64,000 nucleotides of DNA, from positions 1 through 64,000 of the forward strand of contig JAJRQY010000069.1 of NCBI GenBank assembly GCA_024280015.1, read 5' to 3'. Below are positions 1 to 64,000 of this stretch, piece after piece. The stretch comes from Actinomycetes bacterium (GTDB lineage Bacteria; Actinomycetota; Acidimicrobiia; Acidimicrobiales; SZUA-35). How positions within the stretch are numbered: the first letter of the stretch is position 1; the number at the start of each line of letters is the position of its first letter. The position numbers and the translations under genes were made by a program. The notes below the pieces were generated by a model. That model was not told where the DNA came from, searched no databases, and saw nothing but the letters and a program-made list of their open reading frames with translations.

Positions 1-549
1 GACGAGATTGCTGGAGATCCCATAGCCGCCGACGGCCAGGAGGAGGAGCAAGACCCCGATGGGTCGAGCATCGGCGCCGACCAGGTTGGGGCTCGCCATC
101 ATGGCAACGCCAACGAATCCGACCAAGAGGCCTCTTACCTGGCTGGGCCCCGGGCTCCTTCTCAGCATCGCCATCGACACAAGCAGGACTGCGAGAGGGG
201 TGGTGGCGTTAATCATGCCCGCCACCGATGACTCAACGCGTTGTTGGGCCAGGGCGAACAGGAGGGCCGGGCCAGCATTGCCCACAATTCCAATGACCGC
301 GATCGCTGGCCACGCGTCACGGTGAACAGGTCGCCTCGCTGACGGGTAGAACATCAGAGCGATCCCGCCAAGGGAGACTCGGAGGAAGGCTACAGATGGG
401 GCACTCATTGATTCGAGCCCGATCGCGATCCACAAGAAGGAGGTTCCCCAGATCAACGCCACGGTCAGCAGGAGTGCCCAGTCTCCGGAACTGAATGCTG
501 CGGTGTTCGTTCCTTCTGCGGTTGCCAGGCGAGGCATTCGGTCAGTCAT
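1..549 (-). CDS. EamA/DMT-family transporter (3' end beyond window)
   Basis: Inner-membrane permease of the drug/metabolite transporter superfamily, probably an exporter; the substrate cannot be told. It is not in the ORF track because it runs off the left edge, but translating the minus strand from an ATG at 549 gives 183 uninterrupted codons. After about 20 polar residues come alternating hydrophobic helices with DMT-like features: a first helix beginning WALLLTVALIWGTSF, then FLRVSLGGIALM, and a Gly/Ala-rich helix ending GFVGVAMMASPNLVGA. About half to two thirds of a typical 280-310 residue protein is present. A second in-frame ATG at 537 is possible. The next gene leftwards (the methyltransferase) is 205 nt away in the same direction, so it may have its own promoter. 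Confidence 0.8.
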   Translation of the reverse strand, partial: MTDRMPRLATAEGTNTAAFSSGDWALLLTVALIWGTSFLWIAIGLESMSAPSVAFLRVSLGGIALMFYPSARRPVHRDAWPAIAVIGIVGNAGPALLFALAQQRVESSVAGMINATTPLAVLLVSMAMLRRSPGPSQVRGLLVGFVGVAMMASPNLVGADARPIGVLLLLLAVGGYGISSNLV

Positions 550-754
550 TGATAGCGAAGGTAGTGACGCGAGCGTGATGGGACTGGCAGGTTTCGGACA
601 GCCAATTCGTGCGGAATTCTCACGGCGGCAGCGGGCGATAGACCAGCGGGAAAGCCAGCTGCTCTGTCAAGCTAGAAGTGCCCATGTTGGAGACTCTACG
701 GGCTGAGCGTTTCGGCCTGCCCCGAAGGGATGCGCCTCCCAGGAACGGTGACCG

Positions 755-1387
755 TCAGGTACGGGGTTTGAGGGCGAGGACTGTTGCCTGATCGAACGGT
801 CGACCACCTTCGGGTGGAAGGTGGGTGCCGACCTCAACGTCACCGAATCCAGCATCCTTCATCTGTTGTGCAATCGTCGCCGGGAACAGTTCGAACGCTG
901 TCACGACCTTGTGGTCAAAGGGGGTGCCGTGGGCCTGTGCCGAACGTGATCCAAAGAATGACACCAAGATCGGAGCTCCCGGTTCCAGCACTCGCATCCA
1001 TTCCTCAAAGACACTGGGGAGGCGGCGGGGAAGCAGGTGAATGAGTGAGTATCGAGAGATGATTCCTGCCACCGACGAGTCGGTGAAGTCCGGTGCAGTG
1101 AGATCGCCAACATGAAACTGCAAGTCAGGGAACGCTTTGTGAGCTTCAGCTATCTGCCCCGGTGAAAGGTCATAGCCAACTACTTTCAAGCCAAGTTTGC
1201 ACAGGTGAGCAACCACATGACCAGGCCCACATCCAAGGTCAACGACAACACCATCTTGGAGTGCCGCCAGCTTGGCGAAGGCGGCAACCCATTCCAGGGC
1301 GTTGGTGTCCCGGTCGAGATCACCAAGAAACAGGCTTGCGTACAGTTCAGCCATCGCGTCGTAGGAGTCTCGAACCTCGTTATCCAC
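755..1387 (-). CDS. class I SAM-dependent methyltransferase
   Basis: Soluble small-molecule methyltransferase of the Rossmann type, 210 residues, a normal length for a Methyltransf_25/11 protein. Motif I is VVDLGCGPGH near residues 48-57, followed by the acidic residue of motif II in VGYDLSPGQI. Later SRYSLIHLL and a post-motif around EEWMRVLEPGAPILVSFF fit motifs IV-VI. The substrate is unknown. The GTG start lies inside the 3' end of the LysR gene (8 nt overlap), so the two are probably translated from one message. This pairing suggests the regulator controls, or is co-regulated with, the methyltransferase. Confidence 0.85.
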   Translation of the reverse strand: MDNEVRDSYDAMAELYASLFLGDLDRDTNALEWVAAFAKLAALQDGVVVDLGCGPGHVVAHLCKLGLKVVGYDLSPGQIAEAHKAFPDLQFHVGDLTAPDFTDSSVAGIISRYSLIHLLPRRLPSVFEEWMRVLEPGAPILVSFFGSRSAQAHGTPFDHKVVTAFELFPATIAQQMKDAGFGDVEVGTHLPPEGGRPFDQATVLALKPRT

Positions 1388-2300
1388 GGTTCACGCCGCG
1401 ACTGTCGCCATCGAGTGCATGACCTAGTAGGTCAATGAACACCTCCAGGTGCTTTGGCATGGACCCATGGCGGGTGGCGCAATACCAGGTCCGTATGTGA
1501 CTGTCTCGTCCGATCTGTACCGCGCGAACCCCGCCGGCAGTCAGATAGGGGGTGGCGATCCAAGAAGGCATGACGGCTACCGCGTCAGTGTTGGTAATCG
1601 TGTCGATCAAGTCATCGTCGAACACCGACAGCATCGACAGTCGGCCGGGTTCAGCTCCGTCCGGGATTGGCAGTGGGATGGGCTGGTCACGGTCAGGGTC
1701 GAAACTATCAAACAACATGAGGTGGATGTCGGAGAAATCCTTGGCCTCTGCGTAGGGTCTTCTCGCCCAAGGGTGCTCGACTCCCACGACGGCAACAAGT
1801 TCGTCATCGAAGACCCGTTCCAGGCGAACGCTGTCAGTCTTGTGGTCCAACTGGGTGATGAGGGCAACATCGATCCGGTGCTCAAGCAAGGCTTCGACGT
1901 GTGAAATGTTTTGGTCAGGCTGGACAATGACGCTGGCAGCTGGGTATTGCCGACGGAATCGGTCCACAACATCAGGCAACCAGTCGTAGTTGGTTAGGCA
2001 TTCGGACCAGAAACGGATCATCTCCCTCTGGTCAAGCTGGAGCTCGCGGACGTCTCGCATGGCATCTCGCAGCTCGTGCAAGGTCACACGAGCTGCTTGC
2101 AGCATCCGCTTACCCGCTGGATTAACGACCAGCCCTCGCCCTACGCGATCAAAGAGCTTGGTACCCAAGCATTTTTCGAGTCTCACTAGCCGTTGGCTGA
2201 GGGCCGGTTGGCTAACGAAAAGATGCTCAGCCGCCGCGGTGAGAGTTCCGTACTGCTCCAAGGCCTCCAGCAACTCAAGATCCCGCAGATCTACATCCAT
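1380..2300 (-). CDS. LysR-family transcriptional regulator
   Basis: DNA-binding regulator of 306 residues, the standard LTTR length. The N-terminal winged helix-turn-helix is clear: LELLEALEQYGTLTAAAEHL, then SQPALSQRLVRLE and LFDRVGRGLVVNPAGKRM at about residues 8-66. The rest looks like the type-2 periplasmic-binding-fold effector domain. It is divergent from an SDR gene with 98 nt between the starts, the classic LysR-target layout, and it overlaps the methyltransferase behind it. A dyad with LTTR spacing sits in the divergent region. The effector is unknown. Confidence 0.93.
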   Translation of the reverse strand: MDVDLRDLELLEALEQYGTLTAAAEHLFVSQPALSQRLVRLEKCLGTKLFDRVGRGLVVNPAGKRMLQAARVTLHELRDAMRDVRELQLDQREMIRFWSECLTNYDWLPDVVDRFRRQYPAASVIVQPDQNISHVEALLEHRIDVALITQLDHKTDSVRLERVFDDELVAVVGVEHPWARRPYAEAKDFSDIHLMLFDSFDPDRDQPIPLPIPDGAEPGRLSMLSVFDDDLIDTITNTDAVAVMPSWIATPYLTAGGVRAVQIGRDSHIRTWYCATRHGSMPKHLEVFIDLLGHALDGDSRGVNRG

Positions 2301-2308
2301 TAGTTCAG

Positions 2309-2325
2309 CTTATAGATCACATAAG
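2309..2325. promoter_or_regulatory. predicted LysR operator, CTTAT-N7-ATAAG dyad
   Basis: A perfect 5+5 bp inverted repeat with a 7 bp centre, starting 9 bp upstream of the LysR start. It contains the T-N11-A spacing typical of LTTR boxes. A second perfect palindrome, ACTACGTAGT, lies directly beside it at 2327-2336. Position and geometry suggest an autoregulatory and target site; binding itself is inference. Confidence 0.5.
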
Positions 2326-2398
2326 GACTACGTAGTGGAGTTATGTGAGTTCGACGCTTACTGTGAGTCTTCGCCCGACACATCCCTAGGAGAACGAC

Positions 2399-3082
2399 AT
2401 GAAAAGCGATGAGACTGTGGCGCTGGTTACCGGCGCCAACCGAGGGTTGGGACAATCGATCGTCAAGGCGCTTGCCGAGACAGGCGTGCCGCGCATCTAT
2501 GCCGCGTCTCGCAGTCCGTTCCAGTTGCCAGATTTCGGGTCTACCACATCTGTCCTTCCACTCGAACTCGACATTACTGACGCTTCACAGGTCGCCAGCG
2601 CGACATCACTGGCATCGGACGTGACATTGCTTATCAACAATGCTGGGCTCCTTCCGCGTGGTAGCGCCACGTCGGTATCCGAACAAGACTTGCGCGCTGC
2701 TATTGAGGTCAACCTTATTGGCACATGGAGAATGGCCAGCGCGTTCGCGCCGGTCATTGAGACAAACGGCGGAGGTGCCATCGTCAACATCCTCAGCCTG
2801 ATCAGCCTGCACAACGCTCCGCCCTTTGCCGCATACAGTGCAGCGAAACACGCATCATGGGCAATGACTCAATCCTTTCGCGACGACCTAGCTGGCACCC
2901 GGGTTCGCGTTATTGCCTGTTTCCCCGGCGGAATAGATACCGACATGCGGCAAGGTGTCCCGGCGATCAAGGCCACCCCCGACAGTGTCGCTTCCTCGAT
3001 CGTTGAGGGGATCATGCGGGGCGACACAGAGATCTTTCCTGACCATGTATCTGCAATGCAAGGCCCGAGTCTGCTCGGTTGA
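2399..3082 (+). CDS. short-chain dehydrogenase/reductase (SDR)
   Basis: NAD(P)-dependent oxidoreductase of 227 residues, a classical SDR. The cofactor glycine motif TGANRGLG is at residues 11-18, NNAG at 80-83, the catalytic Ser about 133, and YSAAK gives Tyr146 and Lys150. Only the short C-terminal substrate lid is variable, so the substrate cannot be assigned. It has a good ribosome site (AGGAGA, 5 nt before ATG). It is transcribed away from the LysR gene, which is its likely regulator. Confidence 0.92.
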   Translation: MKSDETVALVTGANRGLGQSIVKALAETGVPRIYAASRSPFQLPDFGSTTSVLPLELDITDASQVASATSLASDVTLLINNAGLLPRGSATSVSEQDLRAAIEVNLIGTWRMASAFAPVIETNGGGAIVNILSLISLHNAPPFAAYSAAKHASWAMTQSFRDDLAGTRVRVIACFPGGIDTDMRQGVPAIKATPDSVASSIVEGIMRGDTEIFPDHVSAMQGPSLLG

Positions 3083-3137
3083 GTTCCGCCATCGGATGCT
3101 CTTCGGAAAGGTGAAGCCGCCGCCGTTGGTCATGTGT

Positions 3138-3199
3138 GAAGGAATTCCTTGACGTCTTTCCCTCCGCGTGACAAAGTCAAGTATGAAGGAATCTCTTCA
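3138..3199. promoter_or_regulatory. two related dyads upstream of the ArsR-type gene
   Basis: TGAAGGAATTCCTTGA (3138-3153) and TGAAGGAATCTCTTCA (3184-3199) match at 13 of 16 positions, and both are near-palindromes. The first contains the perfect palindrome AAGGAATTCCTT. They lie 46 bp apart, about 4-4.5 helical turns, on either side of the likely start of the regulator gene. Duplicated dyads at a winged-helix repressor gene fit an autoregulatory operator pair; this is inference. Confidence 0.4.
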
Positions 3200-3794
3200 C
3201 AATCGAACCGAACCCGCTCCAGCCAAACCCAGACGAGTCATCAACGACATCGAAGCAGTCCGGGCCATGGCTCACCCACATCGAGTGGCCATCCTGTGCT
3301 ACCTACTGTCTGGCACCGATCGCACCGCTACCGAATGCGCGGCGGAGGTTGGCGGAACAGCTTCTGCTTGCAGCTATCACCTTCGCGAACTCGAACGGTT
3401 CGGTCTGGTTGAACGAGCAGAACAAATGGATGATGGACGAGCACGACCGTGGCGCGCCACTGCGGTCGGCTTCTCAATCAGGTCTGGGCCACTGGAAGAC
3501 TCCCCCGCCGGGAAGGCGGCCGATCTGGCCCTGAGTCGAGCAGCCCTGATCGACAACCAGCGGCTAATCAAACGATTCTTCGACCGCAGTGACACCATTG
3601 ATCAGGCATGGCGAGCAGCAAGCACCTTCGACACCTTCGAACTTTTGGCGACACCGGTAGAACTGAACGTGCTGACCGAAAGGATCGCTGATCTACTTCG
3701 CCCCTACCGGGCACCCATACGTTCGCATGCTCCCAAAGATGCCGACGCGGTTCGCGTCATCTACCAGGCGTTCCCACGTCTGTCTGCCCAATGA
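3168..3794 (+). CDS. ArsR-like winged-helix transcriptional regulator
   Basis: Probable repressor of 208 residues. The winged-helix region is residues about 28-90: VRAMAHPHRVAILCYLL, then TATECAAEVGGTASACSYHLRELERFGLVE, as in HTH_20/ArsR domains. The C-terminal half is a helical effector or dimer region with no recognised motif and no obvious metal-binding cysteine cluster. The listed GTG start is the longest; an ATG at 3183 is equally possible. The MFS exporter begins 22 nt after the stop, suggesting a regulator-exporter operon. The two dyads around its start suggest autoregulation. Confidence 0.82.
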   Translation: MTKSSMKESLHNRTEPAPAKPRRVINDIEAVRAMAHPHRVAILCYLLSGTDRTATECAAEVGGTASACSYHLRELERFGLVERAEQMDDGRARPWRATAVGFSIRSGPLEDSPAGKAADLALSRAALIDNQRLIKRFFDRSDTIDQAWRAASTFDTFELLATPVELNVLTERIADLLRPYRAPIRSHAPKDADAVRVIYQAFPRLSAQ

Positions 3795-3816
3795 GCCTGC
3801 ACCACCCTTCCGACCA

Positions 3817-5037
3817 ATGACGCTGCAGCATGGTCGAACAGAACCGTGGCGTCGACGAGACTTTCGCATTGCCGGGGCCGCGGGCCTCATCAACAACACC
3901 GGCGCCTGGGTCCTACTGGTTGCCCTTCCGGTCTATGTCTTTGTCGAGACAGGTTCGGGAAGAGCGACGGCACTTCTCTTCGTCGCCCAAGTCGTTGCTG
4001 GCGGGGTCATGGGTCCCATCGGAGGAGCATTGGTCGACCGATGGGACTTGCGACTCTCCCTGATCGCCACCAACCTGGCCCAAGCGGTTGCCATCCTGCC
4101 CCTCCTTGGCGTAACACCCGATCGCATCTGGCCGGCCTATGTCGTGATGGCCCTGCAATCCACGCTTCGACAAATCAACGATCCGGCAAACGTCGCCCTC
4201 CTGCCTCGCGTTGTCGAAGCCGACGAACTAACTGCGGCCAACGCTGCGCTCTCAGGCGGGGAAAGCACCGGACGTTTGTTGGGCGCTCCGCTCGGCGGAA
4301 TCCTCGTGGCCTGGGGCGGACTCAACCCCGTAGTCATTGTCGATGGTCTGAGCTTTTTTCTTGTGGCGTTGGCACTCCTGTTCCTGTCCGCTGACACAAG
4401 CCCCCGATCGACGGGCAAGAAGAACGAGAAGATGGTGCGAGAGGGGATCAAGATCGTTCGGTCACACCCGCCATTGCTCGCCCTACTGTCCATCAATGCT
4501 CTGAGCCAAGTCGCTCAAGGGGGATTTGTCATCCTCTTTGTGGCCTTTGTTGTGGAGACATTGGGCGATGATGGGGTCGGTCTCGGCTTTATCCGAGGGG
4601 CGATGGCGCTCGGAGCGCTCCTGGGGGCGGCCATCATCGCTCGTCTTTCCAACAAGGTGGAATCCACGAGACTTTTCGGTGCTGGACTGCTGGGACTTGG
4701 GGCCACCTCACTCCTGTTCTGGAACGCTCCGGCGCTCACAACCACTCTGTGGGTCTATGTGCTGCTCTTCTCATTGTCCGGGCTTCCGGGCTCCGCTATT
4801 TCGGTTGGGCTCTTTACAACGTTCCAAGTAACCAGTCCACCCCATGCCCTAGGCCGGGTTGCCGGAATCGGGTATGCCGCAGGAGCCATCGGTGTAGCAA
4901 CGGGATCGATCCTGACCAGCTTGCTGATCGATTCGGTGAGCCTCCGCGTCTTGGTCAATATGGAGGCATTCATCCATCTCGCCGCTGGTTTTCTGGCGCT
5001 GTTCTTCGTTCGGTCCCCCGACGGGTCCTCACCCTAG
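3817..5037 (+). CDS. MFS transporter (EntS/MFS_3-like exporter)
   Basis: Twelve-helix major facilitator protein of 406 residues, the usual MFS length. The loop 2-3 signature is recognisable as GGALVDRWDLRLSL, and a Gly-rich motif GRLLGAPLGGILVAWGG lies in helix 5. The layout resembles the MFS_3/enterobactin-exporter group, which usually exports drugs or siderophores. I chose the ATG at 3817 over the track start at 3727, because the latter would overlap the ArsR gene by 68 nt and add a non-membrane, Arg/Pro-rich leader. It is probably co-transcribed with the upstream ArsR-type gene and repressed by it. Confidence 0.86.
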   Translation: MTLQHGRTEPWRRRDFRIAGAAGLINNTGAWVLLVALPVYVFVETGSGRATALLFVAQVVAGGVMGPIGGALVDRWDLRLSLIATNLAQAVAILPLLGVTPDRIWPAYVVMALQSTLRQINDPANVALLPRVVEADELTAANAALSGGESTGRLLGAPLGGILVAWGGLNPVVIVDGLSFFLVALALLFLSADTSPRSTGKKNEKMVREGIKIVRSHPPLLALLSINALSQVAQGGFVILFVAFVVETLGDDGVGLGFIRGAMALGALLGAAIIARLSNKVESTRLFGAGLLGLGATSLLFWNAPALTTTLWVYVLLFSLSGLPGSAISVGLFTTFQVTSPPHALGRVAGIGYAAGAIGVATGSILTSLLIDSVSLRVLVNMEAFIHLAAGFLALFFVRSPDGSSP

Positions 5038-5061
5038 GTGCCAGCGTTAGGGGTACGAGGT

Positions 5062-5664
5062 CTAGGGGGACCGCGACTCGGTCACAAAGCGTGCAACCGC
5101 TGCTGCATCTTTCAGTCCATCGCCGGACTCGACACCTGAAGCAACATCGACCCCCCAGGGCCGAACCTGGCGCACGGCCGCAGCCACATTGTCAGGCCGC
5201 AACCCGCCAGCAAGCAGGATCTTGTGTCTCTCAACGAGATCGCCAACGAGCCCCCAATCAAACGGGACACCACCTCCCGGCGTAGCGGCATCGATCATCA
5301 CAATGTCAGCCCCGAACTCACCCATCAGTTGGACCTCAGAACTACCGGCTGTGAACACCTTGATTACCGTCGATACCCCGGCAGCCACTTCAGCTATTAC
5401 CTCCGGGGATTCCTGCCCATGTAACTGGGCCGCATCAAGACCGAGCCTTCCAGTGATCTCGAGAACCTCGGAGGCACCGTGGTTTCGAAATACACCGACC
5501 GTCATCACGCCGTCAGGGACCACAGCCAGGACCGCCTTTGCAGCTTTGAGGTCAACGAAGCGGCGTGAGGAAGCAACAAAGTTGAGTCCGATCGCGTCGG
5601 CGTTCGCCTCCACCGCGGACGCGGCGTCTGCCGGTCGCGTAATTCCACAAATCTTGACGAACAC
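5062..5664 (-). CDS. trpF: phosphoribosylanthranilate isomerase
   Basis: Catalyses the Amadori rearrangement of N-(5'-phosphoribosyl)anthranilate to CdRP in tryptophan synthesis. It is a 200-residue TIM barrel, normal for TrpF. It starts with the diagnostic FVKICGITRP (catalytic Cys near residue 5). It has QLHGQE, and MIDAAT with the catalytic Asp near 124. The phosphate loop LLAGGLRPDNV and GVDVASGVE close the barrel. No other trp gene is nearby, so it stands apart from the trp operon. It is convergent with the MFS gene, 24 nt between stops. Confidence 0.96.
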   Translation of the reverse strand: MFVKICGITRPADAASAVEANADAIGLNFVASSRRFVDLKAAKAVLAVVPDGVMTVGVFRNHGASEVLEITGRLGLDAAQLHGQESPEVIAEVAAGVSTVIKVFTAGSSEVQLMGEFGADIVMIDAATPGGGVPFDWGLVGDLVERHKILLAGGLRPDNVAAAVRQVRPWGVDVASGVESGDGLKDAAAVARFVTESRSP

Positions 5665-5780
5665 GGTGTCAACCTACCGACATCATTCCGGGTCGGTCAC
5701 CGAAGCAATCGATGCGGTGAGGGAAGTTCATCTGCGCCTAGCACGACTGACGCGGCGCCGACGAAGTGGCTTCGAGCCAC

Positions 5781-6158
5781 TTAATCACCGAAACCGTCAT
5801 CCGATCTCAGTGCGCACGGGTTGCCGTCAGGATCGCAGAACTCAGCGGTAGTTCCCCAATGGTGACGGACTATCACGAGGTCAACACCCTTGTCTCGAAG
5901 CTCTTCACAGGCAGCTTCGACGTCAAGAACGTTGAAACGGAGCTTGCTGGGACAGACTTCGACCGGTTTTACGTCCGCGTGAGCGGCTCCTCCCATTTCG
6001 ACCATCAAGTAAGTGCCGCCAAGTGAAAATGTCGTGAGGTGTTCGCCATCACGATCTATCTCGTGCAAGATCTCCAACTCCAAGACCTGGCCATAGAAGT
6101 GCACGCATTCCTCGTAATTCTCCGTGAAGAGAATAAGCCCTGCGTTCGTGAATTTCAT
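5781..6158 (-). CDS. VOC-family (glyoxalase/bleomycin-resistance fold) protein
   Basis: Small cytoplasmic protein of 125 residues with one complete vicinal-oxygen-chelate module pair. The N-terminal half FTENYEECVHFYGQVLELEI and the C-terminal RFNVLDVEAACEELRDKGV with FCDPDGNP are typical. His/Glu metal-ligand candidates are present, but activity cannot be assigned: such proteins range from lyases to drug-binding proteins. It is a single gene on the minus strand. Confidence 0.83.
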   Translation of the reverse strand: MKFTNAGLILFTENYEECVHFYGQVLELEILHEIDRDGEHLTTFSLGGTYLMVEMGGAAHADVKPVEVCPSKLRFNVLDVEAACEELRDKGVDLVIVRHHWGTTAEFCDPDGNPCALRSDDGFGD

Positions 6159-6339
6159 TTGCTGCCTAGTCTTGGTTGACGGTCCTCAAACTCGTCTGAG
6201 CAAGAAGCAACAGACTATCTCGAGGAGCCTTGAGGCCGAGGATCTCGACACACCAAAGGCTTCAAAGACGCTGTGTAGTGGAGTGACGGGCGCGATGATG
6301 CCGGCCACTCGACCAGCCGGAACCAGAAGCGTTGGAGAC

Positions 6340-6825
6340 TCACGACGAGATGGCGAAGGTCGAGCAAAGCAAGTCTGTATCAAAGTCCGGCCCGGAGCAG
6401 ATCCGATACCACCCCTCGCCCAACTTGGGGAACCCAACACTGTCCGGGCCTACGCCCATCACGCCGATTGATCCGATGGCAAGACCGTTGTCCGGATTCG
6501 CCCAAACCTCCCAGGCAATGGGTTGGTTGCCAAGCAACCATCCCGGGGACCACGCCGTGCCATCCCAGAAATCAAGCCGGTAGGCCACACTGCGGCTTTC
6601 TGACAAGGTGCTGCCAGCTGGAATCAGGACCTCAATACTTCCACTTAACGGGTCGCCGACCATCGTGAATGCATCCTGAGGGACTGGCGCATCAACGGTG
6701 TCTGGGGCGGCAGCGGTCGGCCCTTGTGATCTGAAGGAACAGGCACTGAGCATGAGAGCGAAGACTGTCGCCGCCAGGATGCTGACTGTTGTGCTCCTGG
6801 GCGGCTTACTCACTACGTGAGTCAC
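6340..6825 (-). CDS. hypothetical lipoprotein
   Basis: Exported, lipid-anchored protein of 161 residues. The N-terminus has a basic stretch, a hydrophobic core (VSILAATVFALM) and a lipobox LSAC with Cys at about residue 29. The mature part resembles a small beta-rich extracellular domain (a conserved FTMVGDPLSG start, then a beta strand pattern ending CSGPDFDTDLLC with two Cys). I do not recognise a family. GTG start; no operon partner. Confidence 0.7.
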   Translation of the reverse strand: MTHVVSKPPRSTTVSILAATVFALMLSACSFRSQGPTAAAPDTVDAPVPQDAFTMVGDPLSGSIEVLIPAGSTLSESRSVAYRLDFWDGTAWSPGWLLGNQPIAWEVWANPDNGLAIGSIGVMGVGPDSVGFPKLGEGWYRICSGPDFDTDLLCSTFAISS

Positions 6826-6834
6826 TCCGGGTGC

Positions 6835-7071
6835 CTACCTGCGGTCGCCAAAAGCACAGAGCCGCTCTACTCGGTCATCGGCTCCACCGACATAGCGCAC
6901 CAAGACTCCCAGCACGGCCTCGACATCCAAGGATCCGGCACTCCACATCTCTTCGAGGTTAGCCCAGTGGTATCCGATCAGATACCGCTGGTCAATGACA
7001 GGCCGCCGTGCAAAGTTGCCGTACCAAATTGGATGACTGATTTCCGCCAGCCAACAAGACCGGTTCACCAT
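6835..7071 (-). CDS. small hypothetical protein (uncertain)
   Basis: A 78-residue open frame in a 323 nt stretch that otherwise has no gene. Its composition (several Trp, Tyr, balanced charge, VEAVLGVLVRYVGG) looks more like a real protein than a shadow. No family is recognised and there is no strong ribosome site. It could be the remnant of a longer gene. The rest of the gap (7072-7148) shows nothing beyond probable promoter sequence for the following oxidoreductase. Confidence 0.35.
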   Translation of the reverse strand: MVNRSCWLAEISHPIWYGNFARRPVIDQRYLIGYHWANLEEMWSAGSLDVEAVLGVLVRYVGGADDRVERLCAFGDRR

Positions 7072-7148
7072 ATTGTCCGTCGCACGGGCACGACTATCTC
7101 ACAGGCACTGAACATCTTCAGTTTCAAGCCAGATTTGGAAGACTTGAC

Positions 7149-8105
7149 ATGGCGAACTACCACGATTTCCGCTTCGGTGTTCTGGCTGAGGACATGAGCA
7201 CACGAGAGGCTTGGGTTTCTCAAGCACAACGAGCCGAAGCACTGGGTTACTCCACCCTGTTGATTCGCGACCACTTCATCCCGGCCTTTGAAGGATCAAC
7301 GTTTGGACCAGTTGCAGCGCTTGCAGTTGCGGCAGAGGTGACCAAAACACTTCATGTCGGCACACTCGTGATCGACAACGACTTTCGTCATCCGGCCGTC
7401 CTCGCAAAAGAGGTTGCAACGCTGCACCTGCTCTCACAAGGACGCTTCGAACTCGGTCTGGGCGCAGGATGGCTCGAAGTGGAGTATCAGCATTTGGGCA
7501 TTCGCTATGACGCTCATGGCGTCCGCATCGGTCGCTTGGAGGAGGCACTCATCCTGTTCAAACAACTCCTTACCCAGGAACGCGTGACATTCACCGGTGA
7601 CTACTACCAGGTCGATGGCCTCAGGCCCTTTCCACGCCCGGAGGTGAGTCGCCCGCGAATACTGGTAGGCGCAGGCAAGAAACGAATGTGTCGACTAGCT
7701 GGTCGCGAAGCAGACATTGTCGGGCTTATGACCGTCGATACTTCTACGGGAGTCTTGATTGCTGACCCATCAGAGCTCCTGGCATCTGCTGTTGAAGAAC
7801 GAGTGACCTGGGTTCGTGAAGGAGCTGGGTCACGTTCTGAGGACATCGAGTTGAGCTCAACAATGTCTGTGCACTTGACTGATGATCGAGCCGCCTACGC
7901 AGGTCAACAGATCTTGAGTCGAGGCTGGCAAGACGTCACTGTTGATGATGTGCTGGCAATGCCCTCCCAATTCATCGGCACCATCGATCAAATCATCCAA
8001 CAGATGAAGCTTCGGAGGGAGAGGTACGGGTTCTCCTACTACATCGTTCCCGACAAGTCGATGGAGCTGTGTGCCCCGATCATCAGTGCTCTAGCGGGAC
8101 ACTGA
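7149..8105 (+). CDS. LLM-class F420-dependent oxidoreductase
   Basis: Flavin or F420-dependent enzyme of the bacterial luciferase-like TIM-barrel family, 318 residues. Markers are FRFGVLAEDM at the first strand, LLIRDHF, LHVGTLVIDNDFRHPAVLAKE, and GRFELGLGAGW, the signature of LLM proteins of the TIGR03621 kind. Actinobacteria typically use F420 with this group. The substrate is unknown. A flavin-reductase-fold gene follows after 2 nt, so the two probably work together or share an operon. Confidence 0.88.
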   Translation: MANYHDFRFGVLAEDMSTREAWVSQAQRAEALGYSTLLIRDHFIPAFEGSTFGPVAALAVAAEVTKTLHVGTLVIDNDFRHPAVLAKEVATLHLLSQGRFELGLGAGWLEVEYQHLGIRYDAHGVRIGRLEEALILFKQLLTQERVTFTGDYYQVDGLRPFPRPEVSRPRILVGAGKKRMCRLAGREADIVGLMTVDTSTGVLIADPSELLASAVEERVTWVREGAGSRSEDIELSSTMSVHLTDDRAAYAGQQILSRGWQDVTVDDVLAMPSQFIGTIDQIIQQMKLRRERYGFSYYIVPDKSMELCAPIISALAGH

Positions 8106-8107
8106 CC

Positions 8108-8779
8108 ATGACTAGCAACGATGACCCAACGCGTGTCGGCTCCATGCAGCAGTCCGAGGTAACCGCAAGCAACCACAAGACAATCGACCCTTCTATTCTC
8201 TACCTCGGCACCCCGGTCGTATTGGTGAGCACTCGCAACGAAGATGGATCAGCCAACCTTGCTCCGATCTCATCAGCCTGGTGGCTCGACAAGACAGGCG
8301 TGATCGGCATGGGTTCACGTTCGCACACCGTCGCCAATCTCTGGCGCGAAGGGGAATGTGTCTTGAATCTGCCAACAGCAGATCTTGTTGCTGCGGTCGA
8401 CCGGCTCGCCCTAACGACCGGCAGCAACCCGGTGGATCCCTACAAGTCGGCAATCGGGGTTCGCTACGTTCCCGACAAATTCGGTGAAGCAGGTCTCACC
8501 GAAACAGCTTCGGAGATCGTTTCCCCTCCCCGTGTCTCTGAGTGCCATGTCCAACTCGAAGGCAAGGTCCGGAGCATCAACGAGGTTGGGCCTCCAGAGG
8601 ATTACTCACTCGCTATTGAGGTCGAAATCGTCCGCACCCACGTCCACACCTCGATCCTCTCTGCCGGGCATCGACATCACATCGATCCTGACAAGTGGCG
8701 GCCCTTGATCATGAGCTTTCTTGAGTTCTACGCCCTGGGGTCAAAGGTCCACCCTTCCCGACTTGCCGAGGTCTTCTGA
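8108..8779 (+). CDS. flavin reductase-like (DIM6/NTAB) domain protein
   Basis: FMN-binding split-barrel protein of 223 residues. The pattern PVVLVSTRNEDGSANLAPISSAWWLDK near the N-terminus, followed by TVANLWREGECVLNLPT, is typical of the flavin-reductase domain family. I start it at ATG 8108, 2 nt after the previous stop, rather than at the track start, which overlaps the oxidoreductase. The N-terminal 35 residues are polar. Likely role: flavin supply, or an oxidoreductase in its own right; inference from family and context. Confidence 0.82.
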   Translation: MTSNDDPTRVGSMQQSEVTASNHKTIDPSILYLGTPVVLVSTRNEDGSANLAPISSAWWLDKTGVIGMGSRSHTVANLWREGECVLNLPTADLVAAVDRLALTTGSNPVDPYKSAIGVRYVPDKFGEAGLTETASEIVSPPRVSECHVQLEGKVRSINEVGPPEDYSLAIEVEIVRTHVHTSILSAGHRHHIDPDKWRPLIMSFLEFYALGSKVHPSRLAEVF

Positions 8780-8798
8780 AGGCTTCGCCCCATTGCGC

Positions 8799-8894
8799 CT
8801 AGCTGCCGGGGACGAGGAGGAACAACTGCAAGGCTCCCGCAATCAGGATCGCCAGGAGCAGGATGACCATGATGGCCACGGTTCGGGCTCTCAT
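8799..8894 (-). CDS. 31-residue single-pass membrane micro-protein
   Basis: Too short for the ORF track. The minus strand reads MRARTVAIMVILLLAILIAG and continues for 11 hydrophobic residues to a TAG. The profile is a basic N-terminus then one transmembrane helix. Its ATG shares one base with the TAA of the SAM hydrolase gene (TAATG), the standard translational-coupling arrangement in this genome. Arg-Arg at the front predicts the N-terminus is cytoplasmic. No family is recognised. The support is overlap and clean hydrophobicity only. Confidence 0.55.
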   Translation of the reverse strand: MRARTVAIMVILLLAILIAGALQLFLLVPGS

Positions 8895-9817
8895 TACTGT
8901 CCACCTTCCAACAGCTCGGGATTGACAGGTGGGATCGTTGTTGGTTTGGTTTGGATGCTCACTGGGGATGGCGCCCCCTGCGGACCATCGGCTTCTCGAA
9001 GGGTGAGTTGTGATCCTTCTTGAGCGGCAAGTTCCATGGCAGCTGAACCTTGGTCGACGGCGAGGGCGACAAGCCCATAGGAGTCAATGATGACACCGAC
9101 CGAGCCGGTTCCAATATCGGCAAAGCTGACGACTCGCTTTGCCGTCCTCGTAGCTCGTCCTCCTTCTACCTGGATGAACTCACCCCAAACCTCAATGTCT
9201 TCCGGGTCGACATTGAGTTGCAGGTTTCCGAACCGATCAACCCACAACACCTCTGCGGTGATTGAGCCGTCATCGGCAACCTGGCTGACCGGCAGAATCC
9301 CCGGGACCAGTCCGGCGGGGTCCATCTGGGTTCCAAGTTCGGCAAAGGGCACCCCACTACACAGGTGGGCGGCGACAGGGGCGAAGACGTCTCGTCCATC
9401 AAAGGTCGGACCGGGAGCAGCCAGGTGGTAGTCGGTATTGTCCAGAATCACCGCACCGGTCGCTCCTCCAACCAGTGACACGGCGGGAGCGAACAAGCCA
9501 TTGTCGGGACCGATCAGATAGGCCGCGCCGTCGGCAACCTCGATGGCGACCGCCTTGCGGTTGGTGGCTACTCCAGGATCAACCACACCCAAGACGACTC
9601 CGGGTGCCATGTATTGCACGGCCCGGGCTAGAGCGAGGCCGCCGGCACGGATGTCATGAGGCTCAATGTCGTGACTGATGTCGATGACGGCGATGTCGGG
9701 CGCGATGGTGCGAATCACCGACTTGACCACCCCAACAAATTCGTCCTTCAACCCATAGTCGGTGAGAAAGGAGATGGTCGAAAGCTTCGGCTTCATGGCA
9801 AGATCAGGCTTCGTCAT
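8894..9817 (-). CDS. SAM hydrolase / S-adenosyl-L-methionine hydroxide adenosyltransferase family
   Basis: Cytoplasmic enzyme of the DUF62 family, which hydrolyses S-adenosylmethionine to adenosine and methionine and is related to fluorinases. It is 307 residues long. Clear motifs: ISFLTDYGLKDEFVG near residue 14 (catalytic Asp), HDIEPHDI, VVDPGV, IGPDNGLF, FDGRDVFAPVA and a C-terminal barrel starting WVDRFGNLQLN. The C-terminal 30 residues are a Pro-rich tail. It overlaps proC by ATGA, so the two are coupled. Confidence 0.92.
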   Translation of the reverse strand: MTKPDLAMKPKLSTISFLTDYGLKDEFVGVVKSVIRTIAPDIAVIDISHDIEPHDIRAGGLALARAVQYMAPGVVLGVVDPGVATNRKAVAIEVADGAAYLIGPDNGLFAPAVSLVGGATGAVILDNTDYHLAAPGPTFDGRDVFAPVAAHLCSGVPFAELGTQMDPAGLVPGILPVSQVADDGSITAEVLWVDRFGNLQLNVDPEDIEVWGEFIQVEGGRATRTAKRVVSFADIGTGSVGVIIDSYGLVALAVDQGSAAMELAAQEGSQLTLREADGPQGAPSPVSIQTKPTTIPPVNPELLEGGQ

Positions 9818-10608
9818 GAATTGGTGACTGCTCCAAGTTCACGAGACCGACTGGCGGCCGCCACCACCGCATCGATGAGTGCTCCTCTGACTCCTTGCTG
9901 CTCAAGCACCCGCAGTCCGGCCGCCGTTGTCCCCGCTGGGGTCGTCACTCCCGCCCGCAAAGCTCCCGGCTCTTCTCCGGTTTGTTGCAACATGGCCGCT
10001 GCTCCGGCCATGGTTTGATGAGCCAACGTCTTGGCGATCGGTCGAGGCAAGCCCGCAGTAACGCCAGCATCGGTGAGGGCCTCAGCAATCAGGAAGAAGT
10101 AGGCCGGGCCCGATCCGGACAGTCCAGTAACCGCATCCAGCTGGGGTTCGGTGACAAGTACCGCCTCACCGACTGCGGACAAGAACGACAGCGCCCATTC
10201 CAGGTCAGCTTCGCCGGTTGAGCTGCCGCCAGCGGCGGCCGAAGCACCAACCCCGACCAGTGAGGGCGTGTTAGGCATGATCCGGACAACGGGCGTGCTG
10301 GCCGGAACAACAGCCTCAATACTGCCAATGGTAATTCCTGCGGCAACCGAGGCAACCCGCGTCGGAGCTTCAAGCGCAGCGGCCGCAGCCAGAAGGTGAT
10401 GAGGTTTGGTGGCCAGCACGGTGTCAACCCCAGCTTGGGGCGAGTCAAGGACCACTAGTCCGGGAAAGAGTTCGCCCAGGGCTTGTCGTTGTTTTGGGTC
10501 GAGGTCAACAACGGCCAGATCTTCGGGTTGAGCCCAGCCCGAGGCAATCATGCCCCCTAGGAGAGCTTGTCCCATCTTGCCGCCGCCAACCATTTGCAGC
10601 TTTGTCAT
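9814..10608 (-). CDS. proC: pyrroline-5-carboxylate reductase
   Basis: Last step of proline synthesis: NADPH-dependent reduction of pyrroline-5-carboxylate. With the ATG at 10608 it has 264 residues, the normal size, and begins with the dinucleotide motif MVGGGKMGQALLGGMI. VVRIMPNTPSLVG and VTGLSGSGPAYFFLIAEALTDAGV are the family signatures. The track start at 10731 would add 41 residues before the Rossmann fold that are not part of the family. It is in a minus-strand run behind mshA and the YbjN-like gene. Confidence 0.96.
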   Translation of the reverse strand: MTKLQMVGGGKMGQALLGGMIASGWAQPEDLAVVDLDPKQRQALGELFPGLVVLDSPQAGVDTVLATKPHHLLAAAAALEAPTRVASVAAGITIGSIEAVVPASTPVVRIMPNTPSLVGVGASAAAGGSSTGEADLEWALSFLSAVGEAVLVTEPQLDAVTGLSGSGPAYFFLIAEALTDAGVTAGLPRPIAKTLAHQTMAGAAAMLQQTGEEPGALRAGVTTPAGTTAAGLRVLEQQGVRGALIDAVVAAASRSRELGAVTNS

Positions 10609-10736
10609 GGTCACCAAGCTACAGCTGCAAGGGTCAATTGGAGCGGAGTCGCTAGGGCTTCCCCGACCCCTGTGCAACACCGCTCCAACCAACGATGTTG
10701 ACAACTCTAGGTCGCCATAAACGTATTCCAACGTTG

Positions 10737-11198
10737 TTAAGTGAATTTAGACGCAAAACCTATTTGCAGCGCCGGACGGAAGAACTGTTCGACCCAGACA
10801 TAGACGGATCCGAGAACTCGATCCAGTTCATCCTCAGTCTCGATGAGTGAGTTGTCCAAGTGCCCTTCAAGGAAGATGCCATCCTCGGCCCCGACGGAAA
10901 ACTTGGCTCCGTACATCTTGTGGTTCCGCCTCAGAAGGTGAGCAAAGAACTCTGCTTCGTTCTCGATTGGCCAAGGCATGACATAGCACTCGAAGTACAG
11001 GCTTCGTTGACCCAGCTCAAAACGGACAGTACTGAAGTCCTTCTCTTCACCGGCGAGGCGTACAAACCAACGGCGATTGCCTGGAGTATCCCGCTCGACG
11101 GAGGCAACAGCAGGGTTCGTTTCCAACTGTTCATCCAGCCAATGATCGAGCACAGCCTCGAGCCGGGCCAGATCCTCTGAACTCTGCAGACCGGGCAT
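10737..11198 (-). CDS. YbjN-like (type III secretion chaperone fold) protein
   Basis: Cytoplasmic protein of 153 residues. Features: a helical N-terminus, then beta strands with LYFECYVMPWPIENEAEFFAHLLRRN and a C-terminal helix around LDRVLGSVYVWVEQFF, as in actinobacterial YbjN-domain proteins. The same neighbour of mshA occurs in Mycobacterium (Rv0486-Rv0487), which supports the call. Function is not established; the fold suggests protein binding. It starts 12 nt behind mshA, so is almost certainly co-transcribed with it. Confidence 0.85.
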   Translation of the reverse strand: MPGLQSSEDLARLEAVLDHWLDEQLETNPAVASVERDTPGNRRWFVRLAGEEKDFSTVRFELGQRSLYFECYVMPWPIENEAEFFAHLLRRNHKMYGAKFSVGAEDGIFLEGHLDNSLIETEDELDRVLGSVYVWVEQFFRPALQIGFASKFT

Positions 11199-11210
11199 CC
11201 TGCGGTTCTC

Positions 11211-12455
11211 CTACTCGCCGCAGGGGGCCAGAGTCTTGACTGTTACTTCACCGTAGATCTCGCGCAGTCGAGCGGCTGATGTGCTCCAGGTGTACTCGCG
11301 AGCGCCGGCCGCGGCAGAAACCGAGAGGCGACGAGCCCAAACCGGGTCACCAAGGATGAGATCAACCCATTGGGCGTAGACGGCAGGATCACGCGAATCG
11401 ACCAGATAGCCCGTGGTGCCGTGCTTGACCAGGGTCAACAAGCCCCCAACGGCGGAGGCAACAACCGGCGTTCCACAGGCAGCAGCTTCCAACGCAACCA
11501 AGCCAAAGGACTCAGAACGGCTGGGCACCAGGCACACGTCGGCGGCCCGATAGTAGGTGGAGAGCAGGTGGTGGGGTTGGGGCGGAACAAAGCGAACCCG
11601 ATCACTCAGGCCCAGATCAACAACCAGCTGTCGGATGCGTTCGACCTCATCGCTTCCACCTGCACCACTGGCATCACCAACGATCCAGAGCTTGGCGTCT
11701 TCCCGTTCCAGTTGAGCCAGGCTTTCAATCGCGACGCCAACACCTTTCAGAGGTTGGATCCGACCAACAAACAGCAGTAGCGGTGAATCGTCAGCTTCCA
11801 GGGCCCAGCGCGCTCCGGCTTGGCTGCCGGGCGAGAAGAAGGCTTGGTCAACACCAGGGGGAACGATCTCGACCCGGTCACGATCTACCTCATAGAAGTA
11901 GGCAAGCTGTTCGGCTTCGGGATGACAGTTGGCCAACACCACATCGGCGCAGTGCATCACATCGGCTTCGGCCAGGGCTCGCCGCTCCGGCTCAGGGTCA
12001 CCACTCACGGCCTTGACCCGAGCGAGGGTATGGAAGGTGGTGACTAAAGGCAAGCTCAACTTGCGTTTCACGATCTGACCAGCAACTCCCGACAGCCAAT
12101 AGTTGGCGTGGATCACGTCTGGCTCGAAGTCAATCAAATCATCAATGACACCCAAAGCGAACTCTTCTACCAGTCCCTCCAGTTGTTCCTTGGTGGCCTC
12201 GGGGGGCCCGGCGTCAATGTGGACAACATCGAAACCTGGTTCAACCTGCACTCGGCGAGGTAGGTCCTTGTCCCAACGACGAACATAGACACGACAGACC
12301 ACTCCGGCCTGGGCAAGGGCCGAAACAAGCTCGCGGACATAGACGTTCATACCGCCACCATCGCCTGTGCCCGGTTGGGCCAGAGGAGAGGTGTGTAAGG
12401 AGAGAACGGCGACCCGACGCACGAAGGGTTTCAACGTCTCACAACCTGGTTCCAT
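11211..12455 (-). CDS. mshA: D-inositol-3-phosphate glycosyltransferase (mycothiol synthesis)
   Basis: Transfers GlcNAc from UDP-GlcNAc to inositol-3-phosphate, the first step of mycothiol synthesis. It is a 414-residue GT-B, GT4-family protein. LSLHTSPLAQPGTGDGGGMNVYV at the N-terminus, HANYWLSG, and TTFHTLARVK are characteristic of MshA. The C-terminal donor domain has FVGRIQPLKG and the EX7E motif within SRSESFGLVALEAAACGTPVVAS. The operon partner YbjN supports MshA over sucrose-phosphate synthase relatives. The cell therefore probably uses mycothiol as its low-molecular-weight thiol. Confidence 0.93.
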   Translation of the reverse strand: MEPGCETLKPFVRRVAVLSLHTSPLAQPGTGDGGGMNVYVRELVSALAQAGVVCRVYVRRWDKDLPRRVQVEPGFDVVHIDAGPPEATKEQLEGLVEEFALGVIDDLIDFEPDVIHANYWLSGVAGQIVKRKLSLPLVTTFHTLARVKAVSGDPEPERRALAEADVMHCADVVLANCHPEAEQLAYFYEVDRDRVEIVPPGVDQAFFSPGSQAGARWALEADDSPLLLFVGRIQPLKGVGVAIESLAQLEREDAKLWIVGDASGAGGSDEVERIRQLVVDLGLSDRVRFVPPQPHHLLSTYYRAADVCLVPSRSESFGLVALEAAACGTPVVASAVGGLLTLVKHGTTGYLVDSRDPAVYAQWVDLILGDPVWARRLSVSAAAGAREYTWSTSAARLREIYGEVTVKTLAPCGE

Positions 12456-12476
12456 TCCCTCATGAAGCCATCAGAC

Positions 12477-13013
12477 TCATTTCAGGACGGAGTCAATCGA
12501 CACTTCGCCGTCGCGGTAGCGGCGACCGATCTCCGCTTGGATGGCGTCAATTCGCTCGTGGAGCTGGCGACGAACACCAGAAAGTTCGGCTTCGATGTCA
12601 CCAATTCTCTCAAAGACCATGCGGAGCGAGCCATCGTCCAGCTTGTCGACGCCGGAGAGATCGCCGGGCGAAACAACCTTGTCCAACCGCTCAACCAGAG
12701 ACAGGGCGATTGGCCCCGGCTCATTAATGACAACGGCCCGGCCACTTGCGCCTCCGGAACTATCGCCACTCAGAATTTCGGGGAGATTGAAGAGGAGGCC
12801 AGGAACATCGGCTTCGCCCTCGGCCTTACCAGCCCGGCGCTGCAGCTCGTGACCAACAATGTCCAGACGGCCCTGAGAAATCCGCCGAACCAGCGACACA
12901 TCGTTCTCGGCCTGAGCGGCAGCAACCCGAGCCGACCTCAGATCGGGAAGAGACCGGTCAGTGATATCGGTAAGGGTGTCGTCATTGAGGAGATTGTCCA
13001 GCTGTTCGTTCAC
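12477..13013 (-). CDS. RsiG-like protein with two c-di-GMP signature motifs
   Basis: Probable c-di-GMP-responsive anti-sigma-type regulator. In Streptomyces, RsiG binds WhiG sigma factor when loaded with c-di-GMP through two copies of E(X)3S(X)2R(X)3Q(X)3D. Here motif 1 matches exactly (ENDVSLVRRISQGRLD, residues 36-51). Motif 2 matches except Q to H (EAELSGVRRQLHERID, 141-156). Each lies in a long helical stretch, with a linker between. I chose the GTG at 13013 (178 residues), since the track start reads into the upstream gene; the start is uncertain. It sits between the CdsA-like gene and mshA. No sigma factor lies in the window. Confidence 0.75.
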   Translation of the reverse strand: MNEQLDNLLNDDTLTDITDRSLPDLRSARVAAAQAENDVSLVRRISQGRLDIVGHELQRRAGKAEGEADVPGLLFNLPEILSGDSSGGASGRAVVINEPGPIALSLVERLDKVVSPGDLSGVDKLDDGSLRMVFERIGDIEAELSGVRRQLHERIDAIQAEIGRRYRDGEVSIDSVLK

Positions 13014-13072
13014 GTCGAACAGGCTACCGCCAGACTGCTGCCAGGCCCAGTTGGAGGCCGGATCGGCCCTGA

Positions 13073-13981
13073 CTACAGCAACAACAACCAGAGAGGTCCA
13101 GCGATGAGCAGTGAGTCCAGGCGCCGCAATCCGGGTGCCCACGAGTCGCCACGGGGCAGGATGGCCGAGCCAAGAATCTGTCCCAGAGGACAGCAGATGG
13201 CCGTAAGAACAGCGAACAAGACCGCCCGTGGGCCATCGAAGGGGGAAGGTTGGGTGATGGCCAGGGCCGCTCCAGCAACCGCCAAAACAGCAATGCCGGC
13301 AATCGGTCCCTCAATGGCGTTTGCCGATCCTGTTCCAACCAGGTAGTCGCCAACTTCATAGGCGCTAACCAGAATCACCAAGGCAATAGCAGCCCCAACA
13401 CCCCGACCGGTCAACGCCACTAATGACCCGGCGGCGAGCCCAGCGGGAATAGAGGACCGGATCAAGATGCCGGTGAAGTCCAGCAGGGCTGCTTGTTGCG
13501 ACTTGGGACGGTTCTGAAGGCGCGGGGATGCCGCGTTCCCAGTCCCCGCTCCCGCAGAGTTCGCTCCTGAAACGTGGTGATCAACCCCAGACAATGAATA
13601 GGCAAAGGCAGCAAAACTCAGGATCACACAAGCCAAGCCAAGCCCGAAGGTCCCGGCCAGTCCCGACAAGGCCGTCAGTGCGCCAAATCCGGCGGCGACC
13701 CTGCGGTCAGAGGGAGCATGGAAAGCCCAAGCGTGCCCGGTCTGCAGACCAGCGATGCCGGCAACAACAACGGCAACACCCGCGACCGCCCATTGGGAGA
13801 GCACGATGGCCAAGACAACGGCGACAAACCACAAGACGCTCAGGGAGATCGTTGGTCGATCAGTTCGATAGGGAACGGCGTAGCGTTCGTTCTTCCAGCG
13901 CTGCTCACGAGCCTTGTTGCGATTCTGCATCGCCGCTGTTCGACGTTCCTTAGCCGTCGCCCTCATCGTTAGTTCGGGCAT
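13073..13981 (-). CDS. degenerate CdsA-like integral membrane protein
   Basis: Membrane protein of 302 residues: a basic N-terminus of about 45 residues, then about 7-8 hydrophobic helices. The C-terminal half resembles phosphatidate cytidylyltransferase: a GDYLVG element and, at the end, LGQILGSAILPRGDSW followed by GLRRLDSLLIAGPLW, which aligns with the CdsA signature. The KR-x4-KD part and the HGG of the signature are missing, and the Asp of the GD pair is Gln. Enzymatic activity is therefore doubtful. A true CdsA should exist elsewhere. A scaffold or lipid-binding role is conceivable but unproven. Confidence 0.55.
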   Translation of the reverse strand: MPELTMRATAKERRTAAMQNRNKAREQRWKNERYAVPYRTDRPTISLSVLWFVAVVLAIVLSQWAVAGVAVVVAGIAGLQTGHAWAFHAPSDRRVAAGFGALTALSGLAGTFGLGLACVILSFAAFAYSLSGVDHHVSGANSAGAGTGNAASPRLQNRPKSQQAALLDFTGILIRSSIPAGLAAGSLVALTGRGVGAAIALVILVSAYEVGDYLVGTGSANAIEGPIAGIAVLAVAGAALAITQPSPFDGPRAVLFAVLTAICCPLGQILGSAILPRGDSWAPGLRRLDSLLIAGPLWLLLL

Positions 13982-14004
13982 AGGTTTGCCTCGCTACTCC
14001 TGGC

Positions 14005-14038
14005 CTCGCTGTTCTTGATCTCGCTGTTCTTGATCTCG
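14005..14038. repeat. 15-bp tandem repeat in leader of the CdsA-like gene
   Basis: CTCGCTGTTCTTGAT occurs twice in direct contact (14005-14019, 14020-14034), with the first four bases of a third copy. It lies between the moaD-like stop and the start of the CdsA-like gene. The reading frame of that gene is closed by a stop upstream of its ATG, so the repeat is probably untranslated. Confidence 0.6.
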
Positions 14039-14053
14039 TCGGCAATCATCGGA

Positions 14054-14290
14054 CTATCCACCAGAGACCGGGGGAAGGACCGCGACTTCGTCGGAGTCAG
14101 TCACAGGGTCGGTGAGTTCGGCTTGCACCCCATTAAGCCAAACGTTGGACCCGGCGAGCACCGCGGCAAAATCCGCACCGAACTGCTCTTGAGCCGCGGC
14201 AAGAACCTCGGCCACTGTTGCTCCCGGAATCTCCGTTGATCGGGTACCAGCGGCTTCTCTGGCTTGGGCGAAGAGGCGAAGGGTTGCCAT
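14054..14290 (-). CDS. MoaD/ThiS-family sulfur-carrier protein
   Basis: Ubiquitin-like small protein of 78 residues ending in the required Gly-Gly (PPVSGG), which is adenylated and thiocarboxylated to carry sulfur. WLNG near residue 52 and DEVAVLPPVSGG are typical of MoaD more than ThiS. No moaE, moeB or thi genes are nearby, so assignment to molybdopterin synthesis, thiamine or another pathway is open. It is the first gene of the minus-strand run, 72 nt before the CdsA-like gene. Confidence 0.88.
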   Translation of the reverse strand: MATLRLFAQAREAAGTRSTEIPGATVAEVLAAAQEQFGADFAAVLAGSNVWLNGVQAELTDPVTDSDEVAVLPPVSGG

Positions 14291-14410
14291 GATCGTTGAT
14301 TCTAGATCCCGAGAGCTTCCTCGCCACTAGGAAGCCTGACTGGAGCTTCTGGTCACAGCTGGCAGCTACGGCAAAGGATCAACCAGTACTCCCTAGGGTC
14401 AGCAGCCACG

Positions 14411-14432
14411 GGCGTGAGGTCGGCGTGAGGTC
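14411..14432. repeat. 11-bp tandem repeat upstream of phosphatase gene
   Basis: GGCGTGAGGTC is present twice in tandem, ending 11 bp before the ATG at 14444. Each copy contains GTGAGG, and the following CTAAGG may act as the ribosome site. It may be no more than slipped-strand duplication in the leader. Confidence 0.45.
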
Positions 14433-14443
14433 GGCCTAAGGTC

Positions 14444-15061
14444 ATGGGAGTGACCACCCTGCTTCTGACTCGCCATGGCCAATCAACCTGGAATGCCGAG
14501 CGGCGCTGGCAAGGCCAAGCCAACCCACCGCTTTCTGCTCTTGGTCGAGATCAGGCGTACTTCGCCTCACGTCGAGTTGGTGCCGTTGACCTTGTTGCGT
14601 CTTCCCCCCAGCTTCGAGCCCTGGAAACCGCGACCATCATCGCCACCCAGCTAGGCCTCGAACCGGTGATCGTGGTTGAAGACTTGAAGGAACGCTCGGC
14701 CGGACCATGGTCAGGTCTCACCCGCGAAGAAATTGAACAAGAATGGCCAGGGTGGGTCGAATCAGGTGAGCGGCCCGAGGGATACGAGCTGGATGAACCC
14801 CTCTTCGCCCGAGTGGACCAGGCCCTTCGAAGCCTGGTCAGCGAGTACCCAGTGGAATCAATGCTGGTGCTATCTCATGGCGGAGTGATCACCACAGTTG
14901 AATCCAAGCTCGGTCGACAAGACGGCCGAGTGCCCAACCTTTCGGGACGGGTCATTCAGACCAACAACCAATCCCCAGGACAGATTGGCTGGTCTCTTGG
15001 GGAACAGATCCGATTACTGGATGATGACCTGTCAACCGGCGGCGACGGGATTCGGGTTTGA
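14444..15061 (+). CDS. histidine phosphatase superfamily protein (phosphoglycerate-mutase-like)
   Basis: Cytoplasmic phosphatase of 205 residues. The catalytic LTRHGQSTWN at residues 8-17 holds the nucleophilic His; LVLSHGGVI near 142 supplies the second His; Arg and Glu (LKERSAGPWSG) complete the pocket. Length and motif fit cobC/GpmB-type phosphatases rather than true phosphoglycerate mutase. The substrate is unknown. Its TGA overlaps the TTG start of the following metallopeptidase gene. Confidence 0.9.
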   Translation: MGVTTLLLTRHGQSTWNAERRWQGQANPPLSALGRDQAYFASRRVGAVDLVASSPQLRALETATIIATQLGLEPVIVVEDLKERSAGPWSGLTREEIEQEWPGWVESGERPEGYELDEPLFARVDQALRSLVSEYPVESMLVLSHGGVITTVESKLGRQDGRVPNLSGRVIQTNNQSPGQIGWSLGEQIRLLDDDLSTGGDGIRV

Positions 15062-15576
15062 CCAATGATGCGCAGGCAACTGAGGTCCAGCCTCTTGACG
15101 CGTTGACAGTTGAGGTCATCCGCAGCAAGCGCCGTAAGAAGTCCTCCCAGGCTCGCCTGGTTGAGAACCGCTTAGAGGTCCGCATTCCTTCTTGGTTTAG
15201 CGACAAGGAAGAGTCCGACACAGTCGAACACTTCGTCAAGAAATTCAAGCGGCGTCACACCTCGGCCACCGTTGACCTCAAAAAACGAGCCGCCTCACTC
15301 TGTCAAAGCTACGGCTATGCCCAGCCATCGTCGGTGCAATGGGTCACCAACCAACGTCATCGGTGGGGCTCTTGCACTCCAGAGCACGGCAGCATTCGTC
15401 TCTCAGACCGGCTGGCCGCCTACCCATCCTGGGTCGTTGACTATGTGCTCTGCCACGAGTTAGCACACCTCACCGAGCCGGGTCATGGACACGCTTTTTG
15501 GGCGCTAGTGAATCAGTACCCCTACACCGAGAGGGCCCGCGGGTTCCTGATCGCCAAGGGGATCGAGGGCGACTAG
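15058..15576 (+). CDS. YgjP-like M48-type zinc metallopeptidase domain protein
   Basis: Putative zinc-dependent peptidase of 172 residues (DUF45/YgjP). The motif CHELAHLTEPGHGHAFW carries HExxH at residues 133-137 and a downstream His as third ligand. WGSCTPEHGSIRLSDRL just before it is the family hallmark. No signal peptide, so probably cytoplasmic. It starts at TTG overlapping the phosphatase stop (TTGA), a coupled pair. Its TAG shares a CTAG with the stop of the convergent 91-residue gene. Confidence 0.88.
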   Translation: MTNDAQATEVQPLDALTVEVIRSKRRKKSSQARLVENRLEVRIPSWFSDKEESDTVEHFVKKFKRRHTSATVDLKKRAASLCQSYGYAQPSSVQWVTNQRHRWGSCTPEHGSIRLSDRLAAYPSWVVDYVLCHELAHLTEPGHGHAFWALVNQYPYTERARGFLIAKGIEGD

Positions 15577-15848
15577 GACGAGGCTTGTGTCTGGTCAAGC
15601 TCGGCCAGGGTCAGGTCAACCTGATCCAGCGACTCTGCCAACGAGTCAAGGTCAACCATGCTCGGCAATCTGACCAGAGCGGCCTCAGTGTTGTCGGTCG
15701 CCACTTCGACCTGGGCCGAGCCAGTCCCGGTCACCTCGACGTGTTCTGACCGGACCGGGTCAGCGCCTTCTGACCGGACCGGGTCAGCGCCTTCTGGCCG
15801 GCTGGGGTGATCTGTGTGGCTGGCGGGAAACTGCTCGTTCGAACTCAC
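15573..15848 (-). CDS. small acidic hypothetical protein with internal repeat
   Basis: A 91-residue protein of unknown function. The N-terminal half is polar with two copies of EGADPVRS encoded by a 24-bp DNA repeat. The C-terminal 35 residues are a predicted acidic helix (LDSLAESLDQVDLTLAELDQ). Such leucine/acid helices are common in actinobacterial regulators, but no family is clear. It overlaps the upstream lipoprotein gene by GTGA and is probably co-translated with it. Confidence 0.6.
   Translation of the reverse strand: MSSNEQFPASHTDHPSRPEGADPVRSEGADPVRSEHVEVTGTGSAQVEVATDNTEAALVRLPSMVDLDSLAESLDQVDLTLAELDQTQASS
15744..15801. repeat. 24-bp in-frame tandem repeat
   Basis: TTCTGACCGGACCGGGTCAGCGCC is present at 15744-15767 and 15768-15791, followed by a degenerate partial third copy. 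It lies within the 91-residue gene and keeps its frame. The unit includes the inverted repeat CTGACC/GGTCAG. Confidence 0.75.
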
Positions 15849-16924
15849 TGGTCAAGACTATCTCGACCAACAACCAGGCGTTGGCGAGCAAACGTCAGCG
15901 CCAATGGATCCGACACACCCAAGACCGAGGCAGGCTCACCACTTGAGGGGTCCAGAATCTCGACCCTTGATCCGTCTGGTCCCTTGCGAATGTAGGCCAG
16001 ACGTTGCCCGTCAAAAGACAAGTTGCTGATCTGTTCGCCAGCCTCGCCAACCTGCAGGTTGAAGAGTTCGGCTTCGCTGGCCAAGTCTCGGGCAATGATC
16101 CTGGTCAGGGCGACAACACCATCGCTGCGATAGGTCAGCTCGGTGTAGATCACCTTGCTTCGGTCCGGACTAAGAGCGACAGCCCCATAGGCCGGGCGTC
16201 GGGCGACAACACAAGCTGGTCGACCTGGCCCACCAAGATCAACCTTGGAACCAGCCGAATTGAAGAACAGGAGATCGCCGCAGCTCTCATCGGCGATCAC
16301 CACCGCATGCAGCCCGTTGCTAGCAGCCAGATCAAGCAAGGTCTGGCCTTCGTCCAGAGTGAGAAACTCGGCTCGTTCAAGATTGGGACTCAGGCTGACG
16401 GTGTCAACGCGGGTGCCCTCAACTGCGATCAGGGCATGAACGGCACCAGTCGCGTCCAAGAATCCGACATCAAGAAGCACTCCCCCGGCGTCATCAAGAA
16501 TGATGGCCTCATCACCCTGGGCACCCAGCCATTGGATCTGGCCCGCTCCTTGTTGGATGACTAGGCCGCCGAAGTAGTCATCTACCAGCTTGTTTACTGC
16601 GATGCTTCCAACCGGGTCCGCAAGTCCGACAATCCCAGATTCTTCATCGTGAACAACCACTCCAGAACTTGCCCCAATCACCACAGAAGGCACGTACCCC
16701 TCTGGTCTTGGCGGAGCGAAGTCTCGAATCGCTGGGGTGGCTTCAGCTCCGTCAGGTTGTTCCTCACCCTCCTCGCTCACCTGTCCCTGTGCTGTGGTCA
16801 CCGACAGACCCGGATCCGCACCCAATTCTGGTTCGCCGATCTCCGCACAAGCCGACAGGAACAAGCCGAGCACAAGTGCAGCAGCGAAAAATACTGTGGT
16901 TGGAGGACAAGAGCGACGATGCAT
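15845..16924 (-). CDS. lipoprotein with beta-propeller-like repeats
   Basis: Predicted secreted lipoprotein, about 359 residues. A signal peptide (TTVFFAAALVLGLFLSAC) with lipobox LSAC leads to a Pro/Glu-rich linker and then a region with repeated short beta elements ending in VALSPDRSKVIYT and LSFDGQRLAYIR, as in WD40/TolB-like propellers. The ORF-track start at 17122 cannot be right: it translates the antisense of tRNA-Lys. ATG 16924 (or 16942) gives a normal signal peptide. Function unknown. The 91-residue gene is coupled behind it. Confidence 0.72.
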   Translation of the reverse strand: MHRRSCPPTTVFFAAALVLGLFLSACAEIGEPELGADPGLSVTTAQGQVSEEGEEQPDGAEATPAIRDFAPPRPEGYVPSVVIGASSGVVVHDEESGIVGLADPVGSIAVNKLVDDYFGGLVIQQGAGQIQWLGAQGDEAIILDDAGGVLLDVGFLDATGAVHALIAVEGTRVDTVSLSPNLERAEFLTLDEGQTLLDLAASNGLHAVVIADESCGDLLFFNSAGSKVDLGGPGRPACVVARRPAYGAVALSPDRSKVIYTELTYRSDGVVALTRIIARDLASEAELFNLQVGEAGEQISNLSFDGQRLAYIRKGPDGSRVEILDPSSGEPASVLGVSDPLALTFARQRLVVGRDSLDQ

Positions 16925-17046
16925 TGTCCAACATGTTGCCATCGGTCGCTGCCTGAGAGGAGCCACTGGCACAAATCTCTTGCTCGCGGCGGCGCCTGCC
17001 AACCCGCTGGGGCGTCGCTTGCTGTTGTGGCCGATAGTCTCGTCTC

Positions 17047-17121
17047 GCCCCTGTGGCGCAGTCTGGTTAGCGCAGTGGACTTTTAATCCATTGGTCGTGG
17101 GTTCGAATCCCACCGGGGGCA
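17047..17121 (+). tRNA. tRNA-Lys (anticodon TTT)
   Basis: A complete cloverleaf of 75 nt. The acceptor stem GCCCCTG pairs with CGGGGGC, and the anticodon loop CTTTTAA carries TTT. The T arm GGGTTCGAATCCC is present, discriminator A. The CCA is not encoded. It is transcribed opposite to the lipoprotein gene, whose ATG lies about 120 nt away. Confidence 0.96.
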
Positions 17122-17122
17122 C

Positions 17123-17252
17123 GTTTTCACCTGCGGTGAAACTCGAGTTAGTTCGCTGAGGCTCACGAACATCGTGGCCTCAAGCCAACCAACAACCACA
17201 CGCCAACCCACCCAAAGACAGGTTTTCACCTGCGGTGAAACTCGAGTTAGTT
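17123..17252 (+). repeat. duplicated hairpin element behind tRNA-Lys
   Basis: A 31-nt direct repeat GTTTTCACCTGCGGTGAAAC(TCGAGTTAGTT) occurs at 17123-17153 and 17222-17252, identical in both copies. Each forms a perfect 7-bp stem, TTTCACC-TGC-GGTGAAA. Between them (17157-17182) is a third hairpin: TGAGGC/GCCTCA and CACGA/TCGTG stacked with one bulge and an ACA loop. No T-run follows, so they are not classical terminators. They could act in tRNA 3' processing, or be a small repeat family. Confidence 0.8.
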
Positions 17253-17304
17253 GGCGAAATGTGTGAAGTTACTCATGTCATGCACGGTGGCGATAACCTG
17301 CCGC

Positions 17305-17712
17305 ATGGCCAAAAAGGTGCTTGAACTGGATACGCCCTTCCGAACGGGTGAGCGAGTGGTTGCCGCTCGACCACTTCGGGGAGCGCCAATCGGCACCGTT
17401 GGCAAGGTTCGTTTGGTCAATGGACTCTCGGACTACAACGGCGGCAAGCAGTGGATCCGCTACTGGGTCCGTTTCGAGGACGGAAAGCTGCTTGGCCAGA
17501 TCGACCACAACGATCTCGTCCGACCAGTCCACGTACACGCATGGCAAGAGCGCGAGAACAACAGGATTGAAGAAGCCAACCGACCTCCCGTCGAGGAAGC
17601 CCCAGCGGTCGAATCCTCCTCTGGTGAAGGTGACGGTGGCATTGCCAGCCTCATCCCTGCTGCCCTTCTGGAACGCAGCAAGGCAGCCAAGGCCAGGCTT
17701 CTGGGCGGGTGA
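17305..17712 (+). CDS. hypothetical protein with SH3-like N-terminal region
   Basis: Cytoplasmic protein of 135 residues. Residues about 8-65 form a beta-rich module (FRTGERVVAARPLRG, GTVGKVR, WIRYWVRFEDG) like SH3/KOW folds. The tail is acidic and disordered, ending in a Lys/Ala helix. I chose ATG 17305 because the track start (TTG 17251) lies in the hairpin repeat. No recognised family function. The following cyclase-like lipoprotein starts at a GTG overlapping its stop. Confidence 0.65.
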   Translation: MAKKVLELDTPFRTGERVVAARPLRGAPIGTVGKVRLVNGLSDYNGGKQWIRYWVRFEDGKLLGQIDHNDLVRPVHVHAWQERENNRIEEANRPPVEEAPAVESSSGEGDGGIASLIPAALLERSKAAKARLLGG

Positions 17713-18629
17713 TCCCCATCCATTCTCGAATACTGTCGGTGGCCGCTCTTGGCGTCATCCTGGTTGCATCCGGTTGCTCACGGCTTGAGCCTTCAACCGC
17801 GGGTTCAGCGGCCGTTCAGATAACCACCTCGACCATCCCCGCTGACGAGGTTGGCCTGTCCGACACGCCAACCACCGCCAACGGCGAACCGACATCAACA
17901 ACGGCCGAGACCACCACGACGTCCACCGCACCAGCCAGCCTCATCGGCGAACTCCAGTTGGACGTTCTCAACCGTTTCCCCCACGACACTTCGGCCTTCA
18001 CTCAAGGCCTGGCCAGCTTCAACGGCGACTTGGTCGAAAGCCTCGGCCTGTACGGAGCATCCGGAGTACGGCGCTATACCGCTGGGACCCCGGAACCATT
18101 GGCAGCTGTTGACTTGGGTGATGAACTCTTTGGTGGGGGTATCGCCAACGTTGGTGACACGTTCGTGCAGCTGACTTGGCGCGAAGGCAAGGCCATTGTA
18201 CGAAACGCCGAGACTCTGGATGAAGTCAACACCTTTGACTACAGCGGCGAAGGCTGGGGAATCTGCAACGACGGAGTTCAGCTAGTGATGAGTGATGGGA
18301 CTGCCACCCTCACCTTCCGGGATCGCACCACGTTTGAGCCAGTTGGGTTTGTTTCGGTAACCCGTGACGGTCAACCGGTTGTCAATCTGAACGAGCTTGA
18401 ATGTGTTGACGGTTTTGTCTGGGCCAATGTTTGGCTCTCTGATGAGATCCTCCGCATCGACCCCGTCAGCGGCGAGGTTGTTGCCTGGGTCGACGCATCA
18501 TCTCTGGTTCCTGCCGGAGTAGCTAGTGACGACGTCCTGAACGGCATTGCCTACTCGGCCAAGAGCGACTCGTTCTTCCTGACCGGCAAGCGGTGGCCAG
18601 AACTCTTCGAAGTTCGCTTCACAAGCTAG
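17709..18629 (+). CDS. glutaminyl-peptide cyclotransferase-like lipoprotein (copy 1)
   Basis: Extracytoplasmic five-bladed-propeller protein of the glutamine cyclotransferase family (Pfam Glu_cyclase_2), which forms N-terminal pyroglutamate. It has 306 residues: a signal peptide with lipobox VASGC (Cys 23), a Thr/Ser-rich linker of about 55 residues, then the enzyme domain with FPHDTSAFTQGL, FVQLTWREGKA, GEGWGICNDG, LNELECVDG and LNGIAYSA. These are the family hallmarks. A paralogue of the same length lies at 21439-22359. GTG start overlaps the preceding stop. Confidence 0.86.
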   Translation: MIPIHSRILSVAALGVILVASGCSRLEPSTAGSAAVQITTSTIPADEVGLSDTPTTANGEPTSTTAETTTTSTAPASLIGELQLDVLNRFPHDTSAFTQGLASFNGDLVESLGLYGASGVRRYTAGTPEPLAAVDLGDELFGGGIANVGDTFVQLTWREGKAIVRNAETLDEVNTFDYSGEGWGICNDGVQLVMSDGTATLTFRDRTTFEPVGFVSVTRDGQPVVNLNELECVDGFVWANVWLSDEILRIDPVSGEVVAWVDASSLVPAGVASDDVLNGIAYSAKSDSFFLTGKRWPELFEVRFTS

Positions 18630-18635
18630 AGACCT

Positions 18636-19145
18636 TCACGGGCAACAAGCTTTATGGCCTACAAGCTTCATGTTCAACTGAGCAGCCAGCCAGGTTTCCT
18701 GCAACTGCAGCCACTGCCAACCGACTGGAGCCTTGGTTGAGCGTTGAAGTAATGCCATGGAAACCCGCGCAGTAATTGTTTCGGTTTCACCCGTGCTCTC
18801 GCTACCAGTCACGGGAGCCATGAACTCTTGCCATTCTTGGTAGCGCATCAAGATCGAGTCACCATTCACATCCAGGACTTTGGTTTCACGTATCTCAATC
18901 CTTAGTCCGGGCCTGGTTCCGAAAGCGGGCTTGAAGTTGTGAAGCAGTTCCGAACGAGTGAGGGTGTCGCCGCTCGGTACCACCATCTCAAAGTTGGAGT
19001 GGAGTGAGGCCTCAAAGTCCGCCCAGTCCTCCGCCTTGCCTACACCGTCAAGAGTCCCACTAGTTCCTCCCAACCAGCGAACAAAAAACTCATGCAAACG
19101 CACAACTTCAGCAGCGACTTGCTGACCTGCCTGAAACTCATTCAT
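18636..19145 (-). CDS. SnoaL/NTF2-like protein
   Basis: Cytoplasmic protein of 169 residues. The pattern of an N-terminal helix, EDWADFEASLHSNFEMVVPSGDTLTRSELL, and a long beta sheet region around ILMRYQEWQEFM is that of NTF2-like/SnoaL domains. No catalytic residues can be assigned. It lies 18 nt behind the M20 amidohydrolase in the same direction, so may be in its operon. Confidence 0.6.
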   Translation of the reverse strand: MNEFQAGQQVAAEVVRLHEFFVRWLGGTSGTLDGVGKAEDWADFEASLHSNFEMVVPSGDTLTRSELLHNFKPAFGTRPGLRIEIRETKVLDVNGDSILMRYQEWQEFMAPVTGSESTGETETITARVSMALLQRSTKAPVGWQWLQLQETWLAAQLNMKLVGHKACCP

Positions 19146-19163
19146 GTCTTGGTCGCTCGGGTC

Positions 19164-20369
19164 CTACGACAGATAGGACAGGGCCATGGCGGCATGACTG
19201 GCAATACCAACAGCCATGGCTTCCTCATCCAGAATCATGTGGTTGGAATGGCAGGCCGGGGCAGCGTCTGGGCTGACACCGGGAGGGCAGACCCCAATGC
19301 TGGCCATACAGCCGGGAACCTTCTGCAGGATGTAGCTCCAGTCTTCTGCCGCCATGATCGGGGCATCCATCAGATGAGTCTCACCGATTGTCTCCGAAAG
19401 AACGGAGACCGCCATAGCGGTGAACTCTGGGTCATTGATGGTGGGCGGATAGCCCTTCTTGATGGTGACTTCGACCGTGCAATTGTGGGCGGCGGCAACA
19501 CCTTGGGCCACTCGTTCAAGTGAATCATGAAGCGACTCTCGGGACTCGGCGGAGACCGTGCGAAGCGTGCCAAGCAGATTCACGTCCTCGGGGATGACGT
19601 TGTAGGCGGTGCCACCATGGATGGAAGCAATCGTCAATACGGCGGGCACGAACACGTCAACAGTGCGGGTGATGTGGGATTGCAAAGCCAGAACGATCTC
19701 GCAGGCCACCGGCACCGGGTCAACCGCGATGTGAGGCATGGACGCATGGCCACCTGATCCAACCACTCGGATAGCGATCTCATCGGCCGCTGCCAGCATC
19801 GGGCCAGGCTTGGTTGCCAGTTCACCCGAGGTCATGTTGGGGGCGATGTGTAAGGCGAAGGCACCGTCGACCTTAGGTGACTCCAAGAGTCCTTCCTTGA
19901 TGGCGAACTCGGCTCCGTGATAGCCCTCTTCGCCGGGCTGGAAGAAGAACTTGACGTTGCCCTTCAGCTCATCTCGACGGGCCGCAAGCAGATGTGCTGC
20001 TCCGGCAAGCATGGCGACATGGGCATCATGGCCACAAGCATGCATCACGCCGGGGTAGTCGCTGGCGAAGGGGAGGCCAGTGTCTTCGGGCATGGGTAAC
20101 GCGTCCATGTCGCCACGAAGCAGCAGTGTCGGCCCCTCGCTGGCCCCCCGCAGGGTGGCGACCACCATGGAGGTCTCCTTGCCGGTGACGATTTCGAGGT
20201 CAAGATCGGCGAGCGAAGCCAGAATCTTCTCTTGGGTTTTGGGGAGGTCCAGGCCGATCTCTGGTTCGGCGTGAATCCGCCGGCGCAGATCGACAATGTC
20301 GGGCAGCAGATCGCTGGCCTCAGCCAGAAGGGCAGGTCCATCAAGAGCAGCTTGTTCAGTCATCACCAT
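19164..20369 (-). CDS. M20-family amidohydrolase (hippurate hydrolase/IAA-amino acid hydrolase-like)
   Basis: Zinc or manganese-dependent hydrolase of 401 residues that cleaves N-acyl amino acids. Signatures: RRRIHAEPEIG, LLLRGDMDALPM, HACGHDAHVAMLAGAA, FFFQPGEEGYHGAE and VVGSGGHASMPH. These place it in the M20D group, with the metal-binding Cys in MHACGHD, two His and the Glu-Glu of PGEE. The exact substrate cannot be told. Start at 20369 or the ATG two codons inside. Confidence 0.93.
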   Translation of the reverse strand: MVMTEQAALDGPALLAEASDLLPDIVDLRRRIHAEPEIGLDLPKTQEKILASLADLDLEIVTGKETSMVVATLRGASEGPTLLLRGDMDALPMPEDTGLPFASDYPGVMHACGHDAHVAMLAGAAHLLAARRDELKGNVKFFFQPGEEGYHGAEFAIKEGLLESPKVDGAFALHIAPNMTSGELATKPGPMLAAADEIAIRVVGSGGHASMPHIAVDPVPVACEIVLALQSHITRTVDVFVPAVLTIASIHGGTAYNVIPEDVNLLGTLRTVSAESRESLHDSLERVAQGVAAAHNCTVEVTIKKGYPPTINDPEFTAMAVSVLSETIGETHLMDAPIMAAEDWSYILQKVPGCMASIGVCPPGVSPDAAPACHSNHMILDEEAMAVGIASHAAMALSYLS

Positions 20370-20449
20370 GTCCTCAGTCTGTCAGGAATCAGTGGTGCTA
20401 ACGCAATCTCGGACCAGACACCGGCTGGTAACTCTGTCATCATGAGGAG

Positions 20450-20815
20450 GTGAACGAAGCTCTCATCATCTTGTTGATCCTCGCCTTCATCGTTGCTTAC
20501 CTCCTGCTGAACCATTGGGTCGCCATGCGCGCCCAACGGAAGGGACGGAGCTACAACGCTTTCCTTCTTATTGCCGTAGTCATCAATCCGGTAGTAGCCC
20601 TAGTCATCTTGGAATTCTTGGGGGACAACAGTGCAAACGAGGGTGACCTTGTACGCACCTTGCAGAAGACCAAGCTTGATGACGGAACCATGATGCCTCG
20701 CAAGTACGCCAGCAAGGTCTTGGCGGTCAAGATCATCGACCAGACCGCAGTCGTTCAGATGGACGGTCCAACCGGCACGGTCTGGGTCGCTCGCGAGAAT
20801 GTCCAGAAGATCTAG
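20450..20815 (+). CDS. small membrane protein, unknown function
   Basis: 121 residues. Two transmembrane helices (ALIILLILAFIVAYLLLN and AFLLIAVVINPVVALVILEFL) are followed by a cytoplasmic beta-rich tail with VLAVKIIDQTAVVQMDG. The best ribosome site in the leader, AGGAGGTGA at 20445-20453, overlaps the GTG start itself. There is no ATG/GTG/TTG at normal spacing, so the start is uncertain. No family is recognised. Confidence 0.65.
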   Translation: MNEALIILLILAFIVAYLLLNHWVAMRAQRKGRSYNAFLLIAVVINPVVALVILEFLGDNSANEGDLVRTLQKTKLDDGTMMPRKYASKVLAVKIIDQTAVVQMDGPTGTVWVARENVQKI

Positions 20816-20912
20816 CCGGAGCGGGGCAGTTTCCTGTTCTTGAGATGGTTGCCAATTCGATCAATCAGGCAATATGGGTGACTACGAATGAATTAGTGAC
20901 GAACCTAGAGAC

Positions 20913-21362
20913 TCATCCCAACTCAAGGGCGAAATGGGTGTCGATGCCATCGGCTCCGGTGACGAGGAAGCCGGTTGCCTCATAGAGGGCGATGGCCTCA
21001 AGCCAGGGCGTGTCGGTACTAACAACCACACTCGTCGATCCAGCCTTGCGGGCAGCGACCAGCAGTTCGGCCACGAGGGATTTTGCGATGCCCTGGCGAC
21101 GCCAGTCCCGGTCAACCGATATTCGCAAGATACGAGACACCCCTCGGCCTTCGGGGACCAGGGCACCGGTTCCGACAACACTGCCGTCGGGCACCTCGGC
21201 CACGAGAAAAGTACGGCCATTCGCCGTGTAGTTGGCCTCGATGTTGTGTAGGTCAGGATTTGAGGTCGGGTCATAGTCCTCACCCCAACGATCACGCATG
21301 CCCGCCTGAATCACAGCTTCAGCCGCTTCTTGATCAGCCGGAGTGAACTCACGAATCCGCAT
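20913..21362 (-). CDS. GNAT-family N-acetyltransferase
   Basis: Acetyl-CoA-dependent acyltransferase of 149 residues. RIREFTPADQEAAEAVI opens the fold; motif A is ILRISVDRDWRRQGIAKSLV with the R-x-x-G-x-A pyrophosphate loop; LYEATGF is motif B. The track ORF begins 330 nt further upstream, but that part is antisense to the second cyclase gene, so I start at ATG 21362. Substrate unknown. It is divergent from the cyclase copy 2 gene (76 nt). Confidence 0.9.
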   Translation of the reverse strand: MRIREFTPADQEAAEAVIQAGMRDRWGEDYDPTSNPDLHNIEANYTANGRTFLVAEVPDGSVVGTGALVPEGRGVSRILRISVDRDWRRQGIAKSLVAELLVAARKAGSTSVVVSTDTPWLEAIALYEATGFLVTGADGIDTHFALELG

Positions 21363-21438
21363 CTGCTCAGTTTCCCATCGTGCTCCGGCGACACCCCTGA
21401 CATCTACGGTAGGCGCGGTTGGGGCTACGGTTGCATCA

Positions 21439-22359
21439 ATGCAGTGGCCGCTCCTCAGAACTCTTGTCGTCGCGGTAGGGGTCACCTTCGGTGCCGCCGC
21501 CTGTGGCAGCAACGATGCCACACCCTCACCCCTGGAAAACGAGGGAGCTTCGGCCGCGGTTGAGACAGAATTTGAACAAGCGCCAACAACGGTCACCAGA
21601 ACTATCGACAGCGCTACTCCTTCTTCATCAACAACAGCCCCGCAACCGGAGGCCCTCCGCGGCCAGCTCAAGGTTGAAGTCATCAGCGACATACCCCACG
21701 ACGCGTTCTCCTACACACAGGGTCTGCTCTTTGAGAACGGGCGCTTGTTGGAGAGCCAGGGTCGGCGGGGCGAATCAGCACGCTCATGGATCGACACCGA
21801 AGACGGCTCAATCCAATCATCGGTTCACGTGGATGATCCCGAACTATTCGCCGAAGGCATCGCCCTGGTTGACGGTGACTTCATCCAACTCACCTGGCAA
21901 GCGGGTCGTGCCCTGGTCGGCGACGGCGACTCACTCGCCGCCTCCGACGAGTTCTCCTACACCGGTGAGGGCTGGGGTCTTTGCTTCGACGGCGAAAAGC
22001 TCATCCGCAGTGACGGCACCAACACCCTGACCTTCCATGATCCCGGCACATTCGAAACCACCGGCTCAGTCCAGGTGACGGCCGAAGATGGGCAGCCAAT
22101 TGTCAACCTGAACGAGCTGGAGTGTGTTGGCGACCAGGTCATCGCCAATGTCTGGGGCTGGGAACAGTTGATGGTGATTGATGCCGCGACCGGCAAATTG
22201 GACGCGGTTATTGACGCCGCAACACTTCGGCCCAAAGGGGTGCCACTGGACCTTGATCACGCCCTCAACGGGGTGGCCTATGACCCGGCTACTGACACGT
22301 ACTACCTCACGGGCAAGCTCTGGCCAACGATCTTCCAGGTTCGACTGGTGCCCTCCTAG
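21439..22359 (+). CDS. glutaminyl-peptide cyclotransferase-like lipoprotein (copy 2)
   Basis: Paralogue of the protein at 17709, and also 306 residues. Signal peptide LLRTLVVAVGVTFGAAAC with lipobox AAAC, a Thr/Ser linker, then IPHDAFSYTQGLLF, FIQLTWQAGRA, TGEGWGLCFDG, NLNELECVGD and LNGVAYDP. The enzyme family makes pyroglutamate at peptide N-termini outside the cell. I use ATG 21439 because it gives a proper signal peptide. The HelD-like reading frame opens directly after its TAG in the same frame. Confidence 0.86.
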   Translation: MQWPLLRTLVVAVGVTFGAAACGSNDATPSPLENEGASAAVETEFEQAPTTVTRTIDSATPSSSTTAPQPEALRGQLKVEVISDIPHDAFSYTQGLLFENGRLLESQGRRGESARSWIDTEDGSIQSSVHVDDPELFAEGIALVDGDFIQLTWQAGRALVGDGDSLAASDEFSYTGEGWGLCFDGEKLIRSDGTNTLTFHDPGTFETTGSVQVTAEDGQPIVNLNELECVGDQVIANVWGWEQLMVIDAATGKLDAVIDAATLRPKGVPLDLDHALNGVAYDPATDTYYLTGKLWPTIFQVRLVPS

Positions 22360-22587
22360 ACTGCCTGGATCGAACCGTCACCCGAACTCCTGGCCGAACA
22401 GGAACAGCTTCGCCATGTCCAGGCCGTTCATGGCGCCCATCTGGACCGGGCGCGTCGCCAGGCAGAGTCCCTTGCTTCGGAGGCAGCCGAAGCGTCCGAG
22501 GAGGGCATCCGCGACATCGTAGACGAGGACGCCGAAGCCGATACTGCGGTCCGGGCCGCACTGGTTCGTCAAACTTCTGCTCGAGCC

Positions 22588-24075
22588 ATGATCGGCTTTC
22601 GTCGAGCGGCCGAACTGGAAGCAATGGGCCAGGCCTTGACCTTTGGCCACACCACCGATGAGGACGGGACCCGCACTTCGGTCGGCCGCCTCACGGTGCT
22701 GGATGAAGACGATGTGCTCTTGATCGACTGGCGGGCGGCCGCCGCCATGCCCTTCTACCGCGCAACCCCACTGGAGCGGCTGGGGGTCAACCACCGCCGC
22801 CATCTCCACTACGCCGACAATGAACTGGTCGACTACTCCGACGAACTCTTCGAGCTCAGCCATCTCGGTGACCCCGCCGAAACCGGCAATGAGGCTCCAG
22901 CATTCTCCGCTAAGGACCTGCGAGGTGAAGCCGCAATCCTGGCTGCGGTAACCGCTCCGACCCAAGCCCAAATGCGTTCAGTGGTGGCCACCATCCAAGC
23001 CGAGCAAGATGCCGTTGTCCGAGCTCCCAGCAATGGCACCCTCGTCGTACAAGGCGCACCGGGAACCGGAAAAACCGTGGTCGCTCTGCATCGGGCCGCC
23101 TACCTGCTCTATGACCAGCGAGACATACTCTCCGAATCCGGTGTTCTCATCGTCGGACCAAGTAGTGAATTCCTGACCTATATCGCCGGGGTGCTCCCCT
23201 CCTTGGGTGAGACCGGGGTGGTGTCTGTTACTGCCGAGAAGCTCTACCCCGGCATCCTGATTGGCAAGCCCGAAGACCCAGCCGTAGCCAAAATCAAGGG
23301 CCAGGCCAAAATGGCTCCCCTTCTGGCCAACGCAGTTCAGGATCGGCAACGCCCACCCAAGACCGACCTCCGGGTCTGGTACGGGGCCAACCGAGTGCAC
23401 ATGGACCAGCCAACCTTGATGGCCCTCTTTGACCGGGCCAGGCGGGAACCAAATCACAATGCCGGAGCAAATGCCTTCCGCCGAGAACTCATCGAAGCCC
23501 TGTCCGCCATTGTCCACGATCCTGCGTTCTCCAACCTGGATGACGCCAGGGACAGCTTTCGCTCCGACAATCTGGTCGAAGAGTTCCTCCTGCGCCACTG
23601 GCCTCCACTCACTCCCGAGCAAGCCCTCAACGACCTGTTGGGATCCCGAGCCCTACTCAAGCTTGCGGCCCGACACACCGGGTTCGGCGAAACAGAAGTT
23701 CTTACCCTCCAACGCGACCGGGTCAGCGAACGAGCCCTGGATCAGATGCGCTGGACCAACGCCGATGTACCTCTCCTGGACGAGCTGCTTGACCTGGTCG
23801 GCGGACCGCTCGGTGGCCAGAGCGAAGAAGATCGAACTCGAGAACGAGACGAGATCGACGAATTCGAGCTGGCCATGCTGGACGATGACGAGGACGAGCT
23901 CGGTCCAGTCCAAGCTGTCCCGCAGCCAGGCGCCGAGTACGCCCAATCAGTCCTCGACAGCTCCGAGGCACGAGCACAAGACCACCCAGACCTCCTAGAC
24001 AATCCCGGCGTTCTTCGCCTCGATGACCCAGACTTTGATCGCTATGGCCGACGAGATACCGGATACTGGGCATGA
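22588..24075 (+). CDS. HelD-like UvrD/PcrA-type helicase, N-terminal portion
   Basis: RNA-polymerase-associated SF1 ATPase related to HelD, which removes RNAP from DNA. It contains the 1A part: VLLIDWRAAAAMPFYRATP, typical of HelD, and Walker A GAPGTGKTVVALHRA near residue 153. The track start at 22588 cannot be the real start: the same frame is open back to the TAG of the cyclase (22357), and the 76 codons between encode the expected coiled-coil arm (LLAEQEQLRHVQ...), but contain no ATG, GTG or TTG. The second half of the protein is a separate ORF overlapping by ATGA. Confidence 0.75.
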   Translation: MIGFRRAAELEAMGQALTFGHTTDEDGTRTSVGRLTVLDEDDVLLIDWRAAAAMPFYRATPLERLGVNHRRHLHYADNELVDYSDELFELSHLGDPAETGNEAPAFSAKDLRGEAAILAAVTAPTQAQMRSVVATIQAEQDAVVRAPSNGTLVVQGAPGTGKTVVALHRAAYLLYDQRDILSESGVLIVGPSSEFLTYIAGVLPSLGETGVVSVTAEKLYPGILIGKPEDPAVAKIKGQAKMAPLLANAVQDRQRPPKTDLRVWYGANRVHMDQPTLMALFDRARREPNHNAGANAFRRELIEALSAIVHDPAFSNLDDARDSFRSDNLVEEFLLRHWPPLTPEQALNDLLGSRALLKLAARHTGFGETEVLTLQRDRVSERALDQMRWTNADVPLLDELLDLVGGPLGGQSEEDRTRERDEIDEFELAMLDDDEDELGPVQAVPQPGAEYAQSVLDSSEARAQDHPDLLDNPGVLRLDDPDFDRYGRRDTGYWA

Positions 24076-24836
24076 GCGATCGCATCATCCGGGCATCCGA
24101 CAACAATGCCCCCCTCCTGGACGGCGACGGCAACCCAATCTCCGAGCTCGAACTGGACCAGGTCGATGCCGCCATTGACCGTGCCGCCAGTGTGGCCGAA
24201 CTGGCTGCCGGCCAACGATCATGGCGCTTTGGTCATGTCATAGTCGACGAAGCCCAAGACCTAACGCCCATGCAGTGGCGCATGTTGGCTCGTCGAACCC
24301 GCGGCGATTCAATGACCGTTGTCGGCGACCTGGCCCAACGATCCATTGGCGAACCGGGCCGCTGGGCCGATCATCTTCCACCATCAATCAAGAATGTCAC
24401 CTACAAGGAACTGACAATCAACTATCGGGCACCAGCCGAAGTCAACGACTTGGCGACGAGAGTTTTGAGCGAGCTCGCACCCGAGCTAACTGCACCTCAA
24501 TCCATTCGCTCGGTCGGCCACAAACCCGAAGCCATTCCGGTTCGATCAGTGGCGCAGGAACTGGCCTCAATTGTCGAACAGGCACGGGCCAGCCTGGAGT
24601 CGGGAACTCTGGTGGTCATTGGATTGGACCTTCCACCAGAAATTGAGCACCTCACACCCTGGCAAGCCAAGGGCCTGGAGTTCGATTCGGTCATCATTAT
24701 TGAGCCAGCCAGAATCTTGGAAGAGGAGTACGGACTGAGCCTGCTCTATGTGGCAATAACTCGGTCAACCTCGCACCTCACCATTGTGCACCAACGACCG
24801 CTTCCAGCGGTGTTGGCCGACTCGTTCAACCCCTGA
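24072..24836 (+). CDS. HelD-like helicase, C-terminal portion (split gene)
   Basis: 254 residues that correspond to the second half of HelD: Walker B VIVDEAQDLTPMQWRMLARR, motif III VVGDLAQRS, LTINYRAP, then WQAKGLEFDSVIII and LLYVAITRS (motifs V and VI). No Walker A is present; it is in the preceding ORF. In the family these parts belong to one polypeptide. Start ATG overlaps the upstream TGA by 4 nt (ATGA), a frame shift of -1. Either two coupled subunits form the ATPase, or a frameshift broke one gene. Confidence 0.75.
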   Translation: MSDRIIRASDNNAPLLDGDGNPISELELDQVDAAIDRAASVAELAAGQRSWRFGHVIVDEAQDLTPMQWRMLARRTRGDSMTVVGDLAQRSIGEPGRWADHLPPSIKNVTYKELTINYRAPAEVNDLATRVLSELAPELTAPQSIRSVGHKPEAIPVRSVAQELASIVEQARASLESGTLVVIGLDLPPEIEHLTPWQAKGLEFDSVIIIEPARILEEEYGLSLLYVAITRSTSHLTIVHQRPLPAVLADSFNP

Positions 24837-24912
24837 TCATCCAGCCTCATTTGCTCACCACCATCCTGGCCGAACTTCATCTATCGGGGCCAAACGGCTA
24901 ACGTTCCAACTC

Positions 24913-25506
24913 ATGCGCTGTCTGGTCATTCACGCCCACCCCAATCCCGAATCCTTCAGTGCCGCCTTACGAGACGCAACGGTCACCGGTCTCCAGTCTG
25001 GTGGGCATGAGGTTGACGTCTTGGACCTGTACGAATTGGGCTATCGGGCAAAGATGAGCGACCAGGAGCATCGTGACTACTACACCATTGCTTCTGAGCA
25101 TCCCGACCCTCAAGTAGCCAGCCACATCGATCTAGTCCGTCAAGCTGACACCCTGGTCTTTGTCTACCCAACCTGGTGGAGTGGCTTTCCCGCCATCATG
25201 AAAGCCTGGTTGGACCGAACAATGCTTCCCGGTGTCTCCTTCATCAAGAACGATGACACGGGCAAGATCAAACCAAATCTTGACAACGTTCGACATCTTG
25301 TTTCGGTCACGACAAGTGGTGCTTCACCCCTGATGATGCGGGTGGTCGGTGACGCAGGACGACGAACCGTGCACCGAACCCTTCGCCTTGCCTGCCACTG
25401 GCGCTGCAAGTCACACCGCTTCGCCCTGGCTTCCATCGACGCCACCACTCCCGAAGAACGAGCTGAGTTCTTGGGTGAGGTATCCACGGCCATGAGCCAG
25501 CTATGA
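24913..25506 (+). CDS. NAD(P)H dehydrogenase (quinone)-like flavodoxin-fold protein
   Basis: FMN-dependent oxidoreductase of 197 residues. It starts with the flavodoxin-2 pattern LVIHAHPNPESFSAAL; TLVFVYPTWWSGFPAIMKAWLDR is the family hallmark (KefF/MdaB/NQO group). I begin at ATG 24913, as the track start is far upstream within other sequence. Possible job: two-electron quinone reduction. Its TGA overlaps the ATG of a paralogue (ATGA). Confidence 0.88.
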   Translation: MRCLVIHAHPNPESFSAALRDATVTGLQSGGHEVDVLDLYELGYRAKMSDQEHRDYYTIASEHPDPQVASHIDLVRQADTLVFVYPTWWSGFPAIMKAWLDRTMLPGVSFIKNDDTGKIKPNLDNVRHLVSVTTSGASPLMMRVVGDAGRRTVHRTLRLACHWRCKSHRFALASIDATTPEERAEFLGEVSTAMSQL

Positions 25507-26195
25507 AGCAACAAGCGCAAGACCTTGTTGGCCGTGCCACTGGGGCTGTGAAGCAGAGACGAGGCTTGGGGCAAGGCGCGAAGAACAGCTCAATGGAAAC
25601 ACTGGTTGTCCACTACCACCCCCGGGAGGACTCTCTGGGTCGAGCGGCAGCGGCCCGAGTGATTGCTGGACTGACCAAAGCCGGAGCGCCGGTTCGGGTT
25701 CTCAATCTGGCTGCCGATTTCGATCCGGTCTTGACCTTGGAAGAGTGGAACCGTTTCCACGCCTCAAAATCTGACCATTCGGTCCATGCCAATGAGACCG
25801 GCGAACTGGATGAGCACTTCGAGGCCTTGCAATGGGCCACCAGACTGATTCTGGTTCATCCCACCTGGCACGGTGGCCAGCCAGCCGAAATCAAGGGCTG
25901 GTTTGATCGAGTCTGGATGAACGGTATTGCGTGGGAGCTTCCCGAAGGCAAACAGAATCTGCGGGGCCTTCTCAAGAACATCCGGCGTATTGAAATTGTC
26001 ACCACTCACGGGTCGTCCCGCTTGATAAACACCCTGCAAGGTGACCCAGGTCGGATCACGGTATTTCGCAATCTGCGATTGATGTGTCATCCACTGTGTC
26101 GAACCCGCTGGAACGCGCTCTATGAGGTCGATCGCAAGCCCCCCGAAGAAATCTCCACCTGGCTGGACAGTATCGAAGAACGTTTTGGACAATAG
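25503..26195 (+). CDS. second flavodoxin-fold NAD(P)H oxidoreductase
   Basis: Paralogue of the preceding gene. TLVVHYHPREDSLGRAAA starts the fold and LILVHPTWHGGQPAEIKGWFDRVW matches the W(W/H)xGxPA element. The N-terminal 30 residues from the overlapping ATG are basic and not part of the fold; an internal ATG at 25593 would give a 200-residue protein. The two adjacent paralogues may form a heterodimer, as this family dimerises; inference. Confidence 0.83.
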   Translation: MKQQAQDLVGRATGAVKQRRGLGQGAKNSSMETLVVHYHPREDSLGRAAAARVIAGLTKAGAPVRVLNLAADFDPVLTLEEWNRFHASKSDHSVHANETGELDEHFEALQWATRLILVHPTWHGGQPAEIKGWFDRVWMNGIAWELPEGKQNLRGLLKNIRRIEIVTTHGSSRLINTLQGDPGRITVFRNLRLMCHPLCRTRWNALYEVDRKPPEEISTWLDSIEERFGQ

Positions 26196-27135
26196 CCACC
26201 CGGCCTTTACCAGCCCCATGAAGGCCGTTGCTGGCACAATGCCGCACGGAGACGGTTGGGCTTTTGAGCTGAAATGGGACGGGATGCGGCTCCATGCCAG
26301 CATTGCTGACGAAGTCGTCGAACTACGATCTGGGTCAGGCCGGGTGATCACATCCAGCTTTCCTGAGCTCGAACCGCTTGGTCGTCACCTTGGTATCGAT
26401 GCGGTCCTAGACGGCGAGGTCGTTGTTTTTGACGCTGATCGGCCCAGCTTCTCTCGGCTGCAACAACGGATGCACACCTTGCAACCCTCGGCCGCCCTCC
26501 TCCAAGCGCACCCCGTTGTCTTCTTGATCTTTGACGTATTGCGCATTGGCGGCCAGGAAACTATTGCCCTTCCTTACCTTGACCGTCGACGACTCCTTAG
26601 CGGGCTGATTGACCAGAAACCTGGTTGGCAAGTTCCGCCGCACGCAGAGGCGAACGGTGAAGCGCTGCTGGACCTAGCCAGGGTGCGAAACTTGGAAGGA
26701 ATCGTGGCTAAGCACGTCACCAGCGCCTATCGACCCGATACACGGAGCCCAAGCTGGATCAAGATCAAGATCCGTCGTCGACAAGAATTCGTCATTGGAG
26801 GCTGGCTGCCGGGAACAGGCTCACTGGAGGGTTCGCTAGGTTCAGTTCTGGTCGGGGTCAATGGTCCCGATGGCTTCACCTTTGCCGGAGCAGTCGGATC
26901 TGGGCTAACCGATCCAGAACGAGTCAAACTCCTCGGCCTGGTGAAGACCACGGCCGGCTGCCCATTTGAATCGACTCCGAGCCTAACGAAGAAGCCAACC
27001 TGGGTAGACCCCAAGGTTGTCATCGAGGTCTCCTTCGCCGAATGGGAAGTCGGTCATCATTTGCGACATCCCAGCTATGACGGGATCCGGACAGACAAGG
27101 ACCCAGACACCGTCTTGCGTGACATCTTCACGTGA
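26185..27135 (+). CDS. ATP-dependent DNA ligase (LigD-type ligase domain)
   Basis: Seals nicks using ATP; 316 residues with the TTG start at 26185. SPMKAV and FELKWDGMR near residue 50 contain the adenylated Lys (motif I KxDG as KWDG). DGEVVVFD is motif III, LIFDVLRIGG, GIVAKHV is motif IV, and SWIKIK is motif V. The OB domain follows. It has no polymerase or nuclease domain and no ku gene nearby, unlike full LigD. It resembles the LigC/LigD ligase module. It overlaps the previous gene by 11 nt. Confidence 0.88.
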   Translation: MDNSHPAFTSPMKAVAGTMPHGDGWAFELKWDGMRLHASIADEVVELRSGSGRVITSSFPELEPLGRHLGIDAVLDGEVVVFDADRPSFSRLQQRMHTLQPSAALLQAHPVVFLIFDVLRIGGQETIALPYLDRRRLLSGLIDQKPGWQVPPHAEANGEALLDLARVRNLEGIVAKHVTSAYRPDTRSPSWIKIKIRRRQEFVIGGWLPGTGSLEGSLGSVLVGVNGPDGFTFAGAVGSGLTDPERVKLLGLVKTTAGCPFESTPSLTKKPTWVDPKVVIEVSFAEWEVGHHLRHPSYDGIRTDKDPDTVLRDIFT

Positions 27136-27195
27136 CGCGCTTTGGCGACTGCGCCTCGGACGTTCTTTGGTGACGCCTCCTCTAAGGTATGGGTC

Positions 27196-27558
27196 ATGGA
27201 CCGGAGGTTTGACGATCAGATGCGGGTGACTTTCCCCGCGTCCAGTGGCTTCGCCGCTGTCGGGAGAGTGGCTGCAGCTGGTCTCGCCTTTCGGCTTGGC
27301 TTCGATGTCGCCCAAGTCGAAAGCCTCCGCCTGGCGGTTGAAGAAGCAACTACAGCCATGAGCGGGTCAGGTTCCATTACCTTGACTGGCTCCTGGAATG
27401 ATTCTTGCCTCCGTTTGGAATTGGTGAACCCAGCAATGAAGCTGGACAAGACCCAGATTCGTTCCCTAGAACAAACGATGGACGCGCTGGAGACCGATAC
27501 GACCGTAGGCCCAACGGGAATCACCATCCAGATCGGTGATCTACTGGAGGACTGCTAG
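27196..27558 (+). CDS. degenerate RsbW/SpoIIAB-like protein
   Basis: A 120-residue protein with the outline of an anti-sigma serine-kinase (HATPase_c_2): RVTFPASSGFAAVGRVAAAGLAFRLG, then LRLAVEEATTAM, which is the N-box position. The usual N-box Asn (EAxxNA) is replaced (EATTAM), and no clear G1 DxGxG motif is seen, so ATP binding is doubtful. Such proteins often regulate sigma factors or stress responses. It ends in a CTAG shared with dut. Confidence 0.55.
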   Translation: MDRRFDDQMRVTFPASSGFAAVGRVAAAGLAFRLGFDVAQVESLRLAVEEATTAMSGSGSITLTGSWNDSCLRLELVNPAMKLDKTQIRSLEQTMDALETDTTVGPTGITIQIGDLLEDC

Positions 27559-27986
27559 CCGGAGCTGCCGAAACCGGCTTCACCGCGGTCATCGGGTGCT
27601 TCGGGCAACTGGGTGGTGGCGACCAAAGCGAAACTTGGAGCGGGCAGAACGAGAAGCTGGGCGATGCGGTCGCCCCGTTCGACCGTGTAAGGCTCACTGG
27701 ATGTGTTCAACAAGATCACCTTGATCTCACCTCGGTATCCCGAGTCGACGAGACCCGGGGCGTTCAACACGGTAATCCCATGATTCAGCGCCAAACCTGA
27801 CCGGGGAAGCACCAGTCCACAGGCCTGTTCTGGGACGGCAATGGCGAAACCCGTCGGCACAAGAGCTCGCTCACCAGGGCCAATGGTGACTCCTTGTCGG
27901 GCCGGCAAATCTGCTGCCGCGTCGCCGGCTCGCATCTGGGCAGGAGGTGCAAGGTCTGGGTCAAGGGCGAGTAAAGGTACATCCAT
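27555..27986 (-). CDS. dut: dUTP diphosphatase
   Basis: Hydrolyses dUTP to dUMP and PPi, keeping uracil out of DNA. It is 143 residues, a normal homotrimeric dUTPase. Motif 1 GDAAADL, motif 2 PRSGLA, motif 3 NAPGLVDSGYRGEI, motif 4 GDRIAQLL, and the C-terminal motif 5 RGEAGFGSSG are all present. The first ATG (27995) gives three more residues; I use 27986. It is divergent from orn with about 28 nt between. Confidence 0.95.
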   Translation of the reverse strand: MDVPLLALDPDLAPPAQMRAGDAAADLPARQGVTIGPGERALVPTGFAIAVPEQACGLVLPRSGLALNHGITVLNAPGLVDSGYRGEIKVILLNTSSEPYTVERGDRIAQLLVLPAPSFALVATTQLPEAPDDRGEAGFGSSG

Positions 27987-28014
27987 CAGACACATGACCC
28001 TAGCGAGGGGTAGT

Positions 28015-28593
28015 GTGTCACCCGTGCTGGCCTGGATGGACTTAGAAATGACCGGACTCGATCCGGCAAAACATGTGATCGTTGAGATCGCAACCCTGAT
28101 TACTGACGACGATCTGAACATCGTCGCTGAGGGTCCCGAACTGGTCGTTCACGCCACCGACGAAGAACTTGCTGGCATGGAAGACATTGTCGTCCAAATG
28201 CACACCAAGTCTGGCTTGCTTGAGCAGATCAAGGCCTCGACCCTGACCCTGGAAGAAGCGGGAGCACAGACTCTGGCCTTTCTACAGGAACATCTGGAAG
28301 AAGGCGCTGTCCCCCTCTGCGGAAACTCCATTGGCATGGATCGTCGTTTCCTGAGTGTCTACCTTCCCGAGATCGAGGAATACCTGCACTACCGGTCAAT
28401 CGATGTTTCCACCATCAAGGAACTCAGCCGTCGCTGGTACCCCAAAGCCTTAGATCGGGCACCGGGCAAGGCCGCAGCCCATCGTGCCTTGGACGACATC
28501 AGCGAAAGCATCAAGGAACTCCGGCACTACCGCAACACAGTCTTCCTCAGCCCCGAGCCAGCACCAGAAGCAGCTTCCAAAACGGATTCCTAG
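28015..28593 (+). CDS. orn: oligoribonuclease (3'-5' exoribonuclease)
   Basis: Degrades short oligoribonucleotides (nanoRNAs and the pGpG product of c-di-GMP breakdown) to mononucleotides. It is a DEDDh exonuclease of 192 residues. Motif I WMDLEMTGLD, CGNSIGMDRRFL, and YRSIDVSTIKEL with AHRALDDI (motif III, His-Asp) are all there. I chose GTG 28015 with GAGGGG upstream; GTG 28024 and ATG 28036 are alternatives. It is relevant to the RsiG-like gene, as Orn is the usual end point of c-di-GMP turnover. Confidence 0.94.
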   Translation: MSPVLAWMDLEMTGLDPAKHVIVEIATLITDDDLNIVAEGPELVVHATDEELAGMEDIVVQMHTKSGLLEQIKASTLTLEEAGAQTLAFLQEHLEEGAVPLCGNSIGMDRRFLSVYLPEIEEYLHYRSIDVSTIKELSRRWYPKALDRAPGKAAAHRALDDISESIKELRHYRNTVFLSPEPAPEAASKTDS

Positions 28594-28703
28594 AAGAATT
28601 CTTCTCCCCGTTTGAAGCGGCGAGATCCGGCTATTCAAGGTGATCCCAAGCACCGATCGAGAGCTGCGACCTACTTCTAGTGAGATTTTCGTGGCTTATT
28701 CGG

Positions 28704-28834
28704 TTGACATAAGGCTTGATCTCTAGTTCCGTGTACTGAACGGTGACGGGTTCATTCGCGTCAACGAAATTTCAAAACCGCTCTATGGAGCGGTACGCCA
28801 TCCAGCTACTCACCGAGGAAGGGAGACGCCAACC
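28704..28834 (+). promoter_or_regulatory. candidate promoter and structured 5' leader
   Basis: TTGACA at 28704-28709 is a perfect -35 hexamer. The -10 is not clean. A perfect 7-bp hairpin ACCGCTC-TATG-GAGCGGT sits at 28777-28794, and GAGGAAGGGAG precedes the ATG at 28835. The leader of about 100 nt is unusual for this gene-dense region. The rest of 28594-28703 shows nothing. Confidence 0.4.
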
Positions 28835-29128
28835 ATGATGATTCTTATTCACACTGCAACAGGCACCCTTCTTCAAGAAGAGTCGTGTCGGCGTAGCCAG
28901 TCCTCTGGTTCACAACAGGTCCTTGACCGTGGCGTGAATCATGCCGGCTATTGCGTGGAAGCTGCTCAATCCCGTCCCGGGTTCGCTTTCTCCGACCTGA
29001 TTTCCGGTGCCAAGGGCAATACACGCCCAATGTTTGCGTCCACTCCGTCCTTCGGTGGCGCAATCTGGTTCTCCACCGAGACCACCCCCAAGAAGGACCA
29101 CTCCCAGCAGCGGGAGAGATCGACCTGA
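28835..29128 (+). CDS. small protein or structured transcript, unknown
   Basis: A 97-residue ORF, ATG with strong ribosome site (GAGGAAGGGAG, spacing about 9). The protein is Ser/Thr-rich and has one hydrophobic start (MMILIHTATG), without a family match that I can name. A perfect intrinsic terminator follows 29 nt after its stop. Promoter, leader hairpin, ORF and terminator together make a discrete unit directly upstream of whiB. The product may be the peptide or the RNA itself. Confidence 0.45.
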   Translation: MMILIHTATGTLLQEESCRRSQSSGSQQVLDRGVNHAGYCVEAAQSRPGFAFSDLISGAKGNTRPMFASTPSFGGAIWFSTETTPKKDHSQQRERST

Positions 29129-29156
29129 TTCGAAGGAATCTAGGCCGAGACCTCAA

Positions 29157-29197
29157 AGCCGCTGGGAGCACAAGCTCCTAGCGGCTCTTTCATTTTT
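29157..29197 (+). terminator. intrinsic terminator between small ORF and whiB
   Basis: A 13-bp stem AGCCGCTGGGAGC/GCTCCTAGCGGCT with an ACAA loop and one G-U pair, followed by CTTTCATTTTT. It ends the small unit at 28704-29197, so whiB should have its own promoter in 29198-29345. Confidence 0.85.
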
Positions 29198-29345
29198 CAG
29201 GCTCCGGTTCCACCCCAATCACAAAGCTCTCACTCTGATGTCAACCAAGACAGACCGATCACCATCCATCCAACTACCAACATCGTCCAACCAGGTATCC
29301 GCAACTAACTCCGTTCTTACCAGCACAGTCAAATCGAGGGGAATC

Positions 29346-29804
29346 ATGACTACTACCTTGCACGACCGACCACCAATAGGAAAGGCTGGCTCCAACATCG
29401 GAGCACAGCCTGATCTTGAAGCCCAGTTCAACCTAGAAGCAGCGACCATCCGAGAACCTGCCCCACCCCAGGACGCTCCTGAGAGTCTTAGCAGCTCTGA
29501 GGCTTGGTCGGTGCTGGCTGCGTGTCGAGAGATCGATAGCGCTGGTGACTTGTTCTTCTCCGAGGAGTTGCATGAGATTGCCGCAGCTAAGCGGATCTGC
29601 GCCGAGTGCCCAGTGATTGCTCCATGTCTTGAGGGTGCCATCAAGCGCCGCGAGCCCTGGGGTGTCTGGGGCGGACAGATCTTCCTAAATGGTCGGATCT
29701 TGGCCAAGAAGAGGCGACGAGGACGTCCCCCAAAGAACCCACGTCCCGAGGACATGATCCCGGAGATTCCGGTTCCCGAGCACCTGGTGAAGCTGATTGC
29801 TTGA
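29346..29804 (+). CDS. WhiB-family [4Fe-4S] transcriptional regulator
   Basis: Iron-sulfur regulator found only in actinobacteria and their phages. Four cluster cysteines (C60, C85, C88, C94; pattern C-X24-C-X2-C-X5-C) and the beta-turn GVWGG (residues 106-110) are present. The C-terminus has a basic RRRGRPPKNP, an AT-hook-like DNA-binding element. It is 152 residues, with a 50-residue N-terminal extension that is longer than usual. I start at ATG 29346, behind GAGGGG, since the track start lies far upstream in the previous unit. Target genes unknown. Confidence 0.93.
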   Translation: MTTTLHDRPPIGKAGSNIGAQPDLEAQFNLEAATIREPAPPQDAPESLSSSEAWSVLAACREIDSAGDLFFSEELHEIAAAKRICAECPVIAPCLEGAIKRREPWGVWGGQIFLNGRILAKKRRRGRPPKNPRPEDMIPEIPVPEHLVKLIA

Positions 29805-29820
29805 GCCCGGGTAACGGCCG

Positions 29821-29858
29821 TTGGGCGATCTTGAGAGTTACCTCTCAGGATTGTCCAA
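29821..29858 (+). other. 17-bp hairpin just after whiB
   Basis: TTGGGCGATCTTGAGAG pairs fully with CTCTCAGGATTGTCCAA (a few G-U pairs), loop TTAC. There is no T-run, so it is not a classical terminator. It could protect the whiB 3' end, or form part of a small RNA that continues to 29997. Confidence 0.7.
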
Positions 29859-29956
29859 CACATGCGAACCCGAGTGACGACGATTAGTAGCGGGACCCGC
29901 CCCCGCTTCTGATCATCAGCCAAACCAGGACCTTGCTAGAGGAGATGCAAACAACG
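29859..29956 (+). other. non-coding stretch, second hairpin
   Basis: No convincing gene. A GCGGG-N7-CCCGC hairpin lies at 29890-29906, and GAGGAG precedes an ATG at 29948 whose frame runs into the terminator. This is a structured stretch between the whiB hairpin and the terminator. Confidence 0.45.
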
Positions 29957-29997
29957 CGGCACCACCCGTTCCCTCCGGGTGGTGCCGTTTTCGTTTT
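29957..29997 (+). terminator. strong intrinsic terminator
   Basis: Perfect 12-bp stem CGGCACCACCCG/CGGGTGGTGCCG with a 7-nt loop and TTTTCGTTTTC. It closes the whiB transcript or a separate small RNA. From 29998 to 30232 I see nothing except the leader of the TlpA gene. Confidence 0.9.
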
Positions 29998-30232
29998 CTT
30001 TACCCCACGCTTAAGGCTCCTCCGCCATCATGAAACCCGCCTCTCAGGGCGCTCGTCTTCTTCGCGGGTAGATCCTCCTCCGCAGTTACACATCCGCTGA
30101 TCTGAACATCTGCTGAACCGTGATTCCAACGGACAAATCGGGGAATGCTTCCCGCCCTTCTATGGTTTCCATATGCCACTGGCCCACAGTCGCTGACCAA
30201 CCGTCACTGATCGACCGCTCGGACGAATTCTC

Positions 30233-30835
30233 ATGACCGAATCCTCAAACCCCAAATCATCGGACATCTCCAACTCGACCTCTTCTGGCGAGCCGAAGTC
30301 CAGCCGCAGCCTTCTGGTCGGAATTGGTGTCGCCCTCGTCCTCGGACTGGGATTGCTCGCGTTCGTTGGTGGCAACTCAAGCACAACCAGTACAGGCAAC
30401 GGGGCCGAGCATGCCGCCATCGACTCCATCTATGAGTTCACGCTAGGTGCCCCTGACGGGTCCACCAGTTCGCTCGCTGACTACCAAGGCAAGCCAATGG
30501 TGGTCAACTACTTTGCCGCCTGGTGCCCACCGTGTCGGCGCGAGCTTCCAGATTTCGAAGCTGTGCACCAAGAACTCAGCGACGAAGTAGCCATCGTCGG
30601 TGTCAGCCGAGACAACACCACCAGCGCCTGGCTCGGCCTTGTTGAGAGCGCCGGCCTGACATTCGACACCTTCTATGAGGGAAATGTTGTTGGCTCCTAT
30701 GAATTCGTTGGCGGTCTGGCCATGCCGACTACTGCCTTCGTCAGTGCCGATGGCGAAGTCATGCACACCTTCAGCGGGGCACTCACCCAAAAGGGCCTGA
30801 CTGACCTCATCAACGAGCATCTGCTCACCAACTAG
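30233..30835 (+). CDS. TlpA/ResA-like membrane-anchored thioredoxin
   Basis: Extracytoplasmic thiol-disulfide reductant of 200 residues. One N-terminal transmembrane anchor (LLVGIGVALVLGLGLLAFV) leads to a thioredoxin fold with the active site WCPPC (Cys98, Cys101) and cis-Pro in AMPTTAF. WCPPC is the ResA/TlpA/CcmG type that reduces apocytochrome c haem-binding cysteines. The CcdA-like gene that follows would supply its electrons. It could serve CtaC, the cytochrome-c-fused oxidase subunit, in this window. Confidence 0.9.
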   Translation: MTESSNPKSSDISNSTSSGEPKSSRSLLVGIGVALVLGLGLLAFVGGNSSTTSTGNGAEHAAIDSIYEFTLGAPDGSTSSLADYQGKPMVVNYFAAWCPPCRRELPDFEAVHQELSDEVAIVGVSRDNTTSAWLGLVESAGLTFDTFYEGNVVGSYEFVGGLAMPTTAFVSADGEVMHTFSGALTQKGLTDLINEHLLTN

Positions 30836-30900
30836 CTCACGAGCTGACACGGCTCACCAGCCTCCAAAATCCTCACTCACGCAACAGACTGGACGACAAA

Positions 30901-31824
30901 ATGGGAGATCTCCTCGACGCAAGAGCCTTTGCCTTTGGCATGGTGGCTCTTATCAACCCCTGTGGCTTTGCCTTGCTACCGGCCTATCTCGGTTTCTTCC
31001 TTGGCCTAGACGATGACGATGGCGAGCAATCACGAATCGTCGCCCTCAACCGGGCACAAATTGTCGGCCTCTCGCTGTCGGTCGGCTTCCTCCTGGTGTT
31101 TGGAGTAATCGGCCTAGTCTTCGCCGGACTTTGGAACTCCATTGCCGACTACATGCCATACGTCACTATTGTCATCGGTGTCGGACTCATCGTTCTTGGC
31201 ATCGCAATGCTGCGAGGCTTTCAGCCGTTGCTGAAACTGCCAAAGCTTGAAAAGGGAACCGGCTCCCGCTCAGCAGTCAGCATGTTCCTCTTCGGCATCT
31301 CCTACGCCATTGCTTCCCTGTCCTGCACCATTGGCATCTTCCTCAGCGTCATCGGAACCTCAGCGTCGGGAGCCTCGTTCGCCAGCCGCTTCGGGTCGTT
31401 CCTTTCCTACGGTTTAGGCATGGGGCTATTGGCTACCGTGCTTACCCTTGCCGTCGCCTTTGGTAAGAAGGGCATCGTCAACCGCTTCCGCCAGGTCCTC
31501 CCCAAGATCAACATGGTCTCGGCAGTAATGTTGCTGGTTGTTGGTGTCTATGTCGCTCTCTACGGCATCTGGTCCTACCAGATCTTCAGCACTCCGGCTG
31601 GTGAACCCCTCAACCTCACACCATGGATCGATTCCATCATCACCACCGCCGAAGGCATTCAAACCGACGCTTCCAACTGGTTCGCCGCCGATGTCTCCAT
31701 TGGATCCAGCACCATGGCTCGCACCACCATCTTGGGTTGGGCCTTCTTCATCTTGAACGCTGGCCTCATCATCGCTGGTGCGGTTGCCCGTCGGGGCAAG
31801 TCGATCACTCCTCAGATCGGCTAG
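30901..31824 (+). CDS. CcdA/DsbD-type cytochrome c biogenesis membrane protein
   Basis: Moves reducing equivalents across the membrane to TlpA/ResA-type thioredoxins. It is 307 residues with six or more transmembrane helices. The first conserved Cys lies in LINPCGFALLPAYLGFFLG and the second in ASLSCTIGIFLSVI, as in CcdA. The C-terminal third (WSYQIFSTPAG to FFILNAGLI) is an extra periplasmic loop plus a helix, longer than standard CcdA. It lies 65 nt behind the thioredoxin gene, so is likely to be an operon. Confidence 0.9.
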   Translation: MGDLLDARAFAFGMVALINPCGFALLPAYLGFFLGLDDDDGEQSRIVALNRAQIVGLSLSVGFLLVFGVIGLVFAGLWNSIADYMPYVTIVIGVGLIVLGIAMLRGFQPLLKLPKLEKGTGSRSAVSMFLFGISYAIASLSCTIGIFLSVIGTSASGASFASRFGSFLSYGLGMGLLATVLTLAVAFGKKGIVNRFRQVLPKINMVSAVMLLVVGVYVALYGIWSYQIFSTPAGEPLNLTPWIDSIITTAEGIQTDASNWFAADVSIGSSTMARTTILGWAFFILNAGLIIAGAVARRGKSITPQIG

Positions 31825-31845
31825 TCGGCCAACAAACCGCTTCTG

Positions 31846-32580
31846 GTGCCGGTAGAGCATGAAATACGAGGCTCTGCTGGTGCCAGAATAATCAATCTGG
31901 TGCAGAATGGTCGGGTGCAGCCGGTCTCTCATGAACCCATCCCTTTCGGTGATCTACTGCGGGTCGATGGCGTGAAAGAAGAGCTGGAGCTTCGTTCCAG
32001 TATCGGCTTTTGCGCTCTACACGGGGGAAACCTCGAACGGGTCACCGACCACATCGCCCGTGAAGCCGCCTTCAGATCGGGAGCCTCCTACTACGGAGTT
32101 CTACAACCCGGAGGCATGCGTCATCACATCCCGTCGGCCCAGCTGGATCCCGCTCAGTCGTCCAATCTGACATCGTTCATTGATCACTGCGATGTTGTGA
32201 TTTCCGTCCACGGCTTTGGCCGACACGGTCACTGGTCAACCTTGCATCTTGGTGGTCGCAATCGTCAGCTGGCCAAACATGTTGCCCACCATCTGCGCTG
32301 GAGCCTGGCCGCCTACAGGATCATCGACGAGCTGGAGGCAATTCCCCGAGAGCTTCGTGGGCAACATCCAGACAATCCCTGCAACTTGTCTTCCTCCGGT
32401 GGTGTGCAGATCGAGCTTCCACCCCGAGTGCGAGGGCTGTCCCCGCTTACTCAGCACTGGCCAGGTCATGATCCAGACCAGGAAGCATTTCCCCACATCA
32501 ACCAGCTGATCGATGGCTTGGTCAACGCGGCGACGACGTGGCCGCCGCCAGCTTCAGCTACGAACGGCACGATCAGTTGA
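31846..32580 (+). CDS. poly-gamma-glutamate hydrolase family (YjqB/DUF867) protein
   Basis: Zinc-dependent PGA-hydrolase-like protein of 244 residues. FCALHGGNLERVTDHIAREAA carries the HGG-x-IE-like motif of phage PghP/YjqB. DVVISVHGFGR and LHLGGRNRQLA are other family elements. Phage members degrade the host poly-gamma-glutamate capsule; in a bacterium it may work on cell-surface polymers. No signal peptide. GTG start. It is not linked to phage genes here. Confidence 0.75.
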   Translation: MPVEHEIRGSAGARIINLVQNGRVQPVSHEPIPFGDLLRVDGVKEELELRSSIGFCALHGGNLERVTDHIAREAAFRSGASYYGVLQPGGMRHHIPSAQLDPAQSSNLTSFIDHCDVVISVHGFGRHGHWSTLHLGGRNRQLAKHVAHHLRWSLAAYRIIDELEAIPRELRGQHPDNPCNLSSSGGVQIELPPRVRGLSPLTQHWPGHDPDQEAFPHINQLIDGLVNAATTWPPPASATNGTIS

Positions 32581-32600
32581 CGGGTTTGTAACCTGGGAGC

Positions 32601-33521
32601 ATGGAATACCGGATCTTCACCGAACCCCAACAAGGTGCCTCCTATGACCAACTTCTTGCCGTGGCAAGAGCCGCAGAAGCGTCCGGATTTGGCGCCTTCT
32701 TCATCTCCGACCACTTCCAGAAGATGGGAGAAGGAAGCGGGCTGCCCGGGCCAACCGATGCGTGGGTGACCCTTGGGGGTATTGCTCGCGAGACCACTCG
32801 AATTCGACTGGGAACGTTGGTGAGCCCGGTGACCTTCTATCAACCCGGACCGCTGGCCATCACCGTCGCTCAGGTCGACGCCATGAGCGGTGGTCGAATC
32901 GACTTCGGATTCGGCGCGGGCTGGTTCGAATCTGAGCACACGGCCTATGGAATCCCCTTCCCTGACCTGGGTGAACGCATGAACCGGATGGAAGAGGCCC
33001 TGGAGCAAATCGTTGGGCTCTGGACAACACCGGAGGGTGAGTCCTACAACCATGAAGGCCAGTACCACACCTTCGTCGACTCACCGGCCCTACCCAAGAC
33101 AGCTCAAACTCCTCATCCTCCAATCATCATTGGTGGCGGAGGCAAAAAGCGCACCCCGCGCATGGTTGCCCGTTTCGCCAATGAATTCAATGTTCCGTTC
33201 ACCCAAATCGAGAAAGTTCCCGCAATCCTGGCCAATGTCGATCGGGCCTGTGAAGCAGTCGAGCGCGATCCTGCGACGCTCATCAAGTCCGCCGCCCTTG
33301 TTCTCTGCGCCGGATCTGACAGCTCGACAATCCAGCGTCGCGCCAGCAAGCTCGGCCGCGACGTTGAAGAACTCAAGGAGAACGGCTTTTGTGGCACCTT
33401 CGCCGAATTGGAGGAACGGGCCGCCTCCTATGCCGAACTCGGCATCACCCGTCTCTACCTGCAGGTTCTTGACCTTTCGGACCTGGATCACCTCAGCGAA
33501 ACAGGAGCAGCCTTGCTCTAG
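32601..33521 (+). CDS. LLM-class F420-dependent oxidoreductase (TIGR03560-like)
   Basis: Luciferase-like TIM-barrel enzyme of 306 residues. FGAFFISDHF, TTRIRLGTLVSPVTFYQPGPLA, GGRIDFGFGAGWFESEH and HPPIIIGGGGKKRTP are the family motifs. F420 is the likely cofactor. It lies 20 nt after the PGA-hydrolase gene and ends convergent to pdxH, with a CTCTAG/CTAGAG inverted repeat between. Substrate unknown. Confidence 0.88.
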   Translation: MEYRIFTEPQQGASYDQLLAVARAAEASGFGAFFISDHFQKMGEGSGLPGPTDAWVTLGGIARETTRIRLGTLVSPVTFYQPGPLAITVAQVDAMSGGRIDFGFGAGWFESEHTAYGIPFPDLGERMNRMEEALEQIVGLWTTPEGESYNHEGQYHTFVDSPALPKTAQTPHPPIIIGGGGKKRTPRMVARFANEFNVPFTQIEKVPAILANVDRACEAVERDPATLIKSAALVLCAGSDSSTIQRRASKLGRDVEELKENGFCGTFAELEERAASYAELGITRLYLQVLDLSDLDHLSETGAALL

Positions 33522-33543
33522 CCGGGACTAGAGGCTCGGCCAG

Positions 33544-34185
33544 CTAGGGGTTCAGGCGACTCAAGGTCCAGGGGTGGTCGGCGCTCGGCCGACTGAAGCG
33601 GAGCCGGTCATGAAGCCGACTAGGTCGGCCCTGCCAGAATTCGATCGATGTTGGTATCACCCGGTAGCCACCCCAGTGGGATGGGCGAGGAACCTCATCA
33701 GGAAAGCGGTGATCAGTTTGGGCCACTCGCTCTTCGAGGGCGGCTCGGTTAGCCAAGGGCTTGCTCTGGGCTGAGGCCCAGGCCCCCAACTGTGACTCAC
33801 GCGGTCGCAGGGCGAAGTAGTGCACGGCTTCACCATGAGTCAGACGTTCGGTGGTGCCGGTGATATTGACCTGTCGTTGCAGTTGCAGCCACGGGAAGGA
33901 TATTGCTACCGCGGGATTCTGGGCCAGGTCTGCTGCCTTGTCGCTCTCGTAGTTGGTGTAGAACTCGAAACCGCCCTTGCTCAGCCCCTTCAGCAGTAGA
34001 TGGCGAGAGGAAGGTTGCCCGGCAGAGTCGACCGTTGAGACCACCATGGCATTTGGTTCATGAACCTCAGCCTTGACTGCTTCGGCTAGCCAGATCTGGA
34101 ATTGTTCCAATGGGTCATCCACCAGTTCACCCTCGTCCAGGCCGCGGATTGCGTACTCATAGCGCATTCGAGCAAGATCCATCAC
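33544..34185 (-). CDS. pdxH: pyridoxamine 5'-phosphate oxidase
   Basis: FMN enzyme that oxidises PNP/PMP to pyridoxal phosphate. It is 213 residues, normal for PdxH. RHLLLKGLSKGGFEFYTNYESDKAADL, SFPWLQLQRQVNITGTTERL, ESQLGAWASAQS, HWGGYRVIPTSIEFWQGRPSRLHDR and the C-terminal LSRLNP are all family signatures. It is a single gene. Confidence 0.97.
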   Translation of the reverse strand: MMDLARMRYEYAIRGLDEGELVDDPLEQFQIWLAEAVKAEVHEPNAMVVSTVDSAGQPSSRHLLLKGLSKGGFEFYTNYESDKAADLAQNPAVAISFPWLQLQRQVNITGTTERLTHGEAVHYFALRPRESQLGAWASAQSKPLANRAALEERVAQTDHRFPDEVPRPSHWGGYRVIPTSIEFWQGRPSRLHDRLRFSRPSADHPWTLSRLNP

Positions 34186-34329
34186 CTCAGTCTGGCAGAC
34201 ATGAACCGTACTGACACCGCTACAGCATGTCCCAGCATGCTCTAGCGGTGTCGGTACGAACTATTGAGGGGATCCCGACTGGGGCCCAGCGCGGCCGTTG
34301 ACCGGAGGTGTGAGCGATAGCGTGATCGG

Positions 34330-35241
34330 GTGCCAGCAATCGAGGTGGAGAACCTAACCGTCCGCTATGACCGTCCTACTTCGGGCAAGGCAGCCCTGGA
34401 CAAGGTCAGCTTCGCCGTTGAGCCCGGTCAGATTGTTGCCCTGCTTGGGCCCAACGGCGCAGGCAAAACAACAGCACTGGAGGCCATCGAGGGATACCGC
34501 TCACCTTCGGGAGGGTCGGTTCAAGTCTTCGGTCTCGACCCGGCAACACATCGGAGCGAACTTGCTCATCGCTGGGGCGTCATGCCTCAGGCGGGTGGCA
34601 TCCCGATGGGCCTCACGGTCGGGGAGGCCGTTCGGCTCTTCAGCGAACTCCATGGCTATGGCGGAAACACCAATGAGTTGCTGTCCGCAGCAGGGCTCAG
34701 TGATCTCAAGAAGCGACGCTGGCGGCGCTTGTCTGGTGGTGAGCAGCAACGACTCAGCCTCACCCTGGCCTTGTGCGGGGGAAGCGACCTCCTCTTGCTG
34801 GATGAACCAACAGCAGCCGTTGATGCCGAAGGTCGCCAGCGGGTACTCGGCATCGTTCGGGAGCGAGCCAGTTCCGGGGGTGGTGTTCTGATCACAACCC
34901 ACCGTTTCGACGATGTCGAACAGATTGCGGACCGAGTCATCATCCTGAATCACGGGGCGGTAGCAGCAGCCGGAACTTTGGATGAACTCACTTCCGGCGG
35001 ACAAGAGATCCGCTTCACCGCGCCCGCCGGGCTGACTGTCGCTGAACTTGGCGCCAAGTTGGGGTGCGAAGTCAGCGAACCCAAACCCGGAAACTATCTC
35101 GTCCAAACGGTTCCAGAACCTCAGGCCGTTGCCGCCATCACCGCTTGGCTGGCCGATCAGGGCCACACCATTGGCCACCTTCAAGCAGGAACACAAAGCT
35201 TGGAAGAAGTGTTCCTCCAGATCACCGGAGCGCAATCATGA
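34330..35241 (+). CDS. ABC transporter ATP-binding protein
   Basis: ATPase of an ABC-2-type exporter, 303 residues. Walker A GPNGAGKT (40-47), Q-loop MPQAGG, signature LSGGEQQRLSL, Walker B LLLLDEPTAAVD and the H-loop TTHRFDD are present. The C-terminal domain ends SLEEVFLQITGAQ, as in daunorubicin/DrrA-type ATPases. GTG start. Its TGA overlaps the permease ATG, so they are coupled. Confidence 0.94.
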   Translation: MPAIEVENLTVRYDRPTSGKAALDKVSFAVEPGQIVALLGPNGAGKTTALEAIEGYRSPSGGSVQVFGLDPATHRSELAHRWGVMPQAGGIPMGLTVGEAVRLFSELHGYGGNTNELLSAAGLSDLKKRRWRRLSGGEQQRLSLTLALCGGSDLLLLDEPTAAVDAEGRQRVLGIVRERASSGGGVLITTHRFDDVEQIADRVIILNHGAVAAAGTLDELTSGGQEIRFTAPAGLTVAELGAKLGCEVSEPKPGNYLVQTVPEPQAVAAITAWLADQGHTIGHLQAGTQSLEEVFLQITGAQS

Positions 35242-35972
35242 ACACCAGCACCACACGCTCCCGGATCATTGCTCTTGCTCGGACCGACCTACAAGTAGCG
35301 GCCAGGGACGGCGAACAGCTTTTGCTGACACTTGGTTTACCAATCCTGTTGCTTGTGTTCTTTTCTAAGGTTGACATTGTCCCAACCGGCGACGGCGAAC
35401 CCGTCGATTTCTTGGCTCCCGGCATCATTTCATTGGCCCTACTTTCGGTGGCCTACGTCAGGCTCGCCATCGGTCTTGGCTTTGATCGGGGATTCGGCGC
35501 CATCAAGCGGTTGGCCATCACTCCCCTGCGAGTGAATGAGTTCTTGGTGGCCAAGCTGGCGACCACGGTCGTACTCTTTGGCGTGCAACTTGTGTTGTTG
35601 GCTGCCATTGCCGTAGCCATCGGCTGGCGGCCACAGGTTTCAATCTCGGTACCCGTGGTCATCATGTTGGGCCTGGTGGCCTTTACTGGCCTGGCCTTCG
35701 TCACCGCCAGCATTGTCGACGGCCTTACCTCACTGGCCCTGGCCAACGCCCTCTACATCATCTTGCTGTTGCTCAGTGGCCTAGTCTTCGATATTGAGAA
35801 GATGCCCGGCTGGTTGCAAGCCATCGTCAAGCTCTTGCCGTCCACCGCGCTGGCCGAGCTTCTCCGGTCCGGATTCTCCGACACCACTGGTGCGGTCTGG
35901 GCCTGGCTCTGCCTGAGCTTTTGGGCCATCGGCGCCCCGATCCTGGCCTCCCGCCTCTTCCGCTGGGAATAG
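35238..35972 (+). CDS. ABC-2-type transporter permease
   Basis: Membrane subunit of the exporter, 244 residues with six helices, the classic ABC-2 size. DFLAPGIISLALLSVAYVRLAIGLGFDRGFGAIKRLAITPL is the DrrB-like core, and WLQAIVKLLPSTALAELLRS is near the end. ATG 35238 overlaps the ATPase stop (ATGA); the longer track start lies inside the ATPase gene in another frame. Substrate not known; drugs or lipids are typical. Confidence 0.92.
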   Translation: MNTSTTRSRIIALARTDLQVAARDGEQLLLTLGLPILLLVFFSKVDIVPTGDGEPVDFLAPGIISLALLSVAYVRLAIGLGFDRGFGAIKRLAITPLRVNEFLVAKLATTVVLFGVQLVLLAAIAVAIGWRPQVSISVPVVIMLGLVAFTGLAFVTASIVDGLTSLALANALYIILLLLSGLVFDIEKMPGWLQAIVKLLPSTALAELLRSGFSDTTGAVWAWLCLSFWAIGAPILASRLFRWE

Positions 35973-35981
35973 GGGCTCGGA

Positions 35982-36851
35982 TTACTTGGAGGCGAGCTGT
36001 TGCTCGGGCAAGGTGTTGCGCTTACGGTGACGATCCTGACGTGCCTTGCGATCAACCTCATCGGTGTCACCCAGCGAACGAGTGAAGATGACAAGAATCG
36101 TGATCCAGATGAACCATCCGCCAAGGATCTTCATGATGGCACCGGCCAGCTGCTGGTCGGCCAGAACATCCAGGCCCCAAAGACGAAACGGCGTGTCGTA
36201 GTGCCGATAGACAACATCATCAGCAAAGACCAGCCAACCACCGGGCACTGTTGGCACGACCGACATCAAGAACAGGTAGAGGCACTGACCGAGCGGCGGC
36301 AGTCGCCATTCGCTAATTGGCCCGATGACCGGTATCCACATCAGCAATCCTGAGGAGAAGATGATCAGATGGAAGGAAAAGTGTAGGGCCGCAGAATCGG
36401 CTGACCACTGGACGATTTTGGTCCAGTGCAAGAACATGGTCAGTAAGTTGAACAGGGCGCCAGCGATCAGGGGCGAGGAGACCTTCTTGAAACTCCGCCA
36501 CAAGCGCGTATCTGGACGAACGAGAAGCTCGAAGACCCAGCGCGGGGTGGCCAGCACAAAACAAGCTGGGATCAGCATTGACAGTAATAGATGCTGGAGC
36601 ATGTGGACCGAATAGAGATAGTCCTCGGCAATATCGTGCATCGGCCAGTCCGAGGCCAGCCACATCATGGTGAGGCCAAGCCCAAACCAGATTTTCTGGC
36701 GCCGATGAATAGCCGGATATCCAGCGGCAATTGCCTTGGGCTGCAGAACCTTGGCCGAATAGCCACCAATGGCGAGAGCGCCCAACACCAGGACCCACAC
36801 TTCAGGGTGGGGCACCCAGGGAACGGGGCCGCTGATGGCAAACATGGTCAA
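35982..36851 (-). CDS. ctaG: CtaG-type (caa3) cytochrome c oxidase assembly factor
   Basis: Polytopic membrane protein of 289 residues of the Caa3_CtaG family (Bacillus type), needed for CuA/CuB assembly. SVHMLQHLLLSMLIPACFVLATP with MxxHxxL is diagnostic, and FHLIIFSSGLLMWIPVIGP and YHFYDTP-like motifs follow. It is the last gene in the oxidase run, 15 nt after ctaF. Its presence supports a copper-containing caa3 oxidase. Confidence 0.93.
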   Translation of the reverse strand: MTMFAISGPVPWVPHPEVWVLVLGALAIGGYSAKVLQPKAIAAGYPAIHRRQKIWFGLGLTMMWLASDWPMHDIAEDYLYSVHMLQHLLLSMLIPACFVLATPRWVFELLVRPDTRLWRSFKKVSSPLIAGALFNLLTMFLHWTKIVQWSADSAALHFSFHLIIFSSGLLMWIPVIGPISEWRLPPLGQCLYLFLMSVVPTVPGGWLVFADDVVYRHYDTPFRLWGLDVLADQQLAGAIMKILGGWFIWITILVIFTRSLGDTDEVDRKARQDRHRKRNTLPEQQLASK

Positions 36852-36866
36852 CTACTCCCAGACGAA

Positions 36867-37205
36867 CTAGACGTTGAATTCGAAGGTAGCGACCACCGTG
36901 GTATAAACCGCCAAGGCGACCACAATCCCAGCGGCGAACGCCATGGTAAAGATCTTGCCGTTGAGCATTTTCATGTCGAACCATAGGTGCATGAACACCC
37001 CAGCAACAATAACGAACTTGACCAGCATCATCACGATGAGCGGAACGACCAGGGCCGGTCCGGAGAATCCGAGATAGGACCACAACACCTCGAACGCAGT
37101 GATGACAGCCAACAAAAGGAAGACTAGCCAGTACTGGGTTTCGGTTGGATGAGCATGGTCGTCGTGGGACTCATGCTCGGTGGATGGGGTTGCAGTGTTA
37201 GACAT
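36867..37205 (-). CDS. ctaF: cytochrome c oxidase subunit IV (prokaryotic)
   Basis: Small subunit of 112 residues with three transmembrane helices: YWLVFLLLAVITAFEVLW, ALVVPLIVMMLVKFVIVAGVFMHLWFD and a C-terminal helix. The MHLWFD element in helix 2 is the hallmark of the bacterial COX4 family. The N-terminal 25 residues are His/Asp-rich. It begins 9 nt behind ctaE. Confidence 0.93.
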   Translation of the reverse strand: MSNTATPSTEHESHDDHAHPTETQYWLVFLLLAVITAFEVLWSYLGFSGPALVVPLIVMMLVKFVIVAGVFMHLWFDMKMLNGKIFTMAFAAGIVVALAVYTTVVATFEFNV

Positions 37206-37214
37206 GGTTCGCCT

Positions 37215-37913
37215 TTACGGAATGAGGTAGACGATGGTGAAAATTAGGACCCACACAACGTCAACGAAGTGCCAGTACAAGCCGACAAGCTCGACGGTCT
37301 CGGCTCGGTCTTGGTTGAGTTTGCCCTTGAACGAGAGCACAAGCAGGGTCATCAGCATGACAATTCCGCCGCTGACGTGGATCCCATGGAAGCCAGTGAG
37401 GGTGAAGAAGGCCGATCCAAGCAAGCTGCCGGTGAAGGAAAGTCCCTCTTCCTTGAAGGCAGTGAACTCGGCAATCTGACCGGCAATGAAGAACGAACCA
37501 AGCAGGGCCGTTGTCCCCAACCAGATTCGCAGGTTCTTATAGTCGGCTTCACTGATGGCCTTGTGAGCCAGCACCATGGCCAGCGAGCTCATCAACAAGA
37601 TGAATGAGCTAAGGGAAGTGAACGGGATATCGAAGAGGGGCTCAACAGACCCAGCGGCCCGCATTTCCTCGACCAGAGTGGGATTGGAGATCGAGTCGAC
37701 CACCACGGGGTTGCCAGCCAAGATCTCGGTCAGGAACCGAGCCTTGGACAGCAGGTAGGTGGAGATCAGAGCACCAAAGAGCAGGCACTCCGAACCAAGG
37801 AACAGCCACATGGCCAGCTTCATGTTGGACAGGTTCAGGCTGGTCGCATGCCCAGCATGCTCGTCCTCGACATGGTCGGTGGCCTGCTCGGCAACTACGG
37901 CGGCATCAGACAT
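37215..37913 (-). CDS. ctaE: cytochrome c oxidase subunit III
   Basis: Subunit of the terminal oxidase, 232 residues with five helices and a soluble N-terminus. MWLFLGSECLLFGALISTYLL, FFTLTGFHGIHVSGGIVML and GLYWHFVDVVWVLIFTIVYLI are standard for subunit III. ATG 37913 is inside the 3' end of ctaD (8 nt overlap); the track start adds an unnatural leader. The true E and H residues of the lipid-binding V are in place. Confidence 0.95.
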   Translation of the reverse strand: MSDAAVVAEQATDHVEDEHAGHATSLNLSNMKLAMWLFLGSECLLFGALISTYLLSKARFLTEILAGNPVVVDSISNPTLVEEMRAAGSVEPLFDIPFTSLSSFILLMSSLAMVLAHKAISEADYKNLRIWLGTTALLGSFFIAGQIAEFTAFKEEGLSFTGSLLGSAFFTLTGFHGIHVSGGIVMLMTLLVLSFKGKLNQDRAETVELVGLYWHFVDVVWVLIFTIVYLIP

Positions 37914-39888
37914 TGACGGTGCTCGCGATCTCGGCGTGATCAGACTTGTGATCGTCATGTCCGTGGGGAAGATCAAGATCATCGGCAGGCTCAAGGGCCC
38001 AGCCGTACAGGCTAACGACCATGAGGAAGCCTCCAGGGATCGTCAACCATAGCGAGAAGATCAAGCCGTAGCCGATGAGGGGCAGCGAAGCGGCCAACAG
38101 GAGCGGCCAATAGGACGGCGCAGGAAGATGAACGCCTTCACCGTTGCCGGGCTGGGCAATGTCGGCACCATGAGCGACCTTGCGCAACTTGCCGTTCTCG
38201 TCCTCGGCATACTTCTGATGCCAGAAGTCATCAACGGAGACAATCTGCGGGTCATAGTCAAAGTTGTGTTCTGGGGCTGGACTCTGAATTGACCATTCGA
38301 TGGTACGGGCGTCCCAAGGATCAGGTCCCGGGTTCGGCTTGCCGGCCTTGTTCCACCGATACAGAGACAGGAAGACGTTGGTGATGAAGAGCAACACGCC
38401 TGATGCGAGGATGAAGGAACCAACGGTTGCCCAGAAGTTCCACAGGTTGAATCCCATGGCATCGTCATAGGTCTGCATCCTTCGCGGCATTCCCTGCAAT
38501 CCGAGAATGTGCATTGGCCCAAAGGTGAGGTTGAAACCAACGACCATGGTCCAGAAGTTCCACTTGCCCCACTTCTCATTCAGCATGTGGCCAAACACCT
38601 TCGGCCACCAGAAGTAGAAACCGGCCATGAAGCCGAAGAGGGCGCCACCAAAGAGCACATAGTGGAAGTGGGCCACAATGTAGTAGGTGTCAGTTTGCTG
38701 AGTGTCCGAGGGGGCCATGGCGTGAGTAACACCAGACAGGCCGCCGACGGTGAACTGGGTGATAAGTCCAATGGAGAACAACATGGCGGTGTTCAGGGTC
38801 AACTTGCCGCCCCACAAGGTGGCAACCCAATTCAGGATCTTCACACCGGTTGGCACGGCGATAAACATGGTGGAAAGAGCGAAGGCGGTAACCGACAACG
38901 GTCCGATTCCAGAAACGAACATGTGGTGGGCCCACACACCGAAGCCCATGAAACCAATAGCAATGCCAGAAAAGACCATGAAGGGATAGCCGAAGATTGG
39001 TTTTCGGGCGAAGGTTGGGATGACCTCGGAGACAATGCCGAATGCAGGCAAGATCATGAGGTAAACCTCAGGATGGCCAAAGATCCAGAATAGGTGCTGC
39101 CACAAGAGCGGGTCTGCCCCTTGCTCGACGTTAAAGAAGTTGGCATCAAAGACCCGGTCCATCAACAACAAGACCTGAGCAACAGTGATGACGGGGATGG
39201 CGAACAGGAGAAGGAACTGGGTAACCAGGGACATCCACACGAAGATTGGCATCTTCATCAGGTCCATACCGGGGGCCCGCATGTTCAGGACCGTGGTAAT
39301 CAAATTGATGGCGCCGCTTAGAGAGGCAATGCCGGTGATCAGTAGTCCGACGTTCCAAAAGTCAATGCCGTGCGACGGTGAGTAGGCAACGCCATTGTTT
39401 GGTGCGTAGTTGAACCAGCCACCATCGGCACCTCCACCGAGGAACCAGCTGGAGTTCAGCATCAGCCCTCCGAGGAAGAAGCACCAGAAGCTGAAGGCGT
39501 TGATTCGGGGGAAGGCAACATCTCGGGCACCGATTTGCAAGGGCAACAAGAAGTTGGCAAAAGCAGCACCGATGGGCATCACCACCAAGAAGATCATGAT
39601 CGTGCCGTGCATGGTGTACACCTGGTTATAGGCATCTGCCGACAAGAAATTGCTATTTGGTGTAGCCAGCTGGATTCGAATGAGCAGGGCAGCAACCCCG
39701 CCAATCAGCATGAAGAATACGGCCGCTGAGCCATACATGATGCCGATCTTCTTGTGATCGACAGTCGTCAACCAGTCTTTCAGGCCAGTCTCTGACCGTG
39801 GCCGGGAGAAAACTCCAAGCGGATTGGCTACTCCAGGCTTGTCACCTTCGGGAAGGCTGTAGCGGAGGGGCTCGTTAAAGATCGCCAT
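37906..39888 (-). CDS. ctaD: cytochrome c oxidase subunit I (haem-copper core)
   Basis: Catalytic subunit, 660 residues. All ligands are there: His94 (MHGTIM), GHPEVY with His272, Glu274 and Tyr276, the CuB pair HH321-322, and the AHFHYV haem ligands His407 and His409. Asp123 in GARDVAF and the Tyr-His crosslink support a proton-pumping A-type oxidase. The C-terminus has extra helices (SYWPLLLAASLPLIGYGLI) and a His/Asp tail, longer than the 550-residue core, as in other actinobacteria. It pairs with ctaC and ctaE. Confidence 0.97.
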   Translation of the reverse strand: MAIFNEPLRYSLPEGDKPGVANPLGVFSRPRSETGLKDWLTTVDHKKIGIMYGSAAVFFMLIGGVAALLIRIQLATPNSNFLSADAYNQVYTMHGTIMIFLVVMPIGAAFANFLLPLQIGARDVAFPRINAFSFWCFFLGGLMLNSSWFLGGGADGGWFNYAPNNGVAYSPSHGIDFWNVGLLITGIASLSGAINLITTVLNMRAPGMDLMKMPIFVWMSLVTQFLLLFAIPVITVAQVLLLMDRVFDANFFNVEQGADPLLWQHLFWIFGHPEVYLMILPAFGIVSEVIPTFARKPIFGYPFMVFSGIAIGFMGFGVWAHHMFVSGIGPLSVTAFALSTMFIAVPTGVKILNWVATLWGGKLTLNTAMLFSIGLITQFTVGGLSGVTHAMAPSDTQQTDTYYIVAHFHYVLFGGALFGFMAGFYFWWPKVFGHMLNEKWGKWNFWTMVVGFNLTFGPMHILGLQGMPRRMQTYDDAMGFNLWNFWATVGSFILASGVLLFITNVFLSLYRWNKAGKPNPGPDPWDARTIEWSIQSPAPEHNFDYDPQIVSVDDFWHQKYAEDENGKLRKVAHGADIAQPGNGEGVHLPAPSYWPLLLAASLPLIGYGLIFSLWLTIPGGFLMVVSLYGWALEPADDLDLPHGHDDHKSDHAEIASTVNV

Positions 39889-39902
39889 GGGATCAATAGC
39901 TC

Positions 39903-41183
39903 CTAATCGAGGGTCGCCAAGTAGGCGACGAGATTGTCAAGATCAATATCGGACAGGGTGTCGAAGGAGGGCATGCCGCGCCTGCCTTCGGCAAACATTG
40001 CCTTCCGGCTTGGCGCATCCTTGATCCACGCCAACACATCGGCCTCATTGAACTTGCCAATATCGGACAGATTCAGGTACTGGTCAGTGTCCAAGTTGTC
40101 ATCATCGGGATCGATCCCGAAGTACTGACTGTAGGTGGCGCCAGCAAAGACACTTCGGCTAGCGAAGTGGGTCAGATTCGGGGCCGCGCCATTGAGCAGG
40201 TCAGCTTCGAAATCTTTGGGATACGCGTCTTGCAGATCCTGGTCGTCATTGCTGACAACATGGCAACGAGAGCACTGGGAGACAAAGACGTCATAGCCGG
40301 CACGTTCATCGGTGCCCTCGGCTGGGACTTCTGACGGCGCACTCTGTTCGGCCAACCACTGATCGAACTCGGCCTCAGGAAGCACAACGACGCTCATCCG
40401 CATTCGTGCATGGGACAGACCACAGAACTCGGTGCACCACCCGTTGTACTCGCCAGGCTCATCCGCATGGATTGACCAGTAGGTCAGGCGCCCGGGAACG
40501 GTGTCTCGCTTTCCGTTGAGGCGCGGAATCCAGAAGGAGTGCACAACGTCGCGAGAGGTCAGGGTTAGGTCGACCTGTTGGCCTGCGGGAATGACCAGCT
40601 GATTGGGGACCGAAAGGTCATCGTCATCAAGCGCGATGTTGAGTGGCCATTCCTTGTCGTCCTGGTCGCCGGTTCCTTCGGGTCCATACAACTCGCCGTC
40701 ACCATCGGCATCTTCGAAGAAGCCATCACCATCAATGTCATAGCGGTATTCCCACCACCACTGGTTGCCAATAACCATCACGTCAAGTTCGCCCGGCGCG
40801 TTGTCCTCTTCCAGCTGCCAGATGGTGTTGACCATGGGGACGGAGATGGCGGCCAAAAAGATGGCTGGGGCAATAGTCCAACCAAGTTCGGCCACCTTGT
40901 GGCCATGGACCTGGGCCGGGAGGTCGTTCTCATCATAGTCCTCGGGCTTGACTCGACCCTTGATGGTGAGGGCAATAGTACCGCCAACCACCAGTATGAA
41001 AACAACGAGGACAATCCACCAGATGTGGACCATGGAGTCATAGATGGTTTGAGCCTTCTTGCCGCGTGGCTCAAAGGTGTTGAGGGGCTTGTCGTCGGCG
41101 CACGAAGCGGCCAGCAACGTCAACGCCAAGAGGGTCACGCCACCGCGGACATTGAAACGTCGCAAGGGATTCCTTGAGGTCAT
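39903..41183 (-). CDS. ctaC: cytochrome c oxidase subunit II with fused cytochrome c (caa3 type)
   Basis: Membrane-bound electron-entry subunit, 426 residues. Lipobox LAASC (Cys28), two helices, then the cupredoxin CuA domain with CTEFCGLSHARM (Cys250, Glu252, Cys254, His258, Met261; His215 upstream). At the C-terminus CSRCH (304-308) is a CxxCH haem-c site, with GMPSF near 405 as Met ligand. Between QWWWEY and the CuA core is an unusual Asp-rich insert (DIDGDGFFEDADGDGEL, 149-165) that looks like a Ca2+-binding loop. ctaD follows 14 nt later. Confidence 0.96.
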   Translation of the reverse strand: MTSRNPLRRFNVRGGVTLLALTLLAASCADDKPLNTFEPRGKKAQTIYDSMVHIWWIVLVVFILVVGGTIALTIKGRVKPEDYDENDLPAQVHGHKVAELGWTIAPAIFLAAISVPMVNTIWQLEEDNAPGELDVMVIGNQWWWEYRYDIDGDGFFEDADGDGELYGPEGTGDQDDKEWPLNIALDDDDLSVPNQLVIPAGQQVDLTLTSRDVVHSFWIPRLNGKRDTVPGRLTYWSIHADEPGEYNGWCTEFCGLSHARMRMSVVVLPEAEFDQWLAEQSAPSEVPAEGTDERAGYDVFVSQCSRCHVVSNDDQDLQDAYPKDFEADLLNGAAPNLTHFASRSVFAGATYSQYFGIDPDDDNLDTDQYLNLSDIGKFNEADVLAWIKDAPSRKAMFAEGRRGMPSFDTLSDIDLDNLVAYLATLD

Positions 41184-41186
41184 GAG

Positions 41187-41978
41187 TTATTCGCCTTCAC
41201 CTTCGCCGTGGCCACCGTCATCAGCCCCATCGCTTACTCCCTGATGCTCAAAGTCTCGGATCCCTTTTTGGGCACCGAAGATACCGCCGCCGAGAATAGC
41301 CAGAGCACCGACGACCATGATGGTAGAGACAAGGCTTCGTGGCAGGTCCCGCTTGGACATCAGCACGGCAAGACCAAAGACGGTCAGGGTGACAATGGCG
41401 CCGATCACGACCGCAGCAACCGCTGAAACGGTAAGGAATACTCGGGAGCCGGCAATGGCAATGGTGCCGAACAACAGCATGCCAAGCATTGGAACCTCGA
41501 TTGGCCCAAGAACGCGCGAACGGATGATGGCATTGGCTTCGGGGTCACCAGATGCCCGGTCAGACCAAGCCGTGATCATCCACTCGATGGCCATGACGAC
41601 CAAGGTGAGGAGGCCAAGGACTAAGAAGGCCTTGCTCATGGCCAGGCCAATGATCAACAAGGCCACACCAAAGGCGGTGATGGGAGCCCAATAAACCGAG
41701 CTAAGGGTTGGCAGTGCGGGAACCGTTGAGACTCCAGCCGAATCGGCCATTGCTTGGGCATCACCGTCACGAGTAGCAATGCCAACCATGGCCAGAGCAA
41801 AGGTCACAAGGCTGGTAAAGATCAGGATGGTGTAACCAAGGTGAGCGCCGACGCCCCCCTTGTAGCCGACGCTGACCACACCAATCGGGTCACCGCCGGT
41901 GACTAAGCCGTAGACCATGGCACCAAGAAGCGCTGCTCCTGACAATGCCAATAGATATTTTGAACCCCAGGTGAGCAT
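41187..41978 (-). CDS. unknown polytopic membrane protein in oxidase operon
   Basis: 263 residues, six to seven predicted helices (LLALSGAALLGAMVYGLV, GYTILIFTSLVTFALAMVGI, VYWAPITAFGVALLIIGLAM, FLVLGLLTLVVMAIEWMI and others). The tail is acidic with His/Gly (DDGGHGEGEGE). No haem or copper motif can be seen. It sits between the subunit-III-like gene and ctaC, 3 nt before ctaC, so is co-transcribed. Probably an accessory subunit of the oxidase; I do not know a family name. Confidence 0.7.
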   Translation of the reverse strand: MLTWGSKYLLALSGAALLGAMVYGLVTGGDPIGVVSVGYKGGVGAHLGYTILIFTSLVTFALAMVGIATRDGDAQAMADSAGVSTVPALPTLSSVYWAPITAFGVALLIIGLAMSKAFLVLGLLTLVVMAIEWMITAWSDRASGDPEANAIIRSRVLGPIEVPMLGMLLFGTIAIAGSRVFLTVSAVAAVVIGAIVTLTVFGLAVLMSKRDLPRSLVSTIMVVGALAILGGGIFGAQKGIRDFEHQGVSDGADDGGHGEGEGE

Positions 41979-41990
41979 CGTTTGACGGTC

Positions 41991-42608
41991 CTACTTGGTG
42001 ATGTAGATGGCGTACCAAACAACGAGGTACAGCACAACGGCGACATTCCAGAACAGAGCAGCGCCATAAATGCCTTCAACATCTTTGGCGTTGTAGTTGC
42101 CACCTAAGGTACGCAATCCCATGACTATCACGTACAGCATTGCTGCGGCCATGATCAACATGTGGGCACCGATAAGGGCGTAGAACAAGGGGGGACGAGC
42201 CAGCTCGTCCCCGGCGGCAGGCATTCCCATAATCTCAAGTAAGAAGCCAGTCTGGGCAAGATAGGCGAAGCCAAAGACAACACAAAGCGACAAGGCAATG
42301 TGGGTGTTTGCTCGGTCGTCATGGCGAATGGCTGATACAGCCCAGGCCATAGCCACCATGGACATGACCAGGGTGATGGCCATCATGTTGGGCTGGGTCA
42401 GGGGGATGGTGACTCCCTTTGGCAGCCAGATTTCGCCTTGGGCCAAGACCGCAGCCCGGCTCTGCACATAGATGCCAAGCAAGCCAGCCATGCCCATGGT
42501 TGCCGCCATGGCAGCTAGGGCGGTGCCGATCACCAACAAGCGAGGCCGAGAGGCCTCGGGTGCAGCAACAGTTTCGGGGAGGGCGTCGAAGACGGTGATA
42601 TCGGTCAT
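41991..42608 (-). CDS. haem-copper oxidase subunit III-like protein
   Basis: 205 residues, five helices, resembling subunit III: WLPKGVTIPLTQPNMMAITLVMSMVAM, LFYALIGAHMLIMAAAMLYVIVM and ALFWNVAVVLYLVVWYAIYI match the pattern of CtaE, including the G-x-H of helix 4. It is more divergent than the CtaE at 37215. ATG 42608 shares one base with the stop of the subunit-I-like gene (TGATG), so the two are translated together. It may pair with that ligand-less partner. Confidence 0.75.
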   Translation of the reverse strand: MTDITVFDALPETVAAPEASRPRLLVIGTALAAMAATMGMAGLLGIYVQSRAAVLAQGEIWLPKGVTIPLTQPNMMAITLVMSMVAMAWAVSAIRHDDRANTHIALSLCVVFGFAYLAQTGFLLEIMGMPAAGDELARPPLFYALIGAHMLIMAAAMLYVIVMGLRTLGGNYNAKDVEGIYGAALFWNVAVVLYLVVWYAIYITK

Positions 42609-44284
42609 CAGGCTTCCTCTGCCTTGTTCGGCGTGGGTTGGCTCAGTACGGCCATACCGCTCGTTGACTCCATGACTGGTGCGGAAGCAAAGTTGCCAAG
42701 GGAGGGTGGTGAAGACGTGGTCCACTCAAGTGACTGCCCAGACCACGGTTCGGGTGTTGTTCCCGTTCCAAGTGCGGTGCGAGCCAGGTTGGCAAGAAAC
42801 ACTAGAGCACCCAGGCCGAGTACAGCGAAGCCAATGGTGGCTAGCACATTGAGCACCTCCACCCCATCCTTTGGTCCAACACCGATGCCAGGAAGTGCTG
42901 GTTGCTCCAGCATGCCGCTGATGACATAGGCGCCGCCCCAGGCAATCGTGCCAGCAGAGACGAGCAAGATGCTCAGCATGCCTAGCTTGTCGTCCAGCGA
43001 ACGGCCCCAAATCTTGTGACCCCAATGATGGACTGAGCTCACGATTCCGAGCAAGACCGCCCCGAGGATCAAACCACGAATGCCTTCGTGGAACGAAGAG
43101 TCGGCAAGGCGCAGGGCTGAGCTGACGTCGATCTCACTGTTTGAAGCATCGGCAACGAATTCGAGAATTGGTTCGATCAGCGCCAGGAGGGCAACGAGGG
43201 CGCCAACCGCAAGTAAGGCCATAGCGGCCATGCCAGCAACAAGCGGGGTGTTAGTGGCCGGCTTACCGTTCTTGACCGCATCAGCGGCCATGCCAAGGAG
43301 AAGGAGGATCGGAACCACGGCGGCAAGAACTCCGAGGACAAGCACGGCATTGTCAAACTCGATGGCTCGGCCACGACCTCCGAAAGTCAGGATGTCTGCC
43401 CCGAACGAAAGGACAAGTAACGAGCCGATCAAGGCAAGCGCTGGCTTGTGGAATCGGACCCTTGACTCGGATTGGGTCGCGACAACATCGAGTCCCATGC
43501 CCAGGACAGGAATGCCGACCCAGTACAGAGCCGGTGCCAGGCTGAGGCTATTGAGGATGGACAGCAGGGCTTGACGATCGACCTTGGTGGACAAGTAGTC
43601 AGCGCTGACATCGGCGTAGGCCAAGCCAAGCTCGCCAATCAGGATCGGGAGGGTGAGGAGCCCAAGAAGGGAGAAGACCAGGAATGACCAGGTGCTGATT
43701 GGCACGTGTTCCAACCGCATGCCGATGGTTCGAGCACCGAGGATGGTGGTTGCGATGCAGACAAAGGCCCAGCAGAAACCGACAAGCATGGTTCCAAGGG
43801 CCAAGATCCACAGCAGGACGGCATCCTTGGAACCACCGGCTGGTCCGCCGTTGGCCACCACAGCCAAGATCAGGATTCCGGTAGCGAGAAGCCACGTCCA
43901 AAAGGCGCCAGCTGCCCCACGGCCAAAGGCGATGGCTGATGCGCCAACCTGGAGTGGTGTGAGGTAGGTGGCTAAGCCGATGAGGACGGGGATGACACCA
44001 CCAAAGAGCAGGAGGGTTCTTCCCGCTGACCAAGCTTGAACGAATTGTCCCTCGTCTTCAAACAATCCAACGGAGCCGAGGTCGATCAGTTCGATGCTGG
44101 CAATCGTGGACAAGACCAGAGCTAGGAGCACAAAGGCGGCGCCAGCACCAATCCACATCCGACCGATCGTCTTGTGATCGCTGGTGCTCAAGACGCGTTC
44201 CAGAGCGGGCCTGGCAGCGGAATCGGAGGTCTGGATTGAGTCAGTCGTTGAATCAGTCTCGGTGCGAGTTTGAGTCAATGCCAT
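42608..44284 (-). CDS. ligand-less haem-copper oxidase subunit I-like protein
   Basis: 558 residues with about 12 or more helices. It aligns with CtaD in STSDHKTIGRMW, YLTPLQVGASAIAF (CtaD: LLPLQIGARDVAF), SLAPALYWVGIPVLG (CtaD: GHPEVYLMILPAFG) and HHWGHKIWG. The catalytic residues are gone: His94 is Gly, His272 is Ala, Glu274 is Ala, HH is LT, and the AHFHYV motif is absent (the region reads SSFHEGIRG), although Tyr254 is kept. It cannot be an oxidase. It leads a run of subunit-III-like, unknown, ctaC, ctaD, ctaE. A structural or regulatory subunit is possible. Confidence 0.75.
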   Translation of the reverse strand: MALTQTRTETDSTTDSIQTSDSAARPALERVLSTSDHKTIGRMWIGAGAAFVLLALVLSTIASIELIDLGSVGLFEDEGQFVQAWSAGRTLLLFGGVIPVLIGLATYLTPLQVGASAIAFGRGAAGAFWTWLLATGILILAVVANGGPAGGSKDAVLLWILALGTMLVGFCWAFVCIATTILGARTIGMRLEHVPISTWSFLVFSLLGLLTLPILIGELGLAYADVSADYLSTKVDRQALLSILNSLSLAPALYWVGIPVLGMGLDVVATQSESRVRFHKPALALIGSLLVLSFGADILTFGGRGRAIEFDNAVLVLGVLAAVVPILLLLGMAADAVKNGKPATNTPLVAGMAAMALLAVGALVALLALIEPILEFVADASNSEIDVSSALRLADSSFHEGIRGLILGAVLLGIVSSVHHWGHKIWGRSLDDKLGMLSILLVSAGTIAWGGAYVISGMLEQPALPGIGVGPKDGVEVLNVLATIGFAVLGLGALVFLANLARTALGTGTTPEPWSGQSLEWTTSSPPSLGNFASAPVMESTSGMAVLSQPTPNKAEEA

Positions 44285-44460
44285 GGTTGCGGGGGCCTCA
44301 GCGCGGTTCGGTGGATACAGGACGGATTTCGCTGCCGTCGAGAACGAGGCGGCAAGAACGAGCTGTCAGACAAAGGCCCAACGCATCGCGCGTCAGGCCC
44401 ACCCAAACAGCAGGCTCGTACTCTAACCGCTCTAGAGTCAGGATCGGAAACTCTGCTCAT

Positions 44461-45465
44461 TCAGGTTCCCCAACCAACCAACATGTCGATGGCAACGGCG
44501 GCAAACAAGATGGTGAGATGGGTGATGGAGAAGCCAAAGTAGCGGATGGCTTTTTTCTCGAGAACCGCCGGATTCGTCTCTCGAACAAGATCCAGAGCAC
44601 CGCCGGAGAACATGGCTCCGACAACGACGGCCGAACCAACGTAGATCCAGCCCATATTGGCCACTGGCCACAAGGCAAGGCTGACAGCCCAGACAATGAG
44701 GGAGTAGACAAACATTTGACGGGCCGTCGACTTGTGCCCGGCTACCACCGGCATCATTGGAACTTCGGCCGCGGCATAGTCAGATTCGTAGCGGATGGCC
44801 AAAGCCCAGAAGTGTGGTGGGGTCCAAAAGAAAACCACCAAGAACAGCAGGACTGCGGGCCAGCCAACCGAGTTGGTGACCGCTGACCAGCCAATCAGTA
44901 CTGGAGCGGCACCAGCGACCCCGCCAATGACAATATTTTGAGTCGAGGTTCGTTTCAGCCAGATGGTGTACACGAACACATAGAAGAGGCAGGCAGCAAC
45001 GGCCAGGGCAGCGGAAAGCAGGTTTACGAAATGCCAGAGGTAGAAGAAAGCCACGATTTCTAGACCAATGGCGAAGATCAGTCCTTCTTGGGGCTGGATC
45101 TCGCCAGTGACGAGCGGTCGCCCCTTCGTCCGTTCCATCTTGGCGTCAATATCTCGATCGACGTACATATTGATGGCGTTGGCGCCGCCGGCTGACAGTG
45201 AGCCACCAATGACCGTGTTGATCATGAGCCAGACAGAGGGCATGCCGCGTTCAGCCAGCACCATTGTCGGCACAGTACTGACAAGGAGTAATTCGATAAT
45301 TCGAGGTTTGGTAAGGGCGACGAATGCCCCCACCCTTGATCGGGTCACAGATGCGGTTAGAACCACGGAACATAGGGTACCGAGCGATGTCAAGAGCAGA
45401 CGGTGCTGAGTTGTGAACTCTGGCCGGTCGCCGATTGTTCTTGCTTCTTGTTCTTGATGCGTCAA
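44461..45465 (-). CDS. ctaB: protohaem IX farnesyltransferase (haem O synthase)
   Basis: Converts haem b to haem O for aa3-type oxidases. It is a UbiA-family enzyme of 334 residues with about nine helices. ALTKPRIIELLLVSTVPTM, NAINMYVDRDIDAKMERTKGRPLVTG (first Asp motif) and FFWTPPHFWALAIRYESDYAAAEVPMMP (second) are signatures. The listed TTG gives a leader of about 40 residues; GTG 45348 would fit the family length better. First gene of the oxidase run; ctaA is divergent. Confidence 0.94.
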   Translation of the reverse strand: MTHQEQEARTIGDRPEFTTQHRLLLTSLGTLCSVVLTASVTRSRVGAFVALTKPRIIELLLVSTVPTMVLAERGMPSVWLMINTVIGGSLSAGGANAINMYVDRDIDAKMERTKGRPLVTGEIQPQEGLIFAIGLEIVAFFYLWHFVNLLSAALAVAACLFYVFVYTIWLKRTSTQNIVIGGVAGAAPVLIGWSAVTNSVGWPAVLLFLVVFFWTPPHFWALAIRYESDYAAAEVPMMPVVAGHKSTARQMFVYSLIVWAVSLALWPVANMGWIYVGSAVVVGAMFSGGALDLVRETNPAVLEKKAIRYFGFSITHLTILFAAVAIDMLVGWGT

Positions 45466-45522
45466 TTCTTTCTGTGCTCCAGGGAGTAGAAGTTGCCCCT
45501 CTAGTCTCCGCTCCTTAGCGTT

Positions 45523-46599
45523 GTGGTGGTGACCATTGCCAATCCGGAGACGAGCCCTGAAGCGGCCACCGGCATTTCGGCCAACCGGTATCGCCAGATC
45601 GTTGGTGTTGCTGGTGTTTTCCTGGTGCTGATTGTCCTCAGTGGCTCCGCCGTACGACTAACCCAAAGCGGTCTTGGGTGTGAAGACTGGCCGAAATGCT
45701 CCGAAGGCCAATTGGTGCCTGAGTGGGCCTTCCATAGCTGGATCGAATTTGGCAACCGCCTGATCTCCGGTGTCATTGGCGTCATTGTTATTGCCGCTGC
45801 CCTTGGTGCCTATCGGCGAGTTCCCCGACGACCTGACCTGTATCCCTGGGCCTGGGGTTTGGTTGCTGGAGTGCTGGCCCAAGTCGTTCTTGGGGGCATG
45901 ACGGTCTGGGTCGACCTGCATCCCCTCTTCGTGAGCGTGCACTTCCTCCTGTCAATCGTCTTGATCTGGAACGTCATGGTCTTGTGGCGCAAATCTGCTA
46001 TCGAAACTGATGCGGTTGAGACCAACGCGACTGAGACCGACTCGATCCTTCAGCAAGCCGCTGGCCAGTCTCCTTCAGCGCTCACACTGACTCCTTCAGC
46101 GCTCACACTGAATCTCAGCCGGGCAGTGATGGTTATGGCAACCGTGGTGCTCATGGTTGGCACCTTGGTCACCGGTACTGGACCCAATAGTGGTGACAGC
46201 CAGGCCCTTCGCCTGTCCTTTGATCTCCGTTCCATTGCCCAGGTGCATAGTGCAACGGCCTGGGTCCTGGTTGCTCTCATTGTTGCTTTGGCCTTTCAGT
46301 TGCGGTCACAAGCAGCAGCGACAAGGTTTGAGGGGTCTGGGGGCAAGACGCCTTTTGCCCAGGTCCAGGTCCTCCTTGCACTAACCGTGAGCCAGGGGGC
46401 GTTGGGGTACCTGCAATACGCACTCGGGGTCCCCGCTGGTCTGGTCGAGCTGCATGTTGCTGGCTCACTTGCGGTCTGGTGTGTCGCCCTGTGGTTGCAC
46501 CTAACTCTGGGAAGCATGACGTCAGCCGGAAGTGCCGTGACTAGCTCGACCTCAGCTATTGTCACCGACTCAGGCCTGACCCCCGGGGGTATTTCATGA
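45523..46599 (+). CDS. ctaA: haem A synthase
   Basis: Oxidises haem O to haem A. It is 358 residues, eight helices with haem-ligating His in conserved places: SAVRLTQSGLGCEDWPKC, HSWIEFGNRLISG, HFLLSIVLIW, HSATAWVLVAL and ELHVAGSLAVW. The central loop is unusually long and low in complexity (ETDAVETNATETDS..., encoded partly by a 21-bp repeat). It starts with three GTG codons, so the exact start is open. The divergent neighbour ctaB supplies its substrate. Confidence 0.93.
   Translation: MVVTIANPETSPEAATGISANRYRQIVGVAGVFLVLIVLSGSAVRLTQSGLGCEDWPKCSEGQLVPEWAFHSWIEFGNRLISGVIGVIVIAAALGAYRRVPRRPDLYPWAWGLVAGVLAQVVLGGMTVWVDLHPLFVSVHFLLSIVLIWNVMVLWRKSAIETDAVETNATETDSILQQAAGQSPSALTLTPSALTLNLSRAVMVMATVVLMVGTLVTGTGPNSGDSQALRLSFDLRSIAQVHSATAWVLVALIVALAFQLRSQAAATRFEGSGGKTPFAQVQVLLALTVSQGALGYLQYALGVPAGLVELHVAGSLAVWCVALWLHLTLGSMTSAGSAVTSSTSAIVTDSGLTPGGIS
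46071..46111. repeat. 21-bp tandem repeat in the ctaA loop
   Basis: TCCTTCAGCGCTCACACTGA(C) is present twice (46071-46091, 46092-46111), in frame, giving SPSALTLTPSALTLN in the central loop of CtaA. Confidence 0.75.
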
Positions 46600-46919
46600 G
46601 TGAGATCACCGTGAGCAAAGTTCTCATGAGTGAAACCGCGCCGATGGAAGTCTTGTTGCCCGAGGGTGATGTGCTGGTCGATGAGGACCGTCCGTGGGCA
46701 GTCATTGTTTGGAACGACCCGATCAACCTGATGAACTATGTCAGCTTCGTCTTCCGCAAGTTGTTTGGATTCGGTCAGGCCAAAGCCGACAAGTTGATGC
46801 GTGATGTGCATGAGAAGGGTCGAGCCAATGTGGCAACAGGAACCCGCAGCGAGTGTGAGCGCCACGTTCATCAGCTTCACTCCCACGGGCTTTGGGCCAC
46901 CATGGAACACGATGAGTGA
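46596..46919 (+). CDS. clpS: ATP-dependent Clp protease adaptor
   Basis: Delivers N-degron substrates to ClpC/ClpA-ClpP. It is 107 residues with the ClpS core WAVIVWNDPINLMNYVSFVFRKLFGF, in which the WNDPxN and MxYV residues form the pocket, then KADKLMRDVHEKGRANV and the C-terminal HxxHSHGLWATME. It overlaps ctaA by ATGA. The DUF2017 gene behind it is the usual actinobacterial partner. Confidence 0.95.
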   Translation: MSEITVSKVLMSETAPMEVLLPEGDVLVDEDRPWAVIVWNDPINLMNYVSFVFRKLFGFGQAKADKLMRDVHEKGRANVATGTRSECERHVHQLHSHGLWATMEHDE

Positions 46920-46928
46920 GGGTGGCCC

Positions 46929-47492
46929 GTGAGCGACCATAAAGAGCAGCCATCTGGGGAGTCTGAGGACTCTGACGGGTTGGGGCCGGAGGAACTCGAA
47001 CAAGACAGTGAGGTGGTGTTCCGGCCTCTGGTCACCGCCTTGGATAGTGGCAGGTTCCGGATGGACTTTCCGGACAATCTTTGCCAGCTTTTGGTGTCTT
47101 TGGCTGAGGAGTTGGATGAGGTGCTGGACAGCGACTCACCGGACCTGACCCGCCTGTTTCCCACGGCCTACGCCGATGACCCAGACATGGATGCTGGCTA
47201 TCAGATCCTGGCTCGGGGCCAGCTGGTTGACCACCGCCGGGCTGCTATCGAGACCGTACGCGAATCGATGGACTCCAAGGAGTTGGATGAGGAGCAGCTG
47301 AACTCCTGGATGCTGGTCATCAACGATCTCCGCCTGGTGATCGGAACTCGGCTTGACGTGAGTGAAGACGACGAGCTGATGTTTGAGAGCCCCGATCCTG
47401 AGGATCCGAACAGCTATCTGACCGAGGTGTATCGGGTGCTCGGCTTCATGCTGGGCGACATTGTTGATGCCTTGACTGGTGCCCTCCCCTGA
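46929..47492 (+). CDS. DUF2017-family protein (partner of ClpS)
   Basis: Cytoplasmic, acidic protein of 187 residues. This family is conserved next to clpS in actinobacteria; recognition elements are LLVSLAEELDEVL, RLFPTAYADDPDMDAGYQ, and LEEQLNSWMLVINDLRLVIGTRLDV. GTG start 9 nt after clpS. Its role is not defined, but the pairing suggests proteolysis. Confidence 0.88.
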   Translation: MSDHKEQPSGESEDSDGLGPEELEQDSEVVFRPLVTALDSGRFRMDFPDNLCQLLVSLAEELDEVLDSDSPDLTRLFPTAYADDPDMDAGYQILARGQLVDHRRAAIETVRESMDSKELDEEQLNSWMLVINDLRLVIGTRLDVSEDDELMFESPDPEDPNSYLTEVYRVLGFMLGDIVDALTGALP

Positions 47493-47597
47493 TCCTCGAC
47501 GAACCCCTGGACTAGCAAGAGACGGGTCCCCCTCGACTCGGGCTCGAGGCTGACTCAGTCGGGGCGCAATTCCGGCAGGTGATTCAGGCTGGATCAA

Positions 47598-48497
47598 TCA
47601 GGCTGGGTAGTAGAAGATTCCGGCTGTACCTGGTCCGGTTTGGGCGGCGACGGAAGGTCCGACCCGGTAGTGCACGAAGCCTTTGACTAACGGGTTGGCG
47701 GCCAAAAGAGCATCCAAGCCTTCGCTCATCGGAGCCATTTCCGGGCCAGCCAGGGAAGACGCCACCCGAATCTCGACCTGGTCGCGCAATGCGCGGCTGG
47801 CCATGGCCTGGACGGCTTCCTCGGTGGTGAACACGGTGTCCACCACTTCTAACTCACCACCACCGGTCCACAGCACCATGATGCCCTCTTCTTCGTCTGT
47901 GCTGTCTGACGGGTCTGACTGGTCTGTGCGGTCTGACTGACCGCCGAGGCCGACCTGCTGGAATCGGCCAGACCGGCCGGCCAGCTCCAGGCCTTGCAGG
48001 ACAAAGACACTCTCAACCTTGCCCGACATCTGATTTGCTGCCCCAATGGCCTCATGGACCGAAGCTCCGGCCTCCAAGGCTTCGTGGGCGGCGATGACAC
48101 AGCAGGCCACACCGAAGGATGCGGTTCCGGTGTCGACAATGTGGAGAGGAATCGAGGTCTGGGTGGCCGCAACCTTGGCGCTCTGAACAGTTCCTGAATA
48201 GTCCGAGCTGACGAGGATGGCGAGAACCTCGGTTGCCCCGGCCACAGCTGCTCGTTCGACTGCTTCTACAAAGAGTCCCGGCGGGGGTTGTGATGTTGAG
48301 AGGTCAGATCCGGGTTGATGCAGACGATAGAACTTGTCGGCATCGAGGTCGACGCCTTCTTGATAGTCCTGGCCGTCGAGACTGATGGTCACGGGTATGA
48401 CCTCAACCTGGTATTGCTGGATCAGCTCGGGAGTCAGTTGGGCCGACGAGTCGGTGATCAGGGCAATGTCTGGTTTGGGCACAGGCAACAAACTCAT
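47598..48497 (-). CDS. DegV-family fatty-acid-binding protein
   Basis: Lipid-binding DegV/EDD fold of 299 residues; FakB-like members present fatty acids to a kinase. IALITDSSAQLTPEL opens the fold and DGQDYQEGVDLDADKFYRLH, LVSSDYSGTVQSAKVAA and IVDTGTASFGV follow. A low-complexity acidic insert (GGQSDRTDQSDPSDSTDEEEG) splits the domain where family members have a short loop. No fakA gene is nearby. Confidence 0.9.
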   Translation of the reverse strand: MSLLPVPKPDIALITDSSAQLTPELIQQYQVEVIPVTISLDGQDYQEGVDLDADKFYRLHQPGSDLSTSQPPPGLFVEAVERAAVAGATEVLAILVSSDYSGTVQSAKVAATQTSIPLHIVDTGTASFGVACCVIAAHEALEAGASVHEAIGAANQMSGKVESVFVLQGLELAGRSGRFQQVGLGGQSDRTDQSDPSDSTDEEEGIMVLWTGGGELEVVDTVFTTEEAVQAMASRALRDQVEIRVASSLAGPEMAPMSEGLDALLAANPLVKGFVHYRVGPSVAAQTGPGTAGIFYYPA

Positions 48498-48690
48498 CTT
48501 TCGGAGTCTCTATTCCGGTCGGGCGGAGAGTTCCGCCAGAACTTCCCACCGTATGAGGACAAACGGAACGAGCAAGTCTCACCCCTCAGCAAGACCATGC
48601 CGCCCCACCAAGAGCCAAGACCAAACAAGAGCAGCCAGAAAAGTTGGACCTGACGCTAAGGAACTACAGAATCAGGCCGTTGAAACAAGC

Positions 48691-49446
48691 ATGGCAAGCA
48701 GAGCACCCAGAATCATCACCCTGGTGATAGTGGCACTCAGCTTGCTGACCGCCTGCATACCAGGCGGCCCAGACGAACCACTGGCCTACTCCGAAACCCC
48801 CGACTTCTGCCACACCCTCATTGCCTTTGGCCAACAAACCCTCGTCAACGACGATCCCGCAGTACCGACCGGTACCCCCGCAGCGATGACCGAAGAGTTC
48901 GCCGACACCATGCTCGCCTCGGAATCACTCAAATCCAAACACCGCAACCGGCTCGAAGAAATCCGAGACGAGCAAACTCTCTACACCTTCCTCGATGACG
49001 AAACGTACTACAGCGAAACCGTTGCAATATTCAACCAGATGGCCGACGCCTGTAACGCTGAACCAACCATCCTCTACACCGGCACACCCTCACTAGTCCG
49101 CAAACACACCGCAGCAATCGAGTTCTGCAACACCATCAACAACTCTTGGACCTGGTTCGTCGGCATGCGACTGTCTCCAACGGGACTCGATGACCTGTGG
49201 GCCGCCCGCTCAGCCTTCCCAGTCGAATTCGAACCCTTCTTCACCTTCTCCTACCTCATGGCTGTCCCCGATGACCAGCTGGATGGTCCAGCCGTGCCTC
49301 GAGACGAGATCGACGCCGCACTGGACTACGGGTACAGAATGAACAACAGGAGTTGGGTGTCGATGCAACGTTCTCAGGCGAACTTGCAAAATGTGGCGAT
49401 CGGCGAATTCTGTGAGTCAATCAATCCGAGCCTAGAAGCAGACTAG
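48691..49446 (+). CDS. hypothetical lipoprotein
   Basis: Secreted lipoprotein of 251 residues. Signal peptide PRIITLVIVALSLLTAC with lipobox LTAC. The mature domain is mostly helical with six Cys (FCHTLIAFG, DACNAEP, EFCNTINNSW, GEFCESI) in pairs likely to form disulfides. I do not recognise the family. I begin at ATG 48691, because the track start lies far upstream, antisense to the DegV leader. Confidence 0.65.
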   Translation: MASRAPRIITLVIVALSLLTACIPGGPDEPLAYSETPDFCHTLIAFGQQTLVNDDPAVPTGTPAAMTEEFADTMLASESLKSKHRNRLEEIRDEQTLYTFLDDETYYSETVAIFNQMADACNAEPTILYTGTPSLVRKHTAAIEFCNTINNSWTWFVGMRLSPTGLDDLWAARSAFPVEFEPFFTFSYLMAVPDDQLDGPAVPRDEIDAALDYGYRMNNRSWVSMQRSQANLQNVAIGEFCESINPSLEAD

Positions 49447-49481
49447 TCACCGGGCACACACTTCTCTGGATGCTCCAACAA

Positions 49482-49808
49482 TCAAGTGATAGCGGCGATA
49501 ATCCAATCACCCCGGCCAGCAGCATCGCGATACAACCCAACCAACCCAGCCGCCACCCGAGCTACATCAACAGGAGAAGCAAACATCGCCGGACCAAAAC
49601 CCAAATCCTCACCAACCGGCACACCGGTCATCAACGGCTCACTCACCTCAAGAGACCCCCCAATCAACACCTGCGCCGCATCCCACAACTTCCCCAAGTC
49701 AATACCCGAATCCAACACAGCCAAAACCGACTCGACATCACCACCAGACTCCATAGCCGCAATCAACTCCGCAGACAGGTGACAGCCTCGGTTTTTCGTC
49801 CTTTCCAT
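49482..49808 (-). CDS. DUF1877/YfbM-like fragment
   Basis: A 108-residue ORF: the region SGIDLGKLWDAAQVLIGGS to EDLGFGPAMFASPVDVARVAAGLVGL matches the central part of YfbM/DUF1877 proteins (about 160 residues). The N-terminus and the C-terminal part are missing, so it may be a truncated copy. Base use differs from neighbours (runs of CAACCCAACC on the plus strand). It overlaps the following ORF at its front. Functional status is doubtful. Confidence 0.45.
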   Translation of the reverse strand: MERTKNRGCHLSAELIAAMESGGDVESVLAVLDSGIDLGKLWDAAQVLIGGSLEVSEPLMTGVPVGEDLGFGPAMFASPVDVARVAAGLVGLYRDAAGRGDWIIAAIT

Positions 49809-50047
49809 TCATCGGTAAGGACACCGTCTTTGGCTATCGCTAGATCACACAAAAACGAATGCACTACACGGTCATCGGTCGGATAGAGGCGGCACTCAAT
49901 CGTTTGGTTCAGGACGTCTTCGGTGTCATGGATCTCAATCGGACCCCGGCCATGGCGAGGGGCAACATCGTCTGAATCAACCATCGCTAAGAGCCTTCTC
50001 CCAGTCCGGGGCCCATGATACTGGTCGACAATGCGCTGGGGATTCAC
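49763..50047 (-). pseudogene. 94-residue ORF, possible gene remnant
   Basis: An open frame (IVDQYHGPRTGRRLLAMVDS to DEWKGRKTEAVT) that overlaps the DUF1877 fragment by 46 nt in another frame. Its HSFLCDLAIAKDGVLTDEW looks protein-like, but I find no family. Together with the fragment and 49447-49481 and 50048-50160, where I see nothing, this stretch of about 700 nt looks like decaying sequence. Confidence 0.3.
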
Positions 50048-50160
50048 ACCTCACCTACGGCCATGTTAGTGCCGGCGAGTGAGCCGCCCAGATCTCGGAC
50101 GGCTCAGTGTGTTGTCCCTGCTCGCGGCCACCCAGCAGTCACGATCGGGCTATTTGCTGC

Positions 50161-50781
50161 CTAACGAGCAGCCCGGAACCTCAGGAAAATCACGGTGCTG
50201 GAAACAGCGGCGCCAACCGGCAGGGCCACGGTTGGAGCCGGGCCCCACAAGTTGGACAAGCCTCGACGCCACCAGAGCAAGGCCAGACCGACCCACGAAA
50301 CCGAGGCCACCGTGGTGGTGGCAAAAGCTCGTTGTTTCCATTGGGGTAAGGCGGCAGTTGCGAGGGCAACCGCTATGTCAAAGGGAAAGAAGGCGGGGAA
50401 GGTGGCCAGAACCTGTCCAACTCCAGTCGCCACTCCCTTGCCACCACGAAAGCCAGACCAGACCGGGTGGCAGTGGCCTATCACCGCACTGCTGGACGCC
50501 ACCTGGGCCAAGGCCGGCCCAGCCATACCGCCTCCAAGTGCACGACCACCCAGTCTTCGGCCAAGACTGGCCGCGGTTGCCCCCTTGGCAATATCAACAG
50601 CTAAGACCGCCAACCCAAACTTCGGGCCGAGAACCGATGCCGCATTCGCAGCCCCTGGATTACCACTACCTGACTGGCGCAGGTCGGGTCCCCCAGCAAC
50701 ACGCGAGGCAATGTCCGCACTGGGGATCGTGCCCAACAGGTATCCCCCAACAGCACTGATGAAGATGTCTCGCGTTCGCAC
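50161..50781 (-). CDS. plsY: glycerol-3-phosphate acyltransferase (acyl-phosphate dependent)
   Basis: Membrane enzyme that acylates glycerol-3-phosphate at sn-1 using acyl-phosphate. It is 206 residues with five or more helices. Loop motifs: GTIPSADIASRV (motif 1), SGSGNPGAANAASVLG (motif 2) and GHCHPVWSGFRGGKGVATGVG (motif 3) are all present. It is normal in length. Confidence 0.95.
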   Translation of the reverse strand: MRTRDIFISAVGGYLLGTIPSADIASRVAGGPDLRQSGSGNPGAANAASVLGPKFGLAVLAVDIAKGATAASLGRRLGGRALGGGMAGPALAQVASSSAVIGHCHPVWSGFRGGKGVATGVGQVLATFPAFFPFDIAVALATAALPQWKQRAFATTTVASVSWVGLALLWWRRGLSNLWGPAPTVALPVGAAVSSTVIFLRFRAAR

Positions 50782-51038
50782 CCTTGGACCCTATTGCCAA
50801 CGAGTCCGGCATTGCCAAAGCAGATTCAACGAAGATCCACAGCTGAAGATAATGGAGTTGACGACCCGTTATTGGGTCGCCAAGTGCATTATCTACGCGG
50901 AGGGGCTGATCTAGAGCAGCCGGCAAGAGTGAGAGGCAGAGCAAACTGGGCAGGAGTGCTTGAAAATGTGGTGGCGGTTTAGATGCTGCGTGCTACATTG
51001 ATTCAGCCTTGCGGGGCACCAGCCTCCATTGTCACCGA

Positions 51039-51111
51039 GCCCCCATCGTTCAGTGGCCTAGGACACTGCCCTTTCACGGCAGGAACACGGGTTCGAATCC
51101 CGTTGGGGGTA
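51039..51111 (+). tRNA. tRNA-Glu (anticodon TTC)
   Basis: Complete cloverleaf of 73 nt. Acceptor GCCCCCA pairs with TGGGGGT (first pair G-U); anticodon stem CTGCC/GGCAG with loop CTTTCAC, anticodon TTC; T arm GGGTTCGAATCCC. First tRNA of a three-tRNA cluster. From 50782 to 51038 I see nothing but a short GACCC/GGGTC dyad and probable promoter. Confidence 0.95.
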
Positions 51112-51117
51112 CTACAG

Positions 51118-51143
51118 CCTCCGATTTTCTCGAAAATCGGAGG
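51118..51143 (+). other. hairpin after tRNA-Glu
   Basis: CCTCCGATTTT/AAAATCGGAGG forms an 11-bp perfect stem with a CTCG loop, 7 nt behind the tRNA. No T-run follows, so it may be a processing or decay barrier rather than a terminator. Confidence 0.75.
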
Positions 51144-51225
51144 TCACGAATAGCAAGTTCTTGTTCAACCGGAATGAGGTCAGTGGCCGTCAAAAGCCAC
51201 CGGCAATATTCCAACCGAACAAACT

Positions 51226-51300
51226 GGTCCCGTAGTGCAGTCTGGAGTGCACGCCGCCCTGTCAAGGCGGAGGTCGCGAGTTCAAATCTCGTCGGGACCG
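51226..51300 (+). tRNA. tRNA-Asp (anticodon GTC)
   Basis: Complete cloverleaf of 75 nt. Acceptor GGTCCCG pairs with CGGGACC, discriminator G; anticodon loop CTGTCAA with GTC; T arm GAGTTCAAATCTC. It lies between the Glu and Phe tRNAs. Confidence 0.95.
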
Positions 51301-51302
51301 CT

Positions 51303-51400
51303 GAAATCCTTCGGATTTCTTGGAGTCATTCGCTAGGCGAATTCTCCCATGGAATCCTCCGGTGTAAGCCGGTTCGGTTCCTTGGAGAAACCGGCAGAGC
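51303..51400 (+). other. three hairpins between tRNA-Asp and tRNA-Phe
   Basis: GAAATCC-TTC-GGATTTC (51303-51319), ATTCGC-TAG-GCGAAT (about 51328-51342) and GCCGGTT...AACCGGC (about 51367-51395) follow one another in the 131-nt spacer. The first has the same form (7-bp stem, 3-nt loop) as the repeated hairpin behind tRNA-Lys. Confidence 0.6.
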
Positions 51401-51431
51401 GAATTCTTCTGGAGACCATCGGTTTCAAGAT

Positions 51432-51504
51432 GGTCGGGTAGCTCAGTTGGCAGAGCGACCGCCTGAAAAGCGGTAGGTCACCGGATCGACGCCGGTCCCG
51501 ACCA
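51432..51504 (+). tRNA. tRNA-Phe (anticodon GAA)
   Basis: Complete cloverleaf of 73 nt. Acceptor GGTCGGG pairs with CCCGACC, discriminator A; D arm GCTCAGTTGG; anticodon loop CTGAAAA with GAA; the T loop is present (CGGATCGACGCCG). Last of the cluster. Confidence 0.95.
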
Positions 51505-51514
51505 CATCAGTGTT

Positions 51515-51550
51515 TGTGCCCGACAGTTAACTGTCGGGCACAGCTCGTTT
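51515..51550 (+). terminator. terminator after the tRNA cluster
   Basis: Perfect palindrome TGTGCCCGACAG-TTAA-CTGTCGGGCACA (51515-51542), followed by GCTCGTTTTG. A 12-bp stem, GC-rich, with a short T-run. It probably also ends purB, which is convergent (stop at 51564). Confidence 0.85.
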
Positions 51551-51563
51551 TGCGCTACAGGAC

Positions 51564-52982
51564 CTACAGGATCTCGCCACCGCGATAAGAAGAAGCCTCT
51601 GGATTCGCTTCGAGTAAGACATTCACTCGACGGCAGAACCCACTGATTTGACCATCAATCGTGCCCAACATTGATGTTGGGTCCGCAATCAACGTTTCGA
51701 GTTCGGCCTGATTGCCGGGGAAGGCCCCGTCGTCGGCCAGGCGTTGCAGCAACGCCTGGCCGTCACCCTCGCCCTCCCGCATGGCCAGCGCCGTTGCCAC
51801 CGCATGATCCTTGATCAGCTCATGGGCACTCTCTCGCCCAAGACCAGCATTAACCGCATGCATCAGCAGGGTTGTGGTGGCCAAGAAGGGCAAGTACCGG
51901 TCGAGCTCTTCGGCCACTACCGCCGGGAAGACCCCAAACCCTTCCAGCACCGAGAACGACGTCTCTAACAGCCCATCCAAGGCAAAGAACGCATCGGGAA
52001 TTACCACCCGCCGAACCACCGAGCACGAAACATCACCCTCGTTCCATTGCTCGCCCGAAAGGCCAGAAGCCATGGTGACGTGGCCCTTCAAGATGACCGC
52101 AAGCCCACTGATTCGCTCGCAACTGCGAGTGTTCATCTTGTGAGGCATGGCCGATGAGCCGACCTGACCGGGCCGGAACCCCTCCGTTACTAGATCATGT
52201 CCGGCCATCAGACGGATGAGTAGGGCCAGGTTTGCTGGCCCAGCAGAAAGTTGGGACAAGGCAGCGACCAAGCTGAAGTCCAAGGATCTGGGATACACCT
52301 GGCCGACCGCGTTCATGACCTTTGGAATCCCAAGCTCATCAGCGACCTGCTGTTCCAACTGGGCGACAGTCTCCGCCGACCCCATCAGGAAGGAGAGATC
52401 CTGCTGAGAACCAACTGGCCCCTTGAGCCCACGCAAGGCAAAACGTGACTGGATATCACGGAGATGCTCGAGACCCATCAAGAGTTCTTCGCCGAACTGG
52501 GCAAACCGCTTCCCGATCGTTGTTGGTTGGGCGGCAACATTGTGGGTCCGCCCTACCACCACAGTCTCGGCATAACTGGCGGCCAATCGGGCAATCTGAC
52601 CAAGCAACGCAACAACCCGATTGTCGATGAGTTGCAGCGCTTTCCAAGTGAGGAGCTGTTCCACATTCTCGGTTGCATCCCGAGAAGTCAGTCCCTTGTG
52701 CAAGTGTTGATGTCCAGCAAGCGCACAAAATTCATCCAGTCTGGCTTTCACATCATGGCGAGTCTCGATCTCACGTTGACGAATCGATTCCAAGTCGATC
52801 TGATCAAGAACGGCCTCATAGTCAGCGATGACACCGTCTTCGGCCGCCAGTCCAAGGTCGGCTTGGGCTCGCAATACGGCCAACCAGAACTGTCGCTCAG
52901 TTCGAACCCGGTTGATCGGGTCGAACAGGCTCACCATGGCCGGGCTGGCATAGCGGTCTGCCAAAACATTGGGAATCGACAC
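51564..52982 (-). CDS. purB: adenylosuccinate lyase
   Basis: Cleaves SAICAR and adenylosuccinate in purine synthesis. It is 472 residues. The fumarase/aspartase signature GSSAMPHKMN, HLHKGLTSRDATEN (catalytic His-Thr-Ser) and VVVGRTHNVAAQPTTIGKRF are present. The GTG at 52982 gives the normal start. The sequence family is like the bacterial type with a long helical bundle. Confidence 0.96.
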   Translation of the reverse strand: MSIPNVLADRYASPAMVSLFDPINRVRTERQFWLAVLRAQADLGLAAEDGVIADYEAVLDQIDLESIRQREIETRHDVKARLDEFCALAGHQHLHKGLTSRDATENVEQLLTWKALQLIDNRVVALLGQIARLAASYAETVVVGRTHNVAAQPTTIGKRFAQFGEELLMGLEHLRDIQSRFALRGLKGPVGSQQDLSFLMGSAETVAQLEQQVADELGIPKVMNAVGQVYPRSLDFSLVAALSQLSAGPANLALLIRLMAGHDLVTEGFRPGQVGSSAMPHKMNTRSCERISGLAVILKGHVTMASGLSGEQWNEGDVSCSVVRRVVIPDAFFALDGLLETSFSVLEGFGVFPAVVAEELDRYLPFLATTTLLMHAVNAGLGRESAHELIKDHAVATALAMREGEGDGQALLQRLADDGAFPGNQAELETLIADPTSMLGTIDGQISGFCRRVNVLLEANPEASSYRGGEIL

Positions 52983-53132
52983 GACTGTCTCCGTCTCGCT
53001 TGGTCTCGCGTTTGTCTTCTAGGTGTTTTCCTGCGTTTGTTTGGTCCAAACGACTACTCAAGCCAACGAAAAAAGCTGCCGACCTTTGAGAGATAACAGT
53101 CTGCCCGGAAAATACCTGAGGAGGTGGCCGAC

Positions 53133-54659
53133 ATGAACGGACGCTGCAAAAACGACCCTCTAGATACTGCTGACGACGTCTGCGGTATCTGTGGTGATGA
53201 ATTCTGCTCTGCCTGTCTCATAACGGCCCGGATCGGCAAGAAGAAGCTGGTGTGCAAGAGCTGCGCGGTCGAGCACAGTGGGCTGCGCGCCGGTCAAAAA
53301 TCAAAAGTGGCGAGCAAGCATCAGGTCCGCAAACAGAAGCGCAGCCTCAAATCCAGTTCACCACAAGGTGGAAACAATACCTTCACCTTCTTTGATGACC
53401 CTGATTCAACCTTCGAGTACGACCTCGAAAACGCTCGAGAAGCGCCAGAGACACAAGTCTCCTCTGCTGGTGCTTCCGAGTCTGGCAAGTCCAAGAAGAA
53501 AAAGAAGCGTCGCGGCAAGTCCGAACCTGTCAAGGCAAAGACGACAAAGCCATCCAAGGACGAGTCGAAGAATCGTCGAGCCAAGATGGCTGGCCGTCGC
53601 AAGAACAACCTGGTCGAAACAGCGATGGCTGGCCCTGCCGCCACCGCACCAGAACAGGCGCAGAACATCCCGGCACCAACCAGCAAGGATGTAGCCACCG
53701 AACCACAGACCCCCGTTTCCCAGGTCGAGGCTGTGGCAACCAACCCGCCACCACCAGCAGCTTCAGAAGCCACTGCTCCGGCAACAACCGTTCGGCCAAA
53801 GCCAGTGAACACTCCGGTGACCGCTGCTCTAGCTGAGCCGTCGAGCCCTTCGGCTGCAGACCTGTTGAGCGTGCTCAAAGCCGACGAAGCCGCAGCAGCG
53901 TCAATACCCACGGTCGAGGGGGCCGCCAGCAACCTCAATCTGGAAACATCACCCTTTTCTGACCCGTTTGCTGACCCGATTTCCATAGCCTCCGGCGTGG
54001 CTGAGGCCACCAAAGGCGAGCCATTGGCGGGTGAGTTGCCACTCAACGCATTACCGGAGCTTGCTTCCAATGGAGCAGAATCGGCGCAACACAAGCGCCG
54101 AAGTCCGGGAGACGGGACTGTTTCTGGCCAGGGAAGACAGAGTCGCAGCAATATCAGCGACCCGTTTGCCGCTGGCTCAGCGTCACCATTCCCATCGGAC
54201 TCTCCGACGCCAACCCCACTGCCAGAGATTGTGCCTCAAGAGATCGAGTACGAGCCAGTAGCTTTCGAACCGGAGCCACAGACGTTCGATGCAGACACGT
54301 TCGATGCAGACACGTTCGAACCCTTGACCCCTGAACCGGCGGTCTTCACCTCATCGCTTCCTCTTCCGGAGCCACTGGGAATAGAAACTCCAGAGACTGC
54401 CAACTTCGAGACCGACTCATTCGAGACCGACTCATTCGAGACTCATCTCTCACAAACAGCCACACCGGAACCGGTTCTAGTTTCGGCAGTAGCTGAAACC
54501 GAGTCTCACGCTGCCTCCATGCCAGGCGAAGAATCCTCTGAAACGGTCAAGGCAGACACTGATTCCAACGGTGACTGGATTCCACCCCTGCTGCGAGGAA
54601 TGGCTCCTGTAGCCGAGCGCGAGGGCTTACCACTACCCCAGCGACGACAAGAAGACTAA
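53133..54659 (+). CDS. zinc-ribbon protein with long disordered tail
   Basis: A 508-residue protein. The first 50 residues form a Cys-rich zinc module (RCKNDPLD...CGICGDEFCSACL...CKSCAVEH: Cys at 5, 17, 20, 25, 28, 41, 44 and a His), B-box-like. The rest is low in complexity: a Lys/Arg-rich part with KKKKKRRGK, then a Pro/Ala/Glu/Thr-rich acidic tail with repeats (FDADTFDADTF, FETDSFETDSF). ATG 53133 lies 8 nt after AGGAGG; the track GTG overlaps that site. It is between purB and purA, but opposite in direction. Function unknown. Confidence 0.7.
   Translation: MNGRCKNDPLDTADDVCGICGDEFCSACLITARIGKKKLVCKSCAVEHSGLRAGQKSKVASKHQVRKQKRSLKSSSPQGGNNTFTFFDDPDSTFEYDLENAREAPETQVSSAGASESGKSKKKKKRRGKSEPVKAKTTKPSKDESKNRRAKMAGRRKNNLVETAMAGPAATAPEQAQNIPAPTSKDVATEPQTPVSQVEAVATNPPPPAASEATAPATTVRPKPVNTPVTAALAEPSSPSAADLLSVLKADEAAAASIPTVEGAASNLNLETSPFSDPFADPISIASGVAEATKGEPLAGELPLNALPELASNGAESAQHKRRSPGDGTVSGQGRQSRSNISDPFAAGSASPFPSDSPTPTPLPEIVPQEIEYEPVAFEPEPQTFDADTFDADTFEPLTPEPAVFTSSLPLPEPLGIETPETANFETDSFETDSFETHLSQTATPEPVLVSAVAETESHAASMPGEESSETVKADTDSNGDWIPPLLRGMAPVAEREGLPLPQRRQED
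54285..54314. repeat. 15-bp tandem repeat (FDADT)
   Basis: TTCGATGCAGACACG twice in a row (54285-54299, 54300-54314), in frame, within the acidic tail of the zinc-ribbon protein. Confidence 0.8.
54405..54442. repeat. 15-bp tandem repeat (FETDS)
   Basis: TTCGAGACCGACTCA at 54405-54419 and 54420-54434, followed by a partial third copy (TTCGAGAC). It is in the same gene as the FDADT repeat. Confidence 0.8.
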
Positions 54660-54713
54660 TCCTTCCGGGCATCATGAGCATTCGTTTGCTCAGCTAATAA
54701 GGACCAGTATTGA

Positions 54714-56030
<1,317 letters not shown>

Positions 56031-57728
56031 TCAATTGTCCGGGATTGTGTACCGGACGCCTTCGCGTATGGAATCAAGGGTGACTTCAGGCAACACAAAG
56101 GCCAGAACCGACGACAAGTCGGCGGCATTTGGCAACAAGCAGGCGGGGATTCCACTGGCCTTCAGCTCGGTCACGCGTGCTGGCCGAACCTGACCCATCT
56201 GAACCGGGATAGTGATCAGCGATTCTCGGACTACCCCGGCTCCTTGGTCAACAACAACTGATGCATTCTGTTCGACCAGGTACGAGACGGCCGAGTCCCA
56301 ATTGGTAAACCGTTCCGCCCACGCTGGACTGAGCGCCTTGGCTTGTGACTCAACGGTGGTGGCTAGAAGTCTCGGCCCGCTACCACGCCCCGGATCAATG
56401 ACCGTCCGGATCGTTTGCATGGGTCCGTTGATCGGATTGGACTTATTGGTCGGTCCGAGTTCGCCAGTGCGGGTGTGTTCAATCGTCTTCACCCGGTGAG
56501 CAGGCAGCCCATCAGAACCCAAGCGCGAGCCGAGTACATGCGGGGTTGAGTCCAATGCCGTACTGAAGAAATAGATGGAATCCTGAGCCGTCCGAGAGTC
56601 GTCGGGTTGAACATAGAGCCGCCAGTTTGTCTGATTCGGAGACGGAAAGACCTTGCGAAATGGGCCCAGGAATCGCGGCCCGAATGAGCCGTGGTTGTAG
56701 GTCAGAACCGAGACAGGGGTGTAACCATCAAGATCATCACACGCCAGCGGATAGGGCAGAACTGTCTGCGCCTGCTCCGTCGGTATCAGCCAGTTGAGGT
56801 ACACGACATCACGAATATCACTTCGGAGCCTGGCAAAGGGCATGACCCGAGTCATGTCTCGAACGCCACGACTATTGAGGACCCCAGCAAGAAGTGAGAC
56901 TGGGCCCGTTGTTGGCCAGACCAGGTGATGGGCGATGTCCGAACCCCTGCCAGCCAAACCTCCTGCGGTTAAGGAGTAAAAATGATGTAGCCGGCCAGCA
57001 AGATCAGCGGCAACAAAGGCCCATAGGCAGACTGCCAGGAAGCCCACTCCAGCAAATACGGTGATGGCGAGGGTCGGTTCCCAGTCCAGCCACACTTGAC
57101 CAGCGGTCAACACCGTCAAGATGAACAGGGCCAAGCTTAGGAAGCCGACCAGCTTGCCCGAGAACCCGCTCCACCAACCCTCGATGCCAGCACCCAGCCG
57201 CAAGGCCCGGTGCCAAGCCAAGGTCATGAAGAGATAGACGAAGCCGCCCCACACGCCAATCACCGAAAGCAGCGAGTTCTGTTCCTGCCCGAACAACTCC
57301 AGGTTCGAGGCTGACTGAGAAGCCCGAGCAGCGGTATCGATATGGGAGGTGATCAGTCGCCACTCGCCCACTTGTTCGGGGATGGAGGCAGCAAGATTGA
57401 AGGCAAGGCCAGCCAGCGCCCACTTCAGCGCCAGCCGATTTGACCGGGTACGTAACCACAAGATCAGGGTCACACTGATGAACACATCAGACAAAGCAGA
57501 TAGCTGCCACGGCAACCACCCCAACCGCCAGATCCATGGATGCCGCGCCACATAGGCAGCCCGGTCCGTCGCCGGGAGGGCAACATCAAAGCCTGGCTGG
57601 ACCATGAGTGCCATGGTCCCCAGAGCAACCAGGTGAACAACAAGAAAGAACGCGAGCGCCCAGATCAACCACTGGTAGCGCTGTCGCTCTTGGCTTGTCC
57701 CTGCGACTGGGTGTACGCCACCGTTCAC
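56031..57728 (-). CDS. membrane protein fused to a DUF2071-like domain
   Basis: 565 residues. The N-terminal half has about seven helices (WLIWALAFFLVVHLVALGTMAL, LSVIGVWGGFVYLFMTLAW, FLSLALFILTVLTAG, ITVFAGVGFLAVCLWAF and others). After residue about 275 the C-terminal half is soluble and beta-rich with DIRDVVYLNWLIPTEQAQTVLPYPLACDDLDGYTPVSVLTYNHGSFGP, which recalls YqjF/DUF2071 (acetoacetate-decarboxylase-like fold). No known fusion of this type is familiar to me. GTG start next to GAGGTGA; no other gene of the operon is clear. Confidence 0.6.
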   Translation of the reverse strand: MNGGVHPVAGTSQERQRYQWLIWALAFFLVVHLVALGTMALMVQPGFDVALPATDRAAYVARHPWIWRLGWLPWQLSALSDVFISVTLILWLRTRSNRLALKWALAGLAFNLAASIPEQVGEWRLITSHIDTAARASQSASNLELFGQEQNSLLSVIGVWGGFVYLFMTLAWHRALRLGAGIEGWWSGFSGKLVGFLSLALFILTVLTAGQVWLDWEPTLAITVFAGVGFLAVCLWAFVAADLAGRLHHFYSLTAGGLAGRGSDIAHHLVWPTTGPVSLLAGVLNSRGVRDMTRVMPFARLRSDIRDVVYLNWLIPTEQAQTVLPYPLACDDLDGYTPVSVLTYNHGSFGPRFLGPFRKVFPSPNQTNWRLYVQPDDSRTAQDSIYFFSTALDSTPHVLGSRLGSDGLPAHRVKTIEHTRTGELGPTNKSNPINGPMQTIRTVIDPGRGSGPRLLATTVESQAKALSPAWAERFTNWDSAVSYLVEQNASVVVDQGAGVVRESLITIPVQMGQVRPARVTELKASGIPACLLPNAADLSSVLAFVLPEVTLDSIREGVRYTIPDN

Positions 57729-57752
57729 CTCATGATGCTAGCCAACTAGGGG

Positions 57753-60278
57753 CTACAGATCAGCATTGACCACAGTGGAGAACTCTCCGTCCTGATCAAT
57801 ATCGATCTGAACGCCTTGCCCATCGGCAAGCTCACCATCCAGAATCAAGACTGCCAGACGATCGGCGATCTCTGACTGGATCACCCGCTTGAGCGGACGG
57901 GCACCAAAGGCCGGGTCATAGCCAATGGCCGCCAGCTTGGTTTTTGCTTCGGAGCTGACTTCAACCGAGATCCTTCGCTCGGCCAGCCGCCGGTCAAGGA
58001 TCCCAAGCTGGATGTCGACGATCTTGGTCAGGTCGTCCTTGGTCAGTTCGGAGAAACGAACGATGTCATCCACCCGGTTGATGAACTCAGGCCGGAAGAA
58101 ATCTTTGGGATCACCCTGCAAGTTCGAAGTCATGATTAGCACCACATTGCTGAAGTCAACGGTGCGGCCCTGGCCGTCGGTGAGGCGGCCATCGTCCAGG
58201 AGTTGCAACAAGACATTGAACACGTCCGGGTGAGCTTTCTCGACCTCATCCAGAAGCACCACGGCGTAGGGCCGGCGACGAACAGCCTCGGTTAGCTGAC
58301 CACCTTGGTCATAGCCGACATAGCCGGGAGGGGCGCCAATGAGTCGACTCACGGAGTGCTTCTCCATGTACTCACTCATGTCAATGCGGGTCATTGCCCG
58401 CTCATCGTCGAAGAGGAAGTCGGCCAGCGCCCGCGCCAGCTCTGTCTTGCCAACACCAGTTGGGCCAAGGAAAAGAAAGCTGCCAATAGGTTGACCGGGG
58501 TCCGACAAGCCGGCCCGACTTCGACGTATGGCGCTAGCTACTGCTCGCACTGGTTCGTCTTGACCAATCACTCGACGATGGAGTTCGTCCTCGAGTCGCA
58601 ACAGCTTGCGTGATTCTGATTCCATAAGCCGGCTGACGGGGACTCCCGTCCAGCGACTGACCACCTCGGCAACATCTTCCTCATCCACCTCTTCCTTGAG
58701 CATGGTGAGGTTGGCTTGCAGCTTGGCCAAGGCATCCGTTGCTTCGGCAATCTTGGCTTCGAGTTCGGGCATGCGGCCATATCGCATCTCGGCGGCACGC
58801 TCCAGGTCGGGCTCACGTTCCAAGTCACGACCAAGGGTTTCTTGTTCTTCCTTGAGTTGACGAATGGTGTCAATGGCATCCTTCTCGTTCTGCCAATGAG
58901 CCTTCATCCCCTGAGATTGCTCCTTCAGATCGGCCAGATCGGCATCCAGCTCGCCCAGACGCTCGATCGAAACAAGATCAGTCTCCTTAGCCAGAGCAAC
59001 CCGTTCCATTTCCAACTGGCGGATCTTGCGTTCCACCACGTCGATCTCCGTCGGTAGGGAGTCGATCTCGATGCGGAGCTTGGAAGCAGCTTCATCCATC
59101 AGGTCGATGGCCTTGTCCGGAAGGAAACGCCCGGTGAGGTAGCGGTCAGAGAGCTTGGCCGCGGCGATCAGCGCGGCATCTTGAATGCGGACTCCGTGAT
59201 GAACCTCGTAGCGTTCCTTCAGACCACGCAGGATGGCGATCGAGTCTTCAACCGTTGGTTCACCAACCAAGACCTGCTGGAAACGACGTTCGAGGGCAGC
59301 ATCTTTCTCGATGTACTTGCGGAACTCGTCCAGGGTCGTTGCCCCCACCATGCGGAGCTCACCGCGGGCAAGCAAGGGCTTGAGCATGTTGGACGCATCC
59401 ATGGCCGATTCGCCAGTCGCACCAGCACCAACAACGGTATGCATCTCATCAATGAAGGTGATGACCTCGCCTTGGGCGTCGGTAATTTCTTTCAGTACCG
59501 CCTTGAGTCGTTCTTCGAACTCGCCGCGAAATTTGGCCCCAGCCAGCATGGAGGAAATGTCAAGTGAAATGACTCGCCGATTGCGCAGGCTGTCGGGAAC
59601 ATCGCCCTCGACAATGCGCTGAGCCAAGCCTTCGACGATCGCCGTCTTGCCAACACCAGGTTCGCCGATGAGCACGGGGTTGTTCTTGCGGCGGCGGCTA
59701 AGCACCTGGACGACCCGACGGATCTCTTCATCCCGTCCAATAACCGGATCGAGCTTGCCCGCACGGGCATCCTCAGTCAGGTCCCGGCCGTATTTTTCCA
59801 AGGCCTGAAACTGGTCCTCGGGAGTTTGATTCGTCACCCGATGTGAGCCGCGGACTTCCTGCAGGGCTTCGAGCAGTTCCTGTCGGGAGAGATCCAGGCG
59901 GCGAGCGGTTGCTCCACCTGGGTCGGGGTTGGCGAGGCCGAGCAGGAGATGCTCAGTGGACAAGAAGTCATCGCCAAGCTCACTTCTTACTGAGTCGGCA
60001 TCGGCCAGAACTCGGCTTGTCTGCTTAGAGAACTGGGCGTCACTTCCATAGGCCTTTGACAAGTCGTCAAGGGCTGCTTCGGTGTCCTTGCGGACAGTGC
60101 TTGGTTGGCGGCCTACTTTGGTCAGCAGGGGCAACACCACTCCCTCAACTTGTCCGAGAAGAGCGATGAGTAGATGGTCCGGCGTTACTTCTGCGTGCGA
60201 GTCAGTTTTGGCTCGCTCAATAGCAGAGGCAACAGCCTCTTGAGTTTTGATTGTCCAGCGGTTGGTGTCGAAGGCCAT
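57753..60278 (-). CDS. clpB: ATP-dependent disaggregase ClpB
   Basis: Hsp100 chaperone, 841 residues, slightly shorter than the usual 850-870. N-terminal Clp_N repeats, AAA1 with GEPGVGKT (about 206-213) and [12 protein letters not shown], the coiled-coil middle domain, AAA2 with [32 protein letters not shown] and [15 protein letters not shown] are all present. It works with DnaK, DnaJ and GrpE, encoded next door. A good ribosome site AAGGAG precedes the ATG. No HAIR (CTTGAGT-N7-ACTCAAG) copy is seen in the 67-nt leader. Confidence 0.97.
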
Positions 60279-60345
60279 GAGAGGTCACTCCTTGCTTTGG
60301 GCGGAGGCTCCGGGGAGCCCCAGAATTGGTCGGCCCGCTGTTTTC

Positions 60346-60723
60346 TTAACGGCGCCGCTTATAGACCGTCACTGCTTTGGTGACGGGAACGATTTCTCGC
60401 CGGTGTTGACGATGGGCATCGTTCACTGCTTCTTTGGCAGCGATGCGTAGTTCATTCATCGCTTTCTTGGTTTCGTCTAGTTCGTTTTCCAGGGCAAGAA
60501 CTCTTTTGACGCCGGCCAGGTTGAGGCCCTCATCGGTGAGTTCAAGAATTCGTCCAAGCTTGCTCAGGTCGGCGTCGCTGTAGCGGCGTGAACCGCCACC
60601 AGTTCGAGCCGGGCAGAGCAGGCCTTTTCGTTCATAGATTCGAAGGGTTTGGGGATGGACACCAGCAATCTCCGCCGCCACGGAGATCACATACACGGCG
60701 TGACTCGGTGACTTAGGATTCAT
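60346..60723 (-). CDS. hspR: HspR heat-shock repressor (MerR family)
   Basis: Represses the dnaK operon and clpB in actinobacteria by binding HAIR sites. It has 125 residues. The MerR winged HTH is VISVAAEIAGVHPQTLRIYERKGLLCPARTGGGSRRYSDADL, then a short coiled coil and a basic tail (TVYKRRR). The TAATG overlap with dnaJ couples them. The usual order dnaK-grpE-dnaJ-hspR is kept. Confidence 0.95.
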   Translation of the reverse strand: MNPKSPSHAVYVISVAAEIAGVHPQTLRIYERKGLLCPARTGGGSRRYSDADLSKLGRILELTDEGLNLAGVKRVLALENELDETKKAMNELRIAAKEAVNDAHRQHRREIVPVTKAVTVYKRRR

Positions 60724-61907
60724 TAGCTGGCCTCGGAGTCTTTCGATGCGTGGCTCGGGTTAGGTGAACCATTGGGCGGCGTGCTCGGGGCAGCCGGTCG
60801 ACCAAGAGCAAGATCGAGGGCTTCTACCGCTTGGCGTTGCTCGTCGGTGAGACTGCTTGGCACAACCACATCAACAGTGACCAGCAGGTCTCCGGTTGAG
60901 GACTTGGTTGTGACACCCCGTCCCTTTACTCGGAAGGTCTTGCCACTCGGGGTGCCTGCTGGCATCTTGAGAGTGACGGTCTTGCCATCCAGCGTCGGGA
61001 CCTTGATCTTGTCGCCGAGTACTGCTTGGGAGAACGACACCGGAACATCGACGGTGAGGTGTTTGCCTTTGCGGCCAAAGACCTTATGAGGGGCGACATC
61101 GATGATGACGAAGAGGTCACCATGGGGACCGCCGTGTCGGCCTGGTCCGCCTCGCCCCTTGAGGCGGATCTTCTGACCGTTCTTGACTCCGGCGGGGACA
61201 CGCAACTTGACCTGTCGTGTCTTTCGTTCAAGGCCAGTTCCACGGCAGGTTCCGCACTTGTCGGTAATGATCTTGCCTCGGCCGCCACATTGGGGGCAGG
61301 GCTGGCTGAGGGAGAACATGCCTTGGTTCTCGTCCAACACTCCCCGACCGCCGCAGCGGGAGCAAGTAGCGGGTTTGGTCCCCGGCTTGGCTCCTGAGCC
61401 ACTACATGTGGTGCACGGAGCGTCGGAGATGACGTGGACCGAGGTGGTAACACCGTTGACGGCATCTTCGAAGCTGAGGTGGAGACGTGACTCGAGGTCA
61501 TCACCCTTTGTCGCTGGATTGGCTCGTTGTTGAGGTCCACGCCCGCCCTGACCAGCACCGCCTCGACCGAACACGCCACCGAGTAGGTCACCGAGATCGA
61601 GATTGTCGAAGTTCATGGTGCGACCGGCACCCGCTCCGGCTCCAGGATTGAATCCACCAAAGCCACCAGCAGGACCGAGGCGCCGCATCTCGTCGTATTC
61701 TTTGCGCTTGTCGCTGTCGCCAACAATGTCGTAGGCGGCGGAAATGCTCTTGAACTTCTCTTCGGCCTTCTCATCTCCGGAGTTGGCGTCGGGATGGTAT
61801 TTGCGAGCGAGTTTGCGGTACTTCTTGGTGATCTCTTTTTCGTCAGCGTCTTTGGCGACACCAAGCACCTTGTAGAAGTCTTTCTCTAACCAATCATGTT
61901 GTGACAT
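60723..61907 (-). CDS. dnaJ: co-chaperone DnaJ
   Basis: Hsp40, 394 residues. J domain: DFYKVLGVAKDADEKEITKKYRKLARKYHPDANSG with the HPD motif; Gly/Phe-rich linker; zinc domain with four CxxCxGxG repeats (CTTCSGSG, CSRCGGRG, CPQCGGRG, CGTCRGTG); C-terminal peptide domain. I start at ATG 61907, 5 nt after GAGGAGGTGAAC; the track GTG overlaps this site. It stimulates DnaK ATPase. Confidence 0.96.
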   Translation of the reverse strand: MSQHDWLEKDFYKVLGVAKDADEKEITKKYRKLARKYHPDANSGDEKAEEKFKSISAAYDIVGDSDKRKEYDEMRRLGPAGGFGGFNPGAGAGAGRTMNFDNLDLGDLLGGVFGRGGAGQGGRGPQQRANPATKGDDLESRLHLSFEDAVNGVTTSVHVISDAPCTTCSGSGAKPGTKPATCSRCGGRGVLDENQGMFSLSQPCPQCGGRGKIITDKCGTCRGTGLERKTRQVKLRVPAGVKNGQKIRLKGRGGPGRHGGPHGDLFVIIDVAPHKVFGRKGKHLTVDVPVSFSQAVLGDKIKVPTLDGKTVTLKMPAGTPSGKTFRVKGRGVTTKSSTGDLLVTVDVVVPSSLTDEQRQAVEALDLALGRPAAPSTPPNGSPNPSHASKDSEAS

Positions 61908-61975
61908 GTTCACCTCCTCGGTGCATCATCTTGTTTCGTGCGATATCAGTGGATGACATTGCCAGTTCGCGAGTT

Positions 61976-62644
61976 CTACCCCTGGGTTTTGACCATGGCT
62001 GGGCGGATCACGTGACCCTTCCAGCCATAGCCGATCCGTAGTACTTCGGCCACGACAAGCCCATCAGACCCATCGCCTTCTTCGTGCATCACGGCTTCGT
62101 GCTGCTCGGGGTCAAAGGCCGCTCCGGCCGGATCTAAGATTTCTAGACCTTGCCGGGTGAGGGCATCGAGCAGGGCCTTTTGCACCCGTCCGATGTCTTC
62201 AGGGTTTGATCCTTCGGCCGGATTGGCCATCGCCAATGCGCAGGCATCCAGAACTGGGAGCAATTCACTAACCAGCGAATCGTTTGCCCGGGCCCGGCTG
62301 TCAGCCTCTCGTTTGGCAACAGCCTTCTTGTAGTTCTCAAACTCGGCCTGGAGACGACGAAAGCCGTCCAGATAGCCATCACGTTCCTGCGCCACCAGTT
62401 CGAGTTCGCTGAGAGGGGGTGCTTCCGGAACGGAGGTTGGGTTCGTGGAGCCGGCGACACCGGCCGCCCCGGACTCAACCTCAGTTGAGTCCAGAAGGTC
62501 GGCAAGTTCAGCGTCAAGGGCATCGGCGCCAGTGGCAGGGGGTTCGCCGGCTTGGCCACCAGAACCGAATTGTTCCGGATCTGAAGCCCCGGCGCTACCC
62601 ACGTCAGGCTCTTCGCCTGAGGAGTCTCCGGGACGATTGCTCAC
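61976..62644 (-). CDS. grpE: nucleotide exchange factor GrpE
   Basis: DnaK exchange factor of 222 residues. The N-terminal 75 are acidic and disordered; then the long helix ([33 protein letters not shown]) and the C-terminal beta domain ([49 protein letters not shown]) match GrpE. GTG start overlaps the dnaK stop by GTGA. Confidence 0.95.
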
Positions 62645-64000
62645 TCGGAGTCCTCGTCATCTTCTTCGATGATCTCGGCGTCAACGACCTCGTCATCATC
62701 AGGAGCCGCAGCTGCTTCGCCCTCACCACTGTCGGCCTCGGCCGCAGCTTGCTCATAGAGCTTGGTGCTGATGATTTGGGTTGCCGCCATCAGGGCGTCG
62801 GTCTTGTCCTTCATAGCTTCGAAGTCGTCTTCGCCAATGACTGTCTTCAGCTCGGCGAGGGCTTCCTCGACTGGGGCCTTCTCATCATCGCTGAGAGACT
62901 CGCCTTGTTCACGCAGAAGCTTCTCGGTGTTGTACACCAGGCTGTCGGCCTCATTCTGAATTTCGGCCTCTTCAAGACGCTGCTTGTCTTCCTCGGCGTG
63001 AGCCTCGGCATCCTTGATCATCTGGTCGATGTCATCCTTGGACAGTTTGGACTCACCGGTGATGGTGATAGCGGTTTCCTTCTGGGTGGCCAGATCCTTG
63101 GCACTGACGTGCACGATGCCGTTGGCATCAATGTCGAAGGTGACTTCGATCTGGGGCACACCACGAGGGGCCGGGGGTAGTTCGCTGAGTTGGAATTTCC
63201 CGAGCGTCTTGTTGTAGGCCGACATCTCGCGTTCACCTTGCAAGACATGGATCTCTACTGATGGCTGATTGTCATCGGCGGTGGTAAAGGTCTCGGTGCG
63301 GCGAGTCGGGATGGTGGTGTTTCGCTCGATGAGCTTATGCATGACCGAACCCTTGGTCTCGATACCGAGGCTGAGGGGGGTGACATCAAGCAGGAGGATG
63401 TCTTTGACATCGCCCTTGAGCACGCCAGCCTGTACGGCGGCGCCAACGGCCACCACTTCATCAGGGTTGACGGACTTGTTTGCTTCCTTGCCGGTCATGG
63501 ATTCGACCAGTTCAGATACTGCTGGCATACGAGTGGAGCCACCGACCATGACAATGTGGTGGATGTCGTCGTACTTCATGCCAGCGTCTTTGATGGCAGC
63601 CTCGACAGGCTTGCGCACTCGGGCAAGGAGGTCGGCGGTTAGCTCTTGGAACTTGGCCCGGGTGAGGGTCAGTTCAAGGTGGAGCGGACCTTCGGCTGTT
63701 GCGGTGACGAAGGGAAGGTTGATCGAGGTGGACTGGGTAGTCGACAGTTCGATCTTGGCCTTCTCGGCTGCTTCCTTGAGTCGCTGGGCCGCCATCTTGT
63801 CCGCACCAAGGTCAACCCCGTGAGCGTTCTTGAACTCGGTAACCATCCAGTCAATGACCGTATCGTCCCAGTCGTCGCCACCAAGCTTGGTGTCGCCGGA
63901 TGTGCTTTTCACTTCAAACACACCGTCGCCAATTTCCAGGACGGATACATCAAAGGTTCCGCCTCCGAGGTCGAAGACCAGGATGGTTTGATCCTCGCCT
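62641..64000 (-). CDS. dnaK: chaperone DnaK (5' end beyond window)
   Basis: Hsp70; the last 453 residues are in the window. The track lists only the part after an internal Met, but the frame is open to the edge and reads [20 protein letters not shown], the phosphate-2 motif. [25 protein letters not shown] and the substrate domain ([27 protein letters not shown]) follow. The tail is Asp/Glu-rich ([17 protein letters not shown]). First gene of the dnaK-grpE-dnaJ-hspR operon. Confidence 0.97.

Follow-up and report, generated by a model that had tools for sequence, protein, structure and literature searches.

The gene at 12477–13013 of the window (the whole stretch of DNA analysed, 64,000 nucleotides) comes from an uncultured Acidimicrobiales bacterium and is predicted to encode its RsiG, an ordinary member of the RsiG family by its sequence. 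Very probably, this protein is a c-di-GMP-armed brake on the sigma factor WhiG encoded on contig C79 of the same genome, and its linkage to mshA is an inherited gene order without thiol control. Family, predicted fold, motif conservation, conserved contact residues of the partner and co-occurrence with WhiG come from our own analysis. Binding of c-di-GMP, formation of an RsiG–WhiG complex and anti-sigma action would follow by analogy with the solved Streptomyces and Rubrobacter complexes.

Table 1. Coordinates of rsiG, its motifs and neighbours in the window, and of two sigma factor genes elsewhere in the genome (G000)
Feature	Position	Strand	Remarks
rsiG, twin-motif RsiG-family anti-sigma factor, 178 aa	12477..13013	-	GTG start at 13013-13011, end 12477
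c-di-GMP motif 1, E(X)3S(X)2R(X)3Q(X)3D	12861..12908	-	ENDVSLVRRISQGRLD, residues 36-51, first long helix
c-di-GMP motif 2, E(X)3S(X)2R(X)3H(X)3D	12546..12593	-	EAELSGVRRQLHERID, residues 141-156, second long helix
mshA-like GT4 glycosyltransferase	11211..12455	-	TIGR03449 381.9 bits, under the cut-off of 462.5, yet by far the best family
YbjN-domain protein	10737..11198	-	PF10722, E 8e-7
proC-like (pyrroline-5-carboxylate reductase) ORF	9814..10731	-	named from sequence; true start probably downstream of the listed TTG
SAM hydroxide adenosyltransferase-like ORF	8894..9817	-	named from sequence; closes the conserved block
Predicted membrane protein upstream of rsiG	13073..13981	-	no family over cut-off; same place in L232-L239 and L241-L247 (close relatives)
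Histidine phosphatase (phosphoglycerate mutase-like), divergent upstream neighbour	14444..15061	+	PF00300, E 2.6e-36
Orn (oligoribonuclease)	about 27841-28593	+	WMDLEMTGLD; true start internal to the ORF
whiG	G000:C79:5729-6628 (L119)	+	order comM-dprA-whiG-M23-rpsB-tsf-pyrH-frr, genes named from sequence
WhiG/FliA-clade paralog	L120:12367-13374 (G000:C165)		near gyrB-gyrA; without contact residues G and R

Family membership, motifs and predicted fold

The sequence-only reading had proposed an RsiG-like protein with one perfect motif and one carrying H in place of Q, and its reading frame, strand, coordinates and motif positions all proved correct. The protein scores 93.4 bits in two copies against the Pfam RsiG family (PF22802, cut-off 27). 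A phmmer search aligned residues 10–178 with Streptomyces RsiG (6pfj chain T, E 6.9e-15), and the Rubrobacter RsiG structures came next with E about 1e-3. The motif E(X)3S(X)2R(X)3[Q/H](X)3D is found once on each long helix, with a start-to-start spacing of 105 residues compared with 98 in S. venezuelae RsiG; when the protein was shuffled 200,000 times, two motifs never appeared.

An AlphaFold model built from an alignment of 69 homologs of the class (pLDDT 90.2, pTM 0.82) consists of two long helices with one motif on each. In a Foldseek search of the PDB, the only matches with E <0.001 were the RsiG chains 6pfv_T and 6pfv_E (TM 0.65–0.72), and the model reproduces the antiparallel coiled coil of the solved RsiG.

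RsiG has been described from Streptomyces, in connection with sporulation, and from Rubrobacter, in connection with type IV pili, and a twin-motif form was reported earlier in three of four Acidimicrobiales species (PMC8325347). Hence the present protein is a further twin-motif RsiG of a class, Acidimicrobiia, from which RsiG was already reported, and it shares class and architecture with those earlier examples. For those examples, the main text of PMC8325347 contains no partner or neighbourhood analysis, whereas here the class-wide link to WhiG and the chromosomal segment were tested. With S. venezuelae RsiG (PDB 6pfj/6pfv, AmfC) it has in common the twin motifs, a predicted monomeric antiparallel coiled coil with a long linker, the C-terminal RRYR(D/E)GE region and a WhiG partner with K..GR contacts. 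However, identity is about 36%, motif 2 carries H instead of Q, the gene lies in an rsiG-mshA-ybjN-proC segment, and the host is an uncultured Acidimicrobiales bacterium with flagellar genes. The RsiG of Rubrobacter radiotolerans (PDB 7lq2-7lq4) follows the same motif and ligand logic with a WhiG partner, but that protein is short, single-motif and homodimeric, whereas here both motifs lie in one chain.

WhiG as the candidate partner

RsiG, WhiG and MshC were each scored as present or absent in one set of 198 genomes of the class, and WhiG scores were bimodal. RsiG and WhiG were both present in 120 genomes and both absent in 71; RsiG occurred without WhiG in 2, and WhiG without RsiG in 5. This association had a p value of 6e-45, and of 9e-13 when counts were collapsed by genus (79/1/5/15 for both, RsiG alone, WhiG alone and neither), although these p values ignore relatedness. 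Joint absence recurs in some ten distinct families or genera: it was seen in families f5, f7, f10, f13, f15, f22 and f38, and also within f4, f27, f29 and f36, whose other members keep both genes. Several, not all, of the seven discordant genomes (five with WhiG and no detected RsiG, two the reverse) are incomplete. RsiG presence in the class follows WhiG and not MshC. The co-occurrence with WhiG is indirect support for RsiG binding WhiG and inhibiting the transcription that it drives. Across this large, mostly uncultured class the RsiG/WhiG pair is common, and many lineages have lost RsiG together with WhiG.

The sequence-only reading would fail in a genome devoid of c-di-GMP enzymes or of a sigma-28-type factor, and this genome encodes 21 GGDEF domains and three strong sigma-28-type (FliA/WhiG-clade) factors, on contigs C79, C159 and C165. 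The sigma factor on C79 aligns with S. venezuelae WhiG (6pfj) at E 1e-90 and 307 bits, compared with 158 bits for the best FliA, and conserved whiG synteny has been described (PMC4255298). The C159 factor, FliA, lies in a flagellar cluster beside flgK- and flgL-like genes and several flagellins. In both solved complexes WhiG contacts c-di-GMP through the residues that are K57, G61 and R62 in S. venezuelae (PMC8325347). The corresponding stretch reads KYVAGR in C79 WhiG, EHIVNR in C159 FliA and KHVVFQ in the C165 paralog, and since C79 alone of the three has the K..GR contacts, it is singled out among the sigma factors of this genome. Among 50 WhiG orthologs from the class, 48 retain the K..GR pattern, and G is replaced by S in the remaining two. 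Conserved contact residues together with the whiG locus therefore pick out C79 WhiG as the probable partner of RsiG.

According to our model, the RsiG monomer would form an antiparallel coiled coil in which each long helix carries one c-di-GMP motif. At high c-di-GMP, RsiG would bind a c-di-GMP dimer and, thus armed, hold C79 WhiG off RNA polymerase; falling c-di-GMP would release WhiG.

Output of the switch and the flagellar FliA

WhiG/FliA-type promoters were searched for in the genome itself as exact TAAA-N14-16-GCCGATAA and with one mismatch at N15 and N16, and the reversed pattern served as control. These searches gave 0, 1 and 2 matches, not above the control, in a test of limited power, as the Rubrobacter study allowed up to two mismatches (PMC8325347). 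A class-wide search for the exact pattern likewise gave no visible excess over control. This lack of promoter enrichment in genome and class speaks against our explanation and leaves the predicted output of the switch unproven. In family f27 a handful of matches closely precede genes for secreted proteins, but their number is too small to support a conclusion. In two related genomes of our collection, TAAA-N16-GCCGATAA stands a few bases 5′ of a gene for a CAP/SCP-like secreted protein (L201:5799-5826 and L202:5745-5772, both on the minus strand); the spacer has diverged between the two, rsiG is close by, and a WhiG target is possible.

This bacterium is flagellated, and RsiG might instead restrain its flagellar FliA and so control flagellin expression directly. 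All 31 genomes of the class with flagellin are RsiG-positive (p 8e-8), and no FlgM was found in WhiG-bearing Actinobacteria (PMC4255298), as would suit such a role. Control of the FliA/FlgM type, however, would call for a FliA that keeps the RsiG/c-di-GMP contacts, and of the three residues that contact c-di-GMP, two are missing from the FliA of the flagellar locus. Flagella also cannot be the general target of RsiG, because 91 RsiG-positive genomes are without flagellin, whereas almost all have WhiG. Moreover, no consensus sigma-28 promoter was seen upstream of the flagellins in the flagellar cluster. Direct control of FliA by RsiG is hence very unlikely, and FliA was set aside as a partner on its missing contact residues and the flagellin-less RsiG-positive genomes. 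The cluster itself (L121) encodes, besides its own FliA, five tandem and very similar flagellins with a common conserved leader, CTCTCACGGAAGGA.

Returning to WhiG as the partner, we see about even chances that the sigma-28 family is divided in flagellated Acidimicrobiia. FliA without contacts would run the flagellum, and RsiG-guarded WhiG would run a separate c-di-GMP-controlled programme, for example of pili or surface proteins, which would be distinct from both sporulation and thiol metabolism. WhiG in simple motile actinobacteria has been noted as unstudied (PMC4255298). The Acidimicrobiia offer comparison material for its role in such motile, morphologically simple organisms, and in Rubrobacter the evidence points towards type IV pili (PMC8325347).

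The motif 2 histidine and the mshA neighbourhood

Among 78 RsiG proteins of the class, neither motif shows any variation at S and R, and the E and D of motif 2 hardly vary. The Q position is variable: in motif 1 it is Q in 55 and H in 23, and in motif 2 it is H in 48, F in 19, Q in 9 and Y in 2. In a single-protein search, all 16 closest named relatives (49–59% identity) had H in motif 2. Schumacher et al. (2021) gave the motif consensus as [Q/H], with H able to make the same guanine stacking contact, and H was seen there mainly in motif 1 (PMC8325347). The H of this protein, suspected at first of being a special change that may alter ligand binding, is consequently ordinary, because it is the commonest residue of the class at this position and is published as compatible with stacking; a private change of this RsiG is ruled out by the other class members with H. 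H as the norm of motif 2 in the class and F in one family make a small addition to the published picture.

The same variability could be taken to mean that H, or H and F across the class, has altered the ligand or weakened c-di-GMP binding, with another nucleotide sensed or WhiG bound constitutively. The motif 2 site is not Q in 69 of the 78 proteins, and in family f2 its F is often accompanied by E→D in motif 1. But with the invariant S and R, the nearly invariant E and D, a histidine judged capable of the stacking contact and a WhiG that keeps its own c-di-GMP contacts, such a change of ligand seems very unlikely. The f2 proteins (loci such as L056, L059, L063 and L064) have F at the stacking site, and WhiG is also more diverged at the f2 loci with F in motif 2, with about 50% identity.

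The adjacency of rsiG and mshA was described correctly in the sequence-only reading: mshA is downstream on the same strand after a gap of 21 bp. Among 77 RsiG loci of the class, conserved neighbours include an mshA-like glycosyltransferase downstream on the same strand (67), ybjN (58), proC (48) and the SAM hydroxide adenosyltransferase (58). In most relatives (e.g. L233:8563, L234:8585 and L237:8587) and in other classes, a conserved gene for an XRE-type HTH protein, about 130 aa long, lies between rsiG and mshA. No XRE gene lies between 12455 and 12477 of the window, which accounts for the short gap here, and likewise none was found in L236, L244 and L246. Families without an MshC-like protein keep the segment; in these, asparaginase and GNAT-like genes separate rsiG from a diverged glycosyltransferase. 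Other classes of the phylum have the same order of rsiG, asparaginase, XRE, glycosyltransferase, ybjN and proC. The arrangement rsiG-XRE-mshA-ybjN-proC is therefore best read as a stretch of ancestral chromosome that several classes have retained, and the mshA linkage as inherited gene order.

That RsiG regulates mycothiol synthesis from within an mshA operon, tying c-di-GMP to thiol metabolism, is suggested by the short gap, the frequent downstream mshA-like gene and an MshC-like protein in the genome (408 bits), yet we give it next to no credence, because the segment persists where MshC is absent and recurs in other classes, and other genes separate rsiG from mshA in relatives and in MshC-less families. 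Nor does RsiG presence follow the mycothiol pathway: many RsiG-positive families are without MshC-like protein, and genus counts of RsiG against MshC (50/30/17/3, p 0.07), with MshC scored by an operational threshold as no class genome reached the curated cut-off, run opposite to the direction expected from a thiol link. Our results thus keep the adjacency and remove a tempting but unsupported link between c-di-GMP and mycothiol. Orn, which ends c-di-GMP degradation, is indeed encoded in the window, as had been pointed out, but it is a housekeeping gene 15 kb off and no evidence ties it to RsiG.

An asparaginase-like gene lies directly 3′ of rsiG in MshC-less families (L088, L100 and L137) and in L201 and L202, and one adjoins rsiG in two of five genomes of probable Streptomyces type (L254 and L255). 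Elsewhere in the window, two ORFs resembling cytochrome oxidase subunit I (37906–39888 and 42608–44284) are found in what appears, judged from sequence, to be one cluster on the minus strand (36867–44284).
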